Assembly: GCA_902586695.1 (NCBI GenBank)
Contig: CACIIL010000004.1
Location: 1-62,323, forward strand
Source of the DNA: an uncultured Alphaproteobacteria bacterium
GTDB lineage: Bacteria > Pseudomonadota > Alphaproteobacteria > HIMB59 > GCA-002718135
DNA length: 62,323 nt
Direction of reading: 5' to 3'
Shown here: positions 1 through 62,323 of the stretch, one piece after another
Layout of the letters: each line of letters starts with the position of its first letter
Position numbering within the stretch: the first letter of the stretch is position 1
Program-made: the position numbers and the translations under genes
The notes under the pieces: model-generated
Told to the model about the DNA's origin: nothing
What the model saw: only the letters and a program-made list of their open reading frames with translations
Database searches by the model: none

Positions 1-477
1 ATGTATTCCTGTTTAATGATTTGGTTGCTTTTAGCATTAGTTTGTTATTTTGTTTTAAGTCGTACTCAAGCGGGAAATTGGATATATTCAACAGGAGGAA
101 ATCTAAGCGCAGCACAAGCTAATGGTGTTCCAACAAATAAAGTTAAAATTTCCTTATTCATGTTTACAGCTTTTTGTGCAACTATGTTTGCTGCTTGTCA
201 GGTTTTTGAAGTAAATACCGCTGATACAGCCAAAGGTAATTTGAAAGAATTGGAAGCAATCGCTGCGGCTGTAATAGGTGGAGTAGTACTTACAGGTGGC
301 TTTGGAACAATATTAGGAATAATTTTAGGAACAATAATTTTTGGAATTGCTAAAGAAGCGTTCTTTTATATTCCTGGAATTGATGGTTCTTTCTATAGAG
401 TATTCTTAGGTGCTGTTCTTGTTGGTGCAGCTTTGACAAATGAAAATATTAGAAAAAGAATAATTGGTAGTTTATAA
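1..477 (+). CDS. Sugar-type ABC transporter permease, C-terminal part
   Basis: This is the C-terminal part of an inner-membrane permease of the ribose/CUT2 class (BPD_transp_2 family). The gene is open at the window edge, so the ATG at base 1 is probably internal; family members are usually 300-350 residues and only 158 are seen. Visible are several hydrophobic segments, the cytoplasmic loop motif around GNWIYSTGGNLSAAQANGV (about residues 25-43), and the conserved ELEAIAAAVIGGVVLTGGFGT stretch (about 83-103, split here only by description) typical of RbsC/FrcC-like permeases. The stop codon overlaps the ATPase start by one base, so the two are translationally coupled. The substrate cannot be read from sequence; the neighbouring dehydrogenase suggests a sugar or polyol. 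Confidence 0.85.
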   Translation: MYSCLMIWLLLALVCYFVLSRTQAGNWIYSTGGNLSAAQANGVPTNKVKISLFMFTAFCATMFAACQVFEVNTADTAKGNLKELEAIAAAVIGGVVLTGGFGTILGIILGTIIFGIAKEAFFYIPGIDGSFYRVFLGAVLVGAALTNENIRKRIIGSL

Positions 478-1262
478 TGAGTGAATCAAACAAACCTCTT
501 ATTGAAATTAAAGATCTTGTAAAAAGATTCGGTAATTTTACTGCATTAAATGGTGTTTCTTTAGATGTATATCCAGGTGAAGTTCATGCTCTTTTAGGAG
601 ACAATGGTGCCGGAAAATCAACCTTAATAAAAGTACTAGCCGGAGTACACCCAGCTACCTCTGGATCAATAGTTATAGATGGTAAAGAGGGAAAATTTTC
701 TACCCCAAGACAAGCAACAGACGCCGGTATTGGCACAGTTTATCAAGATCTTGCCTTGAATGCCTTAACTTCAGTTACTAGAAATTTCTTTCTTGGAAGA
801 GAAATTAAAAAGGGACCGGGATCATTTGGTATTATGCAAATGAATGAAATGGATAAAATTACAATTGAGGAAATGGCCAAAATAGGAATAAATATTTCTG
901 ATCCCACACAGCCTGTTGGAACGATGTCAGGAGGTCAAAGACAAACTTTAGCAATTGCTAGAGCTATTTATTTTGGAGCAAAAATTTTAATTCTCGATGA
1001 ACCTACTTCAGCTCTTGGTCAAAAACAGCAAATGGAAGTTTTAAAAACAATTAAACGTGTTCAAAGACTTGGGCATATAGCGATTATTTTAATTACACAT
1101 AATGAAATTCATGCCAGATTAATTGCTGATCGTTATACTTTTTTAAGTTTAGGAGAAGTAATCGGCAAAGGTCTAGCTGAGGAGCTTGGTGGTGATGATA
1201 TTAAAAAGCTTATGGCTGGAGGTGCAGAAATAGGTGATTTAAGAGACGAGCTTGGAGCTTAA
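477..1262 (+). CDS. Sugar ABC transporter ATP-binding protein, single NBD (FrcA-like)
   Basis: Cytoplasmic ATPase that powers the upstream permease. At 261 residues it holds one nucleotide-binding domain: Walker A GDNGAGKST (41-49), Q-loop VYQD (88-91), signature SGGQRQ (151-156), Walker B LILDEP (171-176) and the switch histidine in LITHNE (H208). Most CUT2 ATPases such as RbsA carry two fused domains and are about 500 residues; the single-domain form resembles FrcA of the rhizobial fructose transporter, and would have to work as a homodimer. The start overlaps the permease stop by one base. The periplasmic binding protein gene should lie upstream, outside the window. Confidence 0.88.
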   Translation: MSESNKPLIEIKDLVKRFGNFTALNGVSLDVYPGEVHALLGDNGAGKSTLIKVLAGVHPATSGSIVIDGKEGKFSTPRQATDAGIGTVYQDLALNALTSVTRNFFLGREIKKGPGSFGIMQMNEMDKITIEEMAKIGINISDPTQPVGTMSGGQRQTLAIARAIYFGAKILILDEPTSALGQKQQMEVLKTIKRVQRLGHIAIILITHNEIHARLIADRYTFLSLGEVIGKGLAEELGGDDIKKLMAGGAEIGDLRDELGA

Positions 1263-1312
1263 CATAGATTCTTATTGACTAAATATTCTACCTATATCAA
1301 AATACCATTTAA

Positions 1313-2161
1313 ATGTTGGAAATAAATAAGCCTTTATCAGATTATAAAAAAGTTTTGGATGAACTGCTTTTTGGAAGTGGTGTTGTGTTGTTTAAAAAAG
1401 TTTTTGATCTTAATAAAATTAATGAAGCCAGAGACATTGTTAATAAATTTGCAGAAAATCAAGATCAAAAAGAATCACATTTTAATTCAGAGGCAGAAGC
1501 TTCTGGTAAAATTCATTTACAGCAAAGAGTCTGGAATTTATTTGGCAAAGGTCAAGTATTCAGTGATTTAATTACTAATGACATTATTTTTAATGTAATA
1601 TCTAAATTATTAGGTACAGAATTTTTTTGCGGATCATATTGTGCGAGCCGTTTACTCCCAGGCTCTCTAGGTCAAGAATTACATCTTGATTATCCATATT
1701 GGGATTTTTATAAAAGTGAAACATTCCCAATTGGATTAAATAGCTCTTTTGCTCAAAATTGCCAAGTAACTATACCTCTTGATATTTGCTCAAAAGAATC
1801 TGGAGCCACAGCTTATATACCTGGATCACAAAAAAATCTTCATTACCCAACACAAAAAGATGATTTAACAAATAAGCAACAAATGATTGCTGAACCCGGA
1901 GATTTAGTCTTTTTTAATGGAAATTGTTGGCATGGAGCCTCTCCTAATAATTCAGATTATCAGAGAGCAGCTCTACTGATAGAATTTCTTCCTAAATACA
2001 TAAAGCCAGTTGAGGATTTGGTTTCATACTTAGATAAAGATTTTAAAGATAATAGTTCTGATAGAGTTAGGCAGTTATTAGGTTTAAATTATGAATATCC
2101 TAAAATTATGGATTCAAGTAAAAAACTCAATAATATTGGCATCGGTTATAAAACAAAATAA
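1313..2161 (+). CDS. Phytanoyl-CoA dioxygenase (PhyH) family protein
   Basis: A 282-residue protein of the Fe(II)/2-oxoglutarate-dependent PhyH family. The iron-binding facial triad is visible as H124-x-D126 in ELHLDYPYWD and a distal histidine (H207) in NCWHGAS, followed by an arginine (in YQRAALL) positioned to bind 2-oxoglutarate. Members hydroxylate very varied small molecules, so the substrate is unknown. It lies 50 bp behind the ABC ATPase and 54 bp before a Gfo/Idh/MocA dehydrogenase on the same strand; the group looks like one uptake and oxidation unit for a sugar-like or osmolyte-like compound. That grouping is inference. Confidence 0.8.
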   Translation: MLEINKPLSDYKKVLDELLFGSGVVLFKKVFDLNKINEARDIVNKFAENQDQKESHFNSEAEASGKIHLQQRVWNLFGKGQVFSDLITNDIIFNVISKLLGTEFFCGSYCASRLLPGSLGQELHLDYPYWDFYKSETFPIGLNSSFAQNCQVTIPLDICSKESGATAYIPGSQKNLHYPTQKDDLTNKQQMIAEPGDLVFFNGNCWHGASPNNSDYQRAALLIEFLPKYIKPVEDLVSYLDKDFKDNSSDRVRQLLGLNYEYPKIMDSSKKLNNIGIGYKTK

Positions 2162-2215
2162 TTAGTATTTTTTTTATAATTTATCTTTATAAAATTATTT
2201 GTTTTTGGAATATTT

Positions 2216-3361
2216 ATGAAAAATATTGGATTATTAGGATGTGGTCATATATCTGAAACTTATTTTAGAAGTCGTCAATATTTTAATAATATAAATATTA
2301 CTGCATGTGCAGATCTTAATTTAGAAGCAGCAAAAAAATGTGCAGATGAATATAATATAATTGTAAAAAATGTTGATGATCTTTTAGCTGACAAAACCAT
2401 TGATGTTATACTAAATCTTACCAATCCAACTGCACATTATAAAACTATAAAAAATACTCTCCTTGCAGGAAAACACTCTTATTGTGAAAAACCACTATCA
2501 ATTCAATTTGATCAAGGAAAAGAATTGATTGAATTAGCAAAATCAAAAAATTTATATTTAGGTAACGCACCTGATACTTTTCTAGGTGGAGGTGGTCAAT
2601 TAACAAAACAAATTATTGATAGTGGAGAAGTTGGAGATATTAAATTAGGCAATTTTACTTTTGCCTTTCCAGGAGTTCAATCTTGGCACCCAAACCCTGA
2701 ACCATGGTTTGTTGAAGGAGGAGGACCAATATTAGATATGGGACCTTATTATTATACAATGCTTGTAAATTTCCTTGGGCCAGCAAAATCAATAAAAGCA
2801 ATTGCATCTAAGGTTAGTGAGTTTAGAAAAATTGGAGAAGGACCTAGGAAAGGTTTAGAATTCAAAGTAGAAATTCCTACATCATATTATATTGTCATAG
2901 AGTTTGAAAATAAAGCTGTTATTCAAGGTTTTTTATCATTTGATGTAATTAATCATCAATCTAATTTTATAGATCTTTATGGCACCAAAGGCTCAATTAT
3001 TGGACCAGATCCAAATATGTTTGGAGGACCTATCAAAGTATCACTTGCAGAAGGAGGTGCATGGAAAGAATATAGTACAGAAGAAATGAAATTAGGAAAA
3101 ACAAATATATTTAATAAAAGTGGAAGATCAAACGAAGCTCCAAGAAATGCTAATTATAGAGGAGTGGGCTTATCTGATATGCTTTATTGCATTGATAATA
3201 ATTTAGAACATCGTTGTAATGGGGAATTAGTTTTACACGTTTTAGATATGCTTGATACTACTATTAAATCTGCAGAACAGTCTAAAACATTACAACTTAG
3301 AACTACTTGTAATAAAACAAAATTGTTTAATGAAAGAGATATAAATCTAATTACAAATTAA
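2216..3361 (+). CDS. Gfo/Idh/MocA family NAD(P)-dependent oxidoreductase
   Basis: A 381-residue dehydrogenase of the family that oxidises sugars, inositols and related polyols. The N-terminal Rossmann fold has GLLGCGHIS (5-13), the family motif CEKPLS (90-95) carries the catalytic lysine (K92), and the C-terminal alpha/beta domain contains GGGPILDMGPYYYTML with the conserved aspartate that normally helps bind substrate. The length is normal. It sits with a CUT2-type transporter and a PhyH dioxygenase, which fits sugar or polyol catabolism, but the exact substrate is not visible. Its stop lies two bases from the stop of the convergent glyoxalase gene. Confidence 0.85.
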   Translation: MKNIGLLGCGHISETYFRSRQYFNNINITACADLNLEAAKKCADEYNIIVKNVDDLLADKTIDVILNLTNPTAHYKTIKNTLLAGKHSYCEKPLSIQFDQGKELIELAKSKNLYLGNAPDTFLGGGGQLTKQIIDSGEVGDIKLGNFTFAFPGVQSWHPNPEPWFVEGGGPILDMGPYYYTMLVNFLGPAKSIKAIASKVSEFRKIGEGPRKGLEFKVEIPTSYYIVIEFENKAVIQGFLSFDVINHQSNFIDLYGTKGSIIGPDPNMFGGPIKVSLAEGGAWKEYSTEEMKLGKTNIFNKSGRSNEAPRNANYRGVGLSDMLYCIDNNLEHRCNGELVLHVLDMLDTTIKSAEQSKTLQLRTTCNKTKLFNERDINLITN

Positions 3362-3363
3362 TT

Positions 3364-3789
3364 TTACCAAGTTCCTGAATTTTTCATTGAAAACCAAGGT
3401 TCTTTATTTGGTAAAGATTCCCCCTCTTGAAGAATTTCAATAGAAATACCATCAGGTGATTTTACAAAAGCCATATGTCCATCACGAGGGGGTCGATTGA
3501 TTGTTACACCACTTTTCATTAAGTTATTACAAACTTCATAAATATTTTTTACACTATAAGCTAAATGTCCAAAATTTCTTCCACCTGTATATTCTTCAGG
3601 ATCCCAATTATAGGTTAACTCAAGTAGACCAGTTTTTTCATTACTGTTTTCAGCTGCAAGAAATATAAGAGTAAATCTTCCTTTTTCATTTTCAACTCTT
3701 TTAACCTCTTTTAATCCCAACTTTGTACAATAAAAGTCAAGAGAAGCTTCGATATCTTTAACTCTAACCATTGTATGTAAATATTTCAT
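3364..3789 (-). CDS. gloA: Glyoxalase I (lactoylglutathione lyase)
   Basis: A 141-residue cytoplasmic metalloenzyme that isomerises the methylglyoxal-glutathione hemithioacetal to S-lactoylglutathione. The two beta-alpha-beta-beta-beta modules are recognisable with the four metal ligands H5 (KYLHTMVRV), E57 (LLELTYNW), H75 (FGHLAYSV) and E118 (ISIEILQ). Length and start match bacterial GloA. The gene is convergent with the Gfo/Idh gene and divergent from ribF, sharing a roughly 100-bp spacer with it. Assignment to the glyoxalase superfamily is secure; GloA over other members rests on the overall motif pattern. Confidence 0.88.
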   Translation of the reverse strand: MKYLHTMVRVKDIEASLDFYCTKLGLKEVKRVENEKGRFTLIFLAAENSNEKTGLLELTYNWDPEEYTGGRNFGHLAYSVKNIYEVCNNLMKSGVTINRPPRDGHMAFVKSPDGISIEILQEGESLPNKEPWFSMKNSGTW

Positions 3790-3890
3790 ATTAATTTATT
3801 ATAATTTATATTAATAAAAGTCAGCTAAAAAAATTAAACTATTGAGGTATTTAGTTCTAATAAATGATAGTAAAATAAACATTCAAAATT

Positions 3891-4820
3891 GTGAAAGTAT
3901 ACAATCTAAATACAAAAAGTAATTTTAATCAAAAAAATTTATGCATAACTATAGGTAATTTTGATGGTCTGCATATTGGTCATCAATCTGTAATTCATAG
4001 ACTAAATCAAGAGGCTAAAAAATCTAATTTACAATCTACTATTATGAGCTTTACTCCTCACCCAAAAATATTTTTTTCTCAATCAACAAAATTATTTAAT
4101 ATTAATACTAAGCATGAAAAATTAAATATACTTAAAGATATGGGAATACATATATACGTAGATTTTGAATTTGATAATGAACTTGCTAATTTATCAGCTA
4201 ATGATTTTATTTTAAAAATAATCATAGAAAAATTAAATGTAAAAAAAATAGTTATTGGTTCTGATTTTAAATTTGGGAAAGAAAGAAAAGGAAATTTGGA
4301 AACATTAAGAGAATTATCTTTAACTTTAGATTTTGATTTAGTGGTAATTGATATTTTAAACATAAATAGTACTGAAAAAAAATTTTCCTCATCTTATATT
4401 AGAGATTTGATTACCAATGGGAATTTTGAAAATGTTTCTAAAATGCTTGGAAGAAATTGGAGTATGGTTGGTGAGGTCATAAAAGGAGATCAAAAAGCAA
4501 GAAAAATAAATTTTCCTACAGCAAATATAAAACCAAATAATAAAATATTACCAAAAAAAGGAGTTTATTGTGTTGCAGCTTTAATTGATTCCAAAGTCTA
4601 CAAGGCAATATCTAATATTGGATATAGACCAACTGTAGATGGTTCAGTGCTTTTATTGGAAACTCATTTGTTTGAATTTAATCATGATATTTATGGTAAA
4701 GAATTGACTGTTGAATTTCTAGCATTTATTAGGGCTGAAAAAAAGTTTGATAACTTTCAAGAATTAACTAAACAAATACAAAAAGATATAAAAACAGCAA
4801 AAATTTATCATCAAATTTAA
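3891..4820 (+). CDS. ribF: Bifunctional riboflavin kinase / FAD synthetase
   Basis: A 309-residue enzyme that phosphorylates riboflavin to FMN and adenylylates FMN to FAD. The N-terminal FAD synthetase domain shows ITIGNFDGLHIGHQ (19-32), a nucleotidyltransferase HxGH-type motif, and FSSSYIRDLI in the place of the usual ISSTxIR motif. The C-terminal riboflavin kinase domain shows GEVIKGDQKARKINFPTANI. A GTG start at 3891 is used; no ATG lies at a suitable place. The stop overlaps the ileS start by one base, and ribF-ileS-lspA is a common bacterial gene order. Confidence 0.93.
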   Translation: MKVYNLNTKSNFNQKNLCITIGNFDGLHIGHQSVIHRLNQEAKKSNLQSTIMSFTPHPKIFFSQSTKLFNINTKHEKLNILKDMGIHIYVDFEFDNELANLSANDFILKIIIEKLNVKKIVIGSDFKFGKERKGNLETLRELSLTLDFDLVVIDILNINSTEKKFSSSYIRDLITNGNFENVSKMLGRNWSMVGEVIKGDQKARKINFPTANIKPNNKILPKKGVYCVAALIDSKVYKAISNIGYRPTVDGSVLLLETHLFEFNHDIYGKELTVEFLAFIRAEKKFDNFQELTKQIQKDIKTAKIYHQI

Positions 4821-7594
4821 TGGAATATAAAAATACAATTTTTTTACCTAAAACATCTTTTGAGATGCGTGCTAATTTACCAACAAAAGAACCTAAGATT
4901 TTAGACGACTGGGACAAACAAAAGATTTTTTATAAGTTAAGGGAAAAATCAAAAGGAAGAGAGAAGTTTGTTCTTCACGATGGGCCGCCATATGCAAATG
5001 GTCATATTCATATGGGAACAGCACTAAATAAAATTTTAAAAGATGTAATTGTAAGAACTCAGCAAATGGCTGGAAAAGATTCAGTATATGTTCCAGGCTG
5101 GGATTGTCATGGTCTTCCAATTGAATGGAAAATAGAAGAGGGATATAGAAAAAAAGGGAAAAATAAAGACGATGTTCCTATTGTTCAATTTAGACAAGAA
5201 TGTAGAGAATTTGCAGAAAAGTGGATAGAAATTCAAAAAAAAGAATTTAGAAGATTAGGTGTAGAGGGGGATTGGGAAGATCCATATCTTACAATGTCTA
5301 ATAAAGCAGAGGCTCAAATTGTTCGTGAACTTGGAAAATTTTTAATAGATGAAAGCTTATATAAAGGGGCTAAGCCTGTCCTATGGTCTGTAGTTGAAAA
5401 AACTGCTTTGGCAGATGCAGAAGTCGAGTATGAAGATCATACTTCAAATACTATTTACGTAAAATTTTTAATTATTAATTCTTCTGATAAGGATCTTGAG
5501 GGAGCCAATATAGTAATTTGGACAACAACTCCATGGACAATCCCTGGAAATAGAGCATTAGCTTTTGGTAAAGATTTAAAATATTCTTTGATTGAAGTCG
5601 AGTCTATTTCAGATGGTTCTCTTGCAAGAGTCGGAGATAAACTTATTTTTGCTGAGGACTTAGTAAAAACAGTTATTAATGAGATTGGTATAACGGCATA
5701 TAAAAATTTAAAAACTTTTAATGGAGAAATTTTATCTGATTGTATTTGTGAACATCCATTTAAAAACATTGGATATGATTTTGAAGTAAAGCCATTTCAT
5801 GGAGATTTTGTTAATTTAGAACAAGGCACTGGTATTGTACATATTGCTCCAGGTCATGGTGATGATGATTATAATTTAGGTATAAAAAATGGTGTAGATA
5901 TTATTCAAACAGTTCAAGATGATGGAAAATTCAATCATCATGCAAAAGGCTTTGAAGATGAACATATTTATAAAGTTGATGATAAGATTGCTGAAAAACT
6001 AAATGAATTTTCTAAACTATTATTTAAAGGAACACTTCGTCATAGTTACCCTCATTCATGGCGATCAAAAGCACCACTAATTTATAGAAACACTCCACAG
6101 TGGTTTATATCAATGGAAAAAAATAATTTAAGAGATATTGCTCTTAAATCAATTGATGAAACTACTTTTTATCCTCCTCAGGGCCAAACCCGTTTACGCT
6201 CAATGATTGAGACAAGGCCTGATTGGTGTATTTCTAGACAAAGAGTATGGGGGGTTCCATTACCACTTTTTGTAAGCAAGAAAACAGGAAAACCTTTGAG
6301 AGATTTAGAAGTAGTTGATAGGATAGCTGAAATTTATGAAAAAGAAGGAAGTGACACGTGGTTTACAGAAGATCCTCAGAGATTTCTTGGAGAAAAATAT
6401 TCAATAGAAGACTATGAGCAAGTCAAAGATGTTGTAGAAGTATGGTTTGACAGTGGCTCAACACATGCTTTTTGTTTGGAAAAGAGAGAAGATCTTATAT
6501 GGCCAGCCTCAATGTATCTAGAAGGTAGCGACCAACACCGTGGTTGGTTTCATTCATCGTTATTAGAATCTTCTGGTACTAGAGGAAGAGCACCATATGA
6601 AAGTGTTTTAACTCATGGATTTGTCGTTGATGGCAAAGGTAGAAAAATGTCAAAGTCATTAGGAAATGTAATTTCTCCAGATGATATTTTAAAAAAATAT
6701 GGTGTTGATATTTTACGATTATGGGTTGTGGCTTCTGATTATTATGATGATTTAAAATTAGATAATGCAATTTTACAATCACAAACAGATTCTTATAGAA
6801 GAATTAGAAATACATTTCGTTATCTAATAGGCAATCTTTATGGTTTTAGTAATGATGAAAAAATTAGTGAAGTAGAATTTCCTGATTTAGAAAAATTTAT
6901 TTTACATAGATTGTGGGAAATAGATCAAATAATCTTGGACTGTGTCAAAAGTTTTAATTTTCACTTAATGTTTACTACTTTATTGAATTTTTGCTCTAAT
7001 GATCTGTCTGCATTTTATTTTGATATTCGCAAAGATATTATTTATTGTGATGGAAAAAAATCTAAAGAAAGAAGATCAGCAAGAACTCTTTTAGATATTA
7101 TATTTAACTATCTTGTAAGATGGCTTGCCCCATCCCTATCTTTCACAACCGAAGAAGCATGGAAAGCAAGAGATAATCTTACTAGTATACATTTAGAAGA
7201 TTTCTTAAACACCCCTGATGATTATAAAAATTCCAATATAAATGATACATGGACTATTCTTAAACAAATTCGAAAAGTAATAACAGGTGCTTTAGAGAAA
7301 AAAAGGGCTGAAAAAATAATTGGATCCAGTTTAGAAGCGCATATTGATATTTATCTTGAAAAATCAATTTTAGAAAAAGTCAAAAACTATCAAATGGATG
7401 AGATTAGTATTACCTCATCATTCTCCTTTCATGAATTAAAAAATAATACTGGAGGATTTTCTCTTGAAGATGTAAAAAATGTAGAAATAGTAGTATCAAA
7501 AACAAGTGGAAAAAAATGTCAGAGATGTTGGAAATATAAAGATAAATTAATTCGTGATGAAATATGTGATCGTTGCGAAGATGCAATTTCATAG
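4820..7594 (+). CDS. ileS: Isoleucyl-tRNA synthetase
   Basis: A 924-residue class I aminoacyl-tRNA synthetase that charges tRNA-Ile and edits valine. The HIGH motif appears as HIHM (62-65) in GPPYANGHIHMGTALN and the KMSKS motif in GRKMSKSLGN (about residue 608). The editing domain carries IVIWTTTPWTIPGNRAL, and a C-terminal zinc site is seen as CQRCWK followed by CDRCED. The length is normal for bacterial IleS with the zinc tail. The start overlaps the ribF stop by one base and the 3' end overlaps the best lspA start by 14 bp, so these genes form one operon. Confidence 0.97.
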   Translation: MEYKNTIFLPKTSFEMRANLPTKEPKILDDWDKQKIFYKLREKSKGREKFVLHDGPPYANGHIHMGTALNKILKDVIVRTQQMAGKDSVYVPGWDCHGLPIEWKIEEGYRKKGKNKDDVPIVQFRQECREFAEKWIEIQKKEFRRLGVEGDWEDPYLTMSNKAEAQIVRELGKFLIDESLYKGAKPVLWSVVEKTALADAEVEYEDHTSNTIYVKFLIINSSDKDLEGANIVIWTTTPWTIPGNRALAFGKDLKYSLIEVESISDGSLARVGDKLIFAEDLVKTVINEIGITAYKNLKTFNGEILSDCICEHPFKNIGYDFEVKPFHGDFVNLEQGTGIVHIAPGHGDDDYNLGIKNGVDIIQTVQDDGKFNHHAKGFEDEHIYKVDDKIAEKLNEFSKLLFKGTLRHSYPHSWRSKAPLIYRNTPQWFISMEKNNLRDIALKSIDETTFYPPQGQTRLRSMIETRPDWCISRQRVWGVPLPLFVSKKTGKPLRDLEVVDRIAEIYEKEGSDTWFTEDPQRFLGEKYSIEDYEQVKDVVEVWFDSGSTHAFCLEKREDLIWPASMYLEGSDQHRGWFHSSLLESSGTRGRAPYESVLTHGFVVDGKGRKMSKSLGNVISPDDILKKYGVDILRLWVVASDYYDDLKLDNAILQSQTDSYRRIRNTFRYLIGNLYGFSNDEKISEVEFPDLEKFILHRLWEIDQIILDCVKSFNFHLMFTTLLNFCSNDLSAFYFDIRKDIIYCDGKKSKERRSARTLLDIIFNYLVRWLAPSLSFTTEEAWKARDNLTSIHLEDFLNTPDDYKNSNINDTWTILKQIRKVITGALEKKRAEKIIGSSLEAHIDIYLEKSILEKVKNYQMDEISITSSFSFHELKNNTGGFSLEDVKNVEIVVSKTSGKKCQRCWKYKDKLIRDEICDRCEDAIS

Positions 7595-8060
7595 GCTATT
7601 AGTTTTGCAAAAAATTATAATTTTTTTATTTTTAGTTTTAGTTGATTTATTATCAAAATATTTTGTATTTAATTATATAGATTTAAATAGATTCATTAAA
7701 ATTACTTCTTTTCTTGATATTACACATATTCATAATTTTGGAGTATCATTCGGTTTATTTGCAGGAACAATTCCTGCACTAATTTTAATTATTATAGGTT
7801 TGATTGTAGTTTGTTTTATTGTTTATCTTTTATTTAATTCAAAAGATAATATCGAATATTGGGCTTTATTTATTATTATTTGTGGTGCATTTGGTAATAT
7901 TATAGACAGAACTATAAATGGATACGTTATAGATTTTATTTATTTTCACCTTAATCAATTTTATTGGCCTGCTTTTAATTTTGCTGATATTTATATCTCT
8001 ATTGGTATAATAATGATAATATTCAATATGTTAAAAAAAATAAATTTTAATCTAAAATGA
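7581..8060 (+). CDS. lspA: Prolipoprotein signal peptidase II
   Basis: Inner-membrane aspartyl protease that removes the signal peptide from diacylglyceryl-modified prolipoproteins. About 160 residues with four hydrophobic segments. The two catalytic aspartates lie in NIIDRTINGYVIDFI and FNFADIYISIG, and HIHNFGVSFGLF matches the conserved NxGxAFG region. An upstream in-frame ATG exists at 7554, but the start at 7581 gives the usual N-terminus and a shorter overlap with ileS. The next gene, a lipoprotein, overlaps by four bases (ATGA), so the processing enzyme and a likely substrate are made together. Confidence 0.92.
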   Translation: MQFHRLLVLQKIIIFLFLVLVDLLSKYFVFNYIDLNRFIKITSFLDITHIHNFGVSFGLFAGTIPALILIIIGLIVVCFIVYLLFNSKDNIEYWALFIIICGAFGNIIDRTINGYVIDFIYFHLNQFYWPAFNFADIYISIGIIMIIFNMLKKINFNLK

Positions 8061-8569
8061 AAAAAATTTTAATTATTTATTTCTTTATTTCTATATTTAC
8101 TCTTTCTTGTTCACAAATTAGGGAAAGCGCAGGTGTTAATAGAAAAAACATTGATGAATTCAAAGTAATTGAAAGCCCACCTCTTGTGATACCTCCAAAC
8201 TTTAATTTATTGCCTCCTGAGCAACTTTCAGAAAAAAATATAAATAATATTGAAAGTGATTTAGCAAAAGAAATTCTTTTTGGTCTTGAGGATAATGATT
8301 CAAAAAGTAATGTTGAATTATCAACTATGGAAAATATTTTAAATCAAACTGAAGCAAGTTCATTTGATGATAGTATAAGAGTTGAAATTGATGAAATTTT
8401 TGCATCGGAAAAAGAGATAAATTCAAAAAAATTTAACAACGATGAAGAGATTAGTAATTCAATTTTAGAGTCTGAAATTAAAAGGAATAAATTATTAAAT
8501 AATAATGATTCAAGTAAAGAAATTCCTAAAGAAAAAAATAAAAAGAAAAAAAGATTTTTCTTTTTTTAA
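8057..8569 (+). CDS. DUF3035 / BamF-like outer-membrane lipoprotein
   Basis: A 170-residue lipoprotein with signal peptide and lipobox ending at the cysteine in LFTLSC-like sequence (FTLSCSQ, C18). The motif NRKNIDEFKVIESPPLVIPP matches the RxPDEFxVxxRxPLxxPPxF pattern of the alphaproteobacterial DUF3035 family, described as BamF in the beta-barrel assembly complex; this link is from memory and moderate. After the motif the protein is acidic and probably disordered, ending in a lysine-rich stretch and four phenylalanines. It follows lspA with a four-base ATGA overlap, the position this family often holds in alphaproteobacteria. Confidence 0.7.
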   Translation: MKKILIIYFFISIFTLSCSQIRESAGVNRKNIDEFKVIESPPLVIPPNFNLLPPEQLSEKNINNIESDLAKEILFGLEDNDSKSNVELSTMENILNQTEASSFDDSIRVEIDEIFASEKEINSKKFNNDEEISNSILESEIKRNKLLNNNDSSKEIPKEKNKKKKRFFFF

Positions 8570-8577
8570 AATTGTAG

Positions 8578-9789
8578 ATGAAAATTAGTTTTAAAAATAT
8601 AAATTTTAATACAGATGTAAATCTTCCTGAAAGTATTGAAAATTTTAATTTAAAAATCAAACATATCTGTAATAATCTTTCAGCACTTAATATAGTCAGA
8701 GATAAGAAATTATTAATACAAACTATTGAGCAAACAGAAAAATTTAAAAAAAATAAAAAAAATTTTGTAATTTTTGGAACTGGAGGCTCAAATCTTGGTG
8801 CTAAAGCTTTAATAAATATTTGTATTAATAAACCAAAAAATATCTTTTTTTTTGATAATATTGATCCTTTATTTTTTCAAAATGAAATAATGAATCTGGA
8901 CATTGAGTATACAGGATTTATAGTTATATCCAAATCTGGCAAAACTCCTGAGACTCTTTCTCAATTAGGATGTATAATAAATATAGCAAAAGAAAAAAAT
9001 ATTTTAGAAATATTATATAAAAACATATTGGTTGTAACAGAATTTAATGAATCACCAATTTATAATTTTGCAAAAAAAAATTCACTTAAACTTTTAGAGC
9101 ACAAAAAAGATATTGGAGGCCGTTATTCAATTTTTTCAAATGTTGGAATGATCCCAGCTGTATTGGCGGGACTAGATGTAAAAAAAATACATCAAGGCGC
9201 ACTTAATGCTATTGATAAAAATGATTTTACAAATTCACTTCAATTTGCACAAATATTTAAATTTTGCTCTTCTAATTTTTTTTCTTTAAATGTTATGATG
9301 ACTTATTCGGATGGATTAAAGTATTTTGGAAAATGGTACCTGCAATTGTGGGCAGAAAGTATCGGTAAGAAAAATAGAGGCGTAACTGCGCTACATTCAA
9401 TTGGTACCACAGATCAACATAGTCAGCTTCAACTTTATTTAGATGGACCAAAAGATAAATTTTTTACTTTTATTAAAAGTAATCATAAAAATAAAGGCCT
9501 AAAAATTGATACTGAGATTATGAAATCAGAATCTGTAAATTATTTAATTAATAAAAAAATGGGAGATTTGATGCATGCTGAGCAAGAAGCTACTATCGAT
9601 ACATTTAAATTAAATAAATTCAAATTTCGTGAAATAATAATAGATAGCATTGATGAGGAATCTATTGGTGCATTGATGGCAAATAGCATAATTGAAACTA
9701 TTGCTTCATGTATCTATTTTAATGTTGATCCATTTGATCAACCCGCAGTTGAGCAAGGAAAAAAATTAACTGAAAAATATTTAAGTTAA
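8578..9789 (+). CDS. pgi: Glucose-6-phosphate isomerase
   Basis: A 403-residue divergent phosphoglucose isomerase interconverting glucose 6-phosphate and fructose 6-phosphate in the cytoplasm. Sugar-phosphate binding motifs are clear: FGTGGSNLGAKAL (about 64-76), VISKSGKTPETL, GGRYSIFSNVG with the arginine of the active site, and ALHSIGTTDQHSQLQLYLDG. The C-terminal QPAVEQGKKLTEKYL carries the expected lysine. It is shorter than the 540-residue E. coli form but resembles shorter bacterial Pgi proteins. It follows the lipoprotein gene by 8 bp and its stop overlaps the convergent rsmD gene by four bases. Confidence 0.9.
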   Translation: MKISFKNINFNTDVNLPESIENFNLKIKHICNNLSALNIVRDKKLLIQTIEQTEKFKKNKKNFVIFGTGGSNLGAKALINICINKPKNIFFFDNIDPLFFQNEIMNLDIEYTGFIVISKSGKTPETLSQLGCIINIAKEKNILEILYKNILVVTEFNESPIYNFAKKNSLKLLEHKKDIGGRYSIFSNVGMIPAVLAGLDVKKIHQGALNAIDKNDFTNSLQFAQIFKFCSSNFFSLNVMMTYSDGLKYFGKWYLQLWAESIGKKNRGVTALHSIGTTDQHSQLQLYLDGPKDKFFTFIKSNHKNKGLKIDTEIMKSESVNYLINKKMGDLMHAEQEATIDTFKLNKFKFREIIIDSIDEESIGALMANSIIETIASCIYFNVDPFDQPAVEQGKKLTEKYLS

Positions 9790-10346
9790 TTTAGAAATAA
9801 AATTTTGGTCTTTCCATAAATTTTTTCTTTATAAAAATTTAATTCTTTAGGAATTAATACCTTTTCATTTTTGCTTGTTTCTATTATTATTAAGGTGTTT
9901 TTTGATTTAATTTTATTTTCTAAAATTTTTATTAAAATTAAACTAATATTTTCTTTTTTGTAAGGTGGGTCTATAAAAATAATCGAAGGTTTAATTTCAA
10001 ATGTTCTATCGAGACCAATAATTGCTTTTTCAAATATAATTTCATATTCGTTATCCTTACATATTTTTTTACAGTTATTTTCTAAAATTCTAACTACACT
10101 ACTATTATTTTCAATAAAATAAGATTTTTTTATACCTCTTGAAATTGCTTCTAGTCCAACTAATCCTGATCCCGCAAAGATATCAATAATTGATTTATTG
10201 TTGTATATTTCAATTGAGTTTTTTATTGCATAACTTTCGACTATTGAAAATATAGCCTCTCTTTTTATTGCTGATGTCGGTCTAACGAAATTATTTGGTA
10301 TTGCTAATTTTGTTCTTTTATATTTGCCACCTGTTATATTAGACAT
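9786..10346 (-). CDS. rsmD: 16S rRNA (guanine(966)-N2)-methyltransferase RsmD
   Basis: A 186-residue SAM-dependent methyltransferase that modifies a guanine in the 30S subunit. The N-terminal VRPTSAIKREAIFSI pattern, the SAM-binding IDIFAGSGLVGLEAISRG and the catalytic IIFIDPPYKKE (DPPY) are diagnostic. Length is normal. The start overlaps the end of the upstream pseudouridine synthase by 8 bp, forming a C26 amidotransferase - rluB-like - rsmD minus-strand operon; the pairing of an RsuA/RluB enzyme with RsmD is common in alphaproteobacteria. Confidence 0.93.
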   Translation of the reverse strand: MSNITGGKYKRTKLAIPNNFVRPTSAIKREAIFSIVESYAIKNSIEIYNNKSIIDIFAGSGLVGLEAISRGIKKSYFIENNSSVVRILENNCKKICKDNEYEIIFEKAIIGLDRTFEIKPSIIFIDPPYKKENISLILIKILENKIKSKNTLIIIETSKNEKVLIPKELNFYKEKIYGKTKILFLN

Positions 10347-11028
10347 TTTCTTTAACTTTAATTTCCTCTATTTGTCCTTTTTTTAAATTTCCAAGTTTAT
10401 ATGGCCCATATTGTATTCTAATTAGTTTTACAATTTGCCATGAAAAAAATTTGCAAATATTTCTAATTTCGCGATTTTTACCTTCTTTGAGTTTAACAAT
10501 TAACCAAGTAAAATTCTTATTTGATTTTTCGTTCTTTATTTTGATCTTTTCATAGACCACATTTTTTATTTTTATTCCCTTATTAATACTGAAAATATGT
10601 TTTTTTTCTATTTCACCTCTTATACAAACTCTATAAGTTCTTTCATAACCCTTGATAGGCAATTCTAGAGTTCTAGAGTAATCCCCATTATTTGTTAAAA
10701 GAAGAAGTCCTTCACTCATATAATCTAAGCGTCCAATGCTAATCATTCTTGGATACTCTTTTGGAATTAAATCAAATATTTTCTTTCTATTATGCTCATC
10801 TTTTGTTGAACAAATAAATTTTATTGGTTTATAAATTTTCCATAACCTTATTGTATCATTAAGTGTTATTATTTTTTTACCAACAGTTATTTTATCTATT
10901 GCATTTACAGTTTCACTTGGATGAACACATAAGTTATTATTTATTTTAACCATTTTATTTAAAATGAGTTTTTCAGCTTCTCTTCGAGAACATAGTCCTG
11001 CATTTGCTAAAAATTTTGCTATCCTCAT
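10339..11028 (-). CDS. rluB: RsuA/RluB-family rRNA pseudouridine synthase
   Basis: Converts a uridine of rRNA to pseudouridine. An S4 RNA-binding domain at the N-terminus (MRIAKFLANAGLCSRREAEK) is followed by the catalytic domain with GRLDYMSEGLLLLTNNGD, which holds the catalytic aspartate. The start at 11028 was chosen over 11040 because it gives the usual MRIxKxLAxAG N-terminus and a typical ATGA overlap with the upstream amidotransferase. The family is certain; RluB (23S rRNA U2605) rather than RsuA is the likely subtype by context with rsmD. Confidence 0.88.
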   Translation of the reverse strand: MRIAKFLANAGLCSRREAEKLILNKMVKINNNLCVHPSETVNAIDKITVGKKIITLNDTIRLWKIYKPIKFICSTKDEHNRKKIFDLIPKEYPRMISIGRLDYMSEGLLLLTNNGDYSRTLELPIKGYERTYRVCIRGEIEKKHIFSINKGIKIKNVVYEKIKIKNEKSNKNFTWLIVKLKEGKNREIRNICKFFSWQIVKLIRIQYGPYKLGNLKKGQIEEIKVKENV

Positions 11029-11735
11029 TTTATAGTGCATTTTACAAAATCCTGGATTATAGCAACGTCAGATTTAGTAATTAAAAATTCGGGATGCCAT
11101 TGTACACCAATACACCAGGGGTGCTTGATGTGTTCTATAGCCTCAATAACTCCATCAGGTGCTAAAGCAGACGAAACAAAATTTTTACCTAGCTTATTAA
11201 CTGACTGATGATGAGCGCTATTAACTTTGATTTTGTTTTTTTTAGTTATATTATAAATTTTTGAATTTGTTTTTAATATTATTTCATGACTGACTTCATT
11301 TCTTGGATTAATTTGCTCATGTTTTATTTCAGTTACTATTGATTGATTAATATCTTGGATTAAATCACCTCCTGTAGCTATATTCATCAATTGTTCACCT
11401 CCACATATACCTAAAATAGGTTTTGATGTTTCAAGAAACTTTTTAAATATATCAATTTCAAAATTTGTTCTATTGTCTTTAATTTTTCTGGAACCTTTAT
11501 CAGACTCTGAATATAAGCTAGGATTTATATCAAAATTGCCTCCTGTAATTACCAAACCATCTAACATTTTAAGTAGAACATCATTTACTGAATTTTGATG
11601 AAATAATGGAAAAGGTATAGCGCCAAATTTATATAGACAATTTAAATAGTTTTCTCTTATGGCATACCAAGGAAATTTAGAGTATCCCCCATTATTTTCA
11701 AAATCTAATGTAATACCTATGATTGGATTTTTCAT
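11025..11735 (-). CDS. Peptidase C26 / gamma-glutamyl-GABA hydrolase-like amidotransferase
   Basis: A 236-residue class I glutamine-amidotransferase-fold hydrolase (PuuD-like). The nucleophile cysteine is in PILGICGGEQLMNIATGG, and the histidine and glutamate of the triad are in GVQWHPEF; HHQSVNKLG is also typical of the C26 group. Such enzymes cleave gamma-glutamyl bonds, for example gamma-glutamyl-GABA in putrescine degradation, but no other putrescine gene is near, so the substrate is open. It is the first gene of the minus-strand rluB-rsmD operon and is divergent from tadA with only 36 bp between them. Confidence 0.8.
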   Translation of the reverse strand: MKNPIIGITLDFENNGGYSKFPWYAIRENYLNCLYKFGAIPFPLFHQNSVNDVLLKMLDGLVITGGNFDINPSLYSESDKGSRKIKDNRTNFEIDIFKKFLETSKPILGICGGEQLMNIATGGDLIQDINQSIVTEIKHEQINPRNEVSHEIILKTNSKIYNITKKNKIKVNSAHHQSVNKLGKNFVSSALAPDGVIEAIEHIKHPWCIGVQWHPEFLITKSDVAIIQDFVKCTIK

Positions 11736-11771
11736 AAAATGATAATATAATTTTATTTAGATATTTACTAT

Positions 11772-12221
11772 ATGAACATTGATTATTTTATGAGTGAGGC
11801 AATTAAAGAAGCTAAATTTGCTTTTGATAATGATGAAGTGCCAGTTGGGGGGATATTAGTTGATAATAATACAAATGAAATAATTGAAAGAAGTTATAAT
11901 AAGATTAATAAAGAGCAAAATGCTATTTTCCATTGTGAAATAAACTTAATTATTAATGCTTGTAAAAAATTATCTCAAAAATATTTAAATGATACTGTAA
12001 TGTTTGTAACACTTGAACCTTGTATGATGTGTGCATGTGCTATTAGTGAAGTCCATATTAAAAAATTATATTTTGGAGCATATGATGAAAAAAATAGAGG
12101 TATAGAAAATAATAAATTTAAATTAATAAGAGAAAATACTTTTAAAACAGAGATCTATGGAGGTATAATGGAAAATGATTGTAAAAAATTATTAAAGAAT
12201 TTTTTTAAAAAATTGAGATAA
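11772..12221 (+). CDS. tadA: tRNA adenosine(34) deaminase
   Basis: A 149-residue zinc deaminase that converts A34 of tRNA-Arg(ACG) to inosine. The zinc and catalytic residues are H54 and E56 in FHCEINLI and C84/C87 in PCMMC. HCE in place of the usual HAE is a mild deviation and keeps the catalytic glutamate. Deaminases of this size could also be guanine deaminases, but the PCMMCACAI pattern and N-terminal AIKEAKFAFDNDEVPVGGI fit TadA. Its stop overlaps the xseA start by one base. Confidence 0.88.
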   Translation: MNIDYFMSEAIKEAKFAFDNDEVPVGGILVDNNTNEIIERSYNKINKEQNAIFHCEINLIINACKKLSQKYLNDTVMFVTLEPCMMCACAISEVHIKKLYFGAYDEKNRGIENNKFKLIRENTFKTEIYGGIMENDCKKLLKNFFKKLR

Positions 12222-13552
12222 TGAATTTAAATTTAAATATACCAGAATATGGTGTTACTCAATTTAATAAAGCACTTAAGAACTTAATAGAAGATCATTT
12301 TAGCTATGTTAGAATAAAAGGTGAGATATCAGAATTACGTGTTGCAACAAAGGGTCAGATTTATATAACTCTTAAAGATAAAACATCAATTTTAAGTGCT
12401 GTAGTTTGGGAACAAAAAAAAAGAGCACTGACATTTGAACCAGAGACAGGTATGGAAGTAATTTTAACAGGTAGAGTTACCACTTGGTCAAAATTTAAAA
12501 CAACCTACCAAATAGATGTAGAAAAAATAGAGATAGCAGGAGAAGGTGCATTATTAAAAATAATTGAGGAAAGAAAGAAAAGATTAAAGAAAAAAGGATA
12601 TTTTGAAGAATCAAATAAGAAAAGCATTCCTTATTTACCATCTAGAATTGGTGTTATTACTTCGCCAACAGGATCAGTTATCTATGATATAATCAATAGA
12701 ATTTCTGATCGTTTTAAAACCCCTATAGATTTATGGCCTGTTTCTGTTCAAGGGGCAGATGCACCTAAAAATATTATTGAAGCAATTATGGGATTTAATA
12801 ATTTATTAAAAATAAAACCTGATGTAATAATTATTGCTAGAGGTGGGGGTAGTACTGAAGATTTGATGGCATTTAATGATGAAAAACTTGCAGAATGTGT
12901 AAGCATGTCAAAAATACCAATTATTTCTGCAGTTGGTCATGAAACAGACACCACTATAATAGATCTTGTATCAGACTTACGTGCTTCTACACCAACAGCA
13001 GCAGCTGAACTAGTTGTGCCAGTAAAATCTGAACTTATAAGTATAATTAAAAATTTAAATCAGAGAATGACTTTTGGAATAGAGAATATTTATAAAGAAC
13101 ATTCTGCGAAAGTTAAAAATTTAATTTCCTTAATTAAAACACCACAACAAATCATTGATTCATTTAAAGAACAACTTAGTTTTATTGATCTAGGTTTAAA
13201 AAGAATTATTAAAAATAGTATAAAAATAGCTTCTAGAGATCTTATGGCTTTATTTGGTAAATTAAAAATTCCTAATGATTTAATTAAATTAAAAAAATCA
13301 AACATAGATAACTTTAATAAAGTTTTAGATGCATCAATTAAGAGAGAATTTATTAAAAATAGAGAAAAATATATTAATTTTCTAAGATTAATAGAGACTA
13401 ACTCAATCCACTCAAATCTTAAAAAGGGTTATTCTATTTTATCTAAAAATAAAAAAATAATAAATAATTCAAAATATATAAATGAAAATGACAACTTAAG
13501 TGTGAGATTAATTGATAAATCTATAGAGATTAAAGTTAAAAAAATTAACTAA
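12221..13552 (+). CDS. xseA: Exodeoxyribonuclease VII large subunit
   Basis: A 443-residue catalytic subunit of the single-strand-specific exonuclease VII. An N-terminal OB-fold (FSYVRIKGEISELRVATKGQIYITL) precedes the catalytic domain with IGVITSPTGSVIYDI, ARGGGSTEDLMAFNDE and SAVGHETDTTIIDLVSDLRA, followed by a long helical region and a C-terminal KKGYSIL segment. Length is normal. No xseB is present in the window. The last codons overlap the convergent lpxL-type gene by 8 bp. Confidence 0.95.
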   Translation: MNLNLNIPEYGVTQFNKALKNLIEDHFSYVRIKGEISELRVATKGQIYITLKDKTSILSAVVWEQKKRALTFEPETGMEVILTGRVTTWSKFKTTYQIDVEKIEIAGEGALLKIIEERKKRLKKKGYFEESNKKSIPYLPSRIGVITSPTGSVIYDIINRISDRFKTPIDLWPVSVQGADAPKNIIEAIMGFNNLLKIKPDVIIIARGGGSTEDLMAFNDEKLAECVSMSKIPIISAVGHETDTTIIDLVSDLRASTPTAAAELVVPVKSELISIIKNLNQRMTFGIENIYKEHSAKVKNLISLIKTPQQIIDSFKEQLSFIDLGLKRIIKNSIKIASRDLMALFGKLKIPNDLIKLKKSNIDNFNKVLDASIKREFIKNREKYINFLRLIETNSIHSNLKKGYSILSKNKKIINNSKYINENDNLSVRLIDKSIEIKVKKIN

Positions 13553-14420
13553 ATCGTTTATGTTGCCAAAGCCAGTTTTGAGGATTTTCTCTAATCCATT
13601 GTTCGATTATAGTATTAATCTCAAGCATTTTTTTGTCATCAGTTATGTTAATATTATTATGCTCAATAGGTTCCTGAAAAGTTATTTGAAATTTATTGTT
13701 AGGTAAGCGAATATTTTTCATTGGAACTATTTTTAAGTTATATTTTCTTGCTATTTTTAAAAAACCAGTTTGTGTTTTTACTTTTCTTCCAAAAAAATCA
13801 ACTAGATTTCCCGCAGAGTCTTTTTGATCAACCAACAAAAAAATATTTTTGTTATTAATAACACCATCTAGTATCTCTCTAGCACTTACTTTGCCCTTTG
13901 GTGTGTAAAAACTATTTTTACTTTTTAGAGCTTCTGTTCTTTTATTATAAATGTATTTATCGAAGAACTTATTATTTATGTGTCTATATATTGCTCCAAT
14001 TTTAAATCCTTTATGATCTAAAAAAGGTACACAAATCTCCCAATTACTTGAATGAATACTAAAAAAAATTGATGGAGAAGAGTTTTTTTTAATTTTTTCC
14101 AGTATGCTTAAACCCTTTATTTCTATAGATTTCTCATCATTAATTATTTTATTTAAATGAGTTATTTCAAATAGATTCTTTCCTAAGTTTATCCAACTAT
14201 TTTTAATAATTAACTTAATTTCTTTGTCATTTAAATTTGGAAAAACAATTTTACAGTTTTTTTTTGCAATAGAATTGTATTTTGAAAATTTTCCTAAAAA
14301 TAAAAAAGTGTTACTAATAATTTTTAAGGATATTGACTTTGGCAATAGTTGGAGTACCATTATAATAATTCTGAATAAAAAATATTCAGCAAGATATCTA
14401 AAAGAAATTAAATTATTCAT
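13545..14420 (-). CDS. lpxL: Lipid A biosynthesis lauroyl/myristoyl acyltransferase
   Basis: A 291-residue LpxL/HtrB-family acyltransferase that adds a secondary acyl chain to lipid A on the inner face of the inner membrane. There is an N-terminal hydrophobic segment and the catalytic HSSNWE motif (H-x4-E), with a later LVDQKDSAGNLVDFFGRK region typical of the family. It is the last gene of the ubiA-msbA-DUF374-waaA-lpxK-lpxL operon and overlaps lpxK by one base. Whether the donor is lauroyl, myristoyl or a very long chain cannot be told. Confidence 0.88.
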   Translation of the reverse strand: MNNLISFRYLAEYFLFRIIIMVLQLLPKSISLKIISNTFLFLGKFSKYNSIAKKNCKIVFPNLNDKEIKLIIKNSWINLGKNLFEITHLNKIINDEKSIEIKGLSILEKIKKNSSPSIFFSIHSSNWEICVPFLDHKGFKIGAIYRHINNKFFDKYIYNKRTEALKSKNSFYTPKGKVSAREILDGVINNKNIFLLVDQKDSAGNLVDFFGRKVKTQTGFLKIARKYNLKIVPMKNIRLPNNKFQITFQEPIEHNNINITDDKKMLEINTIIEQWIRENPQNWLWQHKRFS

Positions 14421-15412
14421 TAACTATTAATTTTATTTTCAATTACATTAGATAATATTTCAAGTAACAATTTTTCATCATCAAGTTGAATAAAACCATC
14501 AATTGTTCTTACTAAGGATCTAAAAGATTTTGGAATTCTGACCATATCTTTTTTTGTTGTTACAAGTATTGATTTATTTTTGTTTGCTATTTCAGCTAAA
14601 TACAAAAGATCATTTTCACTATAAATATGATGATCTGAATAAGTTATTTCATCAACAATATTTGCTTTTAGTAATTTAAGAGAGTTAAAAAATTTTTCTG
14701 GATAAGCTATTCCAGCAAATGCAGTAATTTTTTGACTTTTTAAAATCAAATCATCCTCTTTAATTTTAAAGTTAGCACCAATGATTGGTATATGTTTAGG
14801 TATTTTTTCTTTAACTGAATCTGATATTTTTCCAATTGTTATAACTAAATTAGTTCTTGATAAACCTCTACTAATACTTTCTCTCAAAGGACCCGCAGGT
14901 ATTACTCTTTTATTTCCAAATCCTTGTTCTCCATTTATCACGATAATAGAAAAATCTTTTTGAAGATTTGGGTTTTGAAAACCATCATCCATTACAATAC
15001 AATCAGCCCCATTTCCAATTGCAAGTTCAAATGATTTATTTCTATCAAGTCCAATCCAAGTAGGTGCAATTTCAGATAATAATAATGGTTCATCACCTAC
15101 GCTTTTTGGAGAATGCCAATCTTTCACTAGTGTATTATTTTTTTCAAGACCTCCATATCCTTTTGAAACAAAATTTGGATTATAACCACCTTCTTTTAGC
15201 ATATTGCCAATTTTTAATGCCACAGGAGTTTTACCCGCACCTCCTATAACAATATTTCCAATACAAATTACTGCAAGTTTAGATTGTTTTTCTTTACCTA
15301 TTAAATTTCTTATTTTTGTACCTAGTCTAAAAAATAATGAAAAGGGGTACAATGAATTTGAAAGAAATGTATCTCTTTTTAGATACCAAAATTTTGGTGC
15401 TTTAAGCATCAT
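14420..15412 (-). CDS. lpxK: Tetraacyldisaccharide 4'-kinase
   Basis: A 330-residue inner-membrane-associated kinase that phosphorylates the 4' position of the lipid A disaccharide. The P-loop is GGAGKTP (57-63) in VICIGNIVIGGAGKTPV, preceded by an N-terminal membrane-anchoring helix; DDGFQNPNL carries the conserved catalytic DDGFQ. It overlaps waaA by 11 bp at its start and lpxL by one base at its end, so it lies within one lipid A operon. Confidence 0.95.
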   Translation of the reverse strand: MMLKAPKFWYLKRDTFLSNSLYPFSLFFRLGTKIRNLIGKEKQSKLAVICIGNIVIGGAGKTPVALKIGNMLKEGGYNPNFVSKGYGGLEKNNTLVKDWHSPKSVGDEPLLLSEIAPTWIGLDRNKSFELAIGNGADCIVMDDGFQNPNLQKDFSIIVINGEQGFGNKRVIPAGPLRESISRGLSRTNLVITIGKISDSVKEKIPKHIPIIGANFKIKEDDLILKSQKITAFAGIAYPEKFFNSLKLLKANIVDEITYSDHHIYSENDLLYLAEIANKNKSILVTTKKDMVRIPKSFRSLVRTIDGFIQLDDEKLLLEILSNVIENKINS

Positions 15413-16634
15413 GTTTTAAAATCTTATTTAAAAAATTTAATAATTTTTCTTCTTCAAAAAAAATTTTGTTTGAAAAAGCAAAAGCATTTTTTTTAAACTT
15501 ATTTGTAAATTTTTTATTTTCAATTAATTCTGAAATTTTTTCTTCAAGTTCTTTTGGCTCATTAATCATTAAACATGAATTACTTTCAATCATATCTTCA
15601 TACACATTCTGCCAATTGAAGACATATGGTCCTGTTATTATAGCACAACTAGCCATAGCAGCTTCAATTGGATTATGCCCACCATTTTTTGTAAAAGATC
15701 CACCTAAAAAAACTATATCACTTTTATAAAAAAATTCATCCATTTTGCCAAAACTATCAACTATCAAAAACTTATATTGATTAATTTTTAGTTTACTATG
15801 ATAGGCAACATCTAATCCTTTTGACTTCAATAAGTTAAAAACCTCTCTTGATCTTTTAGGGTGACGAGGCACTATAATAAAATTACTTTTGGGATATTTT
15901 TTACTAATAGTTTCTAAATAAGGAATAATTAAATTTTCTTCTTCTTTATGAGTACTTGCTATCATTATATTTGTATTTTCTGAAACCTTATATCCAGATA
16001 ATGAATTTTTCTTTTTTGTTAGTTTTAAATTTCCTATATATTCAACATTAACTTTTGAAAGATATTTTATTCTTTGTAAATCATTTTTACTTTGTGCAAA
16101 TATAGCACTAAAAGATTGAGTAATAAAATTGTAGTAGGATGAAAAAAATTTCCATCTATTGAAGGATTTAGGCGAAATTCTTGCATTTAGAAAAACTGAT
16201 TTAATTTTTTTTTCTCTTAACCTCACGATGGTATTAGGCCAAAGATCTGATTCAATCCATATAACCAATTTTGGTTTCCAAGTATTTAAGAAATTATTAA
16301 TCCAGATTAAAATATCATAAGGAGCGAACTGATGAATAATTTTATTTCCATAATTTTTTAACGCGTATTCTGATGCTGTTTTAGTAGTTGTTGTTACCAA
16401 TATACAATATTCTTTATAAAAATTATTAATTAAAAAATCACTTGATTTAAACTCTCCTACGCTAGCAGCATGAATCCAAATAATATCTTTATCATGAAAT
16501 TTTTTATGATTAGTAAAGCCAAATCTTTCTCTAAATCTTTTTTTATCCTCTTTATTTCTTAGCACTCTGATGTATGTATTAATTAGTACAACTGGAATCA
16601 AAAAATATGATATTAAAATATATAACTTATGCAT
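15402..16634 (-). CDS. waaA: 3-deoxy-D-manno-octulosonic acid (Kdo) transferase
   Basis: A 410-residue GT-B glycosyltransferase that adds Kdo from CMP-Kdo to lipid IVA. An N-terminal membrane anchor (LYILISYFLIPVVLINTYIRV) is followed by FRERFGF and IWIHAASVGEF (catalytic glutamate in the SxGE motif), and the C-terminal FLGGSFTKNGGHNPIEAA is diagnostic of KdtA/WaaA. Length is normal. The overlaps of 8 bp upstream and 11 bp downstream place it in the lipid A operon. Confidence 0.95.
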   Translation of the reverse strand: MHKLYILISYFLIPVVLINTYIRVLRNKEDKKRFRERFGFTNHKKFHDKDIIWIHAASVGEFKSSDFLINNFYKEYCILVTTTTKTASEYALKNYGNKIIHQFAPYDILIWINNFLNTWKPKLVIWIESDLWPNTIVRLREKKIKSVFLNARISPKSFNRWKFFSSYYNFITQSFSAIFAQSKNDLQRIKYLSKVNVEYIGNLKLTKKKNSLSGYKVSENTNIMIASTHKEEENLIIPYLETISKKYPKSNFIIVPRHPKRSREVFNLLKSKGLDVAYHSKLKINQYKFLIVDSFGKMDEFFYKSDIVFLGGSFTKNGGHNPIEAAMASCAIITGPYVFNWQNVYEDMIESNSCLMINEPKELEEKISELIENKKFTNKFKKNAFAFSNKIFFEEEKLLNFLNKILKHDA

Positions 16635-17298
16635 CTATTTCTTTTTTAGCTTTATCTATGCAATGATTTATTTGATCTTCCAATATTTTTTTAAAATTTT
16701 CAAGTTCAACTTCATTACAATTTTTAGGAATATTTATCGAATTACCCCAAACAAAGGCACATTTTGCAAAAGGCTTAGTTATTAAAAAAGAATCCCAAGA
16801 CTTTAATTTACTAAATTTAGATGATGCAAATCCAATAGGTATTATAGGTACTTGAGTATTTTTTGAAATCTTAATTATCCCTTCAGATACTTTTTGATTT
16901 GGCCCTCTTGGGCCATCTGGAGTTATTCCTACATAATTAGAATTCTTAAGTAATTTAAATATGGGTTTAAGTGATATTGATTTTTCTACTGATGATGTGG
17001 GTATGTTATTTAGTTTAAAATACTTTCCTATTATAGCACCGAATCTTCCATCACTATGTCCAGAAGCTAAAATATTTATATTATTATCAGACTTCCAGCA
17101 GTAGCTTATCATCATTAATTGACTATGCCAAAAAGCCAATATGAATGGTTGGTTGCTATTCCAGTAAGAATTTGGAGATTCTATATTTTTTTCAATCACA
17201 ACTGATGTAATTTTTACAAATTTTATATATAAAACACATATAAGTGCCAAAAAATGTTGTACTAAAAAATTTTTAATAATTTTTTTTTTAATCTTCAT
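16627..17298 (-). CDS. DUF374 lysophospholipid acyltransferase-family protein
   Basis: About 224 residues with an N-terminal membrane segment and the DUF374 pattern FWHSQLMMISY (near the HxxxxD-type region), LASGHSDGRFGAI and GITPDGPRGP. Family members sit in alphaproteobacterial Kdo/lipid A operons and are presumed acyltransferases acting on lipid A or phospholipid. The start at 17298 (MKIKKKIIKN) is preferred to the upstream ATG at 17346, which would overlap msbA by about 59 bp instead of 11. It lies between msbA and waaA. Confidence 0.85.
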   Translation of the reverse strand: MKIKKKIIKNFLVQHFLALICVLYIKFVKITSVVIEKNIESPNSYWNSNQPFILAFWHSQLMMISYCWKSDNNINILASGHSDGRFGAIIGKYFKLNNIPTSSVEKSISLKPIFKLLKNSNYVGITPDGPRGPNQKVSEGIIKISKNTQVPIIPIGFASSKFSKLKSWDSFLITKPFAKCAFVWGNSINIPKNCNEVELENFKKILEDQINHCIDKAKKEIDA

Positions 17299-19039
17299 TA
17301 GAACTTTCCTGCAATTGAAGTTTTTTATAAACTGCAGAATTTTCAATTAGATATTTGTGATCACCCTTATTTTCAATTACACCTTTATCAATTGTATAAA
17401 TAATATCAGCATTTTTTATTGTGCTTAATCTGTGAGCAATAATAATTGTTGTTTTTCCTTTCATTAAAGTATCTAAAGCATCTTGAATTTCTCTTTCAGT
17501 AATATTATCTAAAGATGAAGTGGCTTCATCCATAACTAGAATTGGGGCATTTTTAATTAATGCTCTTGCAATAGCTATGCGTTGTCTCTGTCCACCTGAT
17601 AATTTAATTCCACTTTCCCCCACTATTGTATTTAGTTTATCTGATAGCTCATCTGCAAATTTATTAACTCCAGCTAAATTTGCAATTTCTTTTATTTTAT
17701 TATCATTACAAGACATGTCACCATACCTAATATTATTTGATATACTTTCATTAAATAGAAGTGTTTCTTGAGTAATAAGTGATATATTTTCTCTTAAATC
17801 ATAAAGTGATAGTGATCTTATATCATTATTGTCTATTTTAATATTACCTCTATAGCCTTCATAAAATCTTAATAATAAATTAATTAATGTTGATTTTCCG
17901 CTACCTGACAATCCAACAAATGCAGTTTTTTTACCTGACTCAATTGTTAAATTAATATTATTAAGAACATTTTTTTCTCCATATGAAAAATTAACATTAT
18001 TAAACTCAATATTACCATTTAATTTAATATTTTTTGCTTCATGATGATTTTCTGATTTATCTTTTTTAGTATCAAGCAACAAAAAAATTCTTTCTGCACC
18101 AGCTAAACCTTCTTGCACACTAATATTTAGATTACCTAATGCTTTAACAGGTTGATAAGCTAATAGAAGACTTACAAGAAAACTCATAAACTGGCCTGTG
18201 GTCATACTTTCATTTAAAACAAAAACACCACCTGCGTAAATAGAAACAGCTACAGCTAAACTTCCAATAAATTCCATTAATGGACTTAATCTATTACTTA
18301 CAAAAGCTGATTTGATAAAAAATTTTTTTATATAATTAATATTTTCAAATGCTCGTTTCTTTTCATATTCTTCTTTGTTATATGCTTTAACTTGACGAAT
18401 ACCTTTTATACTTTCAGCTAAGACATTCGAGAATTTTGCAATCTCATTTTGAATTTCATAAGTAATTTTGCGAATACTTTTACCAATTTTTTTAATAGGC
18501 CAAATAGCTAGAGGAAAAGCAAAAAAAGCAAAAATTGTAAGAGACCAACTTTGATAAAACATATTTCCTAATAAGAAAATAATCACCAAAATATCTTTAA
18601 TGACAGCTGTTACAGATTTTACAATTGCTAGACGTAAATAATATGTATCATTAATAAGTCTTGAAATTAAGTTCCCCGATTTAGAGTCATTATAATAAGT
18701 CAAATTAAGGTACATTAATTTTTCAAACATTTGGTTTTGAAGACTTGCAATTACTGAATGAGCCACTTTGCTCATTTGGTATGAGTGAGTATAGGTTGCT
18801 ATACCTTTACAAAGAGTTACAAGAATAATAGCAATAGGAATTAAAAATAACATTTCTTTATTTCCTTTTATTAAGACTTCATCCAAAGCAGGCCTTACAA
18901 GCCAAGCATGCAGACCAGTGGCCCCAGCTGAAATAATCATCATTATTAAAGCCAAAAAAATTTTAAATTTATGACTAATTAAATAATCAAAAATTAATCG
19001 GTTAATTACAGAATTTTTATTTTTATACACTGAGGGCAT
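17288..19039 (-). CDS. msbA: MsbA-like lipid A / phospholipid ABC exporter
   Basis: A 583-residue half-transporter with an N-terminal six-helix membrane domain and a C-terminal nucleotide-binding domain. Walker A FVGLSGSGKST, signature KLSGGQRQR, Walker B ILVMDEATSSLD and the switch histidine in IIAHRLST are all intact, so it should act as an ATP-driven homodimeric flippase. The MsbA assignment rests on its place among lipid A genes and the Ala-rich IRQVKAYNKE coupling region; general type I exporters look similar. Starts one base after the ubiA stop. Confidence 0.88.
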   Translation of the reverse strand: MPSVYKNKNSVINRLIFDYLISHKFKIFLALIMMIISAGATGLHAWLVRPALDEVLIKGNKEMLFLIPIAIILVTLCKGIATYTHSYQMSKVAHSVIASLQNQMFEKLMYLNLTYYNDSKSGNLISRLINDTYYLRLAIVKSVTAVIKDILVIIFLLGNMFYQSWSLTIFAFFAFPLAIWPIKKIGKSIRKITYEIQNEIAKFSNVLAESIKGIRQVKAYNKEEYEKKRAFENINYIKKFFIKSAFVSNRLSPLMEFIGSLAVAVSIYAGGVFVLNESMTTGQFMSFLVSLLLAYQPVKALGNLNISVQEGLAGAERIFLLLDTKKDKSENHHEAKNIKLNGNIEFNNVNFSYGEKNVLNNINLTIESGKKTAFVGLSGSGKSTLINLLLRFYEGYRGNIKIDNNDIRSLSLYDLRENISLITQETLLFNESISNNIRYGDMSCNDNKIKEIANLAGVNKFADELSDKLNTIVGESGIKLSGGQRQRIAIARALIKNAPILVMDEATSSLDNITEREIQDALDTLMKGKTTIIIAHRLSTIKNADIIYTIDKGVIENKGDHKYLIENSAVYKKLQLQESSNED

Positions 19040-19903
19040 TTAAAAAAATAATAAATATAAAAAAATGACACCACCCAATAAATTATTTTTTCGAAAATAA
19101 TAATTTGAACTCTGAGCTGAGTTTGGTTTCCATTTATTTATAAGTATGTTTATACCAATAAGTATTAAGATTATCACGCCTAAACTAACTAGACTTTCTG
19201 AGGATTTCCAGGATAAATAACTTATTAGTATTATCATAAAAAAATAGCAAAATCTTACGAATAGTTTACCTTTTTCTCCAAAAAGCACAGCTGTAGATTT
19301 TACATTATTCCTAATATCATCATATCTATCTTGATAAGCATATATAGTATCGTAGCTTAATGTCCAAAAGATGCAGGCTAAGTAAAGTAAAAAATAATCA
19401 AACTTTATCCAACCATATAACTCAACTGAACTAATAAAAACTCCCCAACTAAAAGCTATACCAAGAAAAAGTTGAGGCCAATATGTAATTCTTTTCATTA
19501 ATGGATAAAGAACAATAATAGGGAGGCTGCATAAACCTATAATTATACTTAATATGGAAAATTGTATTAAAACTATAAAACTAAGAAAAAGTAAAACACA
19601 GACAAAAATATATGCACTTAAAATATTAATTTTGTTTGAAGCAAGTGGTCGGTTATAAGTTCGTTTTACTTGTTTATCAATTTTAATATCAATTATATCA
19701 TTTATAATACATCCAACACTTCTCATTAAAAATGATCCTACAAAAAATAAAAAATATAAATAAATTAAATCATAATAATATTTATTAGAATAAGCTAATC
19801 CAAACCAACAAGGCCACATTAATAATAAAAAACCTATTGGTTTATTAAACCTAATTAAATCAAGAAAATAAAAAAATTTTATAGGGATAAATTTATCCAA
19901 CAT
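19040..19903 (-). CDS. ubiA: 4-hydroxybenzoate polyprenyltransferase
   Basis: A 287-residue integral membrane prenyltransferase of ubiquinone synthesis, transferring a polyprenyl chain to 4-hydroxybenzoate. The first aspartate-rich motif is NDIIDIKIDKQ (D69, D72, D76), followed by NRPLAS; the second is AYQDRYDDIRNNVKSTAVLFG, which distinguishes UbiA from heme O and chlorophyll synthases. Several hydrophobic helices fill the rest. It is the first gene of the minus-strand operon, facing a 153-bp spacer shared with the divergent DUF6494 gene. Confidence 0.95.
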   Translation of the reverse strand: MLDKFIPIKFFYFLDLIRFNKPIGFLLLMWPCWFGLAYSNKYYYDLIYLYFLFFVGSFLMRSVGCIINDIIDIKIDKQVKRTYNRPLASNKINILSAYIFVCVLLFLSFIVLIQFSILSIIIGLCSLPIIVLYPLMKRITYWPQLFLGIAFSWGVFISSVELYGWIKFDYFLLYLACIFWTLSYDTIYAYQDRYDDIRNNVKSTAVLFGEKGKLFVRFCYFFMIILISYLSWKSSESLVSLGVIILILIGINILINKWKPNSAQSSNYYFRKNNLLGGVIFLYLLFF

Positions 19904-20056
19904 ATTAATAGTTCTGACTGCCGATATAATAAAAAAAATCTGTTATAATAAAAAGTTAATTTCTACTATAATTATTTAATTAAAATCAGCATTTTTATCT
20001 AAATTTACTGTTTTTATTGTTTTTACAAAGTTAATTAATTAGCATAGAATAATTAT
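19904..20056. other. Intergenic spacer between divergent ubiA and DUF6494 genes
   Basis: Very AT-rich stretch of 153 bp with no ORF or RNA gene seen. It must hold the promoters of both divergent units. A good plus-strand candidate is listed separately; on the minus strand only poor matches were seen. Confidence 0.6.
20022..20050 (+). promoter_or_regulatory. Candidate sigma70-type promoter for DUF6494 gene
   Basis: TTTACA (20022-20027) and TAGAAT (20045-20050) are separated by 17 bp. A start site 6-7 bases after the -10 would fall at or next to the ATG at 20057, which would make a leaderless mRNA; no Shine-Dalgarno sequence is visible before that ATG. Prediction from pattern only. Confidence 0.45.
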
Positions 20057-20263
20057 ATGAATGAAGAAAATTTAAATTTAGAAATTAGAAAATTTTTAAA
20101 AAAAGTAGGGATTACATCGCAAAAAGTTATAGAAAACTATATAATTACATCTGTAGAAAAAGGTAATTTAAAAAACAATGATGAAGTTGAGATTGAAATG
20201 AAAATGACTCTTAAAGATCAAAATATTCAGCATATAATTTCAGATAAAATAAAAATTGAATAA
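20057..20263 (+). CDS. DUF6494 family small protein
   Basis: A 68-residue soluble protein beginning MNEENLNLEIRKFLKKVGI, which I recognise as the N-terminal signature of the DUF6494 family found widely in alphaproteobacteria. The C-terminal half (VEIEMKMTLKDQNIQHIISDKIKIE) looks like beta strands. The function is unknown. It has its own promoter candidate and is followed by a possible 31-residue membrane peptide and the convergent M16 peptidase gene. Confidence 0.75.
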   Translation: MNEENLNLEIRKFLKKVGITSQKVIENYIITSVEKGNLKNNDEVEIEMKMTLKDQNIQHIISDKIKIE

Positions 20264-20278
20264 TTTAATTAAAAATTA

Positions 20279-20374
20279 ATGAAATTCCCACTTAAAGAAA
20301 TTATTGCATTTTTTATATTAGCTATTTTAATATTTATAGGCCTATCTGTTTTTTGGACAATACTTTCAATATAA
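20279..20374 (+). CDS. Possible 31-residue single-span membrane peptide
   Basis: A short ORF reading MKFPLKEIIAFFILAILIFI and continuing GLSVFWTILSI. It has two lysines before a single hydrophobic helix, so it would be an inner-membrane peptide with the C-terminus outside. It starts 16 bp after the DUF6494 gene on the same strand and ends 8 bp before the convergent M16 gene, filling the gap exactly. There is no clear ribosome binding site. It could be chance, as AT-rich sequence readily encodes hydrophobic stretches. Confidence 0.4.
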   Translation: MKFPLKEIIAFFILAILIFIGLSVFWTILSI

Positions 20375-20381
20375 TTTTATA

Positions 20382-21635
20382 TTAGTTTAGTCTTGATTGG
20401 ATTTTATCAAGAGTCTCAAGTTTTTTAATTGGACCAATACTTGAAATTGTCATAGGTCGCGAAACAATCATTTGAGCTATTTTTTTTACTGAGTCTGCAT
20501 TAACCTTTTCAATTTTGTTTAAGATTTCAGATGGTTCTATTACACGATTAAAAACTAATAATTGTCTTGCTGCACTTTCACAGCGACGAAAAGCACTTTC
20601 TCTTCCCATCATTAAACTTGCTTTCAACTGAGCTTTTCCTCTAGCAATTTCTTGTTCATAAACAGAAGTTGGACTGGTATTTAATTGATCACATAAAACA
20701 GGGATTAGTTCTGTTATTTGATTTTCTCCTGTACCACAATAAATACCAAAAATCCCAGTATCAGTGTAAGAAGTACTAAAAGAAGAAATACCATAAACTA
20801 ATCCTCTTTTTTCTCTAATTTCTTGAAACAATCTTGAGGACATACCACCACCTAAAAGTGAAGAATAAACAAGAAGAGAATAATAATCATCATTGTGATA
20901 ATTTATCCCTTCAAAACCGAGTAACAAATGAATTTGTTCTAGTTTTTTTTCTTCGCGATATTCTCCAGAATTATAATTTGCTTTAACTCGATTATTTCTA
21001 GTGCCATTAGGTAAATTAGTGCAAACTTTTTTTATACTTTTTACAAAGTTAGAATGATCAACTTTCCCAGCGGCACTGATAATCATTTTTTTTGGATTAT
21101 AATGTGAGTTCATAAAGTCTTTTACTTGTGTTCTTGTAATATTTTTAATTATATCTGTTTTACCTAAAATTGACCTTCCCATTGGTTGATTAGGATAGGC
21201 TTTATCTTGCCAATAATCAAAAATCATATCATCGGGAGTATCAAGATACATACCTATTTCTTGAATAATAACACCTCTTTCTCGATTTAATTCGTCTTCT
21301 TGAAAAGTAGAATTTTGAAGAATATCAGTTAATATATCAATTCCATATGGAAGGTCATCTGCCAGTAACTTAACATAATACGCTGTGATTTCTTTAGAGG
21401 TATAAGCATTTATATCCCCCCCAACATTTTCAATTGTTTCTGCAATTTGTAATGCTGATTTTGTTTTAGTACCTTTAAATGCCATATGTTCCAAAAGGTG
21501 AGCGACTCCATTAACATTTTCTTCTTCATCTCTTCCACCAACAAAATTCCATATACCCATTGATACAGTTTCTAAACCAGGCATATTTTGTGTTACAATA
21601 CGTAGACCATTATCAAGAGTTGTAATTTGATGCAT
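20382..21635 (-). CDS. M16 family zinc peptidase (processing-peptidase-like)
   Basis: A 417-residue pitrilysin/M16 metallopeptidase related to the mitochondrial processing peptidase beta subunit. The inverted zinc motif is HLLEH (H46, E49, H50) in GVAHLLEHMAFKGT, with the distal glutamate expected near ENVGGDINAYTSKE, and the glycine-rich GGGMSSRLFQEIREKRGLVY region. No signal peptide is visible, so it is probably cytoplasmic. It follows thrC by 2 bp; thrC-M16 is a conserved alphaproteobacterial pair and also occurs in SAR11. Confidence 0.9.
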   Translation of the reverse strand: MHQITTLDNGLRIVTQNMPGLETVSMGIWNFVGGRDEEENVNGVAHLLEHMAFKGTKTKSALQIAETIENVGGDINAYTSKEITAYYVKLLADDLPYGIDILTDILQNSTFQEDELNRERGVIIQEIGMYLDTPDDMIFDYWQDKAYPNQPMGRSILGKTDIIKNITRTQVKDFMNSHYNPKKMIISAAGKVDHSNFVKSIKKVCTNLPNGTRNNRVKANYNSGEYREEKKLEQIHLLLGFEGINYHNDDYYSLLVYSSLLGGGMSSRLFQEIREKRGLVYGISSFSTSYTDTGIFGIYCGTGENQITELIPVLCDQLNTSPTSVYEQEIARGKAQLKASLMMGRESAFRRCESAARQLLVFNRVIEPSEILNKIEKVNADSVKKIAQMIVSRPMTISSIGPIKKLETLDKIQSRLN

Positions 21636-21637
21636 AT

Positions 21638-23005
21638 TTAAATTAATTTTAATATATTTGATTTAACTAATTCTTTTTTATTTTCTAATATAGTCATCTT
21701 TTCTTCTTTATCAAAAATTTTTTTAAGATCTTGAGGAACAGGAGGTTCCTTATTTATAGCATCAAATATTGCATTTTTAAATTTAGCAGGATGGGCACAT
21801 GCCAAACTAATATTTGCAACATTAGTATTTAGTTTACTTAATATATTTAACCCAGTTGCAGTGTGTGGGTCAGACAAATAATTATATTTATTGTAGAATT
21901 CTTTGATAGTTTGTAATACCTCTGAATCAGTAACAGAATGAGTATTATATATTGATTGTATATTTTTAAGTATATTTTGAGGTATAGTCACTTCATTGTT
22001 TTTAGAAAAAGATCTCATTAAATCATTTAAAAAATTGCTATCTCTATCTGAACTCTCAAATAATTGACGCTCAAAGTTACTAGAAATTTGTATATCCATA
22101 CTAGGACTATAAGTTTGTTTAACTTTAAGAATTTTCATTTCGCCAGTTTTTATTGAGCGATTTAAAATATCATTTTCATTTGTTACTATATGAAGTTCAT
22201 TTATTGGAAGACCCATATATTTTGCCACTCTAGCAGAAAAAATATTTCCAAAATTTCCTGAAGGAACAATAAAATTAACTTTTTCCTTATTTAATTGCAA
22301 ATAAGACCAAAAATAATAAACTGTTTGTGCAATAATTCTTATCCAATTAATTGAGTTTATTGCAGTTAAAGAAGTTTTTGATTGAATTTCTTCATCAACA
22401 AAAAGTTCTTTTACGATTCTTTGACAATCATCAAAATTACCTTCAATTGCAAAATTATGTATATTAGTTTCTTCTATTGTTGTCATTTGACGACGCTGTA
22501 CTTCAGATACGTTATTGTGAGGGTGCAATATAAAAACTTCAATATCATCTTTTCCTTTAAAAGCATTTATTGCTGCTGAACCCGTATCTCCAGATGTTGC
22601 ACCTAAAACAGTAATTTTCTTTTTTCTTTTTGTGAGAAGATAAGAAAATAAATTCCCTAAGAATTGTAAAGCATAATCTTTAAATGCAAAAGTAGGTCCG
22701 TAAAAAAGCTCTAATACATATTTATTTTTATCAATATTTACAACAGGTGCAATTTTATTATGATCAAAATTTTTATATGCTTCATTAATAATAAATTTTA
22801 AATCAGAATCTGGGACATCATCTTTTATGTATGGAAAAATAATAGAATGAGCAACTTCTTGATAAGATTTGCCTGCTAAATTTTTTAAAGATATAGTTGG
22901 CCACTCAGATGGCAAAAATAATCCTCCATCTTTTGATAATCCTCTAAAAAGAATATTTAAAAAAGACTCTTTAAGTTGATTGTTACGCGTACTTAAATAA
23001 TGCAC
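21638..23005 (-). CDS. thrC: Threonine synthase
   Basis: A 455-residue PLP enzyme converting O-phosphohomoserine to threonine. The PLP lysine is K109 in YGPTFAFKDYALQFLG, and the phosphate-binding ATSGDTGSAA and VPSGNFGNIF motifs are intact. The length fits the long (class I) bacterial form. Homoserine kinase (thrB) is elsewhere in this window at 45.3-46.3 kb, so the two last steps of threonine synthesis are both present but not in one operon. Confidence 0.95.
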   Translation of the reverse strand: MHYLSTRNNQLKESFLNILFRGLSKDGGLFLPSEWPTISLKNLAGKSYQEVAHSIIFPYIKDDVPDSDLKFIINEAYKNFDHNKIAPVVNIDKNKYVLELFYGPTFAFKDYALQFLGNLFSYLLTKRKKKITVLGATSGDTGSAAINAFKGKDDIEVFILHPHNNVSEVQRRQMTTIEETNIHNFAIEGNFDDCQRIVKELFVDEEIQSKTSLTAINSINWIRIIAQTVYYFWSYLQLNKEKVNFIVPSGNFGNIFSARVAKYMGLPINELHIVTNENDILNRSIKTGEMKILKVKQTYSPSMDIQISSNFERQLFESSDRDSNFLNDLMRSFSKNNEVTIPQNILKNIQSIYNTHSVTDSEVLQTIKEFYNKYNYLSDPHTATGLNILSKLNTNVANISLACAHPAKFKNAIFDAINKEPPVPQDLKKIFDKEEKMTILENKKELVKSNILKLI

Positions 23006-23032
23006 TTTTCTCCTAATTAAAATTTTAAAAGT

Positions 23033-23572
23033 TTAACTTTTATATTCTGAAAACTCGTATGTGAATACTAGATCTTTTAAATCATTAAAATAAAAGTCTG
23101 AATCAAGACTGGGATCAATGTAGAAAATCATGGTAAATATCTGACTTTCTCCAGATTTAAGTGTTTGTTCAGTAAAACAAAAACATTCGGTTTTTATTAA
23201 ATATACTTGGACTGCTTCAGGATCTACAAAAAAATTTGCTGTTGAAGTGATAGTTTTATTTGATAAATTTGTACCCTTATATTTAATTAAATTATTTTCC
23301 CCAATTTTTACTTCTAAATTTTCTTTTAATGGTTCAAATTCCCAATTTAAAGATTGGTCAACTTTTGCAACCAATTGAATGTTAATTGTTCTATCTAGTA
23401 TAGCAGAGGATTTTGCTTCAGGGTTAATAATTATTTGCCCTTTTACAAATTCGTTATTACTTACATTGCCTTTACTTAAATATTTATATGTAGGAATCGC
23501 AAATAATAAAATACATAAAATTAAAAAAATATTGATTGCAATAATTATAAAAAATTTTTTTTTATATTGCAC
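23033..23572 (-). CDS. ctaG: Cytochrome c oxidase copper-assembly protein CtaG/Cox11
   Basis: A 179-residue protein with one N-terminal membrane anchor and a periplasmic immunoglobulin-like domain that delivers copper to the CuB site of subunit I. The copper-binding pair is CFCF (C130, C132) in KTECFCFTEQTLKSGE. It lies directly upstream of thrC on the minus strand, the canonical alphaproteobacterial arrangement, but the oxidase structural genes are in a separate, oppositely oriented operon from 24.2 kb. SURF1 was not seen. Confidence 0.93.
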   Translation of the reverse strand: MQYKKKFFIIIAINIFLILCILLFAIPTYKYLSKGNVSNNEFVKGQIIINPEAKSSAILDRTINIQLVAKVDQSLNWEFEPLKENLEVKIGENNLIKYKGTNLSNKTITSTANFFVDPEAVQVYLIKTECFCFTEQTLKSGESQIFTMIFYIDPSLDSDFYFNDLKDLVFTYEFSEYKS

Positions 23573-23587
23573 AATTTTTAGTTAATC

Positions 23588-24019
23588 TTATCCTTCAATT
23601 TCAGCAATAAGTGGTTGTGCTATTTTTTTTGATTTACCAATAAATTTAACTTTTTTAATTGATTCCAAGTTAGATAAATCATCTCCTACAATTACAAAAC
23701 CAATCATACCCATGGATTTGTGTGGAGTGCACCAATAAGCATATATTCCTGGTATAGTAAAAGTATACTCTGCATCTGCAGAAACTTTAGATTTAAATTT
23801 ATCTACTCCATCTGGAACTCCGTTCTTCTTAATAAATTCTACATTATGTCCTTTATCAACAGATTTCCAAAAGACAGTATCGCCTACATCTACCCTAACA
23901 ATTTCTTGACTAAAAACCATACTTCTGTCCTCACCCTTGTTGAGCATATCAATTGTTGTGTCCTCAGCTAATGCTGAATATGAAAATAATAAACTTAATA
24001 AAATAACGAAAAGTTTCAT
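23588..24019 (-). CDS. Pseudoazurin (type 1 copper protein)
   Basis: A 143-residue periplasmic blue copper protein. A signal peptide ends about FSYSALA (residue 18). The copper ligands are H58 in KGHNVEF, and C97, H100 and M105 in WCTPHKSMGM, matching the pseudoazurin spacing. It is a soluble electron carrier and may donate electrons to the adjacent oxidase or to a reductase elsewhere; that use is inference. It is the first gene of a ctaG-thrC-M16 minus-strand group and is divergent from coxB. Confidence 0.9.
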   Translation of the reverse strand: MKLFVILLSLLFSYSALAEDTTIDMLNKGEDRSMVFSQEIVRVDVGDTVFWKSVDKGHNVEFIKKNGVPDGVDKFKSKVSADAEYTFTIPGIYAYWCTPHKSMGMIGFVIVGDDLSNLESIKKVKFIGKSKKIAQPLIAEIEG

Positions 24020-24234
24020 AAATTTTGCCCTTTTTTAAAAATAAAATAATTATACTAATTATATATGGATTAAAATAAGCAAATCAAAAAAAATTAAAAA
24101 TTAGTAGTAAAAAATAGACTAAAAGTCGCACTTCAATATCTTTATAGAAAAGCTATCAATTCTATTAGGTTTTTTTTTATTTTTTAATAAAATTAGTTTG
24201 ATTCCTTATAATATTCTATTATGTAGTTCCCTAA
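24020..24234. promoter_or_regulatory. Divergent spacer between pseudoazurin and coxB
   Basis: 215 bp, very AT-rich, without an ORF or RNA gene that I can support. It must carry promoters for the pseudoazurin group and the cox operon. A TATAAT hexamer occurs at 24207-24212, 23 bp before the coxB ATG, but no convincing -35 box is found 16-18 bp upstream, so the promoter is only suggested. Confidence 0.4.
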
Positions 24235-25080
24235 ATGATAGTAGCGGTTTTAGTTGTATTAGTTACCCTAGGCTCAGTCGCCTTTCATATGTGGTCCCCA
24301 TGGTGGTGGAGTGAAATTGCTTCAAATTGGGTTGGTATGGATGACACAATCATTCTTACCTTTTGGATAACAGGGGCAGTTTTTGTAGCGATAGGTCTAT
24401 TCATGGCATATTGTATTTGGAAATACAAATATAATAAAGATAAAAGAGCTGATTACGAACCTGAAAATTCAAAACTAGAATGGGCCCTTACTATTATTAC
24501 TACAATCGGTGTTATAGCGTTATTAGCTCCTGGTCTTATTGTTTGGAAAAATTTTGTTACTGTTCCAAAGGGCGCTTATGAGATAGAAGTTGTAGGTCAG
24601 CAATGGTATTGGATGTATCGATTACCAGGTAAAGATGGAGTATTGGGTACCACTGATATTAAAAATATAAATGATGATAATCCTTTTGGTTTAAATACTG
24701 ATGATCCTCACAGTGTTGATGATATCTTAATAGATGCGGATGATTTGCATATATTAAAAGATCAAACTCTAAAATTAAATTTACGTGCATTAGATGTTTT
24801 ACATGATTTTTATGTGCCTCAATTCAGAGCAAAAATGGATATGGTCCCAGGAATGATAACTTATTATTGGTTTACCCCAATTAAAACGGGAACTTTTGAA
24901 ATTTTATGTGCGGAATATTGTGGAACAGGACATTATTCAATGTTGGGTTACGTGATTGTAGATGAAGAAGAAGATTATAATGAGTGGTTAAGTGAACAAA
25001 TGACTTTTGAAGAAACATTAGCTAGTAATGGTAAAAGTGATTTGATAAAAATAGCTTTAAATAAAAAAAATGATTTATAA
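24235..25080 (+). CDS. coxB: Cytochrome c oxidase subunit II
   Basis: A 281-residue subunit with an N-terminal hydrophobic segment, two membrane helices and a periplasmic cupredoxin domain. The CuA ligands are complete: H190 in LDVLHDFYVP, then C225, E227, C229, H233 and M236 in CAEYCGTGHYSM. The aromatic electron-entry patch QQWYWMY is present (122-128). No haem c domain is fused, so an external carrier is needed. First gene of the plus-strand oxidase operon, with coxA 12 bp downstream behind a GGGAG ribosome binding site. Confidence 0.95.
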   Translation: MIVAVLVVLVTLGSVAFHMWSPWWWSEIASNWVGMDDTIILTFWITGAVFVAIGLFMAYCIWKYKYNKDKRADYEPENSKLEWALTIITTIGVIALLAPGLIVWKNFVTVPKGAYEIEVVGQQWYWMYRLPGKDGVLGTTDIKNINDDNPFGLNTDDPHSVDDILIDADDLHILKDQTLKLNLRALDVLHDFYVPQFRAKMDMVPGMITYYWFTPIKTGTFEILCAEYCGTGHYSMLGYVIVDEEEDYNEWLSEQMTFEETLASNGKSDLIKIALNKKNDL

Positions 25081-25092
25081 GGGAGATGTATA

Positions 25093-26883
25093 ATGGCTGC
25101 TGATAGTTATGATGATGTTGCAAAGAATAAAGATTCAATTCCTTCACTAGAAGTACCGCCACAAGATCTTTATCATGCTAAAAGTTGGTGGACTAAATAT
25201 ATTTTCTGTCAGGATGCTAAAGTAATTGGCATTCAATATGCATTAACTGCAGTTGCTATTGGTATGGTAGGCCTAGTTTCTTCATGGTTAATGAGAATGC
25301 AGATAGCATTCCCAGGTGTAATTCCTATGGAAGCTGGCGCGTATTATCAGCTTGTCACAATGCATGGAATGATAATGGTTGTATATCTTCTAACAGCATT
25401 ATTTTTAGGAGGTTTTGGTAATTTTCTTATTCCTTTAATGGTAGGAGCACGTGATATGGTATTCCCGTATGTAAACATGGTAAGTTTCTGGGTATTTTTC
25501 TTGGCAGTAATAATTTTAGCTGCAAGTTATTTTGTCCCCGGAGGTCCTACTGGTGCAGGTTGGACGTTATATCCACCCCAAGCCATAACATCAGGTACGC
25601 CTGGTGGTGATGGTTTAGGCATTGTGCTCATGTTAGTATCACTGGCTGTTTTTGTTATTGGTTTCACAATGGGTGGATTAAATTATGTAATCACTATTTT
25701 ACAAGCCCGCACAAGAGGAATGACCTTAATGAGACTTCCCTTAACAGTATGGGGTATTTTTACAGCAACTGTTTTAGCATTATTTGCCTTCCCCGCTCTT
25801 TTTGTTGCAGGTATAATGATGACTCTTGATAATATGCTTGGTACTAGTTTTTTTATGCCAGCTATTGTTGAATTTGGTGAACGCCTAACTTACGATGGTG
25901 GAAGCCCAATACTTTTTCAACATCTTTTTTGGTTTTTTGGCCATCCTGAAGTTTATATTGTTGCTCTTCCAGCCTTTGGTATTGTTTCAGATTTAATCTC
26001 TGTACATGCCCGAAAAAATATTTTTGGATATCGCATGATGGTTTGGGCAATCGTCGTTATTGGAGCTTTAAGTTTTATCGTTTGGGCGCATCATATGTAT
26101 GTAGCTGGAATGAATCCTTGGTTTGGCTTTTTCTTTGCTACCACAACTTTAATCATTGCAGTTCCAACCGCAATTAAAGTTTATAACTGGGTTCTTACTC
26201 TTTGGAGAGGAAATATTAAACTAACAATCCCAATGTTATTCGCCATAGCTTTTATTATAACTTTTGTTAATGGTGGATTAACAGGATTATTTTTAGGTAA
26301 TGTAGCTGTTGATGTACCATTATCAGATACCTATTTTGTTGTAGCTCATTTTCATATGGTAATGGGGATAGCTCCTGTTTTAGTTATACTAGGTTCAATT
26401 TATCATTGGTTCCCTTTGATTACTGGTCGTTTTCTTAATGAAAGACTTGGAAGAATTCATTTCTGGGTAACTTTTATTGGATCTTATTCTATTTATTTCC
26501 CTATGCATTATTTAGGCTTTATGGGAGTGACCAGAAGATATTTTGAAGTTTTTGAAGGTGATAATTTTACTTATTCTATCATTGGAATTAACCAATTTAT
26601 AACTGTTGCAGCTTTAATTACTGGTGCAGTACAATTCTTATTTTTTTATAATATTATTGTAAGTTCTAAATTTGGTAAAAAGGCAGGAAAAAATCCTTGG
26701 AAAGCTTGTTCTTTAGAATGGCAAACTCCAGATGTCCCTCCAACTCATGGCAATTTTGGAAAAGAATTACCTGTCGTTTACAGATGGGCATATGATTATA
26801 GTGTTCCTGGTGCAGATAAAGATTATATTACACAAGATACTCCACCGAGTGCTGTTGCAAATGCCAAGGCTGAACAAACATGA
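25093..26883 (+). CDS. coxA: Cytochrome c oxidase subunit I
   Basis: A 596-residue catalytic subunit with twelve or more membrane helices. The haem and CuB ligands are visible: HGMIMV (low-spin haem), GHPEVYIVALPAFG with the CuB histidine, cross-linked tyrosine and proton-channel glutamate, WAHHMYVAG with two CuB histidines, and VVAHFHMVMG with both haem histidines. The HPEVY glutamate places it in the A1 type of haem-copper oxidases. The N-terminal 30 residues before the first helix are longer than usual. The ATGA overlap at its end couples it to the first COX3 gene. Confidence 0.96.
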   Translation: MAADSYDDVAKNKDSIPSLEVPPQDLYHAKSWWTKYIFCQDAKVIGIQYALTAVAIGMVGLVSSWLMRMQIAFPGVIPMEAGAYYQLVTMHGMIMVVYLLTALFLGGFGNFLIPLMVGARDMVFPYVNMVSFWVFFLAVIILAASYFVPGGPTGAGWTLYPPQAITSGTPGGDGLGIVLMLVSLAVFVIGFTMGGLNYVITILQARTRGMTLMRLPLTVWGIFTATVLALFAFPALFVAGIMMTLDNMLGTSFFMPAIVEFGERLTYDGGSPILFQHLFWFFGHPEVYIVALPAFGIVSDLISVHARKNIFGYRMMVWAIVVIGALSFIVWAHHMYVAGMNPWFGFFFATTTLIIAVPTAIKVYNWVLTLWRGNIKLTIPMLFAIAFIITFVNGGLTGLFLGNVAVDVPLSDTYFVVAHFHMVMGIAPVLVILGSIYHWFPLITGRFLNERLGRIHFWVTFIGSYSIYFPMHYLGFMGVTRRYFEVFEGDNFTYSIIGINQFITVAALITGAVQFLFFYNIIVSSKFGKKAGKNPWKACSLEWQTPDVPPTHGNFGKELPVVYRWAYDYSVPGADKDYITQDTPPSAVANAKAEQT

Positions 26884-27518
26884 GCAAAAACAAAGAAAGT
26901 ATTATTAATCAATTAACTCAGAAACCCTGGGAGCCCGCACAAGTAAAAGTTGATAATTTACATGAGGGTAAAACATTTAATTTACATGTAGGAAAACTAG
27001 GTCTGCGTTATTTAATGGTTGTTAGTACCATTATGTTCTGTTTATTCATCGTAACTTATGCAGATAGAATGGTATACGATGATTGGGTTAGAATGCCTGA
27101 GCCTTTTTTACTTTGGATAAATACTTTAATACTTGTAATTAGTAGTTTTGTCTTTATTCGCATTCAACTAGCTTCAAAGAAAAATAATTTTGAAAAAGCA
27201 AGAAGAGAATTATTTTTTATTGGATTTTTAGCTGTATTATTCCTCATTGGTCAATTATTAGTATGGCAAGATTTGGTTCAAGCAGGCTATTATGTTTCTG
27301 GCAGTCCAGCAAATGGTTATTTTTACGTATTTACTACTCTTCATGGTTTTCATCTCTTAGGGGGTTTAATATATTGGGCTATGACAATAAATAAAGTTTG
27401 GAAGCTTGAGAATATAGTTATTAGAAAAGCAAAACATACAATAGAATTATGTGCAATTTATTGGCATTTTTTATTAGCTGTGTGGATAGTGCTATTTGGA
27501 TTAATGTTATTTTCATAA
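26880..27518 (+). CDS. Cytochrome c oxidase subunit III-like protein, first copy
   Basis: A 212-residue membrane protein with about five helices. TTLHGFHLLGG and CAIYWHFLLAVW are the conserved COX3 helices. It overlaps coxA by ATGA and is followed 14 bp later by a second COX3 gene. The two are different in sequence (they share mainly the HGxH and YWHF motifs) and each is complete, so this is not one gene split by a frameshift. It resembles the NorE-like or short COX3 proteins found in tandem in some caa3-type loci. Confidence 0.85.
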   Translation: MSKNKESIINQLTQKPWEPAQVKVDNLHEGKTFNLHVGKLGLRYLMVVSTIMFCLFIVTYADRMVYDDWVRMPEPFLLWINTLILVISSFVFIRIQLASKKNNFEKARRELFFIGFLAVLFLIGQLLVWQDLVQAGYYVSGSPANGYFYVFTTLHGFHLLGGLIYWAMTINKVWKLENIVIRKAKHTIELCAIYWHFLLAVWIVLFGLMLFS

Positions 27519-27532
27519 TGAAAGGTTAACTA

Positions 27533-28240
27533 ATGGAGTCAAATCAAAACGTAGAAGTAATAGTTCCTGAAAAGCAATCCTTTTCTAAGGAATGGGCGTC
27601 TGACCAAAAAGCTTTTAAAGGTGTTCCATGGGGAAAAGCAATGATGTGGATATTTCTTGTTAGTGATACTTTTGTTTTTAGTATTTTTTTAATTTCTTAC
27701 ATGACAGTACGATTTTCTACGAAAGCAGATTGGCCTAATGCTAGTGAAGTTTTTGGATTACATGTTGGTGATTATAATGTTCCATTACTTTTAATTGCTA
27801 TCATGACTTTTATATTAATTACTAGCAGTGGAACCATGGCTTTAGCAGTTAAATATGGATACGAGAAAAATCGAAAAATGTGTGGTTATCTTATGTTAGC
27901 TACAGCTGTATTTGGTGCATCATTTGTAGGTATGCAGGCTTTTGAATGGACAAAATTAATTAGTGAAGGAGTGCGTCCTTGGGATAATCCATTTGGGGCC
28001 CCACAGTTTGGTGCAATATTTTTTATGATTACTGGTTTTCATGGTACTCATGTAACAATTGGTGTTATTTTCCTTTTTATTATGACAAGGAAAGTCTTTA
28101 GAGGAGATTTTGATACTGGTAGAAGAGGTTTTTTTACATCGCAAAAATCAAATTATGAAGCAATAGAAATTATGGGTTTGTATTGGCATTTTGTAGATTT
28201 AGTTTGGGTTTTTATTTTTGCATTTTTCTATTTATGGTGA
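27533..28240 (+). CDS. coxC: Cytochrome c oxidase subunit III, second copy
   Basis: A 235-residue subunit III with about five helices: MWIFLVSDTFVFSIFLISY, ITSSGTMALAV, TGFHGTHVTIGV and GLYWHFVDLVWVFIFAFFYLW. The family glutamate sits in FVGMQAFEWTKLI. This copy is the closer match to canonical short COX3. Subunit III stabilises subunit I and supports sustained turnover. It lies between the first COX3 copy and the COX4-like gene within the operon. Confidence 0.88.
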   Translation: MESNQNVEVIVPEKQSFSKEWASDQKAFKGVPWGKAMMWIFLVSDTFVFSIFLISYMTVRFSTKADWPNASEVFGLHVGDYNVPLLLIAIMTFILITSSGTMALAVKYGYEKNRKMCGYLMLATAVFGASFVGMQAFEWTKLISEGVRPWDNPFGAPQFGAIFFMITGFHGTHVTIGVIFLFIMTRKVFRGDFDTGRRGFFTSQKSNYEAIEIMGLYWHFVDLVWVFIFAFFYLW

Positions 28241-28246
28241 GGTAAT

Positions 28247-28570
28247 ATGGCAGAAGGTACACAACAACATCCCTTAAAAATTTATTTCCAAGTATGGACA
28301 TTGCTTTTTGTAGTAAGTGCATTGTCATACTGGGTTGATTGGTATGGATTTCAAAGTTATACTAGATGGGGTCTGATTTTAATTTTTATGCTTCTTAAAG
28401 CTGGTTTTATTTGTGCAATTTTTATGCATATGTGGTGGGAAAGGCTACCTATAATAGCAGCTATTTTAATGCCTTGTTTTGCGATATTAGTTTTTGTGTT
28501 TATTATGTGGCATGAATCTTATTGGACATTAATCATAAGAAAAATTTATTTTGCAGTTACTGGATCATAG
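28247..28570 (+). CDS. Prokaryotic cytochrome c oxidase subunit IV-like protein
   Basis: A 107-residue membrane protein with three hydrophobic segments and the pattern LKAGFICAIFMHMWWERLPII, typical of the COX4_pro/CoxD family of caa3 and quinol oxidases. Its role is accessory to assembly or stability. It begins 6 bp after the second COX3 gene with a GAGGT ribosome binding site, which supports one co-translated operon. Confidence 0.82.
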   Translation: MAEGTQQHPLKIYFQVWTLLFVVSALSYWVDWYGFQSYTRWGLILIFMLLKAGFICAIFMHMWWERLPIIAAILMPCFAILVFVFIMWHESYWTLIIRKIYFAVTGS

Positions 28571-28587
28571 GAATTATTAGTTCTTAA

Positions 28588-29481
28588 ATGACCCAAAAAA
28601 TATTAACAATTAATACGTTTCTATTTAATTTAAATAGTTTTTATCAATTAATGAAACCAAGGGTTATGTCCCTAGTTATTTTTACATGTGTTGTTGGATT
28701 AATTGCAGCACCGGCTCAAGTAGATTTTATTACTTCTGCTTTATCTTTATGTGCTGTTGCTCTAGGTGCGGGTGCTGCAGGAGCATTAAACATGTGGTAT
28801 GAATCAGACTTAGATGCATTAATGAAGAGGACTTGTTTAAGACCTATTCCGACTGGTAAAATTACACAGAACCAAGCTTTAATTTTTGGCCTTTCAACTT
28901 CATTTATTTCTGTAATCGCTCTCTATTATTTTTCTAATTTTATATCTGCAGTAATGCTAACAATAACAATTTTATTTTATGTTGTAATTTATACAATGTG
29001 GTTAAAAAAACTTACACCACAAAACATTGTAATTGGAGGAGCAGCAGGTGCTTTCCCTCCAATTATTGGGTGGACAATTGCGACTGGGAATATAACATTA
29101 GAACCAATTTTATATTTTTTAATTATATTTTTTTGGACACCTTCTCATTTTTGGGCCTTAAGTTTATATAAAACAGAAGACTACAATAATGCAAAAATAC
29201 CTATGTTACCTGTAGTAGCAGGAATCAAAACAACAAAAGTAAACATATTTGTTTATGGATTAATTTTATTTATTATTTCACTAACACCATATTATTTTGG
29301 GTATTTAGGACTTATATATTTTTCTACTAGCTTAGTTTTAGGTCTTTATTACGTATACTTATGTTACAAATTACTAATAGAAATTAATGATGAAAATAAA
29401 TTTGCAAAAAAAATATTTATATATTCAATTTTATATTTATTTTTGATTTTTATCTCTATATTAATAGATGGAATCATTTAA
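28588..29481 (+). CDS. ctaB: Protoheme IX farnesyltransferase (heme O synthase)
   Basis: A 297-residue membrane enzyme that farnesylates haem B to haem O for the oxidase. The prenyl-binding aspartate motif is seen in NMWYESDLDALMKRT followed by RPIPTGKI, with GGAAGAFPPIIGW and FFWTPSHFWALSLYKTEDY as further signatures. About nine helices. It follows the COX4-like gene by 17 bp, and its stop overlaps the next small gene by one base. No haem A synthase (ctaA) is in the window. Confidence 0.95.
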   Translation: MTQKILTINTFLFNLNSFYQLMKPRVMSLVIFTCVVGLIAAPAQVDFITSALSLCAVALGAGAAGALNMWYESDLDALMKRTCLRPIPTGKITQNQALIFGLSTSFISVIALYYFSNFISAVMLTITILFYVVIYTMWLKKLTPQNIVIGGAAGAFPPIIGWTIATGNITLEPILYFLIIFFWTPSHFWALSLYKTEDYNNAKIPMLPVVAGIKTTKVNIFVYGLILFIISLTPYYFGYLGLIYFSTSLVLGLYYVYLCYKLLIEINDENKFAKKIFIYSILYLFLIFISILIDGII

Positions 29482-29675
29482 TGAGTAATTTATTTAATTT
29501 TTTTATAATTTTTTTATTACTTTTAATACCAGTACCAGTTTTTGCAAGGTGTGCAGTTTGTTATACACAAGGTATGTCTGGAGCAAGTATTGCTGTAATG
29601 GTCATTGTTATATCAGCAATTTTTCTTTTTATTGCTAATAAATTTTTACAAAAATTCTTAGAAAAATATAATTAA
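29481..29675 (+). CDS. Small membrane protein with N-terminal CxxC
   Basis: A 64-residue protein with a signal-like first helix ending near VPVFA, then RCAVCYTQGMSGASIAVMVI and a second helix. The CxxC would lie at the periplasmic face right after the first helix. It overlaps ctaB by one base, so it is translated with the oxidase operon and could help copper or haem handling; this is inference from position and the cysteine pair only. I do not recognise a named family. Confidence 0.6.
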   Translation: MSNLFNFFIIFLLLLIPVPVFARCAVCYTQGMSGASIAVMVIVISAIFLFIANKFLQKFLEKYN

Positions 29676-29681
29676 AATATT

Positions 29682-29822
29682 TTAACTTTGGTTATTTTCT
29701 GTTGAAGATATATCATCATTTCTTTTATCTGATTTTATCCAAACCCAAGTTATTAAAAAGTAGCAAAAAAGATACATCCCTAAAACTCCACAAAGTAATA
29801 ATGTTTCTGAGTTAAATTCCAT
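29682..29822 (-). CDS. 46-residue single-span membrane protein
   Basis: The ORF begins MEFNSETLLLCGVLGMYLFC and has one helix ending before a charged tail (KSDKRNDDISSTENNQS). The start at 29822 is chosen because an AAAGGT ribosome binding site lies about 8 bases upstream; an earlier in-frame ATG at 29864 has none. It follows rsmE on the minus strand by 48 bp and ends 6 bp from the convergent CxxC gene. Function unknown. Confidence 0.5.
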   Translation of the reverse strand: MEFNSETLLLCGVLGMYLFCYFLITWVWIKSDKRNDDISSTENNQS

Positions 29823-29870
29823 AATTAATACCTTTATAAATGAAATTATGTATTGATGATACAAAAATTT

Positions 29871-30602
29871 TTATGATGTTATTTCTTTTATACAAAATAA
29901 AGCCACTGTAATAGCAGTATCAGAACGCAGTATAGTTTTACCTAGTGATACTGATATAACGTTATTATTTTTTAAAATTAAATCTTGTTCAGCACTTGAG
30001 AAACCGCCTTCTGGACCTACAAGGACAGCCCATTTTTTTGTGGTATTTTTTATAGAGATCATAGTTTCAATTATAGATGTATTATCTGTATTTTTTTCAT
30101 TACAATAAATCAATTTTCTATCCATAGGCCAACTTTCTAATAAAGATTTAAGATCTATTTCTTTTTCTATACTTGGGATGTCTAATCTTAAAGATTGTTC
30201 TGAAGCCTCAACAGTATTTTGAGATAGGTTTTTTTCATTTATATTTTTGATATTTGTGTACTCAGTAATACAAGGAATAATTTTTGATACACCTATTTCA
30301 GTTGCTTTTTGTATAGCTGTGCTCATTCGGCTTTGTCTTATAGGAGAAAATATCAACCATATATCAGGAGAAGACAGCATTTTTTTAATATTTTCAGTAA
30401 CACGCAGTGCTGTACTTTCTCTATTTACAGAAATTACTTTTGAAATCCATTCGCCTGATTGACCATCAAAAACATTAATTTTATCATCAATTTTTATTCG
30501 CATAACATTTTTAAGGAAATGATGTTGTTTATTTTTTACATAAATAATTAAATTAGAAGAAATCGTCTTGTTAACAAAAATACGTGTTTTAGGTTTTTGC
30601 AT
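29871..30602 (-). CDS. rsmE: 16S rRNA (uracil(1498)-N3)-methyltransferase RsmE
   Basis: About 243 residues, SPOUT-class methyltransferase. An N-terminal PUA-like domain (RIFVNKTISSN, HHFLKNVMRIKIDD) precedes the knotted domain with ATEIGVSKIIPCITEYTN, AVLVGPEGGFSSAEQDLI and SLGKTILRSDTAITVAL. These are the diagnostic RsmE motifs. The start at 30602 (MQKPKTRIFV) gives the usual N-terminus; an upstream ATG at 30617 adds five residues and cannot be excluded. Confidence 0.93.
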   Translation of the reverse strand: MQKPKTRIFVNKTISSNLIIYVKNKQHHFLKNVMRIKIDDKINVFDGQSGEWISKVISVNRESTALRVTENIKKMLSSPDIWLIFSPIRQSRMSTAIQKATEIGVSKIIPCITEYTNIKNINEKNLSQNTVEASEQSLRLDIPSIEKEIDLKSLLESWPMDRKLIYCNEKNTDNTSIIETMISIKNTTKKWAVLVGPEGGFSSAEQDLILKNNNVISVSLGKTILRSDTAITVALFCIKEITS

Positions 30603-30670
30603 AATAAATAATATCATTATTATATAAAAATATTATTAGTAAATATATTTTTATAATATTATGCTTAATT

Positions 30671-31123
30671 ATGATTAAAGAGTTGTCTTTTGAAACAAAA
30701 TTTGGATGGATTAATATTAAAGAAATAAACGAAAGAATAGAATCAATACAGTTTGGAAAAAAAAATAATAACTATTGTAAGAGCAAGACTCTTTTAAAAG
30801 TAAAAAATCAAATACAAAAATATTTAAAAGGTCAATTAAAAAATTTTGATCTAAATATTTTTTTAGAAGGAACAATTTTTCAAAAAAAAATTTGGAACGA
30901 ACTTAAAAAAATTCCATATGGTAAAACTAAATCCTATGGTCAAATTGCAAAAAAACTTAATACATCACCTAGGTTTGTTGGTAATGTTTGTGGATTAAAT
31001 AAACATTTAATTGTAGTACCATGCCATCGTGTTATTCGTTCTGATGGAACCCTTGGTGGATTTTCTGGTTTGGGTGGTATTAAATTAAAAAAAAGGTTAT
31101 TAGAATTAGAGAATGATGAGTAA
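30671..31123 (+). CDS. ogt: Methylated-DNA--protein-cysteine methyltransferase
   Basis: A 150-residue suicide DNA-repair protein that takes the alkyl group from O6-alkylguanine. The acceptor cysteine lies in VPCHRVIRSDGTLGGFSG, and the helix-turn-helix part is GKTKSYGQIAKKLNTSPRFVGNVCG. Length fits Ogt without the Ada regulatory domain. It overlaps the next amidotransferase gene by 11 bp and is divergent from rsmE. Confidence 0.93.
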   Translation: MIKELSFETKFGWINIKEINERIESIQFGKKNNNYCKSKTLLKVKNQIQKYLKGQLKNFDLNIFLEGTIFQKKIWNELKKIPYGKTKSYGQIAKKLNTSPRFVGNVCGLNKHLIVVPCHRVIRSDGTLGGFSGLGGIKLKKRLLELENDE

Positions 31124-31841
31124 AAAAATTATTATACTTCAACATATTGATATAGAAACACCAGGATATATTCTTGATTTAATGAAAAAAGATAATTTAA
31201 ATCTAACTACAATTCAATTAGATGAAGGGGAGAAAATACCAAATAATATTGAAGAGTTTGATGGAATGTTTTGCATGGGAGGCCCTATGGATACATGGAT
31301 GGAAGAAGAATTCCCTTGGCTTATTGAGGAAAAAAATAAAATAAAACAATTTGTTGTAGAGTTACAAAAACCCTACTTGGGTTTTTGTTTAGGATGTCAA
31401 TTATTAGGTGAGGTATTAGGTGGCGACGTTGTAAAATCTAAACCACCTGAAATAGGAATACTAGATATTAATATGGATCAATCTAGTTCAAATGATATTT
31501 TATTTGGTGAATTTAAGTCAACTATTAAGGCTTTGCAGTGGCATAGTTATGAAGTGCAAAATCTTGAATCCAACCATGATATAACATTACTTGGTTCTTC
31601 TCCAACAACTAAATATCAAATATTTAAATATAAAAATCATGCATACGGTATTCAGTTTCATATTGAAATTAAAAATAATACAGTTTCTCAGTGGGGATGT
31701 GTTCCTGAATATGAAAATGCTCTAGAAGATTGTATGGGCAAAGGAGCACTTAAAAAATTTGACAAAGTAGCACAAGAAAATATGAGCGAAATGAATAATA
31801 ATGCAGAAAATTTATATAATAATTTTAAAAAAATATTATAA
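31113..31841 (+). CDS. Type 1 glutamine amidotransferase-domain protein
   Basis: A 242-residue cytoplasmic protein with the GATase-1 fold. The nucleophile is in YLGFCLGCQLLGEVLGG and the histidine/glutamate pair in YGIQFHIEIKNN; both are present, so it should hydrolyse glutamine or a gamma-glutamyl compound. Stand-alone proteins of this kind resemble the amidotransferase half of GMP synthase, but it is not GuaA. It overlaps ogt by 11 bp. It lies just upstream of the glutamine riboswitch region on the same strand, separated by about 60 bp from the first dyad. Confidence 0.8.
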   Translation: MMSKKIIILQHIDIETPGYILDLMKKDNLNLTTIQLDEGEKIPNNIEEFDGMFCMGGPMDTWMEEEFPWLIEEKNKIKQFVVELQKPYLGFCLGCQLLGEVLGGDVVKSKPPEIGILDINMDQSSSNDILFGEFKSTIKALQWHSYEVQNLESNHDITLLGSSPTTKYQIFKYKNHAYGIQFHIEIKNNTVSQWGCVPEYENALEDCMGKGALKKFDKVAQENMSEMNNNAENLYNNFKKIL

Positions 31842-31905
31842 ACCTTCAAAATAATTTAACTAACGAATAAATAATTTATTGAATTTTATACTATATTTGA
31901 TCAAT

Positions 31906-31933
31906 GCATATCTAGGTATGCGTTTTGTGCATA
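31906..31933 (+). promoter_or_regulatory. Overlapping dyads, possible nitrogen-control operator
   Basis: Three half-sites GCATA (31906-31910), TATGC (31917-31921) and GCATA (31929-31933) form two overlapping inverted repeats. The second has a 5-7-5 layout like an NtrC site, although the bases differ from the enteric consensus. They lie 58-85 bp before the first riboswitch aptamer. Binding protein unknown. Confidence 0.35.
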
Positions 31934-31990
31934 TCTATTTTTCTTATTTTAAACTTACAATTTTTAATATTATAATTAAATATATTTTTA

Positions 31991-32039
31991 CGTTCATCAT
32001 GTTTTACATGACGGAAGTAAGCGAAAGCTGAAGGAACGC
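31991..32039 (+). promoter_or_regulatory. Glutamine riboswitch aptamer 1 (glnA RNA motif)
   Basis: The sequence folds as the glutamine-binding glnA/downstream-peptide aptamer: P1 from CGTTC (31991-31995) with GAACG (32034-32038), P2 ATCATG with CATGA around a TTTTA loop, the conserved core CGGAAGTAAG, P3 AGC-GAAA-GCT, then TGAAGGAACGC. Core bases GGAAGTAAG and GAAGGAACG match what I recall of the published consensus. It is one of two tandem copies. Confidence 0.85.
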
Positions 32040-32056
32040 ATGCAGAGTTATTAAAT

Positions 32057-32105
32057 CGTTCAATCTGTTTTAACAGATCGGAAGTAGGTTATACCGAAGG
32101 AACGC
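32057..32105 (+). promoter_or_regulatory. Glutamine riboswitch aptamer 2 (glnA RNA motif)
   Basis: Second tandem aptamer, 17 bases after the first: P1 CGTTC (32057-32061) with GAACG (32100-32104), P2 ATCTGT with ACAGAT around TTTTA, core CGGAAGTAGG, P3 GGT-TAT-ACC, then CGAAGGAACGC. P2 and P3 differ in sequence from copy 1 while pairing is kept, which is covariation support within the window. Tandem copies would give a steeper glutamine response. Confidence 0.87.
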
Positions 32106-32144
32106 GGAACTTATATATTAATTTCCATAGCTAAGCATGATTTG

Positions 32145-32168
32145 AACAGGTCTCAGGTGAGTTCTGTT
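32145..32168 (+). promoter_or_regulatory. Hairpin between aptamer 2 and the ribosome binding site
   Basis: AACAG and CTGTT form the outer stem and CTC/GAG an inner stem around AGGT. It sits 39 bases after aptamer 2 and 14 bases before the GGAG at 32182-32185. No U-tract follows directly, so control of translation start is more likely than termination. Possible expression platform; folding was done by eye. Confidence 0.4.
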
Positions 32169-32187
32169 ATAAATTTATTATGGAGAA

Positions 32188-32550
32188 TTATATGAATAAA
32201 TATTCTTTTTTGGGTTTAATTTTAGGTTTTACTTTTATTTCATAAAACTCTTCTGTTAAAAAATATTTTTTTACCCTCCTATCTTGATTATTTTCAACCT
32301 TCTTTAAAATCTTTTTATCTAATCCTTCACTAAGCAAATTTTGAATACTTGATCTTGATCCTAAAGACTTTGGTATATTTAAACATAATTTCTCATAGGA
32401 AATACCACCTAAATCATTATTACAAAAAATCTCCATAATGACAGCATGATGTAAAAGAGATTTATAAAAAAACTTATCAAAAATATTTGTGCTTTCAATA
32501 CTGTAGTACAAAGCTATTTTATTTAGTTCAATAATCCCTTTTACATTCAT
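32188..32550 (-). CDS. Winged-helix (MarR-like) transcriptional regulator
   Basis: A 120-residue DNA-binding protein. Residues about 25-110 form a winged helix: HHAVIMEIFCNN (helix 1), ISYEKLCLNIPKSLGSRSSIQNLLSEGLDKK (helix-turn-helix) and VENNQDRRVKKYFLTEEF (wing). It lies 39 bp behind amt on the same strand and may control it. The C-terminus as read here (after YEIKV) crosses the inverted repeat and is encoded by antisense of the amt signal sequence. If the segment is flipped, the protein ends NWIKNQKNIFNS with a stop at 33871, a more natural MarR-type terminal helix. Target and ligand are unknown. Confidence 0.72.
   Translation of the reverse strand: MNVKGIIELNKIALYYSIESTNIFDKFFYKSLLHHAVIMEIFCNNDLGGISYEKLCLNIPKSLGSRSSIQNLLSEGLDKKILKKVENNQDRRVKKYFLTEEFYEIKVKPKIKPKKEYLFI
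32192..32245 (+). pseudogene. 17-codon ORF: displaced 5' end of amt
   Basis: Directly behind the glutamine riboswitches, GGAG at 32182-32185 is spaced six bases from the ATG at 32192. The ORF reads MNKYSFLGLILGFTFIS then stops. It is the first part of a signal peptide. The last five residues FTFIS are repeated, in the same frame, at the start-less 5' end of amt on the opposite strand, because both use one arm of a 16-bp inverted repeat. I therefore read it as the first 17 codons of amt, cut from the rest by inversion of the 32244-33818 segment. A stand-alone small regulated peptide is the alternative. Confidence 0.75.
32228..32243 (+). repeat. Inverted repeat arm, left
   Basis: TTTACTTTTATTTCAT, a perfect 16-bp match to the reverse complement of 33819-33834. 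It lies in the 17-codon ORF on the plus strand and in the last codons of the winged-helix gene on the minus strand. It marks the left breakpoint of the proposed inversion. Confidence 0.9.
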
Positions 32551-32589
32551 AATTTTCTCAATTTACTAAATTCAAGATAGGTTAATAAT

Positions 32590-33834
32590 CTAATCTCGAA
32601 TTGAATATGCCATTACTCCAACTTCCGCTTTATCAGTTCCAAGCTTTTCTGCTTCTTCGCTTATTCTTATTCCAAAACTAATTTTCATTAGGTACCAAAC
32701 AATAAAGGCAGCAACGAAAACAAAAATGTTGATCCATAAGATTCCATAGAGCTGAGAAGCAAAATTAGTACCAGAATTAGTAAGTGGTACAGCTAATGTC
32801 CCCCAAATACCTGCAAAACCGTGAACCGGAATAGCTCCAACAACATCATCTATTTTAAATCTAATCAATAATAATGTTCCGTAATAGACAACTAATCCTC
32901 CAATTCCTCCAATAATTATTGCCATGATAGGAGAAGGTGTAAGAGGCTCTGCAGTAATAGCTACAAGTCCACCTAAAGCACCGTTAAGCATCATCACAAC
33001 ATCAGTTTTACCACCAACTAATCTTGACACGGCAGCACAAACCATAACACCTGCACAAGCGGCTAGGTTAGTGTTAATAAAAATAGTTGCGATAGAAGTT
33101 GAGTCATCAAAAGAGCCTAAAGCTAATTGTGATCCACCGTTAAATCCAAACCATCCTAACCATAAAATAAATACACCTAGTGTTGCTAATGGTATTGAAG
33201 AACTGGCAAAAGGCTCCATTGCTTTAGGGTCACCTTTATCAGTAAATCTGCCAAGTCTTGGGCCAAGAAGTATAGCTCCTGCAAGTGCCGCAGCACCTCC
33301 TGCACTATGAACTAATGTTGAACCAGCAAAATCTGAAAAACCAGCAGCTGCAAGATGACCTCCACCCCATTGCCATCCCATTTCGATTGGATATATTATA
33401 CCAGCTAAAATTGCACAAAATAAAAAGAATGGCCAAATTTTAATTCTTTCAGCCATCGTACCTGATACTATAGAGCAAGTTGTAGCACAAAATACCATTT
33501 GGAAAAACCAATCTGAACCATCCGAATAACCAGTTTCAATTGAGCTTGCATCACTCCATGGGAGGAATGTTCCAATAAATCCTCCTTCTGGGATGCCGTA
33601 TGCTAAATTATATCCAACAAACCAAAACATCAAACCTGCTATAGAATATAATCCTATATTTTTTGCAGCTATTGTTGCAACGCTTTTAGATGTAACTAAC
33701 CCAGACTCTAACATTGCAAAACCAGCTGCCATCCACATGACTAAAAAACCACCTATTAAAAATAAGAGTGTGTTTAAAATATAGGATACTTCAGGATCAA
33801 CAGCCGCAAAAGCAGTTGATGAAATAAAAGTAAA
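32590..33834 (-). CDS. amt: Ammonium transporter, start codon displaced
   Basis: Inner-membrane Amt/Rh-family ammonium channel with about eleven helices. Conserved parts include AVDPEVSYILNT, WMAAGFAMLESGLV, DFAGSTLVHSAGGAAALAGA, WFGFNGGS and PVHGFAGIWG with channel histidines. The frame runs open from the stop at 32590 to the inverted repeat at 33819-33834 and then meets a TGA at 33847-33849 with no ATG, GTG or TTG in frame before it. The first ATG is at 33738, inside the first helix, and would destroy the signal peptide and topology. Joining the frame at FTFIS to the ORF at 32192 gives a full 426-residue protein with signal peptide, close to the 428 of E. coli AmtB. As drawn the gene is probably silent. 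Confidence 0.88.
   Translation of the reverse strand, partial: FTFISSTAFAAVDPEVSYILNTLLFLIGGFLVMWMAAGFAMLESGLVTSKSVATIAAKNIGLYSIAGLMFWFVGYNLAYGIPEGGFIGTFLPWSDASSIETGYSDGSDWFFQMVFCATTCSIVSGTMAERIKIWPFFLFCAILAGIIYPIEMGWQWGGGHLAAAGFSDFAGSTLVHSAGGAAALAGAILLGPRLGRFTDKGDPKAMEPFASSSIPLATLGVFILWLGWFGFNGGSQLALGSFDDSTSIATIFINTNLAACAGVMVCAAVSRLVGGKTDVVMMLNGALGGLVAITAEPLTPSPIMAIIIGGIGGLVVYYGTLLLIRFKIDDVVGAIPVHGFAGIWGTLAVPLTNSGTNFASQLYGILWINIFVFVAAFIVWYLMKISFGIRISEEAEKLGTDKAEVGVMAYSIRD
33819..33834 (-). repeat. Inverted repeat arm, right
   Basis: ATGAAATAAAAGTAAA on the plus strand, the exact reverse complement of 32228-32243. It lies at the 5' edge of the recognisable amt reading frame. The flanking bases differ on both sides, so the match is exactly 16 bp. 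It marks the right breakpoint of the proposed 1.6-kb inversion. Confidence 0.9.
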
Positions 33835-33961
33835 TTGGATAAAGAATCAAAAAAATATATTTAATAGTTAGGAAAAAATTATGTTATTTTATATAGATTT
33901 TAATAAAAACAAAACTAAATACTTAGAAGAGAATTTATCTCTTTCACTTATGGAGGATTTT

Positions 33962-34153
33962 ATGAAAACATCATTTATTATTGCGAAAAAAAACTATACA
34001 TTAAAATATGAAAGAAAAATGCCTGAAAAAGAGGTATTAAAAATGAAATCTTTTGTCACAAAAAAAGGTGATAAACTTGTTAAGACAAATAATTTTAAGA
34101 TAAAAAAAACAATTGAAAAAGATAATGAGCGTATTTTTGAAGTTATTCTATAA
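33962..34153 (+). CDS. Small basic protein of unknown function
   Basis: A 63-residue ORF beginning MKTSFIIAKKNYTLKYERKM, rich in lysine, with likely beta strands at both ends (ERIFEVIL). The start at 33962 is preferred because GGAGG lies five bases upstream, the best ribosome binding site in the area; an in-frame ATG at 33881 would give 90 residues. Its stop abuts the convergent yqgE stop with no spacer. In the flipped orientation of the amt segment it would follow the winged-helix gene on the same strand, so it may belong to that nitrogen operon. No family recognised. Confidence 0.55.
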   Translation: MKTSFIIAKKNYTLKYERKMPEKEVLKMKSFVTKKGDKLVKTNNFKIKKTIEKDNERIFEVIL

Positions 34154-34705
34154 TTAGGCTCTGCCTGAATATTGAGATAATTTATTGGGATCAACTCCTA
34201 GTAAATTATAAGCTTTGTTCCATTTATTTGATACTTCATCGTCAAATAAAAAGTTAGAGTCAACTGAAAGAGTTACCCAACTGTTTGCAAGGATTTCTTT
34301 TTCTATTTGTCCTGGTCCCCATCCAGCATATCCAAGAGCCAAAATGCTATTTTTAGGACCTTTTCCTTTTGATAAGTCTTCAAAAAACTCTGATGTACTT
34401 GTTAGTGCTACACCTTTTTCAATTGAAAGGGTTTCTTTTTGTATAACTTCATCTGAATGCAAAACAAAACCTCTTCCGCTTTCAACAGGTCCACCATAGC
34501 GAATATATAGTTTTTTATTTTCGAGTGGTTTATCAATGCCCAGTTGTTCTAATAAATCAGGGTATAAATCATAATCTATCTTTTTATTTATTATTATTCC
34601 CATAGCTCCTTCAGATGAATGAGCACACATATATATAACAGTTTTATAAAACCTCTCATCTTCTAGAGATGGCATTGAAATTAATAGTTTTCCTGTTAAA
34701 TCCAT
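34154..34705 (-). CDS. YqgE/AlgH family protein (UPF0301)
   Basis: A 183-residue cytoplasmic protein of the conserved UPF0301 family. MDLTGKLLISMPSLEDERF and VIYMCAHSSEGAMGIIINK are the family signatures, followed by YRGGPVE-type sequence (RYGGPVESGRGFVLHS) and LGYAGWGPGQIEKEI. The biochemical role is unknown. It is divergent from the DsbD/ScsB-like gene with 69 bp between the starts; yqgE and dsbD-type genes are often neighbours in alphaproteobacteria. Confidence 0.93.
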   Translation of the reverse strand: MDLTGKLLISMPSLEDERFYKTVIYMCAHSSEGAMGIIINKKIDYDLYPDLLEQLGIDKPLENKKLYIRYGGPVESGRGFVLHSDEVIQKETLSIEKGVALTSTSEFFEDLSKGKGPKNSILALGYAGWGPGQIEKEILANSWVTLSVDSNFLFDDEVSNKWNKAYNLLGVDPNKLSQYSGRA

Positions 34706-34774
34706 AATTATATATATTTCTATTATATATAGTATTTCAATAGCCTATTACTATATATTACAATAATAATTCTG

Positions 34775-36826
34775 ATGAACACATTGCTTAATTTATTTAA
34801 ATTTCTTATTTATACTATGATATTGAGCGTTTTTTATAAAATTGCTCTAGCTAATTCAAGTGATTGGTCAGTGAGTGAAACATCAAAACTAAGATTAATT
34901 TCTCCTTATGCTCAAAATAATACTAATAATTTTATTGTCGGACTTGAGTATAAAATGGAACAGGACTGGAAAACTTATTGGAAATCTCCAGGTGATGGAG
35001 GCTTCCCCCAAACAATCTCCTGGGATAATTCATTAAATGTTAAAAGTATTAATATTTTGTGGCCTACTCCTGATGAGTTTGAAATATTAGGCTTAACATC
35101 ACTTGGTTATCAAAATAATGTCATCTTTCCTCTTGAGGTAGAAGTAGAAGATCCATTACAAAATACATTTTTAAACTTACATGTAAATTTCTTAATTTGT
35201 AAAGAGGTATGTATTCCTGGCGATGCAAGAGTTTACTTAGAAATTCCTTCTGGAGAAAAAAAATTAACAGAAAATTATTTTGTTTTGGAGAAAGCTTTAT
35301 CTTTTTTACCAGAAAAGAATTTAGATAGCTCTTATATTAAAAAAATAGATGCTAATGTTTTTAACAATAATGAGTATTCAACAATTCAACTCCAATTTGA
35401 ATCAGAAAAAATTTTTTTTAATCCAAAAATATTTTTGCATACTCCATTTGGTCTTCCAGTAGTTAAAAACTCCATTAATTACTCAAGTGACAACAAATTA
35501 ATTAATGCTGAATTTAATTTTGATAACGATCTAATATCTAAGGAAGAATTTCCCCTGGAAGTAATTATCAAAGATAAAAATCATAATTTTGAAAAAGTAC
35601 TTAATGTTAAAATATCTAACAAAGATTTAAATATAATAAAAAATAATAAATTTATCTATTATTTGCTAATATCATTATTGGCTGGTTTAATTTTAAATGT
35701 CATGCCTTGTGTATTTCCAGTTCTTTCCATAAAATTATTTTCATTTTTATCTGCTGAGAAACATAGCGCTAGAGTAAGTTTTTTAATTACTGCTATTGGA
35801 ATTATTTCGTCTTTTGCCCTTTTGGGTTTAGCTTTTTTATTATTACAGTATTCTAAAGTTTCTGTTGCATGGGGTATGCAATTTCAACAACCATATTTTT
35901 TGATTTTTATTACTATGGTAATGTTTTTATTTATGATGAATATGTTTGGTCAATTTGAAATATCCTTACCAAATAAATTCAATAATTTAAACTTTTTCGG
36001 CAGAAGTAATAATATTTATTTAAAAGATTTTTTTAATGGATTTTTTGCAACACTAATGGCAACCCCATGTTCAGCACCATTTGTTGGTACAGCGATTACT
36101 GCTGCATTTACTCAAAATTATATAATAGGAATCAGTATCTTTTTATTTATGGGAATAGGAATGAGCACGCCTTATTTATTAATTGCTACATTTCCAAAGT
36201 TAATTAATTTCATACCTAAACCTGGAAAGTGGATGGTTTATATAAAATATTTTCTAGGATTATTACTTTTAGCTACTGTAATATGGTTATCAAATATTTT
36301 ATTAAATTTTTTTAATTATTATTTTTTATTTTTCTCTCTGATAATATTTTTAGTTGTAACTTATAGAAAAAAAATACCTTTTATAAAAAATACTATTACG
36401 TTGATAGTTCTATTTATTTTTTTTTCTTCTTCTTCTCTAAAATTATTTCAACAAAATCCAATAATTTATTATGATAAAGATTGGTTAAATTATTTTGAGG
36501 TTGATTTAGATAACCTTTTACAAAGAGATCAGATAGTTTTTTTAGATATTACAGCAGATTGGTGTGCAACATGTCAATTTAACAAAATTAATGTTTTAAA
36601 TTCTGAAAGAGTTACAAAATTATTAAAAAATAATAATATTTCACTTATCAGAGCTGATTGGACAAAACCTAATGAGAAGATTAATATTTTTTTAGAAAAA
36701 TATGAACGTTTTGGTATTCCTTTTAATGCCTTTTTTTCTAAAAGTTTTCCTAACGGAATATTGTTATCTGAGCTGCTTTCTGAAAAAGAAATAGTAAATG
36801 CTATGAATAAAATAAAAAATGATTAA
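34775..36826 (+). CDS. DsbD/ScsB-like thiol:disulfide interchange protein
   Basis: A 683-residue inner-membrane electron transporter that moves reducing equivalents from cytoplasmic thioredoxin to the periplasm. A signal segment is followed by a periplasmic domain (to about residue 290) of the ScsB type with DWKTYWKSPGDGGFP and CKEVCIPGDA, an eight-helix core with MPCVFPVLSIK and TPCSAPFVG holding the membrane cysteine pair, and a C-terminal thioredoxin-like domain with DWCATCQFNK. All three redox-active cysteine pairs are present. It overlaps the peroxiredoxin gene by 8 bp. Confidence 0.88.
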   Translation: MNTLLNLFKFLIYTMILSVFYKIALANSSDWSVSETSKLRLISPYAQNNTNNFIVGLEYKMEQDWKTYWKSPGDGGFPQTISWDNSLNVKSINILWPTPDEFEILGLTSLGYQNNVIFPLEVEVEDPLQNTFLNLHVNFLICKEVCIPGDARVYLEIPSGEKKLTENYFVLEKALSFLPEKNLDSSYIKKIDANVFNNNEYSTIQLQFESEKIFFNPKIFLHTPFGLPVVKNSINYSSDNKLINAEFNFDNDLISKEEFPLEVIIKDKNHNFEKVLNVKISNKDLNIIKNNKFIYYLLISLLAGLILNVMPCVFPVLSIKLFSFLSAEKHSARVSFLITAIGIISSFALLGLAFLLLQYSKVSVAWGMQFQQPYFLIFITMVMFLFMMNMFGQFEISLPNKFNNLNFFGRSNNIYLKDFFNGFFATLMATPCSAPFVGTAITAAFTQNYIIGISIFLFMGIGMSTPYLLIATFPKLINFIPKPGKWMVYIKYFLGLLLLATVIWLSNILLNFFNYYFLFFSLIIFLVVTYRKKIPFIKNTITLIVLFIFFSSSSLKLFQQNPIIYYDKDWLNYFEVDLDNLLQRDQIVFLDITADWCATCQFNKINVLNSERVTKLLKNNNISLIRADWTKPNEKINIFLEKYERFGIPFNAFFSKSFPNGILLSELLSEKEIVNAMNKIKND

Positions 36827-37289
36827 AACCTTTCCATCAATTGAGACGCCTATAATTGAAAAAGGCATTACATCAAAAGTTAATCTTTCTGATAAAATTA
36901 AAGATAAAAAAGTTATTATCTTTGGAGTACCAGGTGCTTTTACACCTACTTGTTCAGAAAAGCATATGCCAAGTTATATAAAATTGCATCAGCAAATAAC
37001 AAATAAAGGCATTGATGATATTTATTGTTTATCTGTAAATGATAAATTTGTAATGAGTGCTTGGTTATTAAATTACACTGATGGTCACAAAATAATTGGT
37101 ATTGCTGATGGTAATGGAGATATTTGTAAAAAATTAAATTTACTTGTAGATAAATCTAACAATTTTATGGGTATGCGAGCAAAAAGATTTTCAATGATAG
37201 TGATAAATAATTTTATAGAAAATACTTTTATTGAAGAACCAGGAGAGTACAAAGTTTCATCAGCAGAGCATTTATTAACGATACTTTAA
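36819..37289 (+). CDS. Peroxiredoxin (Prx5/AhpE-like redoxin family)
   Basis: A 156-residue thiol peroxidase. The peroxidatic cysteine is C45 in FGVPGAFTPTCSEKHMPSY, with the arginine of the active site expected in MRAKRFSMIV. It matches the atypical Prx5 group often reduced by glutathione/glutaredoxin. The start overlaps the DsbD-like gene by 8 bp, so the two redox proteins are co-expressed, although this one lacks a signal peptide and should act in the cytoplasm. Confidence 0.9.
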   Translation: MIKTFPSIETPIIEKGITSKVNLSDKIKDKKVIIFGVPGAFTPTCSEKHMPSYIKLHQQITNKGIDDIYCLSVNDKFVMSAWLLNYTDGHKIIGIADGNGDICKKLNLLVDKSNNFMGMRAKRFSMIVINNFIENTFIEEPGEYKVSSAEHLLTIL

Positions 37290-37333
37290 GTTTTAATATC
37301 TTTAAATAATTTATTAATATAATATAAATAAGT

Positions 37334-39067
37334 ATGTCAGAAAAAAAAAGATACAGATCAGCTGAGTGGTATAATTCTAAAACTCATAAAAGAGATACAT
37401 TTGTGCATAGAGGTTGGATGCGAAATCAAGGACATCCTGACCATCTTTTTGATGGAAGACCTGTAATAGGTATTTGTAATACTTGGTCTGAATTAACACC
37501 GTGTAATGGACACTTTAGAGAAATTTCTGAATCGGTTAAAAAAGGTGTTTATGAAGCAGGTGGTTTCCCATTAGAATTTCCAGTGTTTTCGGCAAGTGAA
37601 TCAAATTTAAGACCAACAGCCATGCTGTTTAGAAATCTTGCAAGTATGGATGTAGAAGAGGCAATTAGAGGCAATCCCATGGATGGTGTAGTGCTATTAA
37701 TGGGTTGTGATAAAACAACACCTTCTTTATTAATGGGTGCTGCTAGTGTTGATATTCCAACAATTGGTGTATCAGGAGGACCCATGCTTAATGGACATCA
37801 CAAAGGAAATACTATTGGTTCTGGCACAGGAGTTTGGCAATTAGATGCTGATTTAAGTGCTGGTAAAATTACAGAGGAAGATTTTATAGAAGCGGAAATA
37901 TCAATGAGTAGGTCGAAAGGCAATTGTATGACAATGGGTACTGCTTCTACAATGGGAAGCATGGTTGAGGCATTAGGTATGGCTTTACCTCATAATGCAG
38001 CGATACCAGCAGTTGATGCAAGAAGATATTCGCTTGCACACATGTCTGGTAAAAGAATTGTGGAAATGGTTAAAGAAAATTTAACTATGTCAAAAGTTGT
38101 ATCCAAAGCTTCATTCGAAAACGCTATTAAAGTAAATGGTGCAATAGGAGGTTCAACAAATGCTGTGATTCATCTTGCAGCTATTGCAGGGAGATTAGAA
38201 ATTGATTTAACTTTAGATGATTGGGAAAAATGTGGAAAAGATATCCCTACACTTGTGAATTTACAGCCATCAGGTAAATATTTAATGGAGGACTTTTATT
38301 ATGCAGGAGGGGTGCCTGCTGTGATAAAACAACTTTTAGATAAGAAATTAATTAATAAAAATGCATTAACTGTTAATGGTAAAACAATTGAAGAAAACAA
38401 TATTAATGCAGATTGTTGGAACAAAGAAGTAATAAAAAATTTTGACTCTCCTCTCGTAAAAGATGGAGGAATTAAAATTTTAAAAGGAAATATAGCCCCC
38501 GATGGCGCCATTATAAAACCTTCTGCAGCTAGTTCTGAATTAATGCAACACAAAGGAAAAGCAATTGTTTTTGAAAGTATAGAAGAATTTCAAAATAAAA
38601 TAGATGATCCAAATCTTGATGTAGATAAAAATTCTATTTTAGTTTTAAAAAATTGTGGACCTAGAGGATATCCTGGTATGGCAGAAGTGGGCAATATGAG
38701 ACTTCCTAAAAAAATTTTAAAGCAAGGCATAAGAGATATGATTAGAATATCAGATGCGAGAATGAGTGGAACAGCTTATGGCACTGTTATACTACATACA
38801 TGCCCTGAAGCTGCAGTAAAGGGACCATTAGCTGCAGTACAAAATGGCGATATAATTGAAGTTGATGTAAAGAATTGTAAGTTGAATTTAAATGTATCAA
38901 ATGAAGTCATAGAAAAAAGATTAGAGGCCTATCAACCTATTTTACCAGAAATTAAAGGCGGTTATCAAAAAATGTATGTTGATCATGTAATGCAAGCTGA
39001 CAAAGGTGCAGATTTGGATTTCCTAGTTGGTAAAAGAGGTTCTGAAGTTAAAAGACATAGTCATTAA
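37334..39067 (+). CDS. IlvD/Edd-family dehydratase, probably sugar-acid (arabinonate-type)
   Basis: A 577-residue Fe-S dehydratase. Cluster ligands are C57 (TPCNGH), one in LMGCDKTTPSLLMGAA and one in SKGNCMTMGTAST; the lysine in GCDKTTP is the carbamylated magnesium ligand. The N-terminal RSAEWYNSKTHKRDTFVHRG and NQGHPDHLFDGRPVIGI, and the C-terminal LDFLVGKRGS, closely match what I recall of L-arabinonate/D-xylonate dehydratases rather than IlvD proper. It should convert an aldonic acid to a 2-keto-3-deoxy acid. It heads a plus-strand cluster with a PLP enzyme and an SDR. Confidence 0.85.
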   Translation: MSEKKRYRSAEWYNSKTHKRDTFVHRGWMRNQGHPDHLFDGRPVIGICNTWSELTPCNGHFREISESVKKGVYEAGGFPLEFPVFSASESNLRPTAMLFRNLASMDVEEAIRGNPMDGVVLLMGCDKTTPSLLMGAASVDIPTIGVSGGPMLNGHHKGNTIGSGTGVWQLDADLSAGKITEEDFIEAEISMSRSKGNCMTMGTASTMGSMVEALGMALPHNAAIPAVDARRYSLAHMSGKRIVEMVKENLTMSKVVSKASFENAIKVNGAIGGSTNAVIHLAAIAGRLEIDLTLDDWEKCGKDIPTLVNLQPSGKYLMEDFYYAGGVPAVIKQLLDKKLINKNALTVNGKTIEENNINADCWNKEVIKNFDSPLVKDGGIKILKGNIAPDGAIIKPSAASSELMQHKGKAIVFESIEEFQNKIDDPNLDVDKNSILVLKNCGPRGYPGMAEVGNMRLPKKILKQGIRDMIRISDARMSGTAYGTVILHTCPEAAVKGPLAAVQNGDIIEVDVKNCKLNLNVSNEVIEKRLEAYQPILPEIKGGYQKMYVDHVMQADKGADLDFLVGKRGSEVKRHSH

Positions 39068-39075
39068 TGTAATAC

Positions 39076-40113
39076 ATGAATAGTAACTTTGTACCACTAT
39101 CAGCTGAAGAATTAGTTACTAAAATTAGTAAAATTCCAAGAGTTAATTTAGCCTTACTTCCAACAGTTCTAGAATTTGCTCCGAATATTTCGAAAGAATT
39201 AGGTATAAATCTTTTTATAAAAAGAGATGATTGTACAGCTCTTGCTTTTGGAGGAAATAAGACTAGGCATTTAGAATTTATAATGGCAAAGGCTTTTTCT
39301 GGAGATTATGATTGTATTCTAACTGGTGCAGCTTCTCAATCGAATTTCTGCAGACAGGCAGTTGCAGCCGCTAATAAATTAAATTTAGATAGTTATTTAG
39401 TTTTAATGCACGGCATCAAAGGCAGGATGATGCAAGGTAATTTTTTATTATACAATATTTTAGGTGCAAATGTTGATGTTGTGGAAGGTGAAGACTTAGA
39501 AGAAATACCTAAACACTTAGATAAAAAATATAAAGATCTTATAAAAAAAGGAAGAAAGCCATTGTTAATTTATGGTGGTTTTGGAAAAGAAGATACTGTT
39601 CTTGCTGCAGTTAGTTATGCTAATGCAATGGCAGAAATAGATTTACAAATGAAAAAGCAGAATTTTATGGCTGATCATTTATTTGTAACAGCAGCTAATA
39701 TGACTCAAGCTGGATGTGAGTTGGGGGCTAAGATTCTTAATTGGCCAACCAGAATTCAGGGTGTTTCGCCTGTTTATTGGAAGATGAATATTAAAAAAGA
39801 TATTGCTAGAATATGTAATGAAGCAGCAAAAATGCTAGATGTAAATTTGGAATTTATGCATAATATGATAAATCATGATAAAAGTTACGTCGGTGTAAAA
39901 TATGGTTCTACAACAAAAGAGGGAGTTGAGGCAATGAAACTTCTTGCAAATAAAGAAGGAATTATTTTAGATCCTGTTTACACTTCTAAAGGGTTCGCCG
40001 CATTGATTGATTATGTTAAAAAAGGGATAATAAAAAAAGGAGAAAATGTAATTTTTATATTCACAGGAGGAAGTCCAGCTGTTTTTGCTTATAGTGAAGA
40101 AATAACAAGATAA
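39076..40113 (+). CDS. D-cysteine desulfhydrase / ACC deaminase-family PLP enzyme
   Basis: A 345-residue fold type II PLP enzyme. The PLP lysine lies in FGGNKTRHLEF (K near 57), with the base-contacting GAASQSNFCRQA region and a C-terminal IFTGGSPAVFAY. The group includes D-cysteine desulfhydrase, ACC deaminase and L-cysteate sulfo-lyase (CuyA); I cannot tell the substrate. It begins 8 bp after the dehydratase and 11 bp before the SDR. A sulfonate or D-amino-acid lyase within a sugar-acid operon would be unusual, so the cluster substrate may not be a plain sugar acid. Confidence 0.8.
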   Translation: MNSNFVPLSAEELVTKISKIPRVNLALLPTVLEFAPNISKELGINLFIKRDDCTALAFGGNKTRHLEFIMAKAFSGDYDCILTGAASQSNFCRQAVAAANKLNLDSYLVLMHGIKGRMMQGNFLLYNILGANVDVVEGEDLEEIPKHLDKKYKDLIKKGRKPLLIYGGFGKEDTVLAAVSYANAMAEIDLQMKKQNFMADHLFVTAANMTQAGCELGAKILNWPTRIQGVSPVYWKMNIKKDIARICNEAAKMLDVNLEFMHNMINHDKSYVGVKYGSTTKEGVEAMKLLANKEGIILDPVYTSKGFAALIDYVKKGIIKKGENVIFIFTGGSPAVFAYSEEITR

Positions 40114-40124
40114 AAAAATTAGTT

Positions 40125-40865
40125 ATGAATCAAATTGATCTATCAAATAGAGTTGCAGTTATAACAGGTGGAGCCCAGGGATTTGGATACTCAATGGCTG
40201 AAAGATTCTCGGATTCAAATGCTACAGTTATAATTTGGGATAAAGATGTAGATTTAATGGAATCTTTATCTCTTCCAAAAAATACACATACAATGAAAGT
40301 AGATGTAACTTCATATAAGAACATAGAAAAATCAGCTAATGATGTGTTACAAAAGTTTCATTCCATAGATATTTTAGTAAATAATGCAGGTATTGCAGGA
40401 CCAAGTTTTAAGTCTTGGGATTATCCAATAGATGAATGGCAAAAGGTGATTGATATAGACTTAAGTGGAGTTTTTTACTGTTCAAAAGTTATAGTCCCTC
40501 ATATGATTAAAGCTAATTATGGTAGAATAGTAAATATAGCATCTATTGCAGGAAAAGAGGGTAATCCTAATGCTATGCCATATAGTGCAGCAAAAGCTGG
40601 AGTAATTGCACTTACAAAGTCACTTGGAAAAGAATTATCTGATAAAAATATTTCAGTAAATTGTGTAACTCCTGCAGCAGCAAAAACCAAAATATTTGAT
40701 CAATTAAGCCAAGAACACATTGATTATATGTTATCAAAAATACCTCGTGGAAGATTTTTAAAAGTAGATGAGTTAGCTTCTATGGTATCATGGTTAGTTT
40801 CTGAAGAAAATTCTTACACTACAGCTGCAGTTTTTGATCTAAGTGGAGGTAGAGCAACTTATTAA
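40125..40865 (+). CDS. Short-chain dehydrogenase/reductase (SDR)
   Basis: A 246-residue classical SDR. Cofactor motif TGGAQGFG (14-21), NNAG, catalytic serine in IVNIASIAG and YSAAK provide the Ser-Tyr-Lys triad. The aspartate after the second strand (IIWDKD) suggests NAD(H) preference. It resembles 3-ketoacyl-ACP reductase or sugar dehydrogenases; position after the sugar-acid dehydratase and PLP lyase suggests oxidation of a polyol or lactone precursor. Its stop is two bases from the stop of the convergent GlcD-like gene. Confidence 0.85.
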   Translation: MNQIDLSNRVAVITGGAQGFGYSMAERFSDSNATVIIWDKDVDLMESLSLPKNTHTMKVDVTSYKNIEKSANDVLQKFHSIDILVNNAGIAGPSFKSWDYPIDEWQKVIDIDLSGVFYCSKVIVPHMIKANYGRIVNIASIAGKEGNPNAMPYSAAKAGVIALTKSLGKELSDKNISVNCVTPAAAKTKIFDQLSQEHIDYMLSKIPRGRFLKVDELASMVSWLVSEENSYTTAAVFDLSGGRATY

Positions 40866-40867
40866 CT

Positions 40868-42238
40868 TTAATCAAATACTTTCCCTGGATTCATTATATT
40901 ATTTGGATCAAGACTTTTTTTAATTAATTTCATGTATGGTAGATTATCAGGATGTTGTTTAGCTAGATATTCCTTTTTATGAATTCCAACCCCATGTTCT
41001 CCAGTTATAGTACCCTCTAATTCAAGTGCTTTTTGAATAAGTTTATCACTAAACTCTCTTATTATTTTATAACTATCTTGATCTTTTGGATCATATTGAA
41101 TAGCCACATGAAAATTTCCATCTCCAACATGGCCAACCATGGGTGCTCTTAATCCATAATTTTGGATTTCAGTTTCTGCAAATTGTATAGCTTCAACAAG
41201 ATTAGAAATTGGAACACAAATATCTGTTGTATAAACTTTAATATTATTTTTTTCTGCTTTTACTGAGTAATAAGCATCATGCCTTGCTTGCCATAATTTA
41301 TTTCTTTCTTCTGTGGTTTTTGCCCACTTAAATTTACTACCATTGTTTTCATTTGATATTGATTCAACTATTTCGACAGATTCATTATTACTATTTTCAC
41401 TGCCATGAAATTCAAAAAACAAAGTTGGTTTAATCTCTAAATTCTCTAAATTTGAATATTTAATACTTATATCCATTTGATCTTTATTAAGCATTTCAAT
41501 TCGTGCTATTGGTATGCCGTATTGAATTACTTGTTGTGCAGTTAGAACTGCAGATTCTAAATTTTCAAATTGACAAATTGCACTCATTATACTTTCGGGT
41601 ATTGGATTTAAGCGAAGTTGTATTTCCGAAATTATACCTAAAGTTCCCTCTGAACCTATAAATAAATTTGTTAAATTATAACCTGCTGCTGTTTTTTTTG
41701 ATCTAGTTCCAGTTTTGATTATATCACCATTAGCTAGTATAACAGTCAGACCTGAAACAACTGTTCGCATTGTGCCATATCTTACAGCCATAGTACCCGA
41801 GGCTGATGTAGAAGTCATTCCTCCAAGAGATGCATCAGCACCAGGGTCAATTGGAAAGAAAACGCCTTTACTTTTTAATTCCTCATTAAGCTGCTTACGT
41901 GTAACATATGCTTGAACTCTGCAATCAAAATCATGTTCATTAACATTGATTACTTTATTCATTTTTTCTAAAGATAAAGTGATACCATTAACATTTCCAA
42001 CAACATTACCTTCAAGAGAAGTGCCCGATCCAAAGGGTATTATTGGTGTTTTATTCCTATTGCAAAGCTTTACTATAGAAGAAATTTCTTCATTATTTTT
42101 AGGAAAAACAACCGCTTCAGATAGTATTGGGTCAAATACATCTTCCCCACCAGCATAATTACTTCTCACAGAAGTTGACTTAGAAAATCTGTCTCCTAGT
42201 AAGTCTTGAAGTTCATTTTGCAAACTTTCATTTTTCAT
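40868..42238 (-). CDS. GlcD-like FAD-linked oxidase (D-lactate/2-hydroxyacid dehydrogenase)
   Basis: About 456 residues, FAD-binding type 4 domain at the N-terminus (VVFPKNNEEISSIVKLCNR, IPFGSGTSLEGNVVG, DPGADASLGGMTSTSASGTMAVRYGTM) and a FAD-oxidase C domain with GHVGDGNFHVAI and the terminal GEHGVGIHKKEYL. It should oxidise D-lactate, glycolate or a related 2-hydroxy acid and pass electrons to the quinone pool or cytochrome c. The start at 42238 (MKNESLQ) is preferred to 42259, which would overlap the divergent hydrolase; even so the two starts are only six bases apart. Confidence 0.87.
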   Translation of the reverse strand: MKNESLQNELQDLLGDRFSKSTSVRSNYAGGEDVFDPILSEAVVFPKNNEEISSIVKLCNRNKTPIIPFGSGTSLEGNVVGNVNGITLSLEKMNKVINVNEHDFDCRVQAYVTRKQLNEELKSKGVFFPIDPGADASLGGMTSTSASGTMAVRYGTMRTVVSGLTVILANGDIIKTGTRSKKTAAGYNLTNLFIGSEGTLGIISEIQLRLNPIPESIMSAICQFENLESAVLTAQQVIQYGIPIARIEMLNKDQMDISIKYSNLENLEIKPTLFFEFHGSENSNNESVEIVESISNENNGSKFKWAKTTEERNKLWQARHDAYYSVKAEKNNIKVYTTDICVPISNLVEAIQFAETEIQNYGLRAPMVGHVGDGNFHVAIQYDPKDQDSYKIIREFSDKLIQKALELEGTITGEHGVGIHKKEYLAKQHPDNLPYMKLIKKSLDPNNIMNPGKVFD

Positions 42239-42244
42239 ATAATA

Positions 42245-43477
42245 ATGTCTAACTATCAAACTACTTCAAAAAAAGAAATGCAAGAAATAAAAGAATTAAA
42301 TAATTTATTATCATATTACGTTGATCAGGGATTTTTTCCAGGTATTCAATGGCAAATAAATATTAATAATGAAAAATATTCTGGAAAATATGGTTTTAAT
42401 AATATTGAAACAAAAGAAGATGTATATGAAAATTCTATTTATAGAATTTGGTCAATGACTAAACCTATAATAGCTGTCGCATCATTACAATTAATTGAAG
42501 AAAAAAAAATTAATTTAGAAGATCCTATAACAGAATATTTACCAGAATTTAAAGATATACAAGTTATGAAAAAAAAAGATGGTAGTATTAGAGATGTAGA
42601 GAAGATAATCGAATATCCAACAATAAAAGATCTTCTTCTTCATACAGCTGGATTTTCTTATAATTTTTTAGCAGATCCTGTTGGTAAAGAATATGATCGA
42701 ATTCGCTTATTTAATTCTGACACAACAACTTTAGAAGAAGAAATTAAAATTCTTGCTAAAGCTCCACTTTTGTTTCAACCTAATACAAGTTGGCGTTATT
42801 CCGTATCAATGGATGTTTTGGCCAGAATTATTGAAATTGTCAGAGGAGAATCTTTGCACAAAATCTTAGATAAAAAAATTTTTTATCCTTTAAATATGAA
42901 AGATACAGGATTTTCAGTTTCTAAAGAAAACCAAAAACGGGTGATGGTATCATATGAGTTTGATCCATTAAAAAAGAAGTTAAGTGAATTAATATCTGAT
43001 CCTCAAAAAATAGGAAATTATGGGTATCCTTTAAATATTAATTCATATGCAAGAGGAGGACACGGACTTTTTTCTAGTTTAAACGATTATTCAATTTTTG
43101 CTAAAATGTTGCACACTGGTAAATCTGAAAAGGGTGAGCAAGTTCTAAATAATCAAACATTAAAATTGATTTCTACTAATTTTTTAGATCCTAAATTCTT
43201 TCCAATTGAAATTGCCACTATTGGTATTGTAAAAGACGAAAATTATGTCAATGGACTTGAAGGTTATGGATGGGGTCTGGGTTGTAGAACTCTATTAGAT
43301 CCATCAAAACAAAATAACTTGGGATCTATTGGAGAATTTGGCTGGGCAGGTGCTGCCTCAACGTATTTTTTAGTTGATAATAATAAAAATTTATCTGCAA
43401 CTATAATGACTCAAGTTTTGTTTGGAAATCCGGAACTCACAAGACAATTTTATAGTTATATTTATTCCAATTTTTGA
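42245..43477 (+). CDS. Serine hydrolase, class C beta-lactamase family
   Basis: About 410 residues, no signal peptide. The SxxK motif is SMTK (S70, K73) in YRIWSMTKPIIAVASL, the YxN position reads YSVS in WRYSVSMDVLARII, and the third motif region is GGHGLFSS. Members of this group are esterases, lactonases or D-aminopeptidases far more often than beta-lactamases. A lactonase role beside a sugar-acid dehydratase is attractive but only inference. The start at 42245 is chosen over 42206 to avoid overlap with the divergent GlcD-like gene. Confidence 0.82.
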   Translation: MSNYQTTSKKEMQEIKELNNLLSYYVDQGFFPGIQWQININNEKYSGKYGFNNIETKEDVYENSIYRIWSMTKPIIAVASLQLIEEKKINLEDPITEYLPEFKDIQVMKKKDGSIRDVEKIIEYPTIKDLLLHTAGFSYNFLADPVGKEYDRIRLFNSDTTTLEEEIKILAKAPLLFQPNTSWRYSVSMDVLARIIEIVRGESLHKILDKKIFYPLNMKDTGFSVSKENQKRVMVSYEFDPLKKKLSELISDPQKIGNYGYPLNINSYARGGHGLFSSLNDYSIFAKMLHTGKSEKGEQVLNNQTLKLISTNFLDPKFFPIEIATIGIVKDENYVNGLEGYGWGLGCRTLLDPSKQNNLGSIGEFGWAGAASTYFLVDNNKNLSATIMTQVLFGNPELTRQFYSYIYSNF

Positions 43478-44343
43478 ATATTTTGATCAAATTTAAATCA
43501 ATAGAAAGTTTAGGTATGCTTTTTGCTATAATGGCTTATTTTGCTTTTTCGCTTTTAGATGCTGTGCAAAAAACAGCAGTTATATACCATTCTGTTTTTC
43601 AATTGTTATTTGTAAAATATTGTTTTGTCTTAATATTGTCTTTAATTGAATCTAAGCGAAAAAATAATTTCAAATTTTACATTTCAAATAATATTAAAAT
43701 GCAACTTTTACGGAGTATTTTATCAATTATTGAATCAGGATGTTTTATTTTATCTTTTAGATACTTATCTTTAGCAGATGCTCATAGTATTGCATCACTT
43801 ACACCTGTTTTGGTTGTAGCTTTATCAGCACTTATTTTAAGAGAAAAAGTTTCCTTGAAAATATGGATTGCCATTTTTATTGGTTTTGTTGGTGTACTTA
43901 TAATCATGAGACCTGGCTTATCAATATTTGATACTAAATCCTTAATACCACTTGCAGGTGCTTTTTTTCTAAGTATTTATCAAATAGTAACAAGAAAAGT
44001 TTCAGAAAAAGACTCTAATGAAACGTCATTATTTTTTACATCAATAGTAGGTATTATATTAGTTGGTATTATTGGATTTAATTTTTGGCAACCCCTGATG
44101 GAATATTCCTTTTTATTCTTTGTTGCCATGGGTTTTCTCTTTTCTTTAGGTTTGTATTTTCAAATTATAGCATTAAGTATGTCTAGAGCAGGAATTATAC
44201 AACCTTTTCATTATACCTTAATATTTTGGGCAATAATTCTTGGTTATATTTTTTATGATGATTTTCCAGATACTCCAACACTAATTGGTGCTTTTATTAT
44301 TACTATATCAGGTATTTATGCAATGTATCAAAAGATAAAATAA
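43474..44343 (+). CDS. EamA-family (DMT) transporter
   Basis: A 289-residue membrane protein with about ten helices and two EamA repeats: GMLFAIMAYFAFSLLDAVQK begins the first and LIPLAGAFFLSIYQIVTRKV the second. It would export or import a small metabolite. A TTG start at 43474 is inferred; it overlaps the hydrolase stop (TTGA) and keeps the first helix whole, while the next ATG at 43516 lies inside that helix. Substrate unknown; it may serve the preceding catabolic cluster. Confidence 0.82.
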   Translation: MNILIKFKSIESLGMLFAIMAYFAFSLLDAVQKTAVIYHSVFQLLFVKYCFVLILSLIESKRKNNFKFYISNNIKMQLLRSILSIIESGCFILSFRYLSLADAHSIASLTPVLVVALSALILREKVSLKIWIAIFIGFVGVLIIMRPGLSIFDTKSLIPLAGAFFLSIYQIVTRKVSEKDSNETSLFFTSIVGIILVGIIGFNFWQPLMEYSFLFFVAMGFLFSLGLYFQIIALSMSRAGIIQPFHYTLIFWAIILGYIFYDDFPDTPTLIGAFIITISGIYAMYQKIK

Positions 44344-44352
44344 TAAAAATAA

Positions 44353-44922
44353 TTATTCTTGAAATAAAAATAAGTTTGTTTTTAATTTGACTTTATCTTT
44401 TAAAATTGAAGTATTTGACCATTTGCCTATTCCTATACCAAATTTTATCCTAGAAAATATTAATTCAGTTTGAATTTGAACTAATTCTTCTGCAAGTCTT
44501 GTAACATAAATTGTTAGAGGAACAATTTCACTTTTTCCTTTTAAAGTAAGTTCTACGTCTAATTTAATTTCTTTTTCATTAGTATATGAAAATTTTTTAG
44601 TATCGACAACAGCTACAGGAAATTGTTCAGTATCAAAAAATATATTACTTAAAAGTAAATCTTTAAATTTAATATAATTCATTTCAATATCATCAACTTT
44701 AACAGAAAAAATGGCCTTATTATTTTTTTTTTCATTTACATCTAATTCAATAAATCCTTCAATAGATTTAAATTCTCCTTGAACATTTTTTGCAAATAAA
44801 ACCTGAAGTTCAAATTCAATTTTAGACAATTTTTTATCAAGAACCCAACGCTCTGAAGCTTCTAATAAAGATGGAAATATAGAAAAAAAACAGAATAAAA
44901 AAAAATATTTAAATATTTTCAA
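44353..44922 (-). CDS. YceI-family periplasmic protein
   Basis: About 189 residues. A signal peptide (KIFKYFFLFCFFSIFPSLLEA) precedes a lipocalin-like YceI domain: WVLDKKLSKIEFELQVLF, GEFKSIEGFIELD, NIFFDTEQFPVAV and LTLKGKSEIVPLTI. YceI proteins bind polyprenyl-type lipids, often beside cytochrome b561. The TTG at 44922 is proposed as start, since it gives a clean signal peptide and a 14-bp overlap with rnhA; ATG codons at 44955 and 44973 are alternatives with longer overlaps. Confidence 0.8.
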   Translation of the reverse strand: MKIFKYFFLFCFFSIFPSLLEASERWVLDKKLSKIEFELQVLFAKNVQGEFKSIEGFIELDVNEKKNNKAIFSVKVDDIEMNYIKFKDLLLSNIFFDTEQFPVAVVDTKKFSYTNEKEIKLDVELTLKGKSEIVPLTIYVTRLAEELVQIQTELIFSRIKFGIGIGKWSNTSILKDKVKLKTNLFLFQE

Positions 44923-45334
44923 TATATCTTCTAGCCAAGTAATCTGCTTTTTCATTATATTTATTTCCCCCATGACCTTTTACCCATTCCCAGTTTACAT
45001 TATGTTTAGTAATTAAATCATCAAGCTCAATCCATAATTCTTTATTTTTAACAGGTTTTTTAGATGTAGTTTTCCAATTATTTGTTTTCCAGTTTTTTAT
45101 CCATGATTCAATGCCATCTTTTACATATTTGCTATCAGTGATTAATGTAATTTCTTCTCTTTTTTCAAAATGTTTTAGAGCTTCTATAGCTGCAGTTAAT
45201 TCCATCTTATTGTTTGTAGTATTATTATCTCCACCATTCAAAAATATTTCATCTTTATTTACTAAAATTACAACACCCCATCCACCAATTCCTGGATTAC
45301 CTGAACATGCTCCATCTGTATAGATTGTAATCAT
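44909..45334 (-). CDS. rnhA: Ribonuclease HI
   Basis: A 141-residue endonuclease that cuts RNA in RNA-DNA hybrids. The first catalytic aspartate is D7 in TIYTDGACSGNPGIGGWG, the glutamate is in NKMELTAAIEAL, the next aspartate in ITDSKYV and the last in NEKADYLAR. Length is normal. Part of the ispH-thrB-rnhA minus-strand operon found in many alphaproteobacteria, with a four-base overlap to thrB. Confidence 0.96.
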   Translation of the reverse strand: MITIYTDGACSGNPGIGGWGVVILVNKDEIFLNGGDNNTTNNKMELTAAIEALKHFEKREEITLITDSKYVKDGIESWIKNWKTNNWKTTSKKPVKNKELWIELDDLITKHNVNWEWVKGHGGNKYNEKADYLARRYIENI

Positions 45335-46281
45335 ATTTTTATCCCTTGATTATTTTGATGCCATTTTAAGATATTCAGGTATTCTTTTGGATTTTTCAAT
45401 TCAACTAATGCATCATTAGGATGAAAAATTTTATCATGAAGTCTTGTAACTAAAATTCGTACAGCTGCACCTCTTAATAAAACATTGATTGAAGCTTTTT
45501 CTTCACTATTTAATGATGATTTACTATAAAAACCCTGAATTAATGAATTAAAATTTTCAATATTAAATATTCCATTTTCATTAAAGCACCAAGCATTGAT
45601 AGTCAGCGCTAATTCATATGCTATAAAGTCTTTACAAGAAAAATAAAAGTCAATGATTCCAGAAATTTTATTTTCTTTAAATAAAACATTATCTATAAAT
45701 AAATCAGCATGTATTATTGCTGAAGGTAAATTAATTGGCCAATTTTTTTTCAAAAAAATTAATTCTTTATCAAGAAGTTTAAAATATTCTTTATATAATT
45801 TTGCATGTGAATTTTTGCATCTTTCATAAATGTCTACCCATGTATTATAAGCTAAGCTGTTTGGTCTTGATAGATTAGAAACTTTTGTAATATTTGTGAA
45901 TTCTGCAATTTTTGAGCCAAGTTCATAACAATGATTAGGCATGACTTTAGATAAATTTTCTCCTTCCAAAAAAGAAATTATTACAACATTTTTATCTTTT
46001 ATTTTATTAATAATTGAATTTTTTTTATTTTTAATAGGAAGTGGACAATCAAACCCATGAGCAGCTAATTCTTTTTGAAGACTCATAAAAAAAGGCAAAT
46101 CTTCTGATTGAACTCTTTTTTCAAATATTGTTAAAATATATTTATTTTTTGAAGTTGTAATTTTATAATTAGTATTTTCTGTACCCTTAACAATTCCTTC
46201 AAAAGATATTAGATTACCTATAGAGTAGCTTTTTAAAAAATAATTAATTTCGGTCTTTGATATTTTTGTGAATACAGCCAT
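45331..46281 (-). CDS. thrB: Homoserine kinase (ThrB, APH fold)
   Basis: A 316-residue kinase that phosphorylates homoserine for threonine synthesis. It belongs to the aminoglycoside-phosphotransferase-like type: an N-terminal lobe (MAVFTKISKTEINYFLKSY, GIVKGTENTNYKI) and the catalytic loop AIIHADLFIDNVLF with ISGIIDFYFS. The alphaproteobacterial ThrB assignment is backed by the N-terminus and by ispH upstream and rnhA downstream. thrC is separate at 21.6 kb. Confidence 0.93.
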   Translation of the reverse strand: MAVFTKISKTEINYFLKSYSIGNLISFEGIVKGTENTNYKITTSKNKYILTIFEKRVQSEDLPFFMSLQKELAAHGFDCPLPIKNKKNSIINKIKDKNVVIISFLEGENLSKVMPNHCYELGSKIAEFTNITKVSNLSRPNSLAYNTWVDIYERCKNSHAKLYKEYFKLLDKELIFLKKNWPINLPSAIIHADLFIDNVLFKENKISGIIDFYFSCKDFIAYELALTINAWCFNENGIFNIENFNSLIQGFYSKSSLNSEEKASINVLLRGAAVRILVTRLHDKIFHPNDALVELKNPKEYLNILKWHQNNQGIKI

Positions 46282-47229
46282 TTAAATTACTTCTTTGAGT
46301 TTTTGAGGGATTTTAAAATTAATATCTTCTTTCTCAAAATCAGATTCTATAATATTTATATCATAATATTTATCTATTTTTTTAAGTATTTTTTTAACAA
46401 GAATTTCTGGAGAAGATGCACTTGCTGTGATTCCAATTTTGGAGGCATTATTAATAATTAAAGGATCAAAATTTTCTAAATCATCAACTAATATAGAATG
46501 TTCAGAGCCATAATTTTTTGCTACCTCAACTAAACGAAGAGAATTTGAAGAATTTTTTGAACCAATTACAAAAAAATAAGAACAATGTTTGGCAATATTC
46601 TTTACTGCTTCTTGTCTATTTGTTGTAGCATAACAAATATCTTTTTTCTTTGGCTCTAAAACAAAATCAAAGCATGATTTAATCTCATCAATTATATCCT
46701 TTGTGTCATCAATTGACAAAGTTGTTTGTGTTACATATGCAATTTTTTGATCTTTAGGAATGGGTAAATTTTTAACATCTTCTTTATTTTCTACTAAATA
46801 AATATCTTTTGCAGTTTGTCCCATAGTTCCTATTACTTCAGGATGATTTTGGTGACCAATAAGAATTACTGGAAATTTTTTTCTTTCAAAATGCTCAACT
46901 TCTCTATGAATTTTACTTACTAGCGGACAAGTTGCGTCAAAGTAAAGAAGTTTTAGTCTATCAGCCTCTTTGGGAACTGATTTTGGAACACCGTGTGCTG
47001 AAAAAATCACGGGTCTATCTGACTTATCAATTTCATTTAATTCTTCAATAAAAATTGCTCCTTCATTCTTCAAATTATCTACAACGTATTTATTATGAAC
47101 TATTTCATGCCTGACATATACTGGTGCCCCGTACTTCTTAATTGCTTCTTGAACCATTAAAATTGCTCTATCCACACCGGCACAAAAACCACGAGGACCT
47201 GCTAAATATACATCTAATTTTTTATTCAT
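46282..47229 (-). CDS. ispH: 4-hydroxy-3-methylbut-2-enyl diphosphate reductase
   Basis: A 315-residue [4Fe-4S] enzyme, last step of the MEP isoprenoid pathway, giving IPP and DMAPP. The cluster cysteines are in AGPRGFCAGVDRAI, FDATCPLVSKIHRE and KDICYATTNRQEA; the catalytic glutamate lies in VTQTTLS-adjacent sequence and the substrate motif SKNSSNSLRLVEVA is intact. It is the first gene of the ispH-thrB-rnhA group, divergent from a small lipoprotein gene. Confidence 0.96.
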   Translation of the reverse strand: MNKKLDVYLAGPRGFCAGVDRAILMVQEAIKKYGAPVYVRHEIVHNKYVVDNLKNEGAIFIEELNEIDKSDRPVIFSAHGVPKSVPKEADRLKLLYFDATCPLVSKIHREVEHFERKKFPVILIGHQNHPEVIGTMGQTAKDIYLVENKEDVKNLPIPKDQKIAYVTQTTLSIDDTKDIIDEIKSCFDFVLEPKKKDICYATTNRQEAVKNIAKHCSYFFVIGSKNSSNSLRLVEVAKNYGSEHSILVDDLENFDPLIINNASKIGITASASSPEILVKKILKKIDKYYDINIIESDFEKEDINFKIPQKLKEVI

Positions 47230-47288
47230 TTACTTTTAATTTGAACTTACTTTATAAACATACTGAGATAATAAAAAATACAATATTA

Positions 47289-47795
47289 ATGAAAAAATTA
47301 CCGTTTTTTATACTATTTTTACTAATTCAAGGATGCAATTATATTGATAAAAATAGACAAACTTCTATAAATTTCAATTGTCCACGACTTTTTTTTTCTA
47401 GTGCGGACAGAATCTTTATTGATAGCAGTAATCCATTAGACAATGTGCTTTTAAAAGCGGAACTCAATAATTTTCAAATAAACACTGAATGTCAACAAAA
47501 AGATAAAATTGTTATCATTCCATTAGATTTATTAATTATTGCTAAACCAATGGATGATTTATTAAATCCTGAAATTAATATGCCAGTATATATTTCTCTC
47601 TTAGATAAAAATGACAATCTTCTTGAAACTCAATATTTTATGGTTTCGGGTAAATTAAATAAAAATTCTGAAACAAATAAATACATAGAGACTGATGTAT
47701 CTGAAAGACTTAATGTTATAACACAATATCTAGAAACATATCAGGTAATAATCGGTTTTATGCTAGATGAAAGAAAAAGAAAATTTTTAAATTAA
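47289..47795 (+). CDS. Hypothetical lipoprotein
   Basis: About 168 residues with a lipoprotein signal peptide, MKKLPFFILFLLIQGC, lipobox LIQGC (C16). The rest is predicted to be beta-rich and has two further cysteines (NFNCPRLFF, NTECQQK) that could form a disulfide in the periplasm. The start at 47289 gives the signal peptide; the frame is open further upstream over ispH, which is a shadow. It is divergent from ispH, and its stop overlaps the convergent atpF gene by four bases. No named family recognised. Confidence 0.7.
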   Translation: MKKLPFFILFLLIQGCNYIDKNRQTSINFNCPRLFFSSADRIFIDSSNPLDNVLLKAELNNFQINTECQQKDKIVIIPLDLLIIAKPMDDLLNPEINMPVYISLLDKNDNLLETQYFMVSGKLNKNSETNKYIETDVSERLNVITQYLETYQVIIGFMLDERKRKFLN

Positions 47796-48277
47796 TTTTT
47801 TAAAGCTGATTCAAGTTCTTTAATTGATTGATCAATTAATTTTTGTTGCTCTCGTTCGTTTAACTTTTGTTTAATAATTTTAATTGTAGCTGCAATTGAT
47901 GTAGATGAAATATAAGATTGAATAACATTATTTGCATCACGTGTTAGTTGATCTATTTTAGTATCTGTTAATGATTGCCTTTTATTAATTTGATCTTTTA
48001 ATTTAATTTCATTATTTACTTCCATTTGCTTAATTTTATTTTCTGCCTCTTTTTTTATTCCTTGGATTTCAATCTGAACTTCATTTTGACGTTTTTTAAT
48101 TTTACTTAAAGCAACTTGTGTTTCATTTTTAAGATTTTCAGCTTCTTCTATCTTATTTTTAATATCTTTAATCTGTGAATCTAAATTAGTTGTTAGAATT
48201 TTTCGAACTGGATTAAAAACAGATGCAATAAAAGCTACAAATGCAACAGCTACCCAAAATTGTGGATCAGAAAACAT
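47792..48277 (-). CDS. atpF: ATP synthase F0 subunit b
   Basis: A 161-residue peripheral stalk subunit: one N-terminal helix (FWVAVAFVAFIASVFNPV) then a long charged coiled coil. In alphaproteobacteria two b-type genes follow atpE; this is the second. It overlaps b' by one base. F1 genes are not in the window, as usual in this class, where F0 and F1 operons are separate. Confidence 0.88.
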   Translation of the reverse strand: MFSDPQFWVAVAFVAFIASVFNPVRKILTTNLDSQIKDIKNKIEEAENLKNETQVALSKIKKRQNEVQIEIQGIKKEAENKIKQMEVNNEIKLKDQINKRQSLTDTKIDQLTRDANNVIQSYISSTSIAATIKIIKQKLNEREQQKLIDQSIKELESALKN

Positions 48278-48768
48278 TAATTTATTGATCTTTCTGAACT
48301 TTTTATAGCACTTTTAATCTCATCTTCTGAAACATCAAATGAAGAAATTTTTGATAAAGTAAGTTTCGTGATTTCATTAATTTGATCTTGTATTTTAGAT
48401 AATGATTCATTTTTACTTTTTTCAATTTGTTCTGATGATTGATTAATTTTTATATCAAGTTCTTTATCAATTTTTGTTAATTCTACTTGAACCTTATCTT
48501 GCAATGCAGTTGATGAATTTTTAATCAATTCTGAAGCATCTGAGCGCGCTTGTTTCAATTGATTTTCAATTGATTCTTGAATTTTTTCTGCTTCTAATTG
48601 CAACTCTTTGGCTGCAGCCAGGTCTTCGTTAATTTTTCTTTCTCTTTTTTTAAGCACATTACCTATTCTAGGTAATGATATACGCCAAAGAAAAATAAGA
48701 AGAAAAGAAAACGTAACTACAAGCCAAAAAAGCTGAGAAACGAAAAATTCAGGATTTAATTGCGGCAT
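48277..48768 (-). CDS. atpF': ATP synthase F0 subunit b'
   Basis: A 163-residue second stalk subunit with an N-terminal helix (QLFWLVVTFSFLLIFLWRI) and the typical PRIGNVLKKRERKINEDLAAAKELQLEAE heptad region. b and b' form a heterodimer joining F0 to F1. It lies 11 bp behind atpE and overlaps atpF by one base. Confidence 0.9.
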   Translation of the reverse strand: MPQLNPEFFVSQLFWLVVTFSFLLIFLWRISLPRIGNVLKKRERKINEDLAAAKELQLEAEKIQESIENQLKQARSDASELIKNSSTALQDKVQVELTKIDKELDIKINQSSEQIEKSKNESLSKIQDQINEITKLTLSKISSFDVSEDEIKSAIKSSERSIN

Positions 48769-48779
48769 GTTTTGCTTAA

Positions 48780-49004
48780 TTAACCAAACAGAATAACTAG
48801 AGCAATAACTAGTGCGAAAAGAGCAATTGCTTCAACAAGTGCAAATCCTAACATTGTCATTGTGAAAACTTCACTACGAGCTGCAGGGTTTCTTCCAACT
48901 GCTTCGATAAAAGAAGAGAAGATGTTTCCAATTCCTATTCCAGAACCGATAACCCCAATAACGGCTAGACCTGCTCCGATAACTTTAGCTGCTTCTATTT
49001 CCAT
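48780..49004 (-). CDS. atpE: ATP synthase F0 subunit c
   Basis: A 74-residue hairpin of two helices forming the proton-driven c-ring. The glycine-rich first helix (GAGLAVIGVIGSGIGIGNIF), the polar loop GRNPAAR and the proton-binding glutamate in GFALVEAIALF are intact. No sodium-ring Q/T ligands are evident, so it should be proton-coupled. A GGAGG ribosome binding site precedes the start, consistent with the high copy number needed. Confidence 0.96.
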   Translation of the reverse strand: MEIEAAKVIGAGLAVIGVIGSGIGIGNIFSSFIEAVGRNPAARSEVFTMTMLGFALVEAIALFALVIALVILFG

Positions 49005-49019
49005 AAATCCTCCTAGATT

Positions 49020-49754
49020 TTAGTGTAAGTGATATGCATCGTTTATGTATAAGCAAGTTAAAATAGCAAATACATACGCCTGCAAAAATGCGATTAATAT
49101 TTCTAAACCAGTTAATGCAACAATAAACACGAGCGGAAGCGCACCTGTGAAAAATGGCATTGCAACAACAAAACCGGCAAAGACTTTTAGTAATGTATGA
49201 CCTGCTAACATATTAGCAAAAAGTCTTACAGACAAACTGATAGGTCGAGATAAATATGAAATTACCTCTATTGGTATAAGAAGAGGGTGCATATAAAAAG
49301 GAACACCCGGTATATAAAAAAAAGTAAAAAACTTTATTCCGTGATTAACAAAACCTAAAATAGTGACACCGATAAATACAACGGAAGCTAAAGCAAAAGT
49401 AACAATAATGTGGCTTGTAAAAGTAAATTGGTAAGGAACCATACCAACCATATTTCCAATTAATACGAACATAAAAATAGAAAAAACAAATGGAAAGTAT
49501 TTTTTTCCATTATCACCAACAGTATCACTTAATAGTTGAGCAATGAAATTATACATGAGTTCAGATATTAATTGCATTCTTGTTGGAACTAAAGATCGAG
49601 GATTTACAGTTAACGTTAGAAAAAGTGTAATCACTACAACCGTAATAACCATAGAAAGTGAAGAATTTGTAAAAGAAATATCATAGTTTCCAACCTCAGT
49701 TTTTGAGTAAGGAATAATCTCAAATTGCTTAAGTGGACTATCTTTTGCTGCCAT
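49020..49754 (-). CDS. atpB: ATP synthase F0 subunit a
   Basis: A 244-residue membrane subunit carrying the proton half-channels. The essential arginine is in SLSVRLFANMLAGHTLL, and the last helix has ILIAFLQAYVFAILTCLYI. Five to six helices. It lies between atpI and atpE in the usual order. Confidence 0.95.
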   Translation of the reverse strand: MAAKDSPLKQFEIIPYSKTEVGNYDISFTNSSLSMVITVVVITLFLTLTVNPRSLVPTRMQLISELMYNFIAQLLSDTVGDNGKKYFPFVFSIFMFVLIGNMVGMVPYQFTFTSHIIVTFALASVVFIGVTILGFVNHGIKFFTFFYIPGVPFYMHPLLIPIEVISYLSRPISLSVRLFANMLAGHTLLKVFAGFVVAMPFFTGALPLVFIVALTGLEILIAFLQAYVFAILTCLYINDAYHLH

Positions 49755-49779
49755 AAATTATAAAATGAATACTTTAATA

Positions 49780-50061
49780 TTATTGTTTTTCAATGCGACG
49801 CATTACACGATAAACATTCAAAAATCCAGCAATTGCACCAAAAATAAAGAAAATAATTAAACCAAATGGTTTGGTCCCTAAATATTTATCCACAATAAGC
49901 CCAATACCAACACCTACAACCAGTGCAGCTATGATTTCAGTGCTAATTTTAAAACCAAATCCAGCTCCACTTTCCTTCTTTTTTTGGGATGGCGGAGTGT
50001 TTATTGATTTAGCTGTTTCGATTCGCTCTTTTAGCTCTTTAATTTTATCTTCATCAACCAT
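49780..50061 (-). CDS. atpI: AtpI-family F0 accessory protein
   Basis: A 93-residue protein with two helices, the second part matching AALVVGVGIGLIVDKYLGTKPFGLIIF, typical of the alphaproteobacterial AtpI/YidD-like helper for c-ring assembly or magnesium handling. An N-terminal charged segment is short. It overlaps smc by one base, physically joining the smc and F0 gene groups. Confidence 0.85.
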   Translation of the reverse strand: MVDEDKIKELKERIETAKSINTPPSQKKKESGAGFGFKISTEIIAALVVGVGIGLIVDKYLGTKPFGLIIFFIFGAIAGFLNVYRVMRRIEKQ

Positions 50062-52697
50062 TACTCACCATCTTGCTCACGAATTTCAATAGCTTTCTCT
50101 AGATCTACTGAAACAAGCTGAGATACTCCTTGCTCTGGCATTGTAACCCCAAATAAACGATTTACTCTTGCCATTGTCATTCTATGATGTGTTATAACTA
50201 AAAATTTTGTACTTGAAGTTTTAGCAATTTCTTCAACTAAAGTGCAAAAACGATCTACATTTGTATCGTCAAGTGGCGCATCAACTTCATCAAGAACACA
50301 AATTGGTGCAGGGTTTGAAAGAAATACTGCAAATAGTAATGAAAGCGCTGTTAAAGCTTGTTCACCCCCAGATAATAAATTTAAATTTTGTAGTTTTTTT
50401 CCAGGAGGACTTGCAAAAATTTCTAGTCCGGCTTGAAGAGGATCAGTTTCATCTGTAAATTTTAAATATGCCTTACCACCCCCAAAAAGTTGTACAAATA
50501 ATTTTTGAAAATTTTCATTAACAACACTATAAGCAGCTAATAAGCGTTGGCGTCCTTCTGTATTCAGTGAGTCTATTGCCTCACGCAATTTTGCTATAGC
50601 TGCTAGCAAATCACTTTGATCATTTTTAATTGAAGTTACTTTTCCTCCCAATTCTTCAGCTTCTTGCTCAGCTAATAAATTAACCCCTCCTAATCTTTCT
50701 TGCTCTGCTATTAGTCTTTCCAAACGTCTTTCTAAATCATTTATTTCACCAAGTGCTTTATTTGGATTAATCTGTGCTACATCAAAGAGACCATTTAACT
50801 CAACTCCCAAACGCTCCAATACTTGAGATCTCATTTGTTTTATTGTTTCATTTATTGTTTCTACACTTCCTTCAATTCGTATTTTTTCTTCACGTAAATC
50901 ATTTAATTTTACTTCTTCTAATTTTAGTTTTTTGTTTATTTCATTTGCTTCCTGTTCTTTTATTTGAAGTTCAGAAGAAATTTTATTATATTCTTTTTTA
51001 TTATCATCTATTAATTTTTGTAATCTTGTTTTTTCAGAAGATATAGTATTTGGCATAGATCGTAGTTCTTTAAGTTCATCAAAAAGTTTAATTTCTCTTT
51101 CTTTTAACTCATCAATTCTTTGTTTAGCTTTAGAAGATATATCCATCCACTGTTTTTCTTCTTTTGATAATTGTTTTAATCGTCTATTTTTTAATTGATC
51201 AAGTACTGCCTTAGTAGATGCATTTTGTTTTCCTTTAGATACATAACCATCCCAACGCCATACTTCTCCCTGTAAACTTACTAAAATTTGACCAGGAGTT
51301 AATTTGTTTTGTTCACTTAAAATATTAGATTTATCTTCAATTAATCCCACAAAATCTAGCTTTTTCTTAAGATTTTCTGGAGCTTTAATTAAATCTGAAA
51401 ACTTCTTTATTCCATTTGAAAATACAGATGATTGATTATTAGTTAGTATGCGCCAATGACTTCCTTGTTCATCATTTATTGATGCAATAAGTTCATCTGA
51501 AAAAACTGCTGCAACTGCCTTTTCATAACCATCTTCAAAATCTAAATAATCAATGATTGGGTTATTATTTTGTTGATTAGATGTGTTATATGAATTTTGA
51601 TCTAATGAATCTAAAAATAAATCACCTTGTTGTTTTTCGAGAATTGATTTTTCTTCTCTTACTCTTTCCATATTTTCTTTTGCATCATTAAATAAAAATT
51701 GTTCACGATCCATGTCATTTTTAATTTGTTGAATACGGATTTGTGTTTCCTCTACAGCTGAATTAGCTCTATCAATTTCTTTTTCTTGATTATCTAAATT
51801 AATAGTATTTTTTTGTAATTCGCCTGCAATTTTACTTTCATTAAGCCTCATATTTGGTAACAATTCTTGAACTTTTTCATATTTAACATTAAATCTAGAT
51901 ACTTCTTGAGTTTGGTCTGAAACGAGGTTGTCTTGCTTCTTCATTTTATTAGTTGCATCTTCTAATTTTAGTTTTTCTACTTCCCATTTTTTATAAAACA
52001 CTGCAGCTCTTGCTTTAGTAATATCTTTTTGAATATTCTTATAACGTTCAGCTTGTTTGGATTGTTTTTTAAGAACTTCTAATTGTTCTTCTTGATTTTT
52101 TAACAAATCTTTAACTCTCTCAAGATTTGTTTCTGTTGCATTTAAGCGTAATTCAGCTTCATGTCTTCTAGAATGTAGACCAGTAATTCCTGCAGCTTCT
52201 TCTAATAAATTTCTTCTTTGTTCAGGTTTTGCTGCAATGATTGCTCCAACTCTTCCTTGGCTAACCATAGATGTTGATCTTGCTCCTGTTGCTGCATCAG
52301 CAAATAATAATTGAACATCTTTTAGACGAACCTCTTTACCATTAACTCTATATTCAGAACCTTCACCCCTCCATATACGTCTAGTTACTTCAATTTCATC
52401 ACTTTGATTGAATAAACTTGGCGCACGTCTCTCCGAATTATCTAAATCTATAGTAACTTCAGCAATATCCCAAGCAGGACGGCCAGATGTGCCATTAAAT
52501 ATAACATCATCAAGTTCACTACCACGCATTTGTTTCGGGGAAAGTTCACCCATAACAAAACGAAATGCTTCTACTAGATTAGATTTTCCACAACCATTAG
52601 GTCCCACAATGCCTGTAAGGCCTTGTTCAATCACTACTTCTGTTGGTTCTACGAAGGACTTAAAGCCTTTAACTTTAAGCTTTTTAAATTTAATCAT
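50061..52697 (-). CDS. smc: Chromosome segregation protein SMC, short form
   Basis: An 878-residue condensin ATPase. The N-terminal head has Walker A GIVGPNGCGKSNLVEAF; the C-terminal head has signature LNLLSGGEQALTALSLL and Walker B ICVLDEVDAPLDDTN. A hinge-like region (about residues 375-505) separates two coiled-coil arms. Bacterial SMC is usually 1150-1200 residues; the missing length is in the arms, while both heads and the hinge look complete, so it should still form a ring. I recall SAR11 SMC being similarly short. scpA and scpB are not in the window. It follows the dsbA-like gene by 3 bp. Confidence 0.93.
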   Translation of the reverse strand: MIKFKKLKVKGFKSFVEPTEVVIEQGLTGIVGPNGCGKSNLVEAFRFVMGELSPKQMRGSELDDVIFNGTSGRPAWDIAEVTIDLDNSERRAPSLFNQSDEIEVTRRIWRGEGSEYRVNGKEVRLKDVQLLFADAATGARSTSMVSQGRVGAIIAAKPEQRRNLLEEAAGITGLHSRRHEAELRLNATETNLERVKDLLKNQEEQLEVLKKQSKQAERYKNIQKDITKARAAVFYKKWEVEKLKLEDATNKMKKQDNLVSDQTQEVSRFNVKYEKVQELLPNMRLNESKIAGELQKNTINLDNQEKEIDRANSAVEETQIRIQQIKNDMDREQFLFNDAKENMERVREEKSILEKQQGDLFLDSLDQNSYNTSNQQNNNPIIDYLDFEDGYEKAVAAVFSDELIASINDEQGSHWRILTNNQSSVFSNGIKKFSDLIKAPENLKKKLDFVGLIEDKSNILSEQNKLTPGQILVSLQGEVWRWDGYVSKGKQNASTKAVLDQLKNRRLKQLSKEEKQWMDISSKAKQRIDELKEREIKLFDELKELRSMPNTISSEKTRLQKLIDDNKKEYNKISSELQIKEQEANEINKKLKLEEVKLNDLREEKIRIEGSVETINETIKQMRSQVLERLGVELNGLFDVAQINPNKALGEINDLERRLERLIAEQERLGGVNLLAEQEAEELGGKVTSIKNDQSDLLAAIAKLREAIDSLNTEGRQRLLAAYSVVNENFQKLFVQLFGGGKAYLKFTDETDPLQAGLEIFASPPGKKLQNLNLLSGGEQALTALSLLFAVFLSNPAPICVLDEVDAPLDDTNVDRFCTLVEEIAKTSSTKFLVITHHRMTMARVNRLFGVTMPEQGVSQLVSVDLEKAIEIREQDGE

Positions 52698-52700
52698 CAG

Positions 52701-53318
52701 TTATTCTGATAATATTTTATCAATGATTTGTCTAAATTCTTTTGTATTTTTATTTCCTTCAACAAGGTTGCCATTAACGATAAATGATGGTGTTGAGCGA
52801 ATATTAAAGTCATTTTGAGCTGCCATTACCGCTTCTAATATTTCATTTTCAATATCTAAATTACTATAACAGCTATCAAATTCATCTTTTGTCATACCAC
52901 CACTTTGCATAATTTTATAAAGCTCTTTTTTTGTTACGGTAGGATCTCTATTTACCCATTTAGACTGAAGTTGATATAGGACATTCATATAATCGTATCG
53001 AACTTCATTAGGGATACAACGCATCATCATACTTCCTAGTAAAGCAGGATAATTAAAAGGAAAATCTCTAAAAATCATTCTAACTTTACCAGTATCAATA
53101 TATTCTGTTTTTAAATCCGGTAGAGTATTTTTGTGAAAATTTGCGCAATGGCTGCAAGACATTGAAGCATATTCTATTATAGTGATGGGCGCATCTTCAT
53201 CACCAATTACAAAATCATTTTCTGAAATATTTAGAGCCGATAAATCTATAGCAAATACTGACAAATTAGGAAAAGTTGTAAATAAACTTAAAAAAATTAT
53301 AAATAATATTTTTTTCAT
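52701..53318 (-). CDS. DsbA-family periplasmic thiol-disulfide oxidoreductase
   Basis: A 205-residue secreted thioredoxin-fold protein. A signal peptide ends near FPNLSVFA, and the active site is CSHC in YASMSCSHCANFHKNTLPDL, with the cis-proline loop at IRSTPSFIVNG. DsbA-like proteins at this locus (DUF721 - dsbA - smc) are conserved in alphaproteobacteria, suggesting the long-standing neighbours rather than a shared function. Confidence 0.9.
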   Translation of the reverse strand: MKKILFIIFLSLFTTFPNLSVFAIDLSALNISENDFVIGDEDAPITIIEYASMSCSHCANFHKNTLPDLKTEYIDTGKVRMIFRDFPFNYPALLGSMMMRCIPNEVRYDYMNVLYQLQSKWVNRDPTVTKKELYKIMQSGGMTKDEFDSCYSNLDIENEILEAVMAAQNDFNIRSTPSFIVNGNLVEGNKNTKEFRQIIDKILSE

Positions 53319-53320
53319 TA

Positions 53321-53836
53321 TTAATCCTCTCTCTTAATAGATACACCTAAATTAACAATAGATTTTTCTAAATCCTTATCTTGTATTTTATCTATATTAT
53401 TCCGAATATTGTCAAATTCTTCTGAACTAATTGTTCTATCTTTAGACTTTTTTAATTTTATATTTTTTTTTGGAACAAAATTTTGTTGTAATCTAAGATC
53501 TGAAATAGCTTTATATCCAAAATAACTATTTATTTTTTCAATAATAGTATCTTTATAGTGTTGAAATTCTACTGCAGCAGCAGGAGATACTTTTACATGC
53601 AGAAAATTTTTATAAATAGGTTCATCGAATTCATTAAAGTCATTAGTAATCCTTGAAATTTTATCAGGCTCTGAATGATCAGCAAAAAAATTACCCACAA
53701 TTTGAGGCCATTTTGATAGTATCAAAAATTCGATTTTACCAAATTTTGCAGAATATGATCTATTTACTTTTTTAAGTGTTTCTCCAATTTTTTTTGGTAT
53801 AAATGTTCTTTTTGACTCACTATTTTTCATATTCAT
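53321..53836 (-). CDS. DUF721 domain-containing protein
   Basis: About 171 residues. The N-terminal half has the DUF721 (Zn-ribbon-containing RNA-binding-like) pattern FGKIEFLILSKWPQIVGNFFADHSEPDKI and LHVKVSPAAAVEFQHYKDTIIEKIN; the C-terminal part is charged. The precise function is not known. The start is at 53836 or 53830 (MNMKNSE / MKNSE); the frame is open further into mutY but such a start would overlap it. It is divergent from mutY, about 50 bp apart, as in many alphaproteobacteria. Confidence 0.8.
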   Translation of the reverse strand: MNMKNSESKRTFIPKKIGETLKKVNRSYSAKFGKIEFLILSKWPQIVGNFFADHSEPDKISRITNDFNEFDEPIYKNFLHVKVSPAAAVEFQHYKDTIIEKINSYFGYKAISDLRLQQNFVPKKNIKLKKSKDRTISSEEFDNIRNNIDKIQDKDLEKSIVNLGVSIKRED

Positions 53837-53885
53837 TGTTATATATAAATGTATACCTCTTAACTGTGAAAGCAATAAGATACAT

Positions 53886-54926
53886 ATGGAAAAACAAATA
53901 ATTTCTTCACTTCTCAATTGGTACTTAAATAATCAGAGAGATTTACCTTGGCGAAAACTTCAAAAAAATAAAAGGTTAAATCCTTATTATATTTTTGTAA
54001 GTGAATATATGCTGCAACAAACTTCCGTACCAACTGTTAAAAAACGCTTTGAAGAATTCATTGGGAAGTGGCCAACACTTAAAAATCTTTCAAAAATCTC
54101 TGAAGCACAAATACTCAAGTTCTGGTCTGGGTTAGGATATTATTCACGTGCAAGAAATCTTTTAAAGGCTGCAAAAATTATAAACAAAGAATTTAACAAC
54201 AAAATACCTAATTCCTACAATACATTAATTAATTTGCCTGGAATTGGAGAATATACTGCCAAGGCAATAATGGGCATTGGTTATAATAAACCAGTCATGC
54301 CATTAGATGCAAATATAGAAAGAATAATCGCTCGACTGTATGCTTATGAAAAACCTATAATAAAAATTAAAAAACAATTAAATCAGAAAGCAACAAAATT
54401 TATTTCAAAAAAAAATTCATCTGACTTGATACAATCATTTATGGATTATGGATCGATGATTTGCACACCAAGAAATCCTAGCTGCATAAGTTGTAATATA
54501 AGCAAATATTGTTTGGCATTTCAAAAAAAAATTCAAAATAAAATTCCTAAAAAAATAATGAAACAAAAAAAGAAACCAAAAAAATATACTAGGGCATATG
54601 TGCTTTTAAATGAAAATAATGAAATTTTAGTTAGAACTAGATCACCAAAAGGAATGTTAGCTTCTATGTTGGAGGTACCAAATGACTTATGGGTAGAAAA
54701 AAAATCTTTATTACAAAATGATGAAGTTGTTAAAATACTTAATAGTAATTTTGATATTAAAGGATCTATAATATATCCATTTAGTCACTTTAATTTACAT
54801 GCTGAAGTTTATTACAAGCAAATTAAAAAAAATAAATTTCCAAAGACAAAATGGCTTAATATATCGAAATATTCTAATTCTCAATTACCCACCGTAATGA
54901 AAAAAATTGTCGAAGTTGCTCTTTAG
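53886..54926 (+). CDS. mutY: Adenine DNA glycosylase MutY
   Basis: A 346-residue base-excision repair enzyme removing adenine paired with 8-oxoguanine. The helix-hairpin-helix LPGIGEYTAKAIMGIGYNKPVMPLDANIERI carries the catalytic aspartate, the first catalytic glutamate is in FVSEYMLQQT, and the [4Fe-4S] ligands are C-x6-C-x2-C-x5-C in CTPRNPSCISCNISKYC. A C-terminal NUDIX-like recognition domain (ARAYVLLNENNEILVRTR) is complete. Confidence 0.95.
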   Translation: MEKQIISSLLNWYLNNQRDLPWRKLQKNKRLNPYYIFVSEYMLQQTSVPTVKKRFEEFIGKWPTLKNLSKISEAQILKFWSGLGYYSRARNLLKAAKIINKEFNNKIPNSYNTLINLPGIGEYTAKAIMGIGYNKPVMPLDANIERIIARLYAYEKPIIKIKKQLNQKATKFISKKNSSDLIQSFMDYGSMICTPRNPSCISCNISKYCLAFQKKIQNKIPKKIMKQKKKPKKYTRAYVLLNENNEILVRTRSPKGMLASMLEVPNDLWVEKKSLLQNDEVVKILNSNFDIKGSIIYPFSHFNLHAEVYYKQIKKNKFPKTKWLNISKYSNSQLPTVMKKIVEVAL

Positions 54927-54974
54927 TTTAAGAATAGTACTAGACTATAATTTTAAAATTAACTAAAAAAAATA

Positions 54975-55880
54975 ATGGATGAAATTTTTCCTAAAGGAGC
55001 CGCATGGATTGATGGGCAGTTTGTAAAATTGTCTGATGCAAAAATTCCAATTTTAGATTGGGGTTTTCTGAGATCAGATGCAACATATGATGTTGTGCAT
55101 GTTTGGAAAGGTTATTTTTTTCGATTAGATCATCATATCGATCGTTTTTTTCAATCGACTAAAAAATTGCGTATGCCTTGCAAGATGTCACGCAATCAAT
55201 TAAAAAAAATTTTAGCTGGTTGTGTTAAAAATGCTGGATTAGAAAATGCTTACGTTGAAATGATACAAACAAGAGGTGTGTCACCTAATTTTGTAAGAGA
55301 TCCAAGACAGGCAACACCTCGTGTGATTGCTTTCGCAGTTCCTTTTGGTTGGATATTAAAACCAGAAGATTTTGAAAAAGGATTAGATGTTTTATTAACT
55401 GATATTAAAAGAATACCCCCAAATTCTGTGGATCCTACTATTAAGAACTATCATTGGATGGATCTTGTAACTGGAATGTTAAATGCTTATGAAAAAGGTC
55501 ATCACACAGCTTTATTATTAGATGAACATAATAATGTTACAGAAGGTCCTGGTTTTAATATATTTTGTGTTGATCAAACTGGTATTATTACTCCCAAATT
55601 AGGAGTTTTAGAGGGTATTACAAGAAAAACAGTATTTGATCTATCAGATGAATTAGGGATTAATATTTCAAAAAAATCAATTTCAATTAAAAAACTTAAA
55701 ACAGCAAAAGAATTATTTGCCTCTTCAACTGCAGGTGGAATTATGCCTATTACTAAAATTTCAGGTAAAAATATTGGCTTAGGTAAGGTTGGAGATGTTA
55801 CAAGAAAAATTCATAAACTATATTGGCAAAAACATCTTGATCCTAATTGGATTACTTCAGTTAATGATATTCTAAAATAA
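54975..55880 (+). CDS. Class IV PLP aminotransferase, (R)-amine-transaminase-like
   Basis: A 301-residue fold type IV PLP enzyme, the group of branched-chain and D-amino-acid aminotransferases. The PLP lysine is in DPTIKNYHWMDLV, with LTEGPGFNIF-type (VTEGPGFNIFCVD) and TAGGIMPIT motifs. IPILDWGFLRSDATYDVV and VWKGYFFRLDHHIDRF resemble, from memory, the fungal (R)-selective amine:pyruvate transaminases more than IlvE, and DPTIKN is shared with them. It stands alone behind mutY, with 48 bp between them. The substrate is unproven: BCAA, a D-amino acid or an amine. Confidence 0.85.
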   Translation: MDEIFPKGAAWIDGQFVKLSDAKIPILDWGFLRSDATYDVVHVWKGYFFRLDHHIDRFFQSTKKLRMPCKMSRNQLKKILAGCVKNAGLENAYVEMIQTRGVSPNFVRDPRQATPRVIAFAVPFGWILKPEDFEKGLDVLLTDIKRIPPNSVDPTIKNYHWMDLVTGMLNAYEKGHHTALLLDEHNNVTEGPGFNIFCVDQTGIITPKLGVLEGITRKTVFDLSDELGINISKKSISIKKLKTAKELFASSTAGGIMPITKISGKNIGLGKVGDVTRKIHKLYWQKHLDPNWITSVNDILK

Positions 55881-55977
55881 AAACTCTAAATTTTATTAAA
55901 TTGAGTATTTTTTTCTTTAATTATTATTTATTTTAGAATAAAAATTTAATATATGATGGTAATTTAGAATATTTTTT

Positions 55978-56865
55978 ATGTTTATTTTTCGTTTTTTTAT
56001 AATTTTATTTATTTCCTTTAATGTTTTTGCTGGCGATGAAAAGAAAGCAAAGAAAAGAATTTTAGATAGTTTTACAAGCAGTTTATCTTCAGCAATGGAA
56101 AATTTTTTAGATGGAGATGGTGAAACAAAAGTTCAAATTGATTTTGGTGAAGATTACAAACCTGAATTTTCTATAGTAACTGTTAGACCTATATCTAAAC
56201 ATCACAGTGTAGATGCAACATTTATCCAACTTCAACTTAATGATCATAAAATCAGAGGTGATGGAAGACTATCTGCAAATTTAGGAATTGGTTATCGTAA
56301 ACTTTCAGATAGTAAAAGTTCAATTACTGGGGCAAATGTTTTTCTTGACTATGATGAAGAAGGAAATGCGAGAGCAAGTATTGGATTAGAGCTTAAATCA
56401 TCTTCCTTTGAACTTTTAGCAAATTATTATGCAGGTATAAGTGGTGCGCAGACTGTTGGGGATTATACCGAAAGAACACTTGATGGGACTGATGTAACAG
56501 CAGTTGGTCAAGTACCTTATTTACCTTGGGCAAATATTGTTGCTAGTCATTACGAATGGGAAGCAGATAAAAACTCAAAAAATTCAAAAGGTGATAAGAT
56601 AAGCTTAGAGATGACATTAACACCAAATTTGATAGCAGAAGTTGGTTATGATGATAACAACATTTCTGGAACAAGTAATTTTGCTAAAATAATGTTTGTT
56701 TATCCAGGAAGAGAATCATCACCAGCAGCTTCTACTGACCTTGTAAGTAAAAAAGCTTTTGTTCAAAGTGATATGAGTTTTGAACTTCTTAGTATTGTAA
56801 GAAGATCAAATAAACAAGCTATTGAGTCTGAAGGGACTGGCGTAGTAATTTCGAGGCTAAATTAA
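55978..56865 (+). CDS. Inverse-autotransporter-type beta-barrel protein without passenger
   Basis: A 295-residue outer-membrane candidate with a signal peptide ending near FNVFA (residue 18). After a short helical stretch (KKRILDSFTSSLSSAMENFL) come alternating amphipathic strands with the inverse autotransporter pattern: FIQLQLNDH, GDGRLSANLGIGYR, GANVFLDYDEEGNARASIGLELKSSSFELLANYYAGISGA. In intimin/invasin proteins a large passenger follows the barrel; here the protein ends after it. The stop overlaps the next gene, a secreted protein, by one base, so the two are translated together and may form a two-gene surface system. That role is inference. Confidence 0.68.
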   Translation: MFIFRFFIILFISFNVFAGDEKKAKKRILDSFTSSLSSAMENFLDGDGETKVQIDFGEDYKPEFSIVTVRPISKHHSVDATFIQLQLNDHKIRGDGRLSANLGIGYRKLSDSKSSITGANVFLDYDEEGNARASIGLELKSSSFELLANYYAGISGAQTVGDYTERTLDGTDVTAVGQVPYLPWANIVASHYEWEADKNSKNSKGDKISLEMTLTPNLIAEVGYDDNNISGTSNFAKIMFVYPGRESSPAASTDLVSKKAFVQSDMSFELLSIVRRSNKQAIESEGTGVVISRLN

Positions 56866-57659
56866 TGAAAAAATTTATATCAATCTTCTCAACTATAATT
56901 TTTATATTATTTTATAATTCTTATGCGATTAGTGCCACAGGTCCTGCAACAGTATACAAGGTTACCATAACAAAAATAGAATTATGTACAGCAGTTCCAC
57001 TTGCTAATGAGCATGATGTAACATGCACAGGAGCTACTACAGTAGGATCAGGTAGCAAGACATTTGATGTTGCTTCAGTTAGTGCTGGTGCTGATGTGGG
57101 ATCATATGTTTCAACTACTGGTCTTCCAATAGGAACTACTTTTACTCATGCTAGACCAACTATTTCAAGAGCATTCACAATTAAAGGATATGCAGAAGCA
57201 GATAGTAATTGTTTTTGTAGGACAGAATCAGATTCTACTTATGACTCTACGAATGGTAAATATAAAACTGTGCAATTTGGTTATTGTGAAGCTAATGCAA
57301 CTGATGCAGCAGCAAATGCAGAAGAAAATGAACTTTACCTAGGAACAGATACTGGTGCAGGAGGAACAGTAATTTGTGGAAATGCAGCTTGCAATAGTGG
57401 TAATAATTCTACTAGTTATTCAAAGACTCAATCGGGTTTAAATTATCAATATGGCCTTGCTATTTCAGATCCTGATACTAGTACAGATACCTTTCAGATG
57501 ATTTTTAAATTGGAATCTCCTTATACAGTAGGTTTAACAGCTCCTAAAATAGAATTAGCTTTTGGAACCTTAACATCTCTATATGCTTATGAATGGACTG
57601 ATGAAAAATGTTTTGTTGATGCATATTATCCAAGATCAACATCAACTATTACTGATTAG
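56865..57659 (+). CDS. Secreted cysteine-containing protein of unknown function
   Basis: A 264-residue protein with a signal peptide (cleavage near YAISA, about residue 24). The mature part is rich in Thr, Ser, Ala and Gly, unlike the Lys/Ile/Asn-rich proteins around it, and has about nine cysteines, with pairs such as CFCR and CGNAAC that suggest disulfides. The start ATG overlaps the stop of the beta-barrel gene. It could be the surface-exposed partner of the barrel or an independent adhesin or binding protein. No family recognised; the unusual composition may reflect extracellular exposure or acquisition by transfer. Confidence 0.65.
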   Translation: MKKFISIFSTIIFILFYNSYAISATGPATVYKVTITKIELCTAVPLANEHDVTCTGATTVGSGSKTFDVASVSAGADVGSYVSTTGLPIGTTFTHARPTISRAFTIKGYAEADSNCFCRTESDSTYDSTNGKYKTVQFGYCEANATDAAANAEENELYLGTDTGAGGTVICGNAACNSGNNSTSYSKTQSGLNYQYGLAISDPDTSTDTFQMIFKLESPYTVGLTAPKIELAFGTLTSLYAYEWTDEKCFVDAYYPRSTSTITD

Positions 57660-57664
57660 ATTTT

Positions 57665-58738
57665 TTAGTTTAATTTTTTATCTCTGTATTCAGCTCTAAC
57701 ATCATCAAGTAAAATTGATTTTGATTTATTTTTTATATGCCAAAAGTCCCATCCATTACAACTTGGCAGACCCTGAACTTTTGCCCCTAGTTGATGAATA
57801 GACCCCGATAAACCTTTTATTTTGAGAGTTCCATCAATACTAACTGTTGCTTTGTAGCGTTCTTTCTTATCTGTAAGTACTGCTCCAGGTGGAATAATTC
57901 CTTGTTCAACTAATTCACCGAAAGGGATTTTAGGTAAGTCTTTTCTACTTTTAGCCATTGATACGGTTTCATCTGAAAGGGGATTTGTGTTTTTTAATCT
58001 TTTCTTTGCAAGTTTGATGTAATCTTTATCTTGTTCAAAACCAATAAAATTACGCTTTAATTTTTTTGCCATTACCGCTGTTGTTCCTGAGCCTAAGAAA
58101 GGATCAAGTACCATATCACCTGCATTTGTAGAGGATACCATAATCCGATAAAGAAGAGCTTCTGGCTTTTGTGTTGGATGTGAACGTTGATTATTATTTT
58201 CTCTTAAACGTTCTTTACCTGCACAAATTGGTATGTACCAATCACTGCGCATTTGTTTACCATCATTAAGTTCTTTTAAATTTTGATAATTAAAAGTGTA
58301 TTTTGCTTTTCGTGAAGTTGTGCACCAGAGCAATGTTTCATGAGCATTGGTAAAACGTGTACCTCGAAAATTAGGCATAGGATTTGTTTTATGCCAAATA
58401 ATATCATTTAAAATCCAAAAACCAAGATTTTGAATAGATGTGCCTAGACGCAGTATATTGTGATAGCTTCCAATTACCCAAAGAGTACCACCATCTTTTA
58501 ATACTCTCTTGCATTCTTTTAACCATATTAAACAAAATTCATCATAAGCCTTATACGTTTCAAATTTATCCCAATCATTAGTAACCGCTTCAACCGCTGT
58601 TTGGTCTGGTCGATATAGAGTATCTCTTAATTGCAGATTATAAGGAGGGTCTGCAAAAACAAGATCAATTGATTTATCAGGAATTTTTTTCATTAGCTCC
58701 AAGCTATCTCCTTGCGTGATCGAATTTTTCTTAATCAT
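57665..58738 (-). CDS. ccrM: CcrM-type adenine-N6 DNA methyltransferase (GANTC)
   Basis: A 357-residue beta-class DNA methyltransferase. DPPY (30-33) in LVFADPPYNLQL and the SAM motif in MVLDPFLGSGTTAVMAKKL are intact, and the C-terminal RAMA-like domain (GLSGSIHQLGAKVQGLPSCNGWDFWHI) is typical of cell-cycle-regulated CcrM. It should methylate GANTC sites after replication and time gene expression in the cell cycle. Three GANTC sites lie in the 62-bp region just upstream. It follows rnhB on the same strand, with no restriction gene nearby, so it is a solitary regulatory enzyme. Confidence 0.93.
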   Translation of the reverse strand: MIKKNSITQGDSLELMKKIPDKSIDLVFADPPYNLQLRDTLYRPDQTAVEAVTNDWDKFETYKAYDEFCLIWLKECKRVLKDGGTLWVIGSYHNILRLGTSIQNLGFWILNDIIWHKTNPMPNFRGTRFTNAHETLLWCTTSRKAKYTFNYQNLKELNDGKQMRSDWYIPICAGKERLRENNNQRSHPTQKPEALLYRIMVSSTNAGDMVLDPFLGSGTTAVMAKKLKRNFIGFEQDKDYIKLAKKRLKNTNPLSDETVSMAKSRKDLPKIPFGELVEQGIIPPGAVLTDKKERYKATVSIDGTLKIKGLSGSIHQLGAKVQGLPSCNGWDFWHIKNKSKSILLDDVRAEYRDKKLN

Positions 58739-58800
58739 CTAAAAAGAATCTTTAAGGACAAAAGGAATCTCGTCAACGGAGTTATCAACAGGGAGAATCT
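58739..58800 (-). promoter_or_regulatory. Cluster of three GANTC sites upstream of ccrM
   Basis: GAATC occurs at 58746-58750, 58765-58769 and 58795-58799, three CcrM targets within 54 bp directly before the ccrM start. A TTATCAACA sequence, one base off a DnaA box, lies between the second and third. The arrangement suggests methylation-dependent control of ccrM; this is inference from position and known Caulobacter biology. Confidence 0.6.
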
Positions 58801-59424
58801 TTAGTTATGGATAAGTGACTTAATTGGTTCAAAAGTTTTTCTATGATGTATTGTTGGGCCAAAACGATGAATATTTTCTATATGCATTTTTGTTCCATAT
58901 CCTGCATTTTTTTCCCATCCGAAATTCTGAAATTTTATTGATAGTTTTTTCATTAACCTATCACGGTGAACTTTTGCAATAATAGATGCCGCTGCAATTG
59001 ATAAAGATTTATTATCACCGTTTATAATAGATTGTTCTTTATAAGATTTGTAGTTCAATGAAAAATTACCATCTATAATTAATTTTGCATTTTTTAGATT
59101 AAATTTATCTATCACTCTTTTCATCGATAATTTGGTTGCCTCCAATATATTAAGTTTATCAATCTCATGAACATTTGCGATACCCAAGTGAAAATCAATA
59201 ATATTTTCTTTTTTTAAATTTTGAAGAAACTTAAACGATAATCCTCTTTTTTTTTCAGAAAGTTTTTTTGAATCTCCAATAAAATCTTTAAATTCATTTA
59301 GAATTTTATAATTTTTAAAATGACAACCGCAACTAATTACTGGACCAGCTAATGGTCCTCGACCAACTTCATCTAAACCAATAACTGGAACATTAAATTC
59401 TTCTTCAATTGAAAAGTCTGGCAC
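58801..59424 (-). CDS. rnhB: Ribonuclease HII
   Basis: A 207-residue enzyme that incises DNA at single ribonucleotides and RNA-DNA hybrids. GLDEVGRGPLAGPV carries the catalytic Asp-Glu, LIIDGNFSL the third carboxylate and SIAAASIIAKVHRDRLM the fourth region. Length is normal. It overlaps moaB by one base and precedes ccrM; rnhB-ccrM is a conserved pair in alphaproteobacteria. Confidence 0.95.
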   Translation of the reverse strand: MPDFSIEEEFNVPVIGLDEVGRGPLAGPVISCGCHFKNYKILNEFKDFIGDSKKLSEKKRGLSFKFLQNLKKENIIDFHLGIANVHEIDKLNILEATKLSMKRVIDKFNLKNAKLIIDGNFSLNYKSYKEQSIINGDNKSLSIAAASIIAKVHRDRLMKKLSIKFQNFGWEKNAGYGTKMHIENIHRFGPTIHHRKTFEPIKSLIHN

Positions 59425-59951
59425 TATTTTTCACTTAGTCTTGGCATAATTTCAACAAAATTACAGGGACGGTGACGAATATCAAGTTGGTATTGCAGAA
59501 TTTCATCCCAACCATCTTTACATGCTCCTTTAGAACCAGGTAAACAAAAAACATATGTTGTATTAATTAGGGCGGCTAGTGCACGTGACTGAATTGCTGA
59601 AGTACCAATTTTAGAAAAACTTATTTGACGAAATAGCTCACCAAAACCATCTATCGTTTTATTTGCAATTTCTATAACTGCTTCAGGCGTAGTATCTCTT
59701 CCTGTTAAGCCAGTACCGCCAGTTGTTATAATGCAATCAATTTCTTCTTTATTGGTAAGTATTTGAAGTGTTTCTCTGATTAGTTTTACATCATCAGGAA
59801 TAATTTTTTTTTCAATACAGTTGTGCCCTGCAGAATTGATACGTTCTTCAAGAAGAGCTCCTGAAGTATCAGTATCTGATGTGCGTGTATCTGAAATTGT
59901 TAAAATGGCAATATTGATAGGTACAAATTTTAATGATGTGTCAATAGGCAT
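59424..59951 (-). CDS. moaB: Molybdenum cofactor biosynthesis protein MoaB
   Basis: A 175-residue protein of the MoaB/Mog fold that adenylylates molybdopterin. TTGGTGLTGRDTTPEAV is the signature, with AILTISDTRTSDTDTSG at the N-terminus and CLPGSKGACKDGWDEIL near the C-terminus. Other cofactor genes are not in the window, so it stands apart from its pathway, between slt and rnhB. Confidence 0.93.
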   Translation of the reverse strand: MPIDTSLKFVPINIAILTISDTRTSDTDTSGALLEERINSAGHNCIEKKIIPDDVKLIRETLQILTNKEEIDCIITTGGTGLTGRDTTPEAVIEIANKTIDGFGELFRQISFSKIGTSAIQSRALAALINTTYVFCLPGSKGACKDGWDEILQYQLDIRHRPCNFVEIMPRLSEK

Positions 59952-59957
59952 AAGTAG

Positions 59958-61703
59958 TTAATAAAGTGGATCTTTACCCTTGGCTAGCATTTTTAAAGAT
60001 GTCATATCTTGTTGATTTTTATTTTGATAAATCCAATATTTTGTTAATATTTTCTCAATAAACCAGCGTGTTTCTCTAGAAGGGATACTTTCCATAAAAA
60101 ATAATGGGTCATCTAAATAATTAGTTTCTTTTTTCCATTTTTTTAAATTGCCTGGACCACCGTTATAAGCGGCTGCCAAATAAATTAGATTATTAGATAC
60201 AATTTCTAAATCTAATAAATATTCTATATATTCTTGACCAACTTCTAAATTAATTTCTGGAATTTTAAGTATATTAGAATTATTTCTTTTAACATCTTTA
60301 CTAGAGGTAATAAATTTTGCTGTTGAAGGTAAAACCTGCATTAGTCCTACAGCCCCTCTTTTACTTTTTGCATTAGTATTAAACATAGACTCTTGATGTA
60401 TGAATGCATAAATTAGTTCTTTATCTATACTAAAGCCTCCTCTTGGTTTCCAAATGGGTGTTGGATAATATAAATTTGTATCCATAGTTAAACCAAATTG
60501 TTCAAGTTTATTAACAATTTTTAACTGGGTATATGCAAGATTAAAATGTTGAGCTATTATTAATGATTCTGACGCTATATCTTTGTTCAATACAGAATTA
60601 ATATGAACAATTTCTTTCTCTAATTCATTGTTAAAACCTACTTGAATCAAAGCCTGTAAACGCTTTCCCGAAGAAAGATTTAAAAGTTTACTATTTGAAG
60701 TATTAAGAGTTTTTTTTGATTCCCATTTTATTTTCTTATCTATACCTAATATTTCCAATGCTAACATCCCATAAAAGCTATTAGGATTTTGTGAAGCGCG
60801 TTGGAGCCAAAAATTTATATTATTATATTTTCCAAGTTTTGCATATGATCTTGCTGCCCAAAAACTCCCTGATGTTTGATGCCAGGCATCATCTTTTAAA
60901 CTTATAGAAAATAATGAAAAATAATCAGCTGCTTTTTGATAATCTTTTAATCTCCATGAAGCTAATCCAGCAGTCCATGCAGCATAAGGTACTTGCATAG
61001 AAGAATTAACTAAAGCTTCACTTGCATATTTTAGTGCTAATTCATTTTTATTAGCTAAAAAATATCCCTTTGCAATTAATTCTTTTTGTTGGTCTAATTC
61101 AACTTGGTCAAGCAATATATTAACATCTCTTTGTTTAAGAATTTGTGTTGCCCCTGTTGGCCAGCCACGATTTACTCTTGATTTAATAGTATTAATAAGT
61201 TTCTGTTTTTCAACTCTTTGATTTTTTGAGAGTTTTTTTGCACTTTTATGCTTATTTGATTTTTTTGATATAATTTCATCACTAATTATTCCACTTGGTC
61301 GAACTGGTTTTTCAGGACTTTTGTATCCTTTGGGCATTCTTTTGATTGCAAGTCGATAAATTCTTTTTGCTTGAGGATGATCATTATATTTTTTTAACCA
61401 ATAATATAATTCCAAATATTTAGATCTGTAACAATCTGGATGTAAATAACGATGAGCCAATATGTGACCCATAAGTGTTTTATTGGAAATTTTTAGTAAA
61501 TGTTTATTTGCACTTTTCCACTTGCATTGTTCTTGGAATAAATATGCTTGACGATAATTTTCAACATCACTTTGTGATAAAATATTTTGAGTGAAGATCT
61601 CATTATATTTTTCTGCTACTGAATTTTCATATGAATAACTAAATTTAGATAAAACTAATATTGAAATTATAAAAAAAATATAAAAAAATTTATTAGTTTT
61701 CAT
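59958..61703 (-). CDS. slt: Soluble lytic murein transglycosylase
   Basis: A 581-residue periplasmic enzyme cleaving peptidoglycan glycan strands. A signal peptide (KFFYIFFIISILVLSKFSYS) precedes a long helical superhelical domain, and the C-terminal SLT domain has the catalytic glutamate in FIHQESMFNTNAKSKRGAVGLMQVLPSTAKF, and AAYNGGPGNLKKW. The layout equals E. coli Slt70. It overlaps the uracil-DNA glycosylase gene by 11 bp. Confidence 0.93.
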   Translation of the reverse strand: MKTNKFFYIFFIISILVLSKFSYSYENSVAEKYNEIFTQNILSQSDVENYRQAYLFQEQCKWKSANKHLLKISNKTLMGHILAHRYLHPDCYRSKYLELYYWLKKYNDHPQAKRIYRLAIKRMPKGYKSPEKPVRPSGIISDEIISKKSNKHKSAKKLSKNQRVEKQKLINTIKSRVNRGWPTGATQILKQRDVNILLDQVELDQQKELIAKGYFLANKNELALKYASEALVNSSMQVPYAAWTAGLASWRLKDYQKAADYFSLFSISLKDDAWHQTSGSFWAARSYAKLGKYNNINFWLQRASQNPNSFYGMLALEILGIDKKIKWESKKTLNTSNSKLLNLSSGKRLQALIQVGFNNELEKEIVHINSVLNKDIASESLIIAQHFNLAYTQLKIVNKLEQFGLTMDTNLYYPTPIWKPRGGFSIDKELIYAFIHQESMFNTNAKSKRGAVGLMQVLPSTAKFITSSKDVKRNNSNILKIPEINLEVGQEYIEYLLDLEIVSNNLIYLAAAYNGGPGNLKKWKKETNYLDDPLFFMESIPSRETRWFIEKILTKYWIYQNKNQQDMTSLKMLAKGKDPLY

Positions 61704-62323
61704 TTAACTTTTGTTGTAACATTTTTAAATCTGCCCAGGCATCTTTTTTGAAGTTTGGAGAACGAAGTAAAAATGCAGGGTGATAAGATACTAAAACATT
61801 TATAGTATAATTTAAATTAATTGACTTATATTTATGCAATTTACCCCTTAATTTTGATAAACTAAGCGGAGTAGCCAAAATGGCTTTAGCAGCTGTAGTA
61901 CCAAGTAAATAAATATATGATGGTTTAATTATTTCTATTTGCTTTTGTAGGTAAGGTAAAAATTCTAAAATTTCATCTTCTGTTGGAGTTCTATTATTAG
62001 TTGGACGCCAAGGTATAACATTTGTGATGTAAACATTCTCACGTTTCAATTTAATTGCTTCAAGCATTTTATCTAGTAATTGACCAGCTCTGCCAACAAA
62101 AGGTTTGCCTTGTTCGTCCTCCTCTTTTCCAGGTGCTTCACCAATAATCATTAGATTAGAATTAATATCTCCATCAAATACAACAATTTTATTAGCTGTT
62201 TTTTTAAGAGGAGTTTCATGACATGAAATATTAAAGATCAGGTCTTTAATATTACTTATCTCATGAAGGTTTTTTTTATAATCATCAGGGTTAATATTTT
62301 CTGGTTTTTCATTTGATTTATGA
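61693..62323 (-). CDS. Uracil-DNA glycosylase, family 4, partial
   Basis: C-terminal part of a family 4 (UdgA-like) uracil-DNA glycosylase. MIIGEAPGKEEDEQGKPFVG and AGQLLDKML form the active-site region, with NVIPWRPTNNRTPT and VSYHPAFLLRSP further on. The frame stays open from the ATG at 62151 to the window edge, encoding DLIFNISCHETPLKKTANKI and VVFDGDINSNL before it, so the real start is outside the window. It removes uracil from DNA. First of the udg-slt-moaB-rnhB-ccrM series. Confidence 0.92.
   Translation of the reverse strand, partial: HKSNEKPENINPDDYKKNLHEISNIKDLIFNISCHETPLKKTANKIVVFDGDINSNLMIIGEAPGKEEDEQGKPFVGRAGQLLDKMLEAIKLKRENVYITNVIPWRPTNNRTPTEDEILEFLPYLQKQIEIIKPSYIYLLGTTAAKAILATPLSLSKLRGKLHKYKSINLNYTINVLVSYHPAFLLRSPNFKKDAWADLKMLQQKLNEN

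Follow-up and report, generated by a model that had tools for sequence, protein, structure and literature searches.

An inverted amt segment beside tandem glutamine riboswitches in a marine alphaproteobacterial draft genome, probably an amplification artefact

We report that, in the 62,323-nucleotide stretch of DNA analysed here (the window), inversion of a 1.6-kb segment has parted the ammonium transporter gene amt from its start codon, from part of its signal peptide and from the two glutamine riboswitches that would otherwise precede it. Our preferred reading, to which we attach a probability of roughly two in three, is that this inverted order is a template-switching artefact of phi29 multiple displacement amplification (MDA) of single-cell DNA. 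The weights given here and below to the competing explanations are matters of judgement, not of calculation. Throughout, G000 denotes the window's own genome and G011 its sister genome and closest relative.

Structure of the locus and its in-silico flip

The left anchor of the locus is a class-I glutamine amidotransferase (GATase) gene on the plus strand (31113..31841; Pfam PF00117, E=5e-21), which in relatives L003, L022, L023 and L032 likewise precedes the riboswitches and amt and shares their strand. Two glutamine riboswitches follow on the plus strand, at 31989..32042 and 32055..32108, with RF01739 matches of 64 and 60.5 bits that both lie above the gathering threshold of 35 bits. Behind them a plus-strand open reading frame (32192..32245) reads MNKYSFLGLILGFTFIS and then stops. 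This frame is a product of the inversion and represents the detached start of amt; its counterpart in G011 continues as MNKYSFLGLILGFTFISSTAFAA. The left arm of a perfect 16-bp inverted repeat, TTTACTTTTATTTCAT, lies on the plus strand at 32228..32243 and marks junction J1, and the right arm, the exact reverse complement on the minus strand at 33819..33834, marks junction J2.

The inverted segment itself (32244..33818, with no strand of its own) carries two genes on the minus strand. The first is a small conserved gene (32244..32550) whose C-terminal tail has been severed by the inversion. The second is the body of amt (32593..33834, running into the right arm), which encodes a marine-type ammonium transporter scoring 556.9 bits against TIGR03644, above the curated cut-off of 514, and 331 bits against PF00909. 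The amt frame is open from FTFISSTAFAAVDPEVSY (FTFISSTAFAA) but lacks a start codon, there being no ATG, GTG or TTG in frame ahead of the internal methionine of a 382-aa ORF. Beyond the right arm, the sequence and its comparison with G011 place the severed C-terminal codons of the small gene (WIKNQKNIFNS*) on the plus strand at 33835..33868. Two right anchors complete the locus: orfE, a small conserved ORF on the plus strand (33881..34153) that in relatives occupies the same strand as amt, and an algH-like gene (DUF179) on the minus strand (34154..34705; PF02622, E=2e-44), the order of which is preserved in relatives.

When 32244-33818 is flipped in silico, a complete Amt of 426 aa is obtained directly behind the two glutamine riboswitches, 98% identical to the Amt of G011 and equal to it in length. 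The same operation repairs the C-terminus of the small gene, which then ends ...WIKNQKNIFNS* (YEIKVNWIKNQKNIFNS) and is 119 aa long, as is its G011 counterpart ending ...WIRLQKKIYNS*. Both reading frames are restored exactly. The breakpoints are close to the gene ends, and the flip hardly alters ORF length. That two genes are restored at once, in agreement with every relative, takes the observation beyond chance.

These results reproduce most of what a preliminary description of the locus had claimed, namely the coordinates and sequence of the repeat, the riboswitch-led plus-strand ORF that runs into a stop, the startless minus-strand amt frame, the pair of upstream glutamine riboswitches, and the 426-residue Amt obtained on flipping; the repair of the small gene's tail is an addition to it. 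The same description had labelled the small gene 'winged-helix', for which we find no support in Pfam, NCBIfam or PDB: there is no Pfam match up to E=5 and no NCBIfam match, and the PDB gives only an insignificant one (E=0.66).

Gene order and repeat arms in related genomes

Relatives gathered by protein search provided 20 loci in which amt is accompanied by one or more of the outer flanking genes GATase, orfE and algH; two of these loci, L026 and L048, are probably one contig. The order GATase – two glutamine riboswitches – amt – small gene – orfE – (algH) is common to all 20, with amt co-directional with orfE and opposed to algH, which is also the arrangement obtained by flipping the window. 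The order as read in the window, in which amt is OFF, occurs in none of the 20 (0/20), and all other species are seen in the ON state only. Of the loci scanned in relatives, 18 extend far enough upstream of amt to be informative, and all 18 have tandem glutamine riboswitches immediately before the gene on its own strand. Against G011 the flipped window aligns as a single 3.7-kb HSP (83.4%), whereas the window as read breaks into three alignment pieces of which the middle one is reversed.

Because all 20 related loci are ON and the flip is collinear with G011, the ON order is, as judged from these sequence comparisons, ancestral, and the order in the window derived and unique. Comparison of the locus among relatives thus upholds the earlier view of the window as the broken, inverted state. 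The normal locus, with its tandem glutamine riboswitches ahead of amt, is conserved across the genus. The pair itself resembles other examples of the RF01739 glutamine riboswitch in having two above-gathering aptamers in tandem upstream of nitrogen genes, and differs from them only in that the inversion detaches it from amt in the assembly.

Two further observations concern this arrangement. Loci L005, L007, L018 and L020 contain two consecutive amt genes, each with its own tandem glutamine riboswitch pair. A second tandem pair is also present in G000 itself (L151, contig C13, 5690-5811), between glnB (P-II)-like and glnA-like ORFs, so that G000 has two nitrogen operons with riboswitches arranged in tandem.

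The left arm of the repeat keeps 15 of its 16 bases in G011, as would be expected of a sequence that codes for a portion of the conserved signal peptide, but the right arm keeps only 6 of 16 (ATAATATGGTGCTTGG in G011 versus ATGAAATAAAAGTAAA in the window). The exact 16-mer occurs in its own genome at the two arms only, and is absent from the 40 relatives searched. Perfect inverted repeats of at least 16 bp (spacing 500-10,000) number 81 pairs in the 1.07 Mb of G000, and the window holds 5 such pairs compared with ~2 in Markov-simulated sequence. A 16-bp inverted repeat alone is unremarkable in this AT-rich genome, and the length of the arms is near chance.

Recombinases and inverton features

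A programmed, reversible inversion (phase variation) that toggles the riboswitch-controlled amt on and off would account for the perfect 16-bp arms and for the exact restoration of both reading frames on flipping, and G000 does encode a tyrosine recombinase. The locus resembles phase-variable invertons such as fimS and e14/Pin (PMC4272514, PMC11892184) in that inverted repeats flank a segment whose orientation governs whether a gene can be expressed. The resemblance does not extend to other inverton features, since the recombination sites are not conserved and no linked or dedicated invertase was found. Moreover, the arms lie inside coding sequence, the OFF state occurs in no relative, and in the window's species, represented here by one genome, no second orientation has been seen.

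With respect to enzymes, neither a serine resolvase/invertase (PF00239) nor an IS110-type protein (PF01548) was matched in G000, a genome that is 74.9% complete. The single tyrosine recombinase (L189, contig C25, 1880-2938) is a protein of 352 aa that is 90% identical in G011 and G020 and is unlinked to the amt locus. Searches recovered it from 18 of 22 relatives within the genus and from none of 14 genomes belonging to the sister family. It scores far below the NCBI cut-offs for XerC/XerD. A protein so highly similar and genus-wide in its distribution is probably a housekeeping enzyme.

The natural on/off inversion that had been envisaged is accordingly left unsupported by the unconserved arms, by the absence of the 16-mer from the 40 relatives and by the lack of a dedicated invertase among the proteins found. 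We regard phase variation at this locus as highly improbable. We judge just as improbable its fuller form, in which a streamlined marine alphaproteobacterium would use species-specific short repeats to switch ammonium uptake in single cells, with the genus-wide tyrosine recombinase or general recombination as the motor.

Age of the inversion and amplification chimeras

Over the 426 codons of amt, the flipped window and G011 differ by ~58 synonymous and 10 non-synonymous changes (dS 0.22, dN 0.010, dN/dS ~0.046), with no frameshift or stop relative to G011. The leader, the riboswitches and the detached signal-peptide codons are likewise undecayed. An amt so intact and constrained implies that the inversion either arose extremely recently, can reverse, or is an artefact. 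These observations contradict the suggestion of a fixed mutation, that is, an old rearrangement that has left amt either as a pseudogene or dependent on a new minus-strand start for its expression. The internal methionine would indeed yield a 382-aa ORF, but this form would be without the signal peptide and N-terminus found in the compared relatives, and we consider a rearrangement of this age the least likely of the explanations weighed here.

A recent event might nevertheless have been real. In this case an accidental inversion between chance 16-bp repeats, by recombination or by template switching during replication, would have broken amt and the small gene in the sampled cell or its very recent ancestors, creating a rare and probably deleterious mutant. 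A single event of this kind yields both junctions at the arms, and the undecayed amt frame fits its recency. Flipping of a segment between short inverted repeats is on record for E. coli (Schofield, Agbunag & Miller 1992, as cited in PMC4272514) and resembles the amt case in that respect; the amt case differs in that it is a single observation from an uncultured genome and nothing independent points to its presence in a living cell. Loss of a conserved ammonium transporter should, however, be selected against, making it improbable that such a mutant would be caught in one sampled cell, and amplification makes such junctions far more often (PMC1855051; G011 contig C9, described below). We therefore rank the artefact above a real inversion, cells with a freshly broken amt being rare and chimeras being frequent in amplified genomes, and hold the accidental inversion to be unlikely, though second among the explanations.

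By its assembly statistics G000 (57 contigs, 0.2% contamination) has the appearance of a single-amplified genome, as do its relatives of the same genus (55-89% complete, 20-170 contigs), and those public relatives retrieved with this locus order are 'AG-...' isolates; from this we infer a single-cell origin for G000. Among MDA chimeras, 85% are inverted, mostly joining segments <10 kb apart, and >70% are primed at 2-21 nt of complementarity (Lasken & Stockwell 2007, PMC1855051). The amt segment corresponds well to this description, being joined in inverted orientation with its ends 1.6 kb apart and with 16 bp of complementarity at both junctions.

In the mechanism we envisage, 3' ends displaced during phi29 MDA would have annealed to the opposite strand through the 16-bp inverted repeat and primed synthesis anew. 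An MDA chimera typically has one junction and an intervening deletion (PMC1855051), whereas at the amt locus a clean inversion is seen with its two junctions. One fold-back would account for one of these junctions and no more, so that to make both the polymerase would have had to switch template twice at this pair of repeats, and the chimeric product would then have come to dominate this stretch of the assembly. The chromosome of the cell would most likely retain the ordinary order of two glutamine riboswitches, complete amt, small gene and orfE. The presence of both junctions within one contig counts against the artefact, as one recombination event would suffice to produce them.

A misjoin by the assembler, with no chimeric DNA behind it, is a still weaker candidate than phase variation. 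The assembly is fragmented, as its 57 contigs attest, but the shared arm is only 16 bp long. The k-mers usual in short-read assembly exceed this length, so that reads crossing the junction were probably needed.

Further inversions were sought by comparing strand orientation between G000 and G011, and between G000 and part of G032. Only at the amt locus did a single contig contain both junctions; elsewhere the clear flips fell at the ends of G011 contigs. Across the ~0.58 Mb aligned between G000 and G011 we saw neither a further clear inversion with two junctions nor, in G000, a clear fold-back, and self-comparison of the G000 contigs disclosed no long inverted duplicates. Contigs C48-C52 (masked, N) and C53-C57 of G000 fall outside these comparisons. 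A short stretch of G000 contig C2 (71222-71557) is opposite in orientation and also moved with respect to G011 contig C5, and is not an in-place inversion.

The sister genome provides direct precedent for amplification chimeras. The first 3,479 positions of G011 contig C9 (L174, 1-3479) form a 3.48-kb fold-back at a 6-bp inverted microhomology, AAAGAG, which fuses DapF to TrmD, and the contig stops at the point where repetition would set in. Annotation of G011 would as a consequence list a false fused DapF/TrmD gene, whereas dapF and trmD are each open over their full length in G000. In G011 contig C2 (L161, 1-9573) there is a terminal inverted piece together with a 3,434-bp perfect direct duplication, which is probably another amplification chimera. 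Broken dapF and trmD are hard to square with a living cell, and the structures on C9 and C2 are for this reason best read as amplification artefacts. The C9 fold-back is undoubtedly a chimera, and sets a precedent for the amt locus. An artefact had been one of the options in the preliminary description, and it is now the best supported of them, given that the relatives are all ON, the arms are not conserved, amt is intact and the sister genome contains a chimera.

If the inversion were real, streamlined open-ocean bacteria would be hedging their bets on nitrogen uptake by inverting DNA. The more general message is one of caution, in that draft genomes which probably derive from single cells may contain short-repeat inverted segments that mimic phase variation by restoring genes on paper. 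To call such segments switches demands conservation of the arms in relatives together with reads from unamplified DNA.
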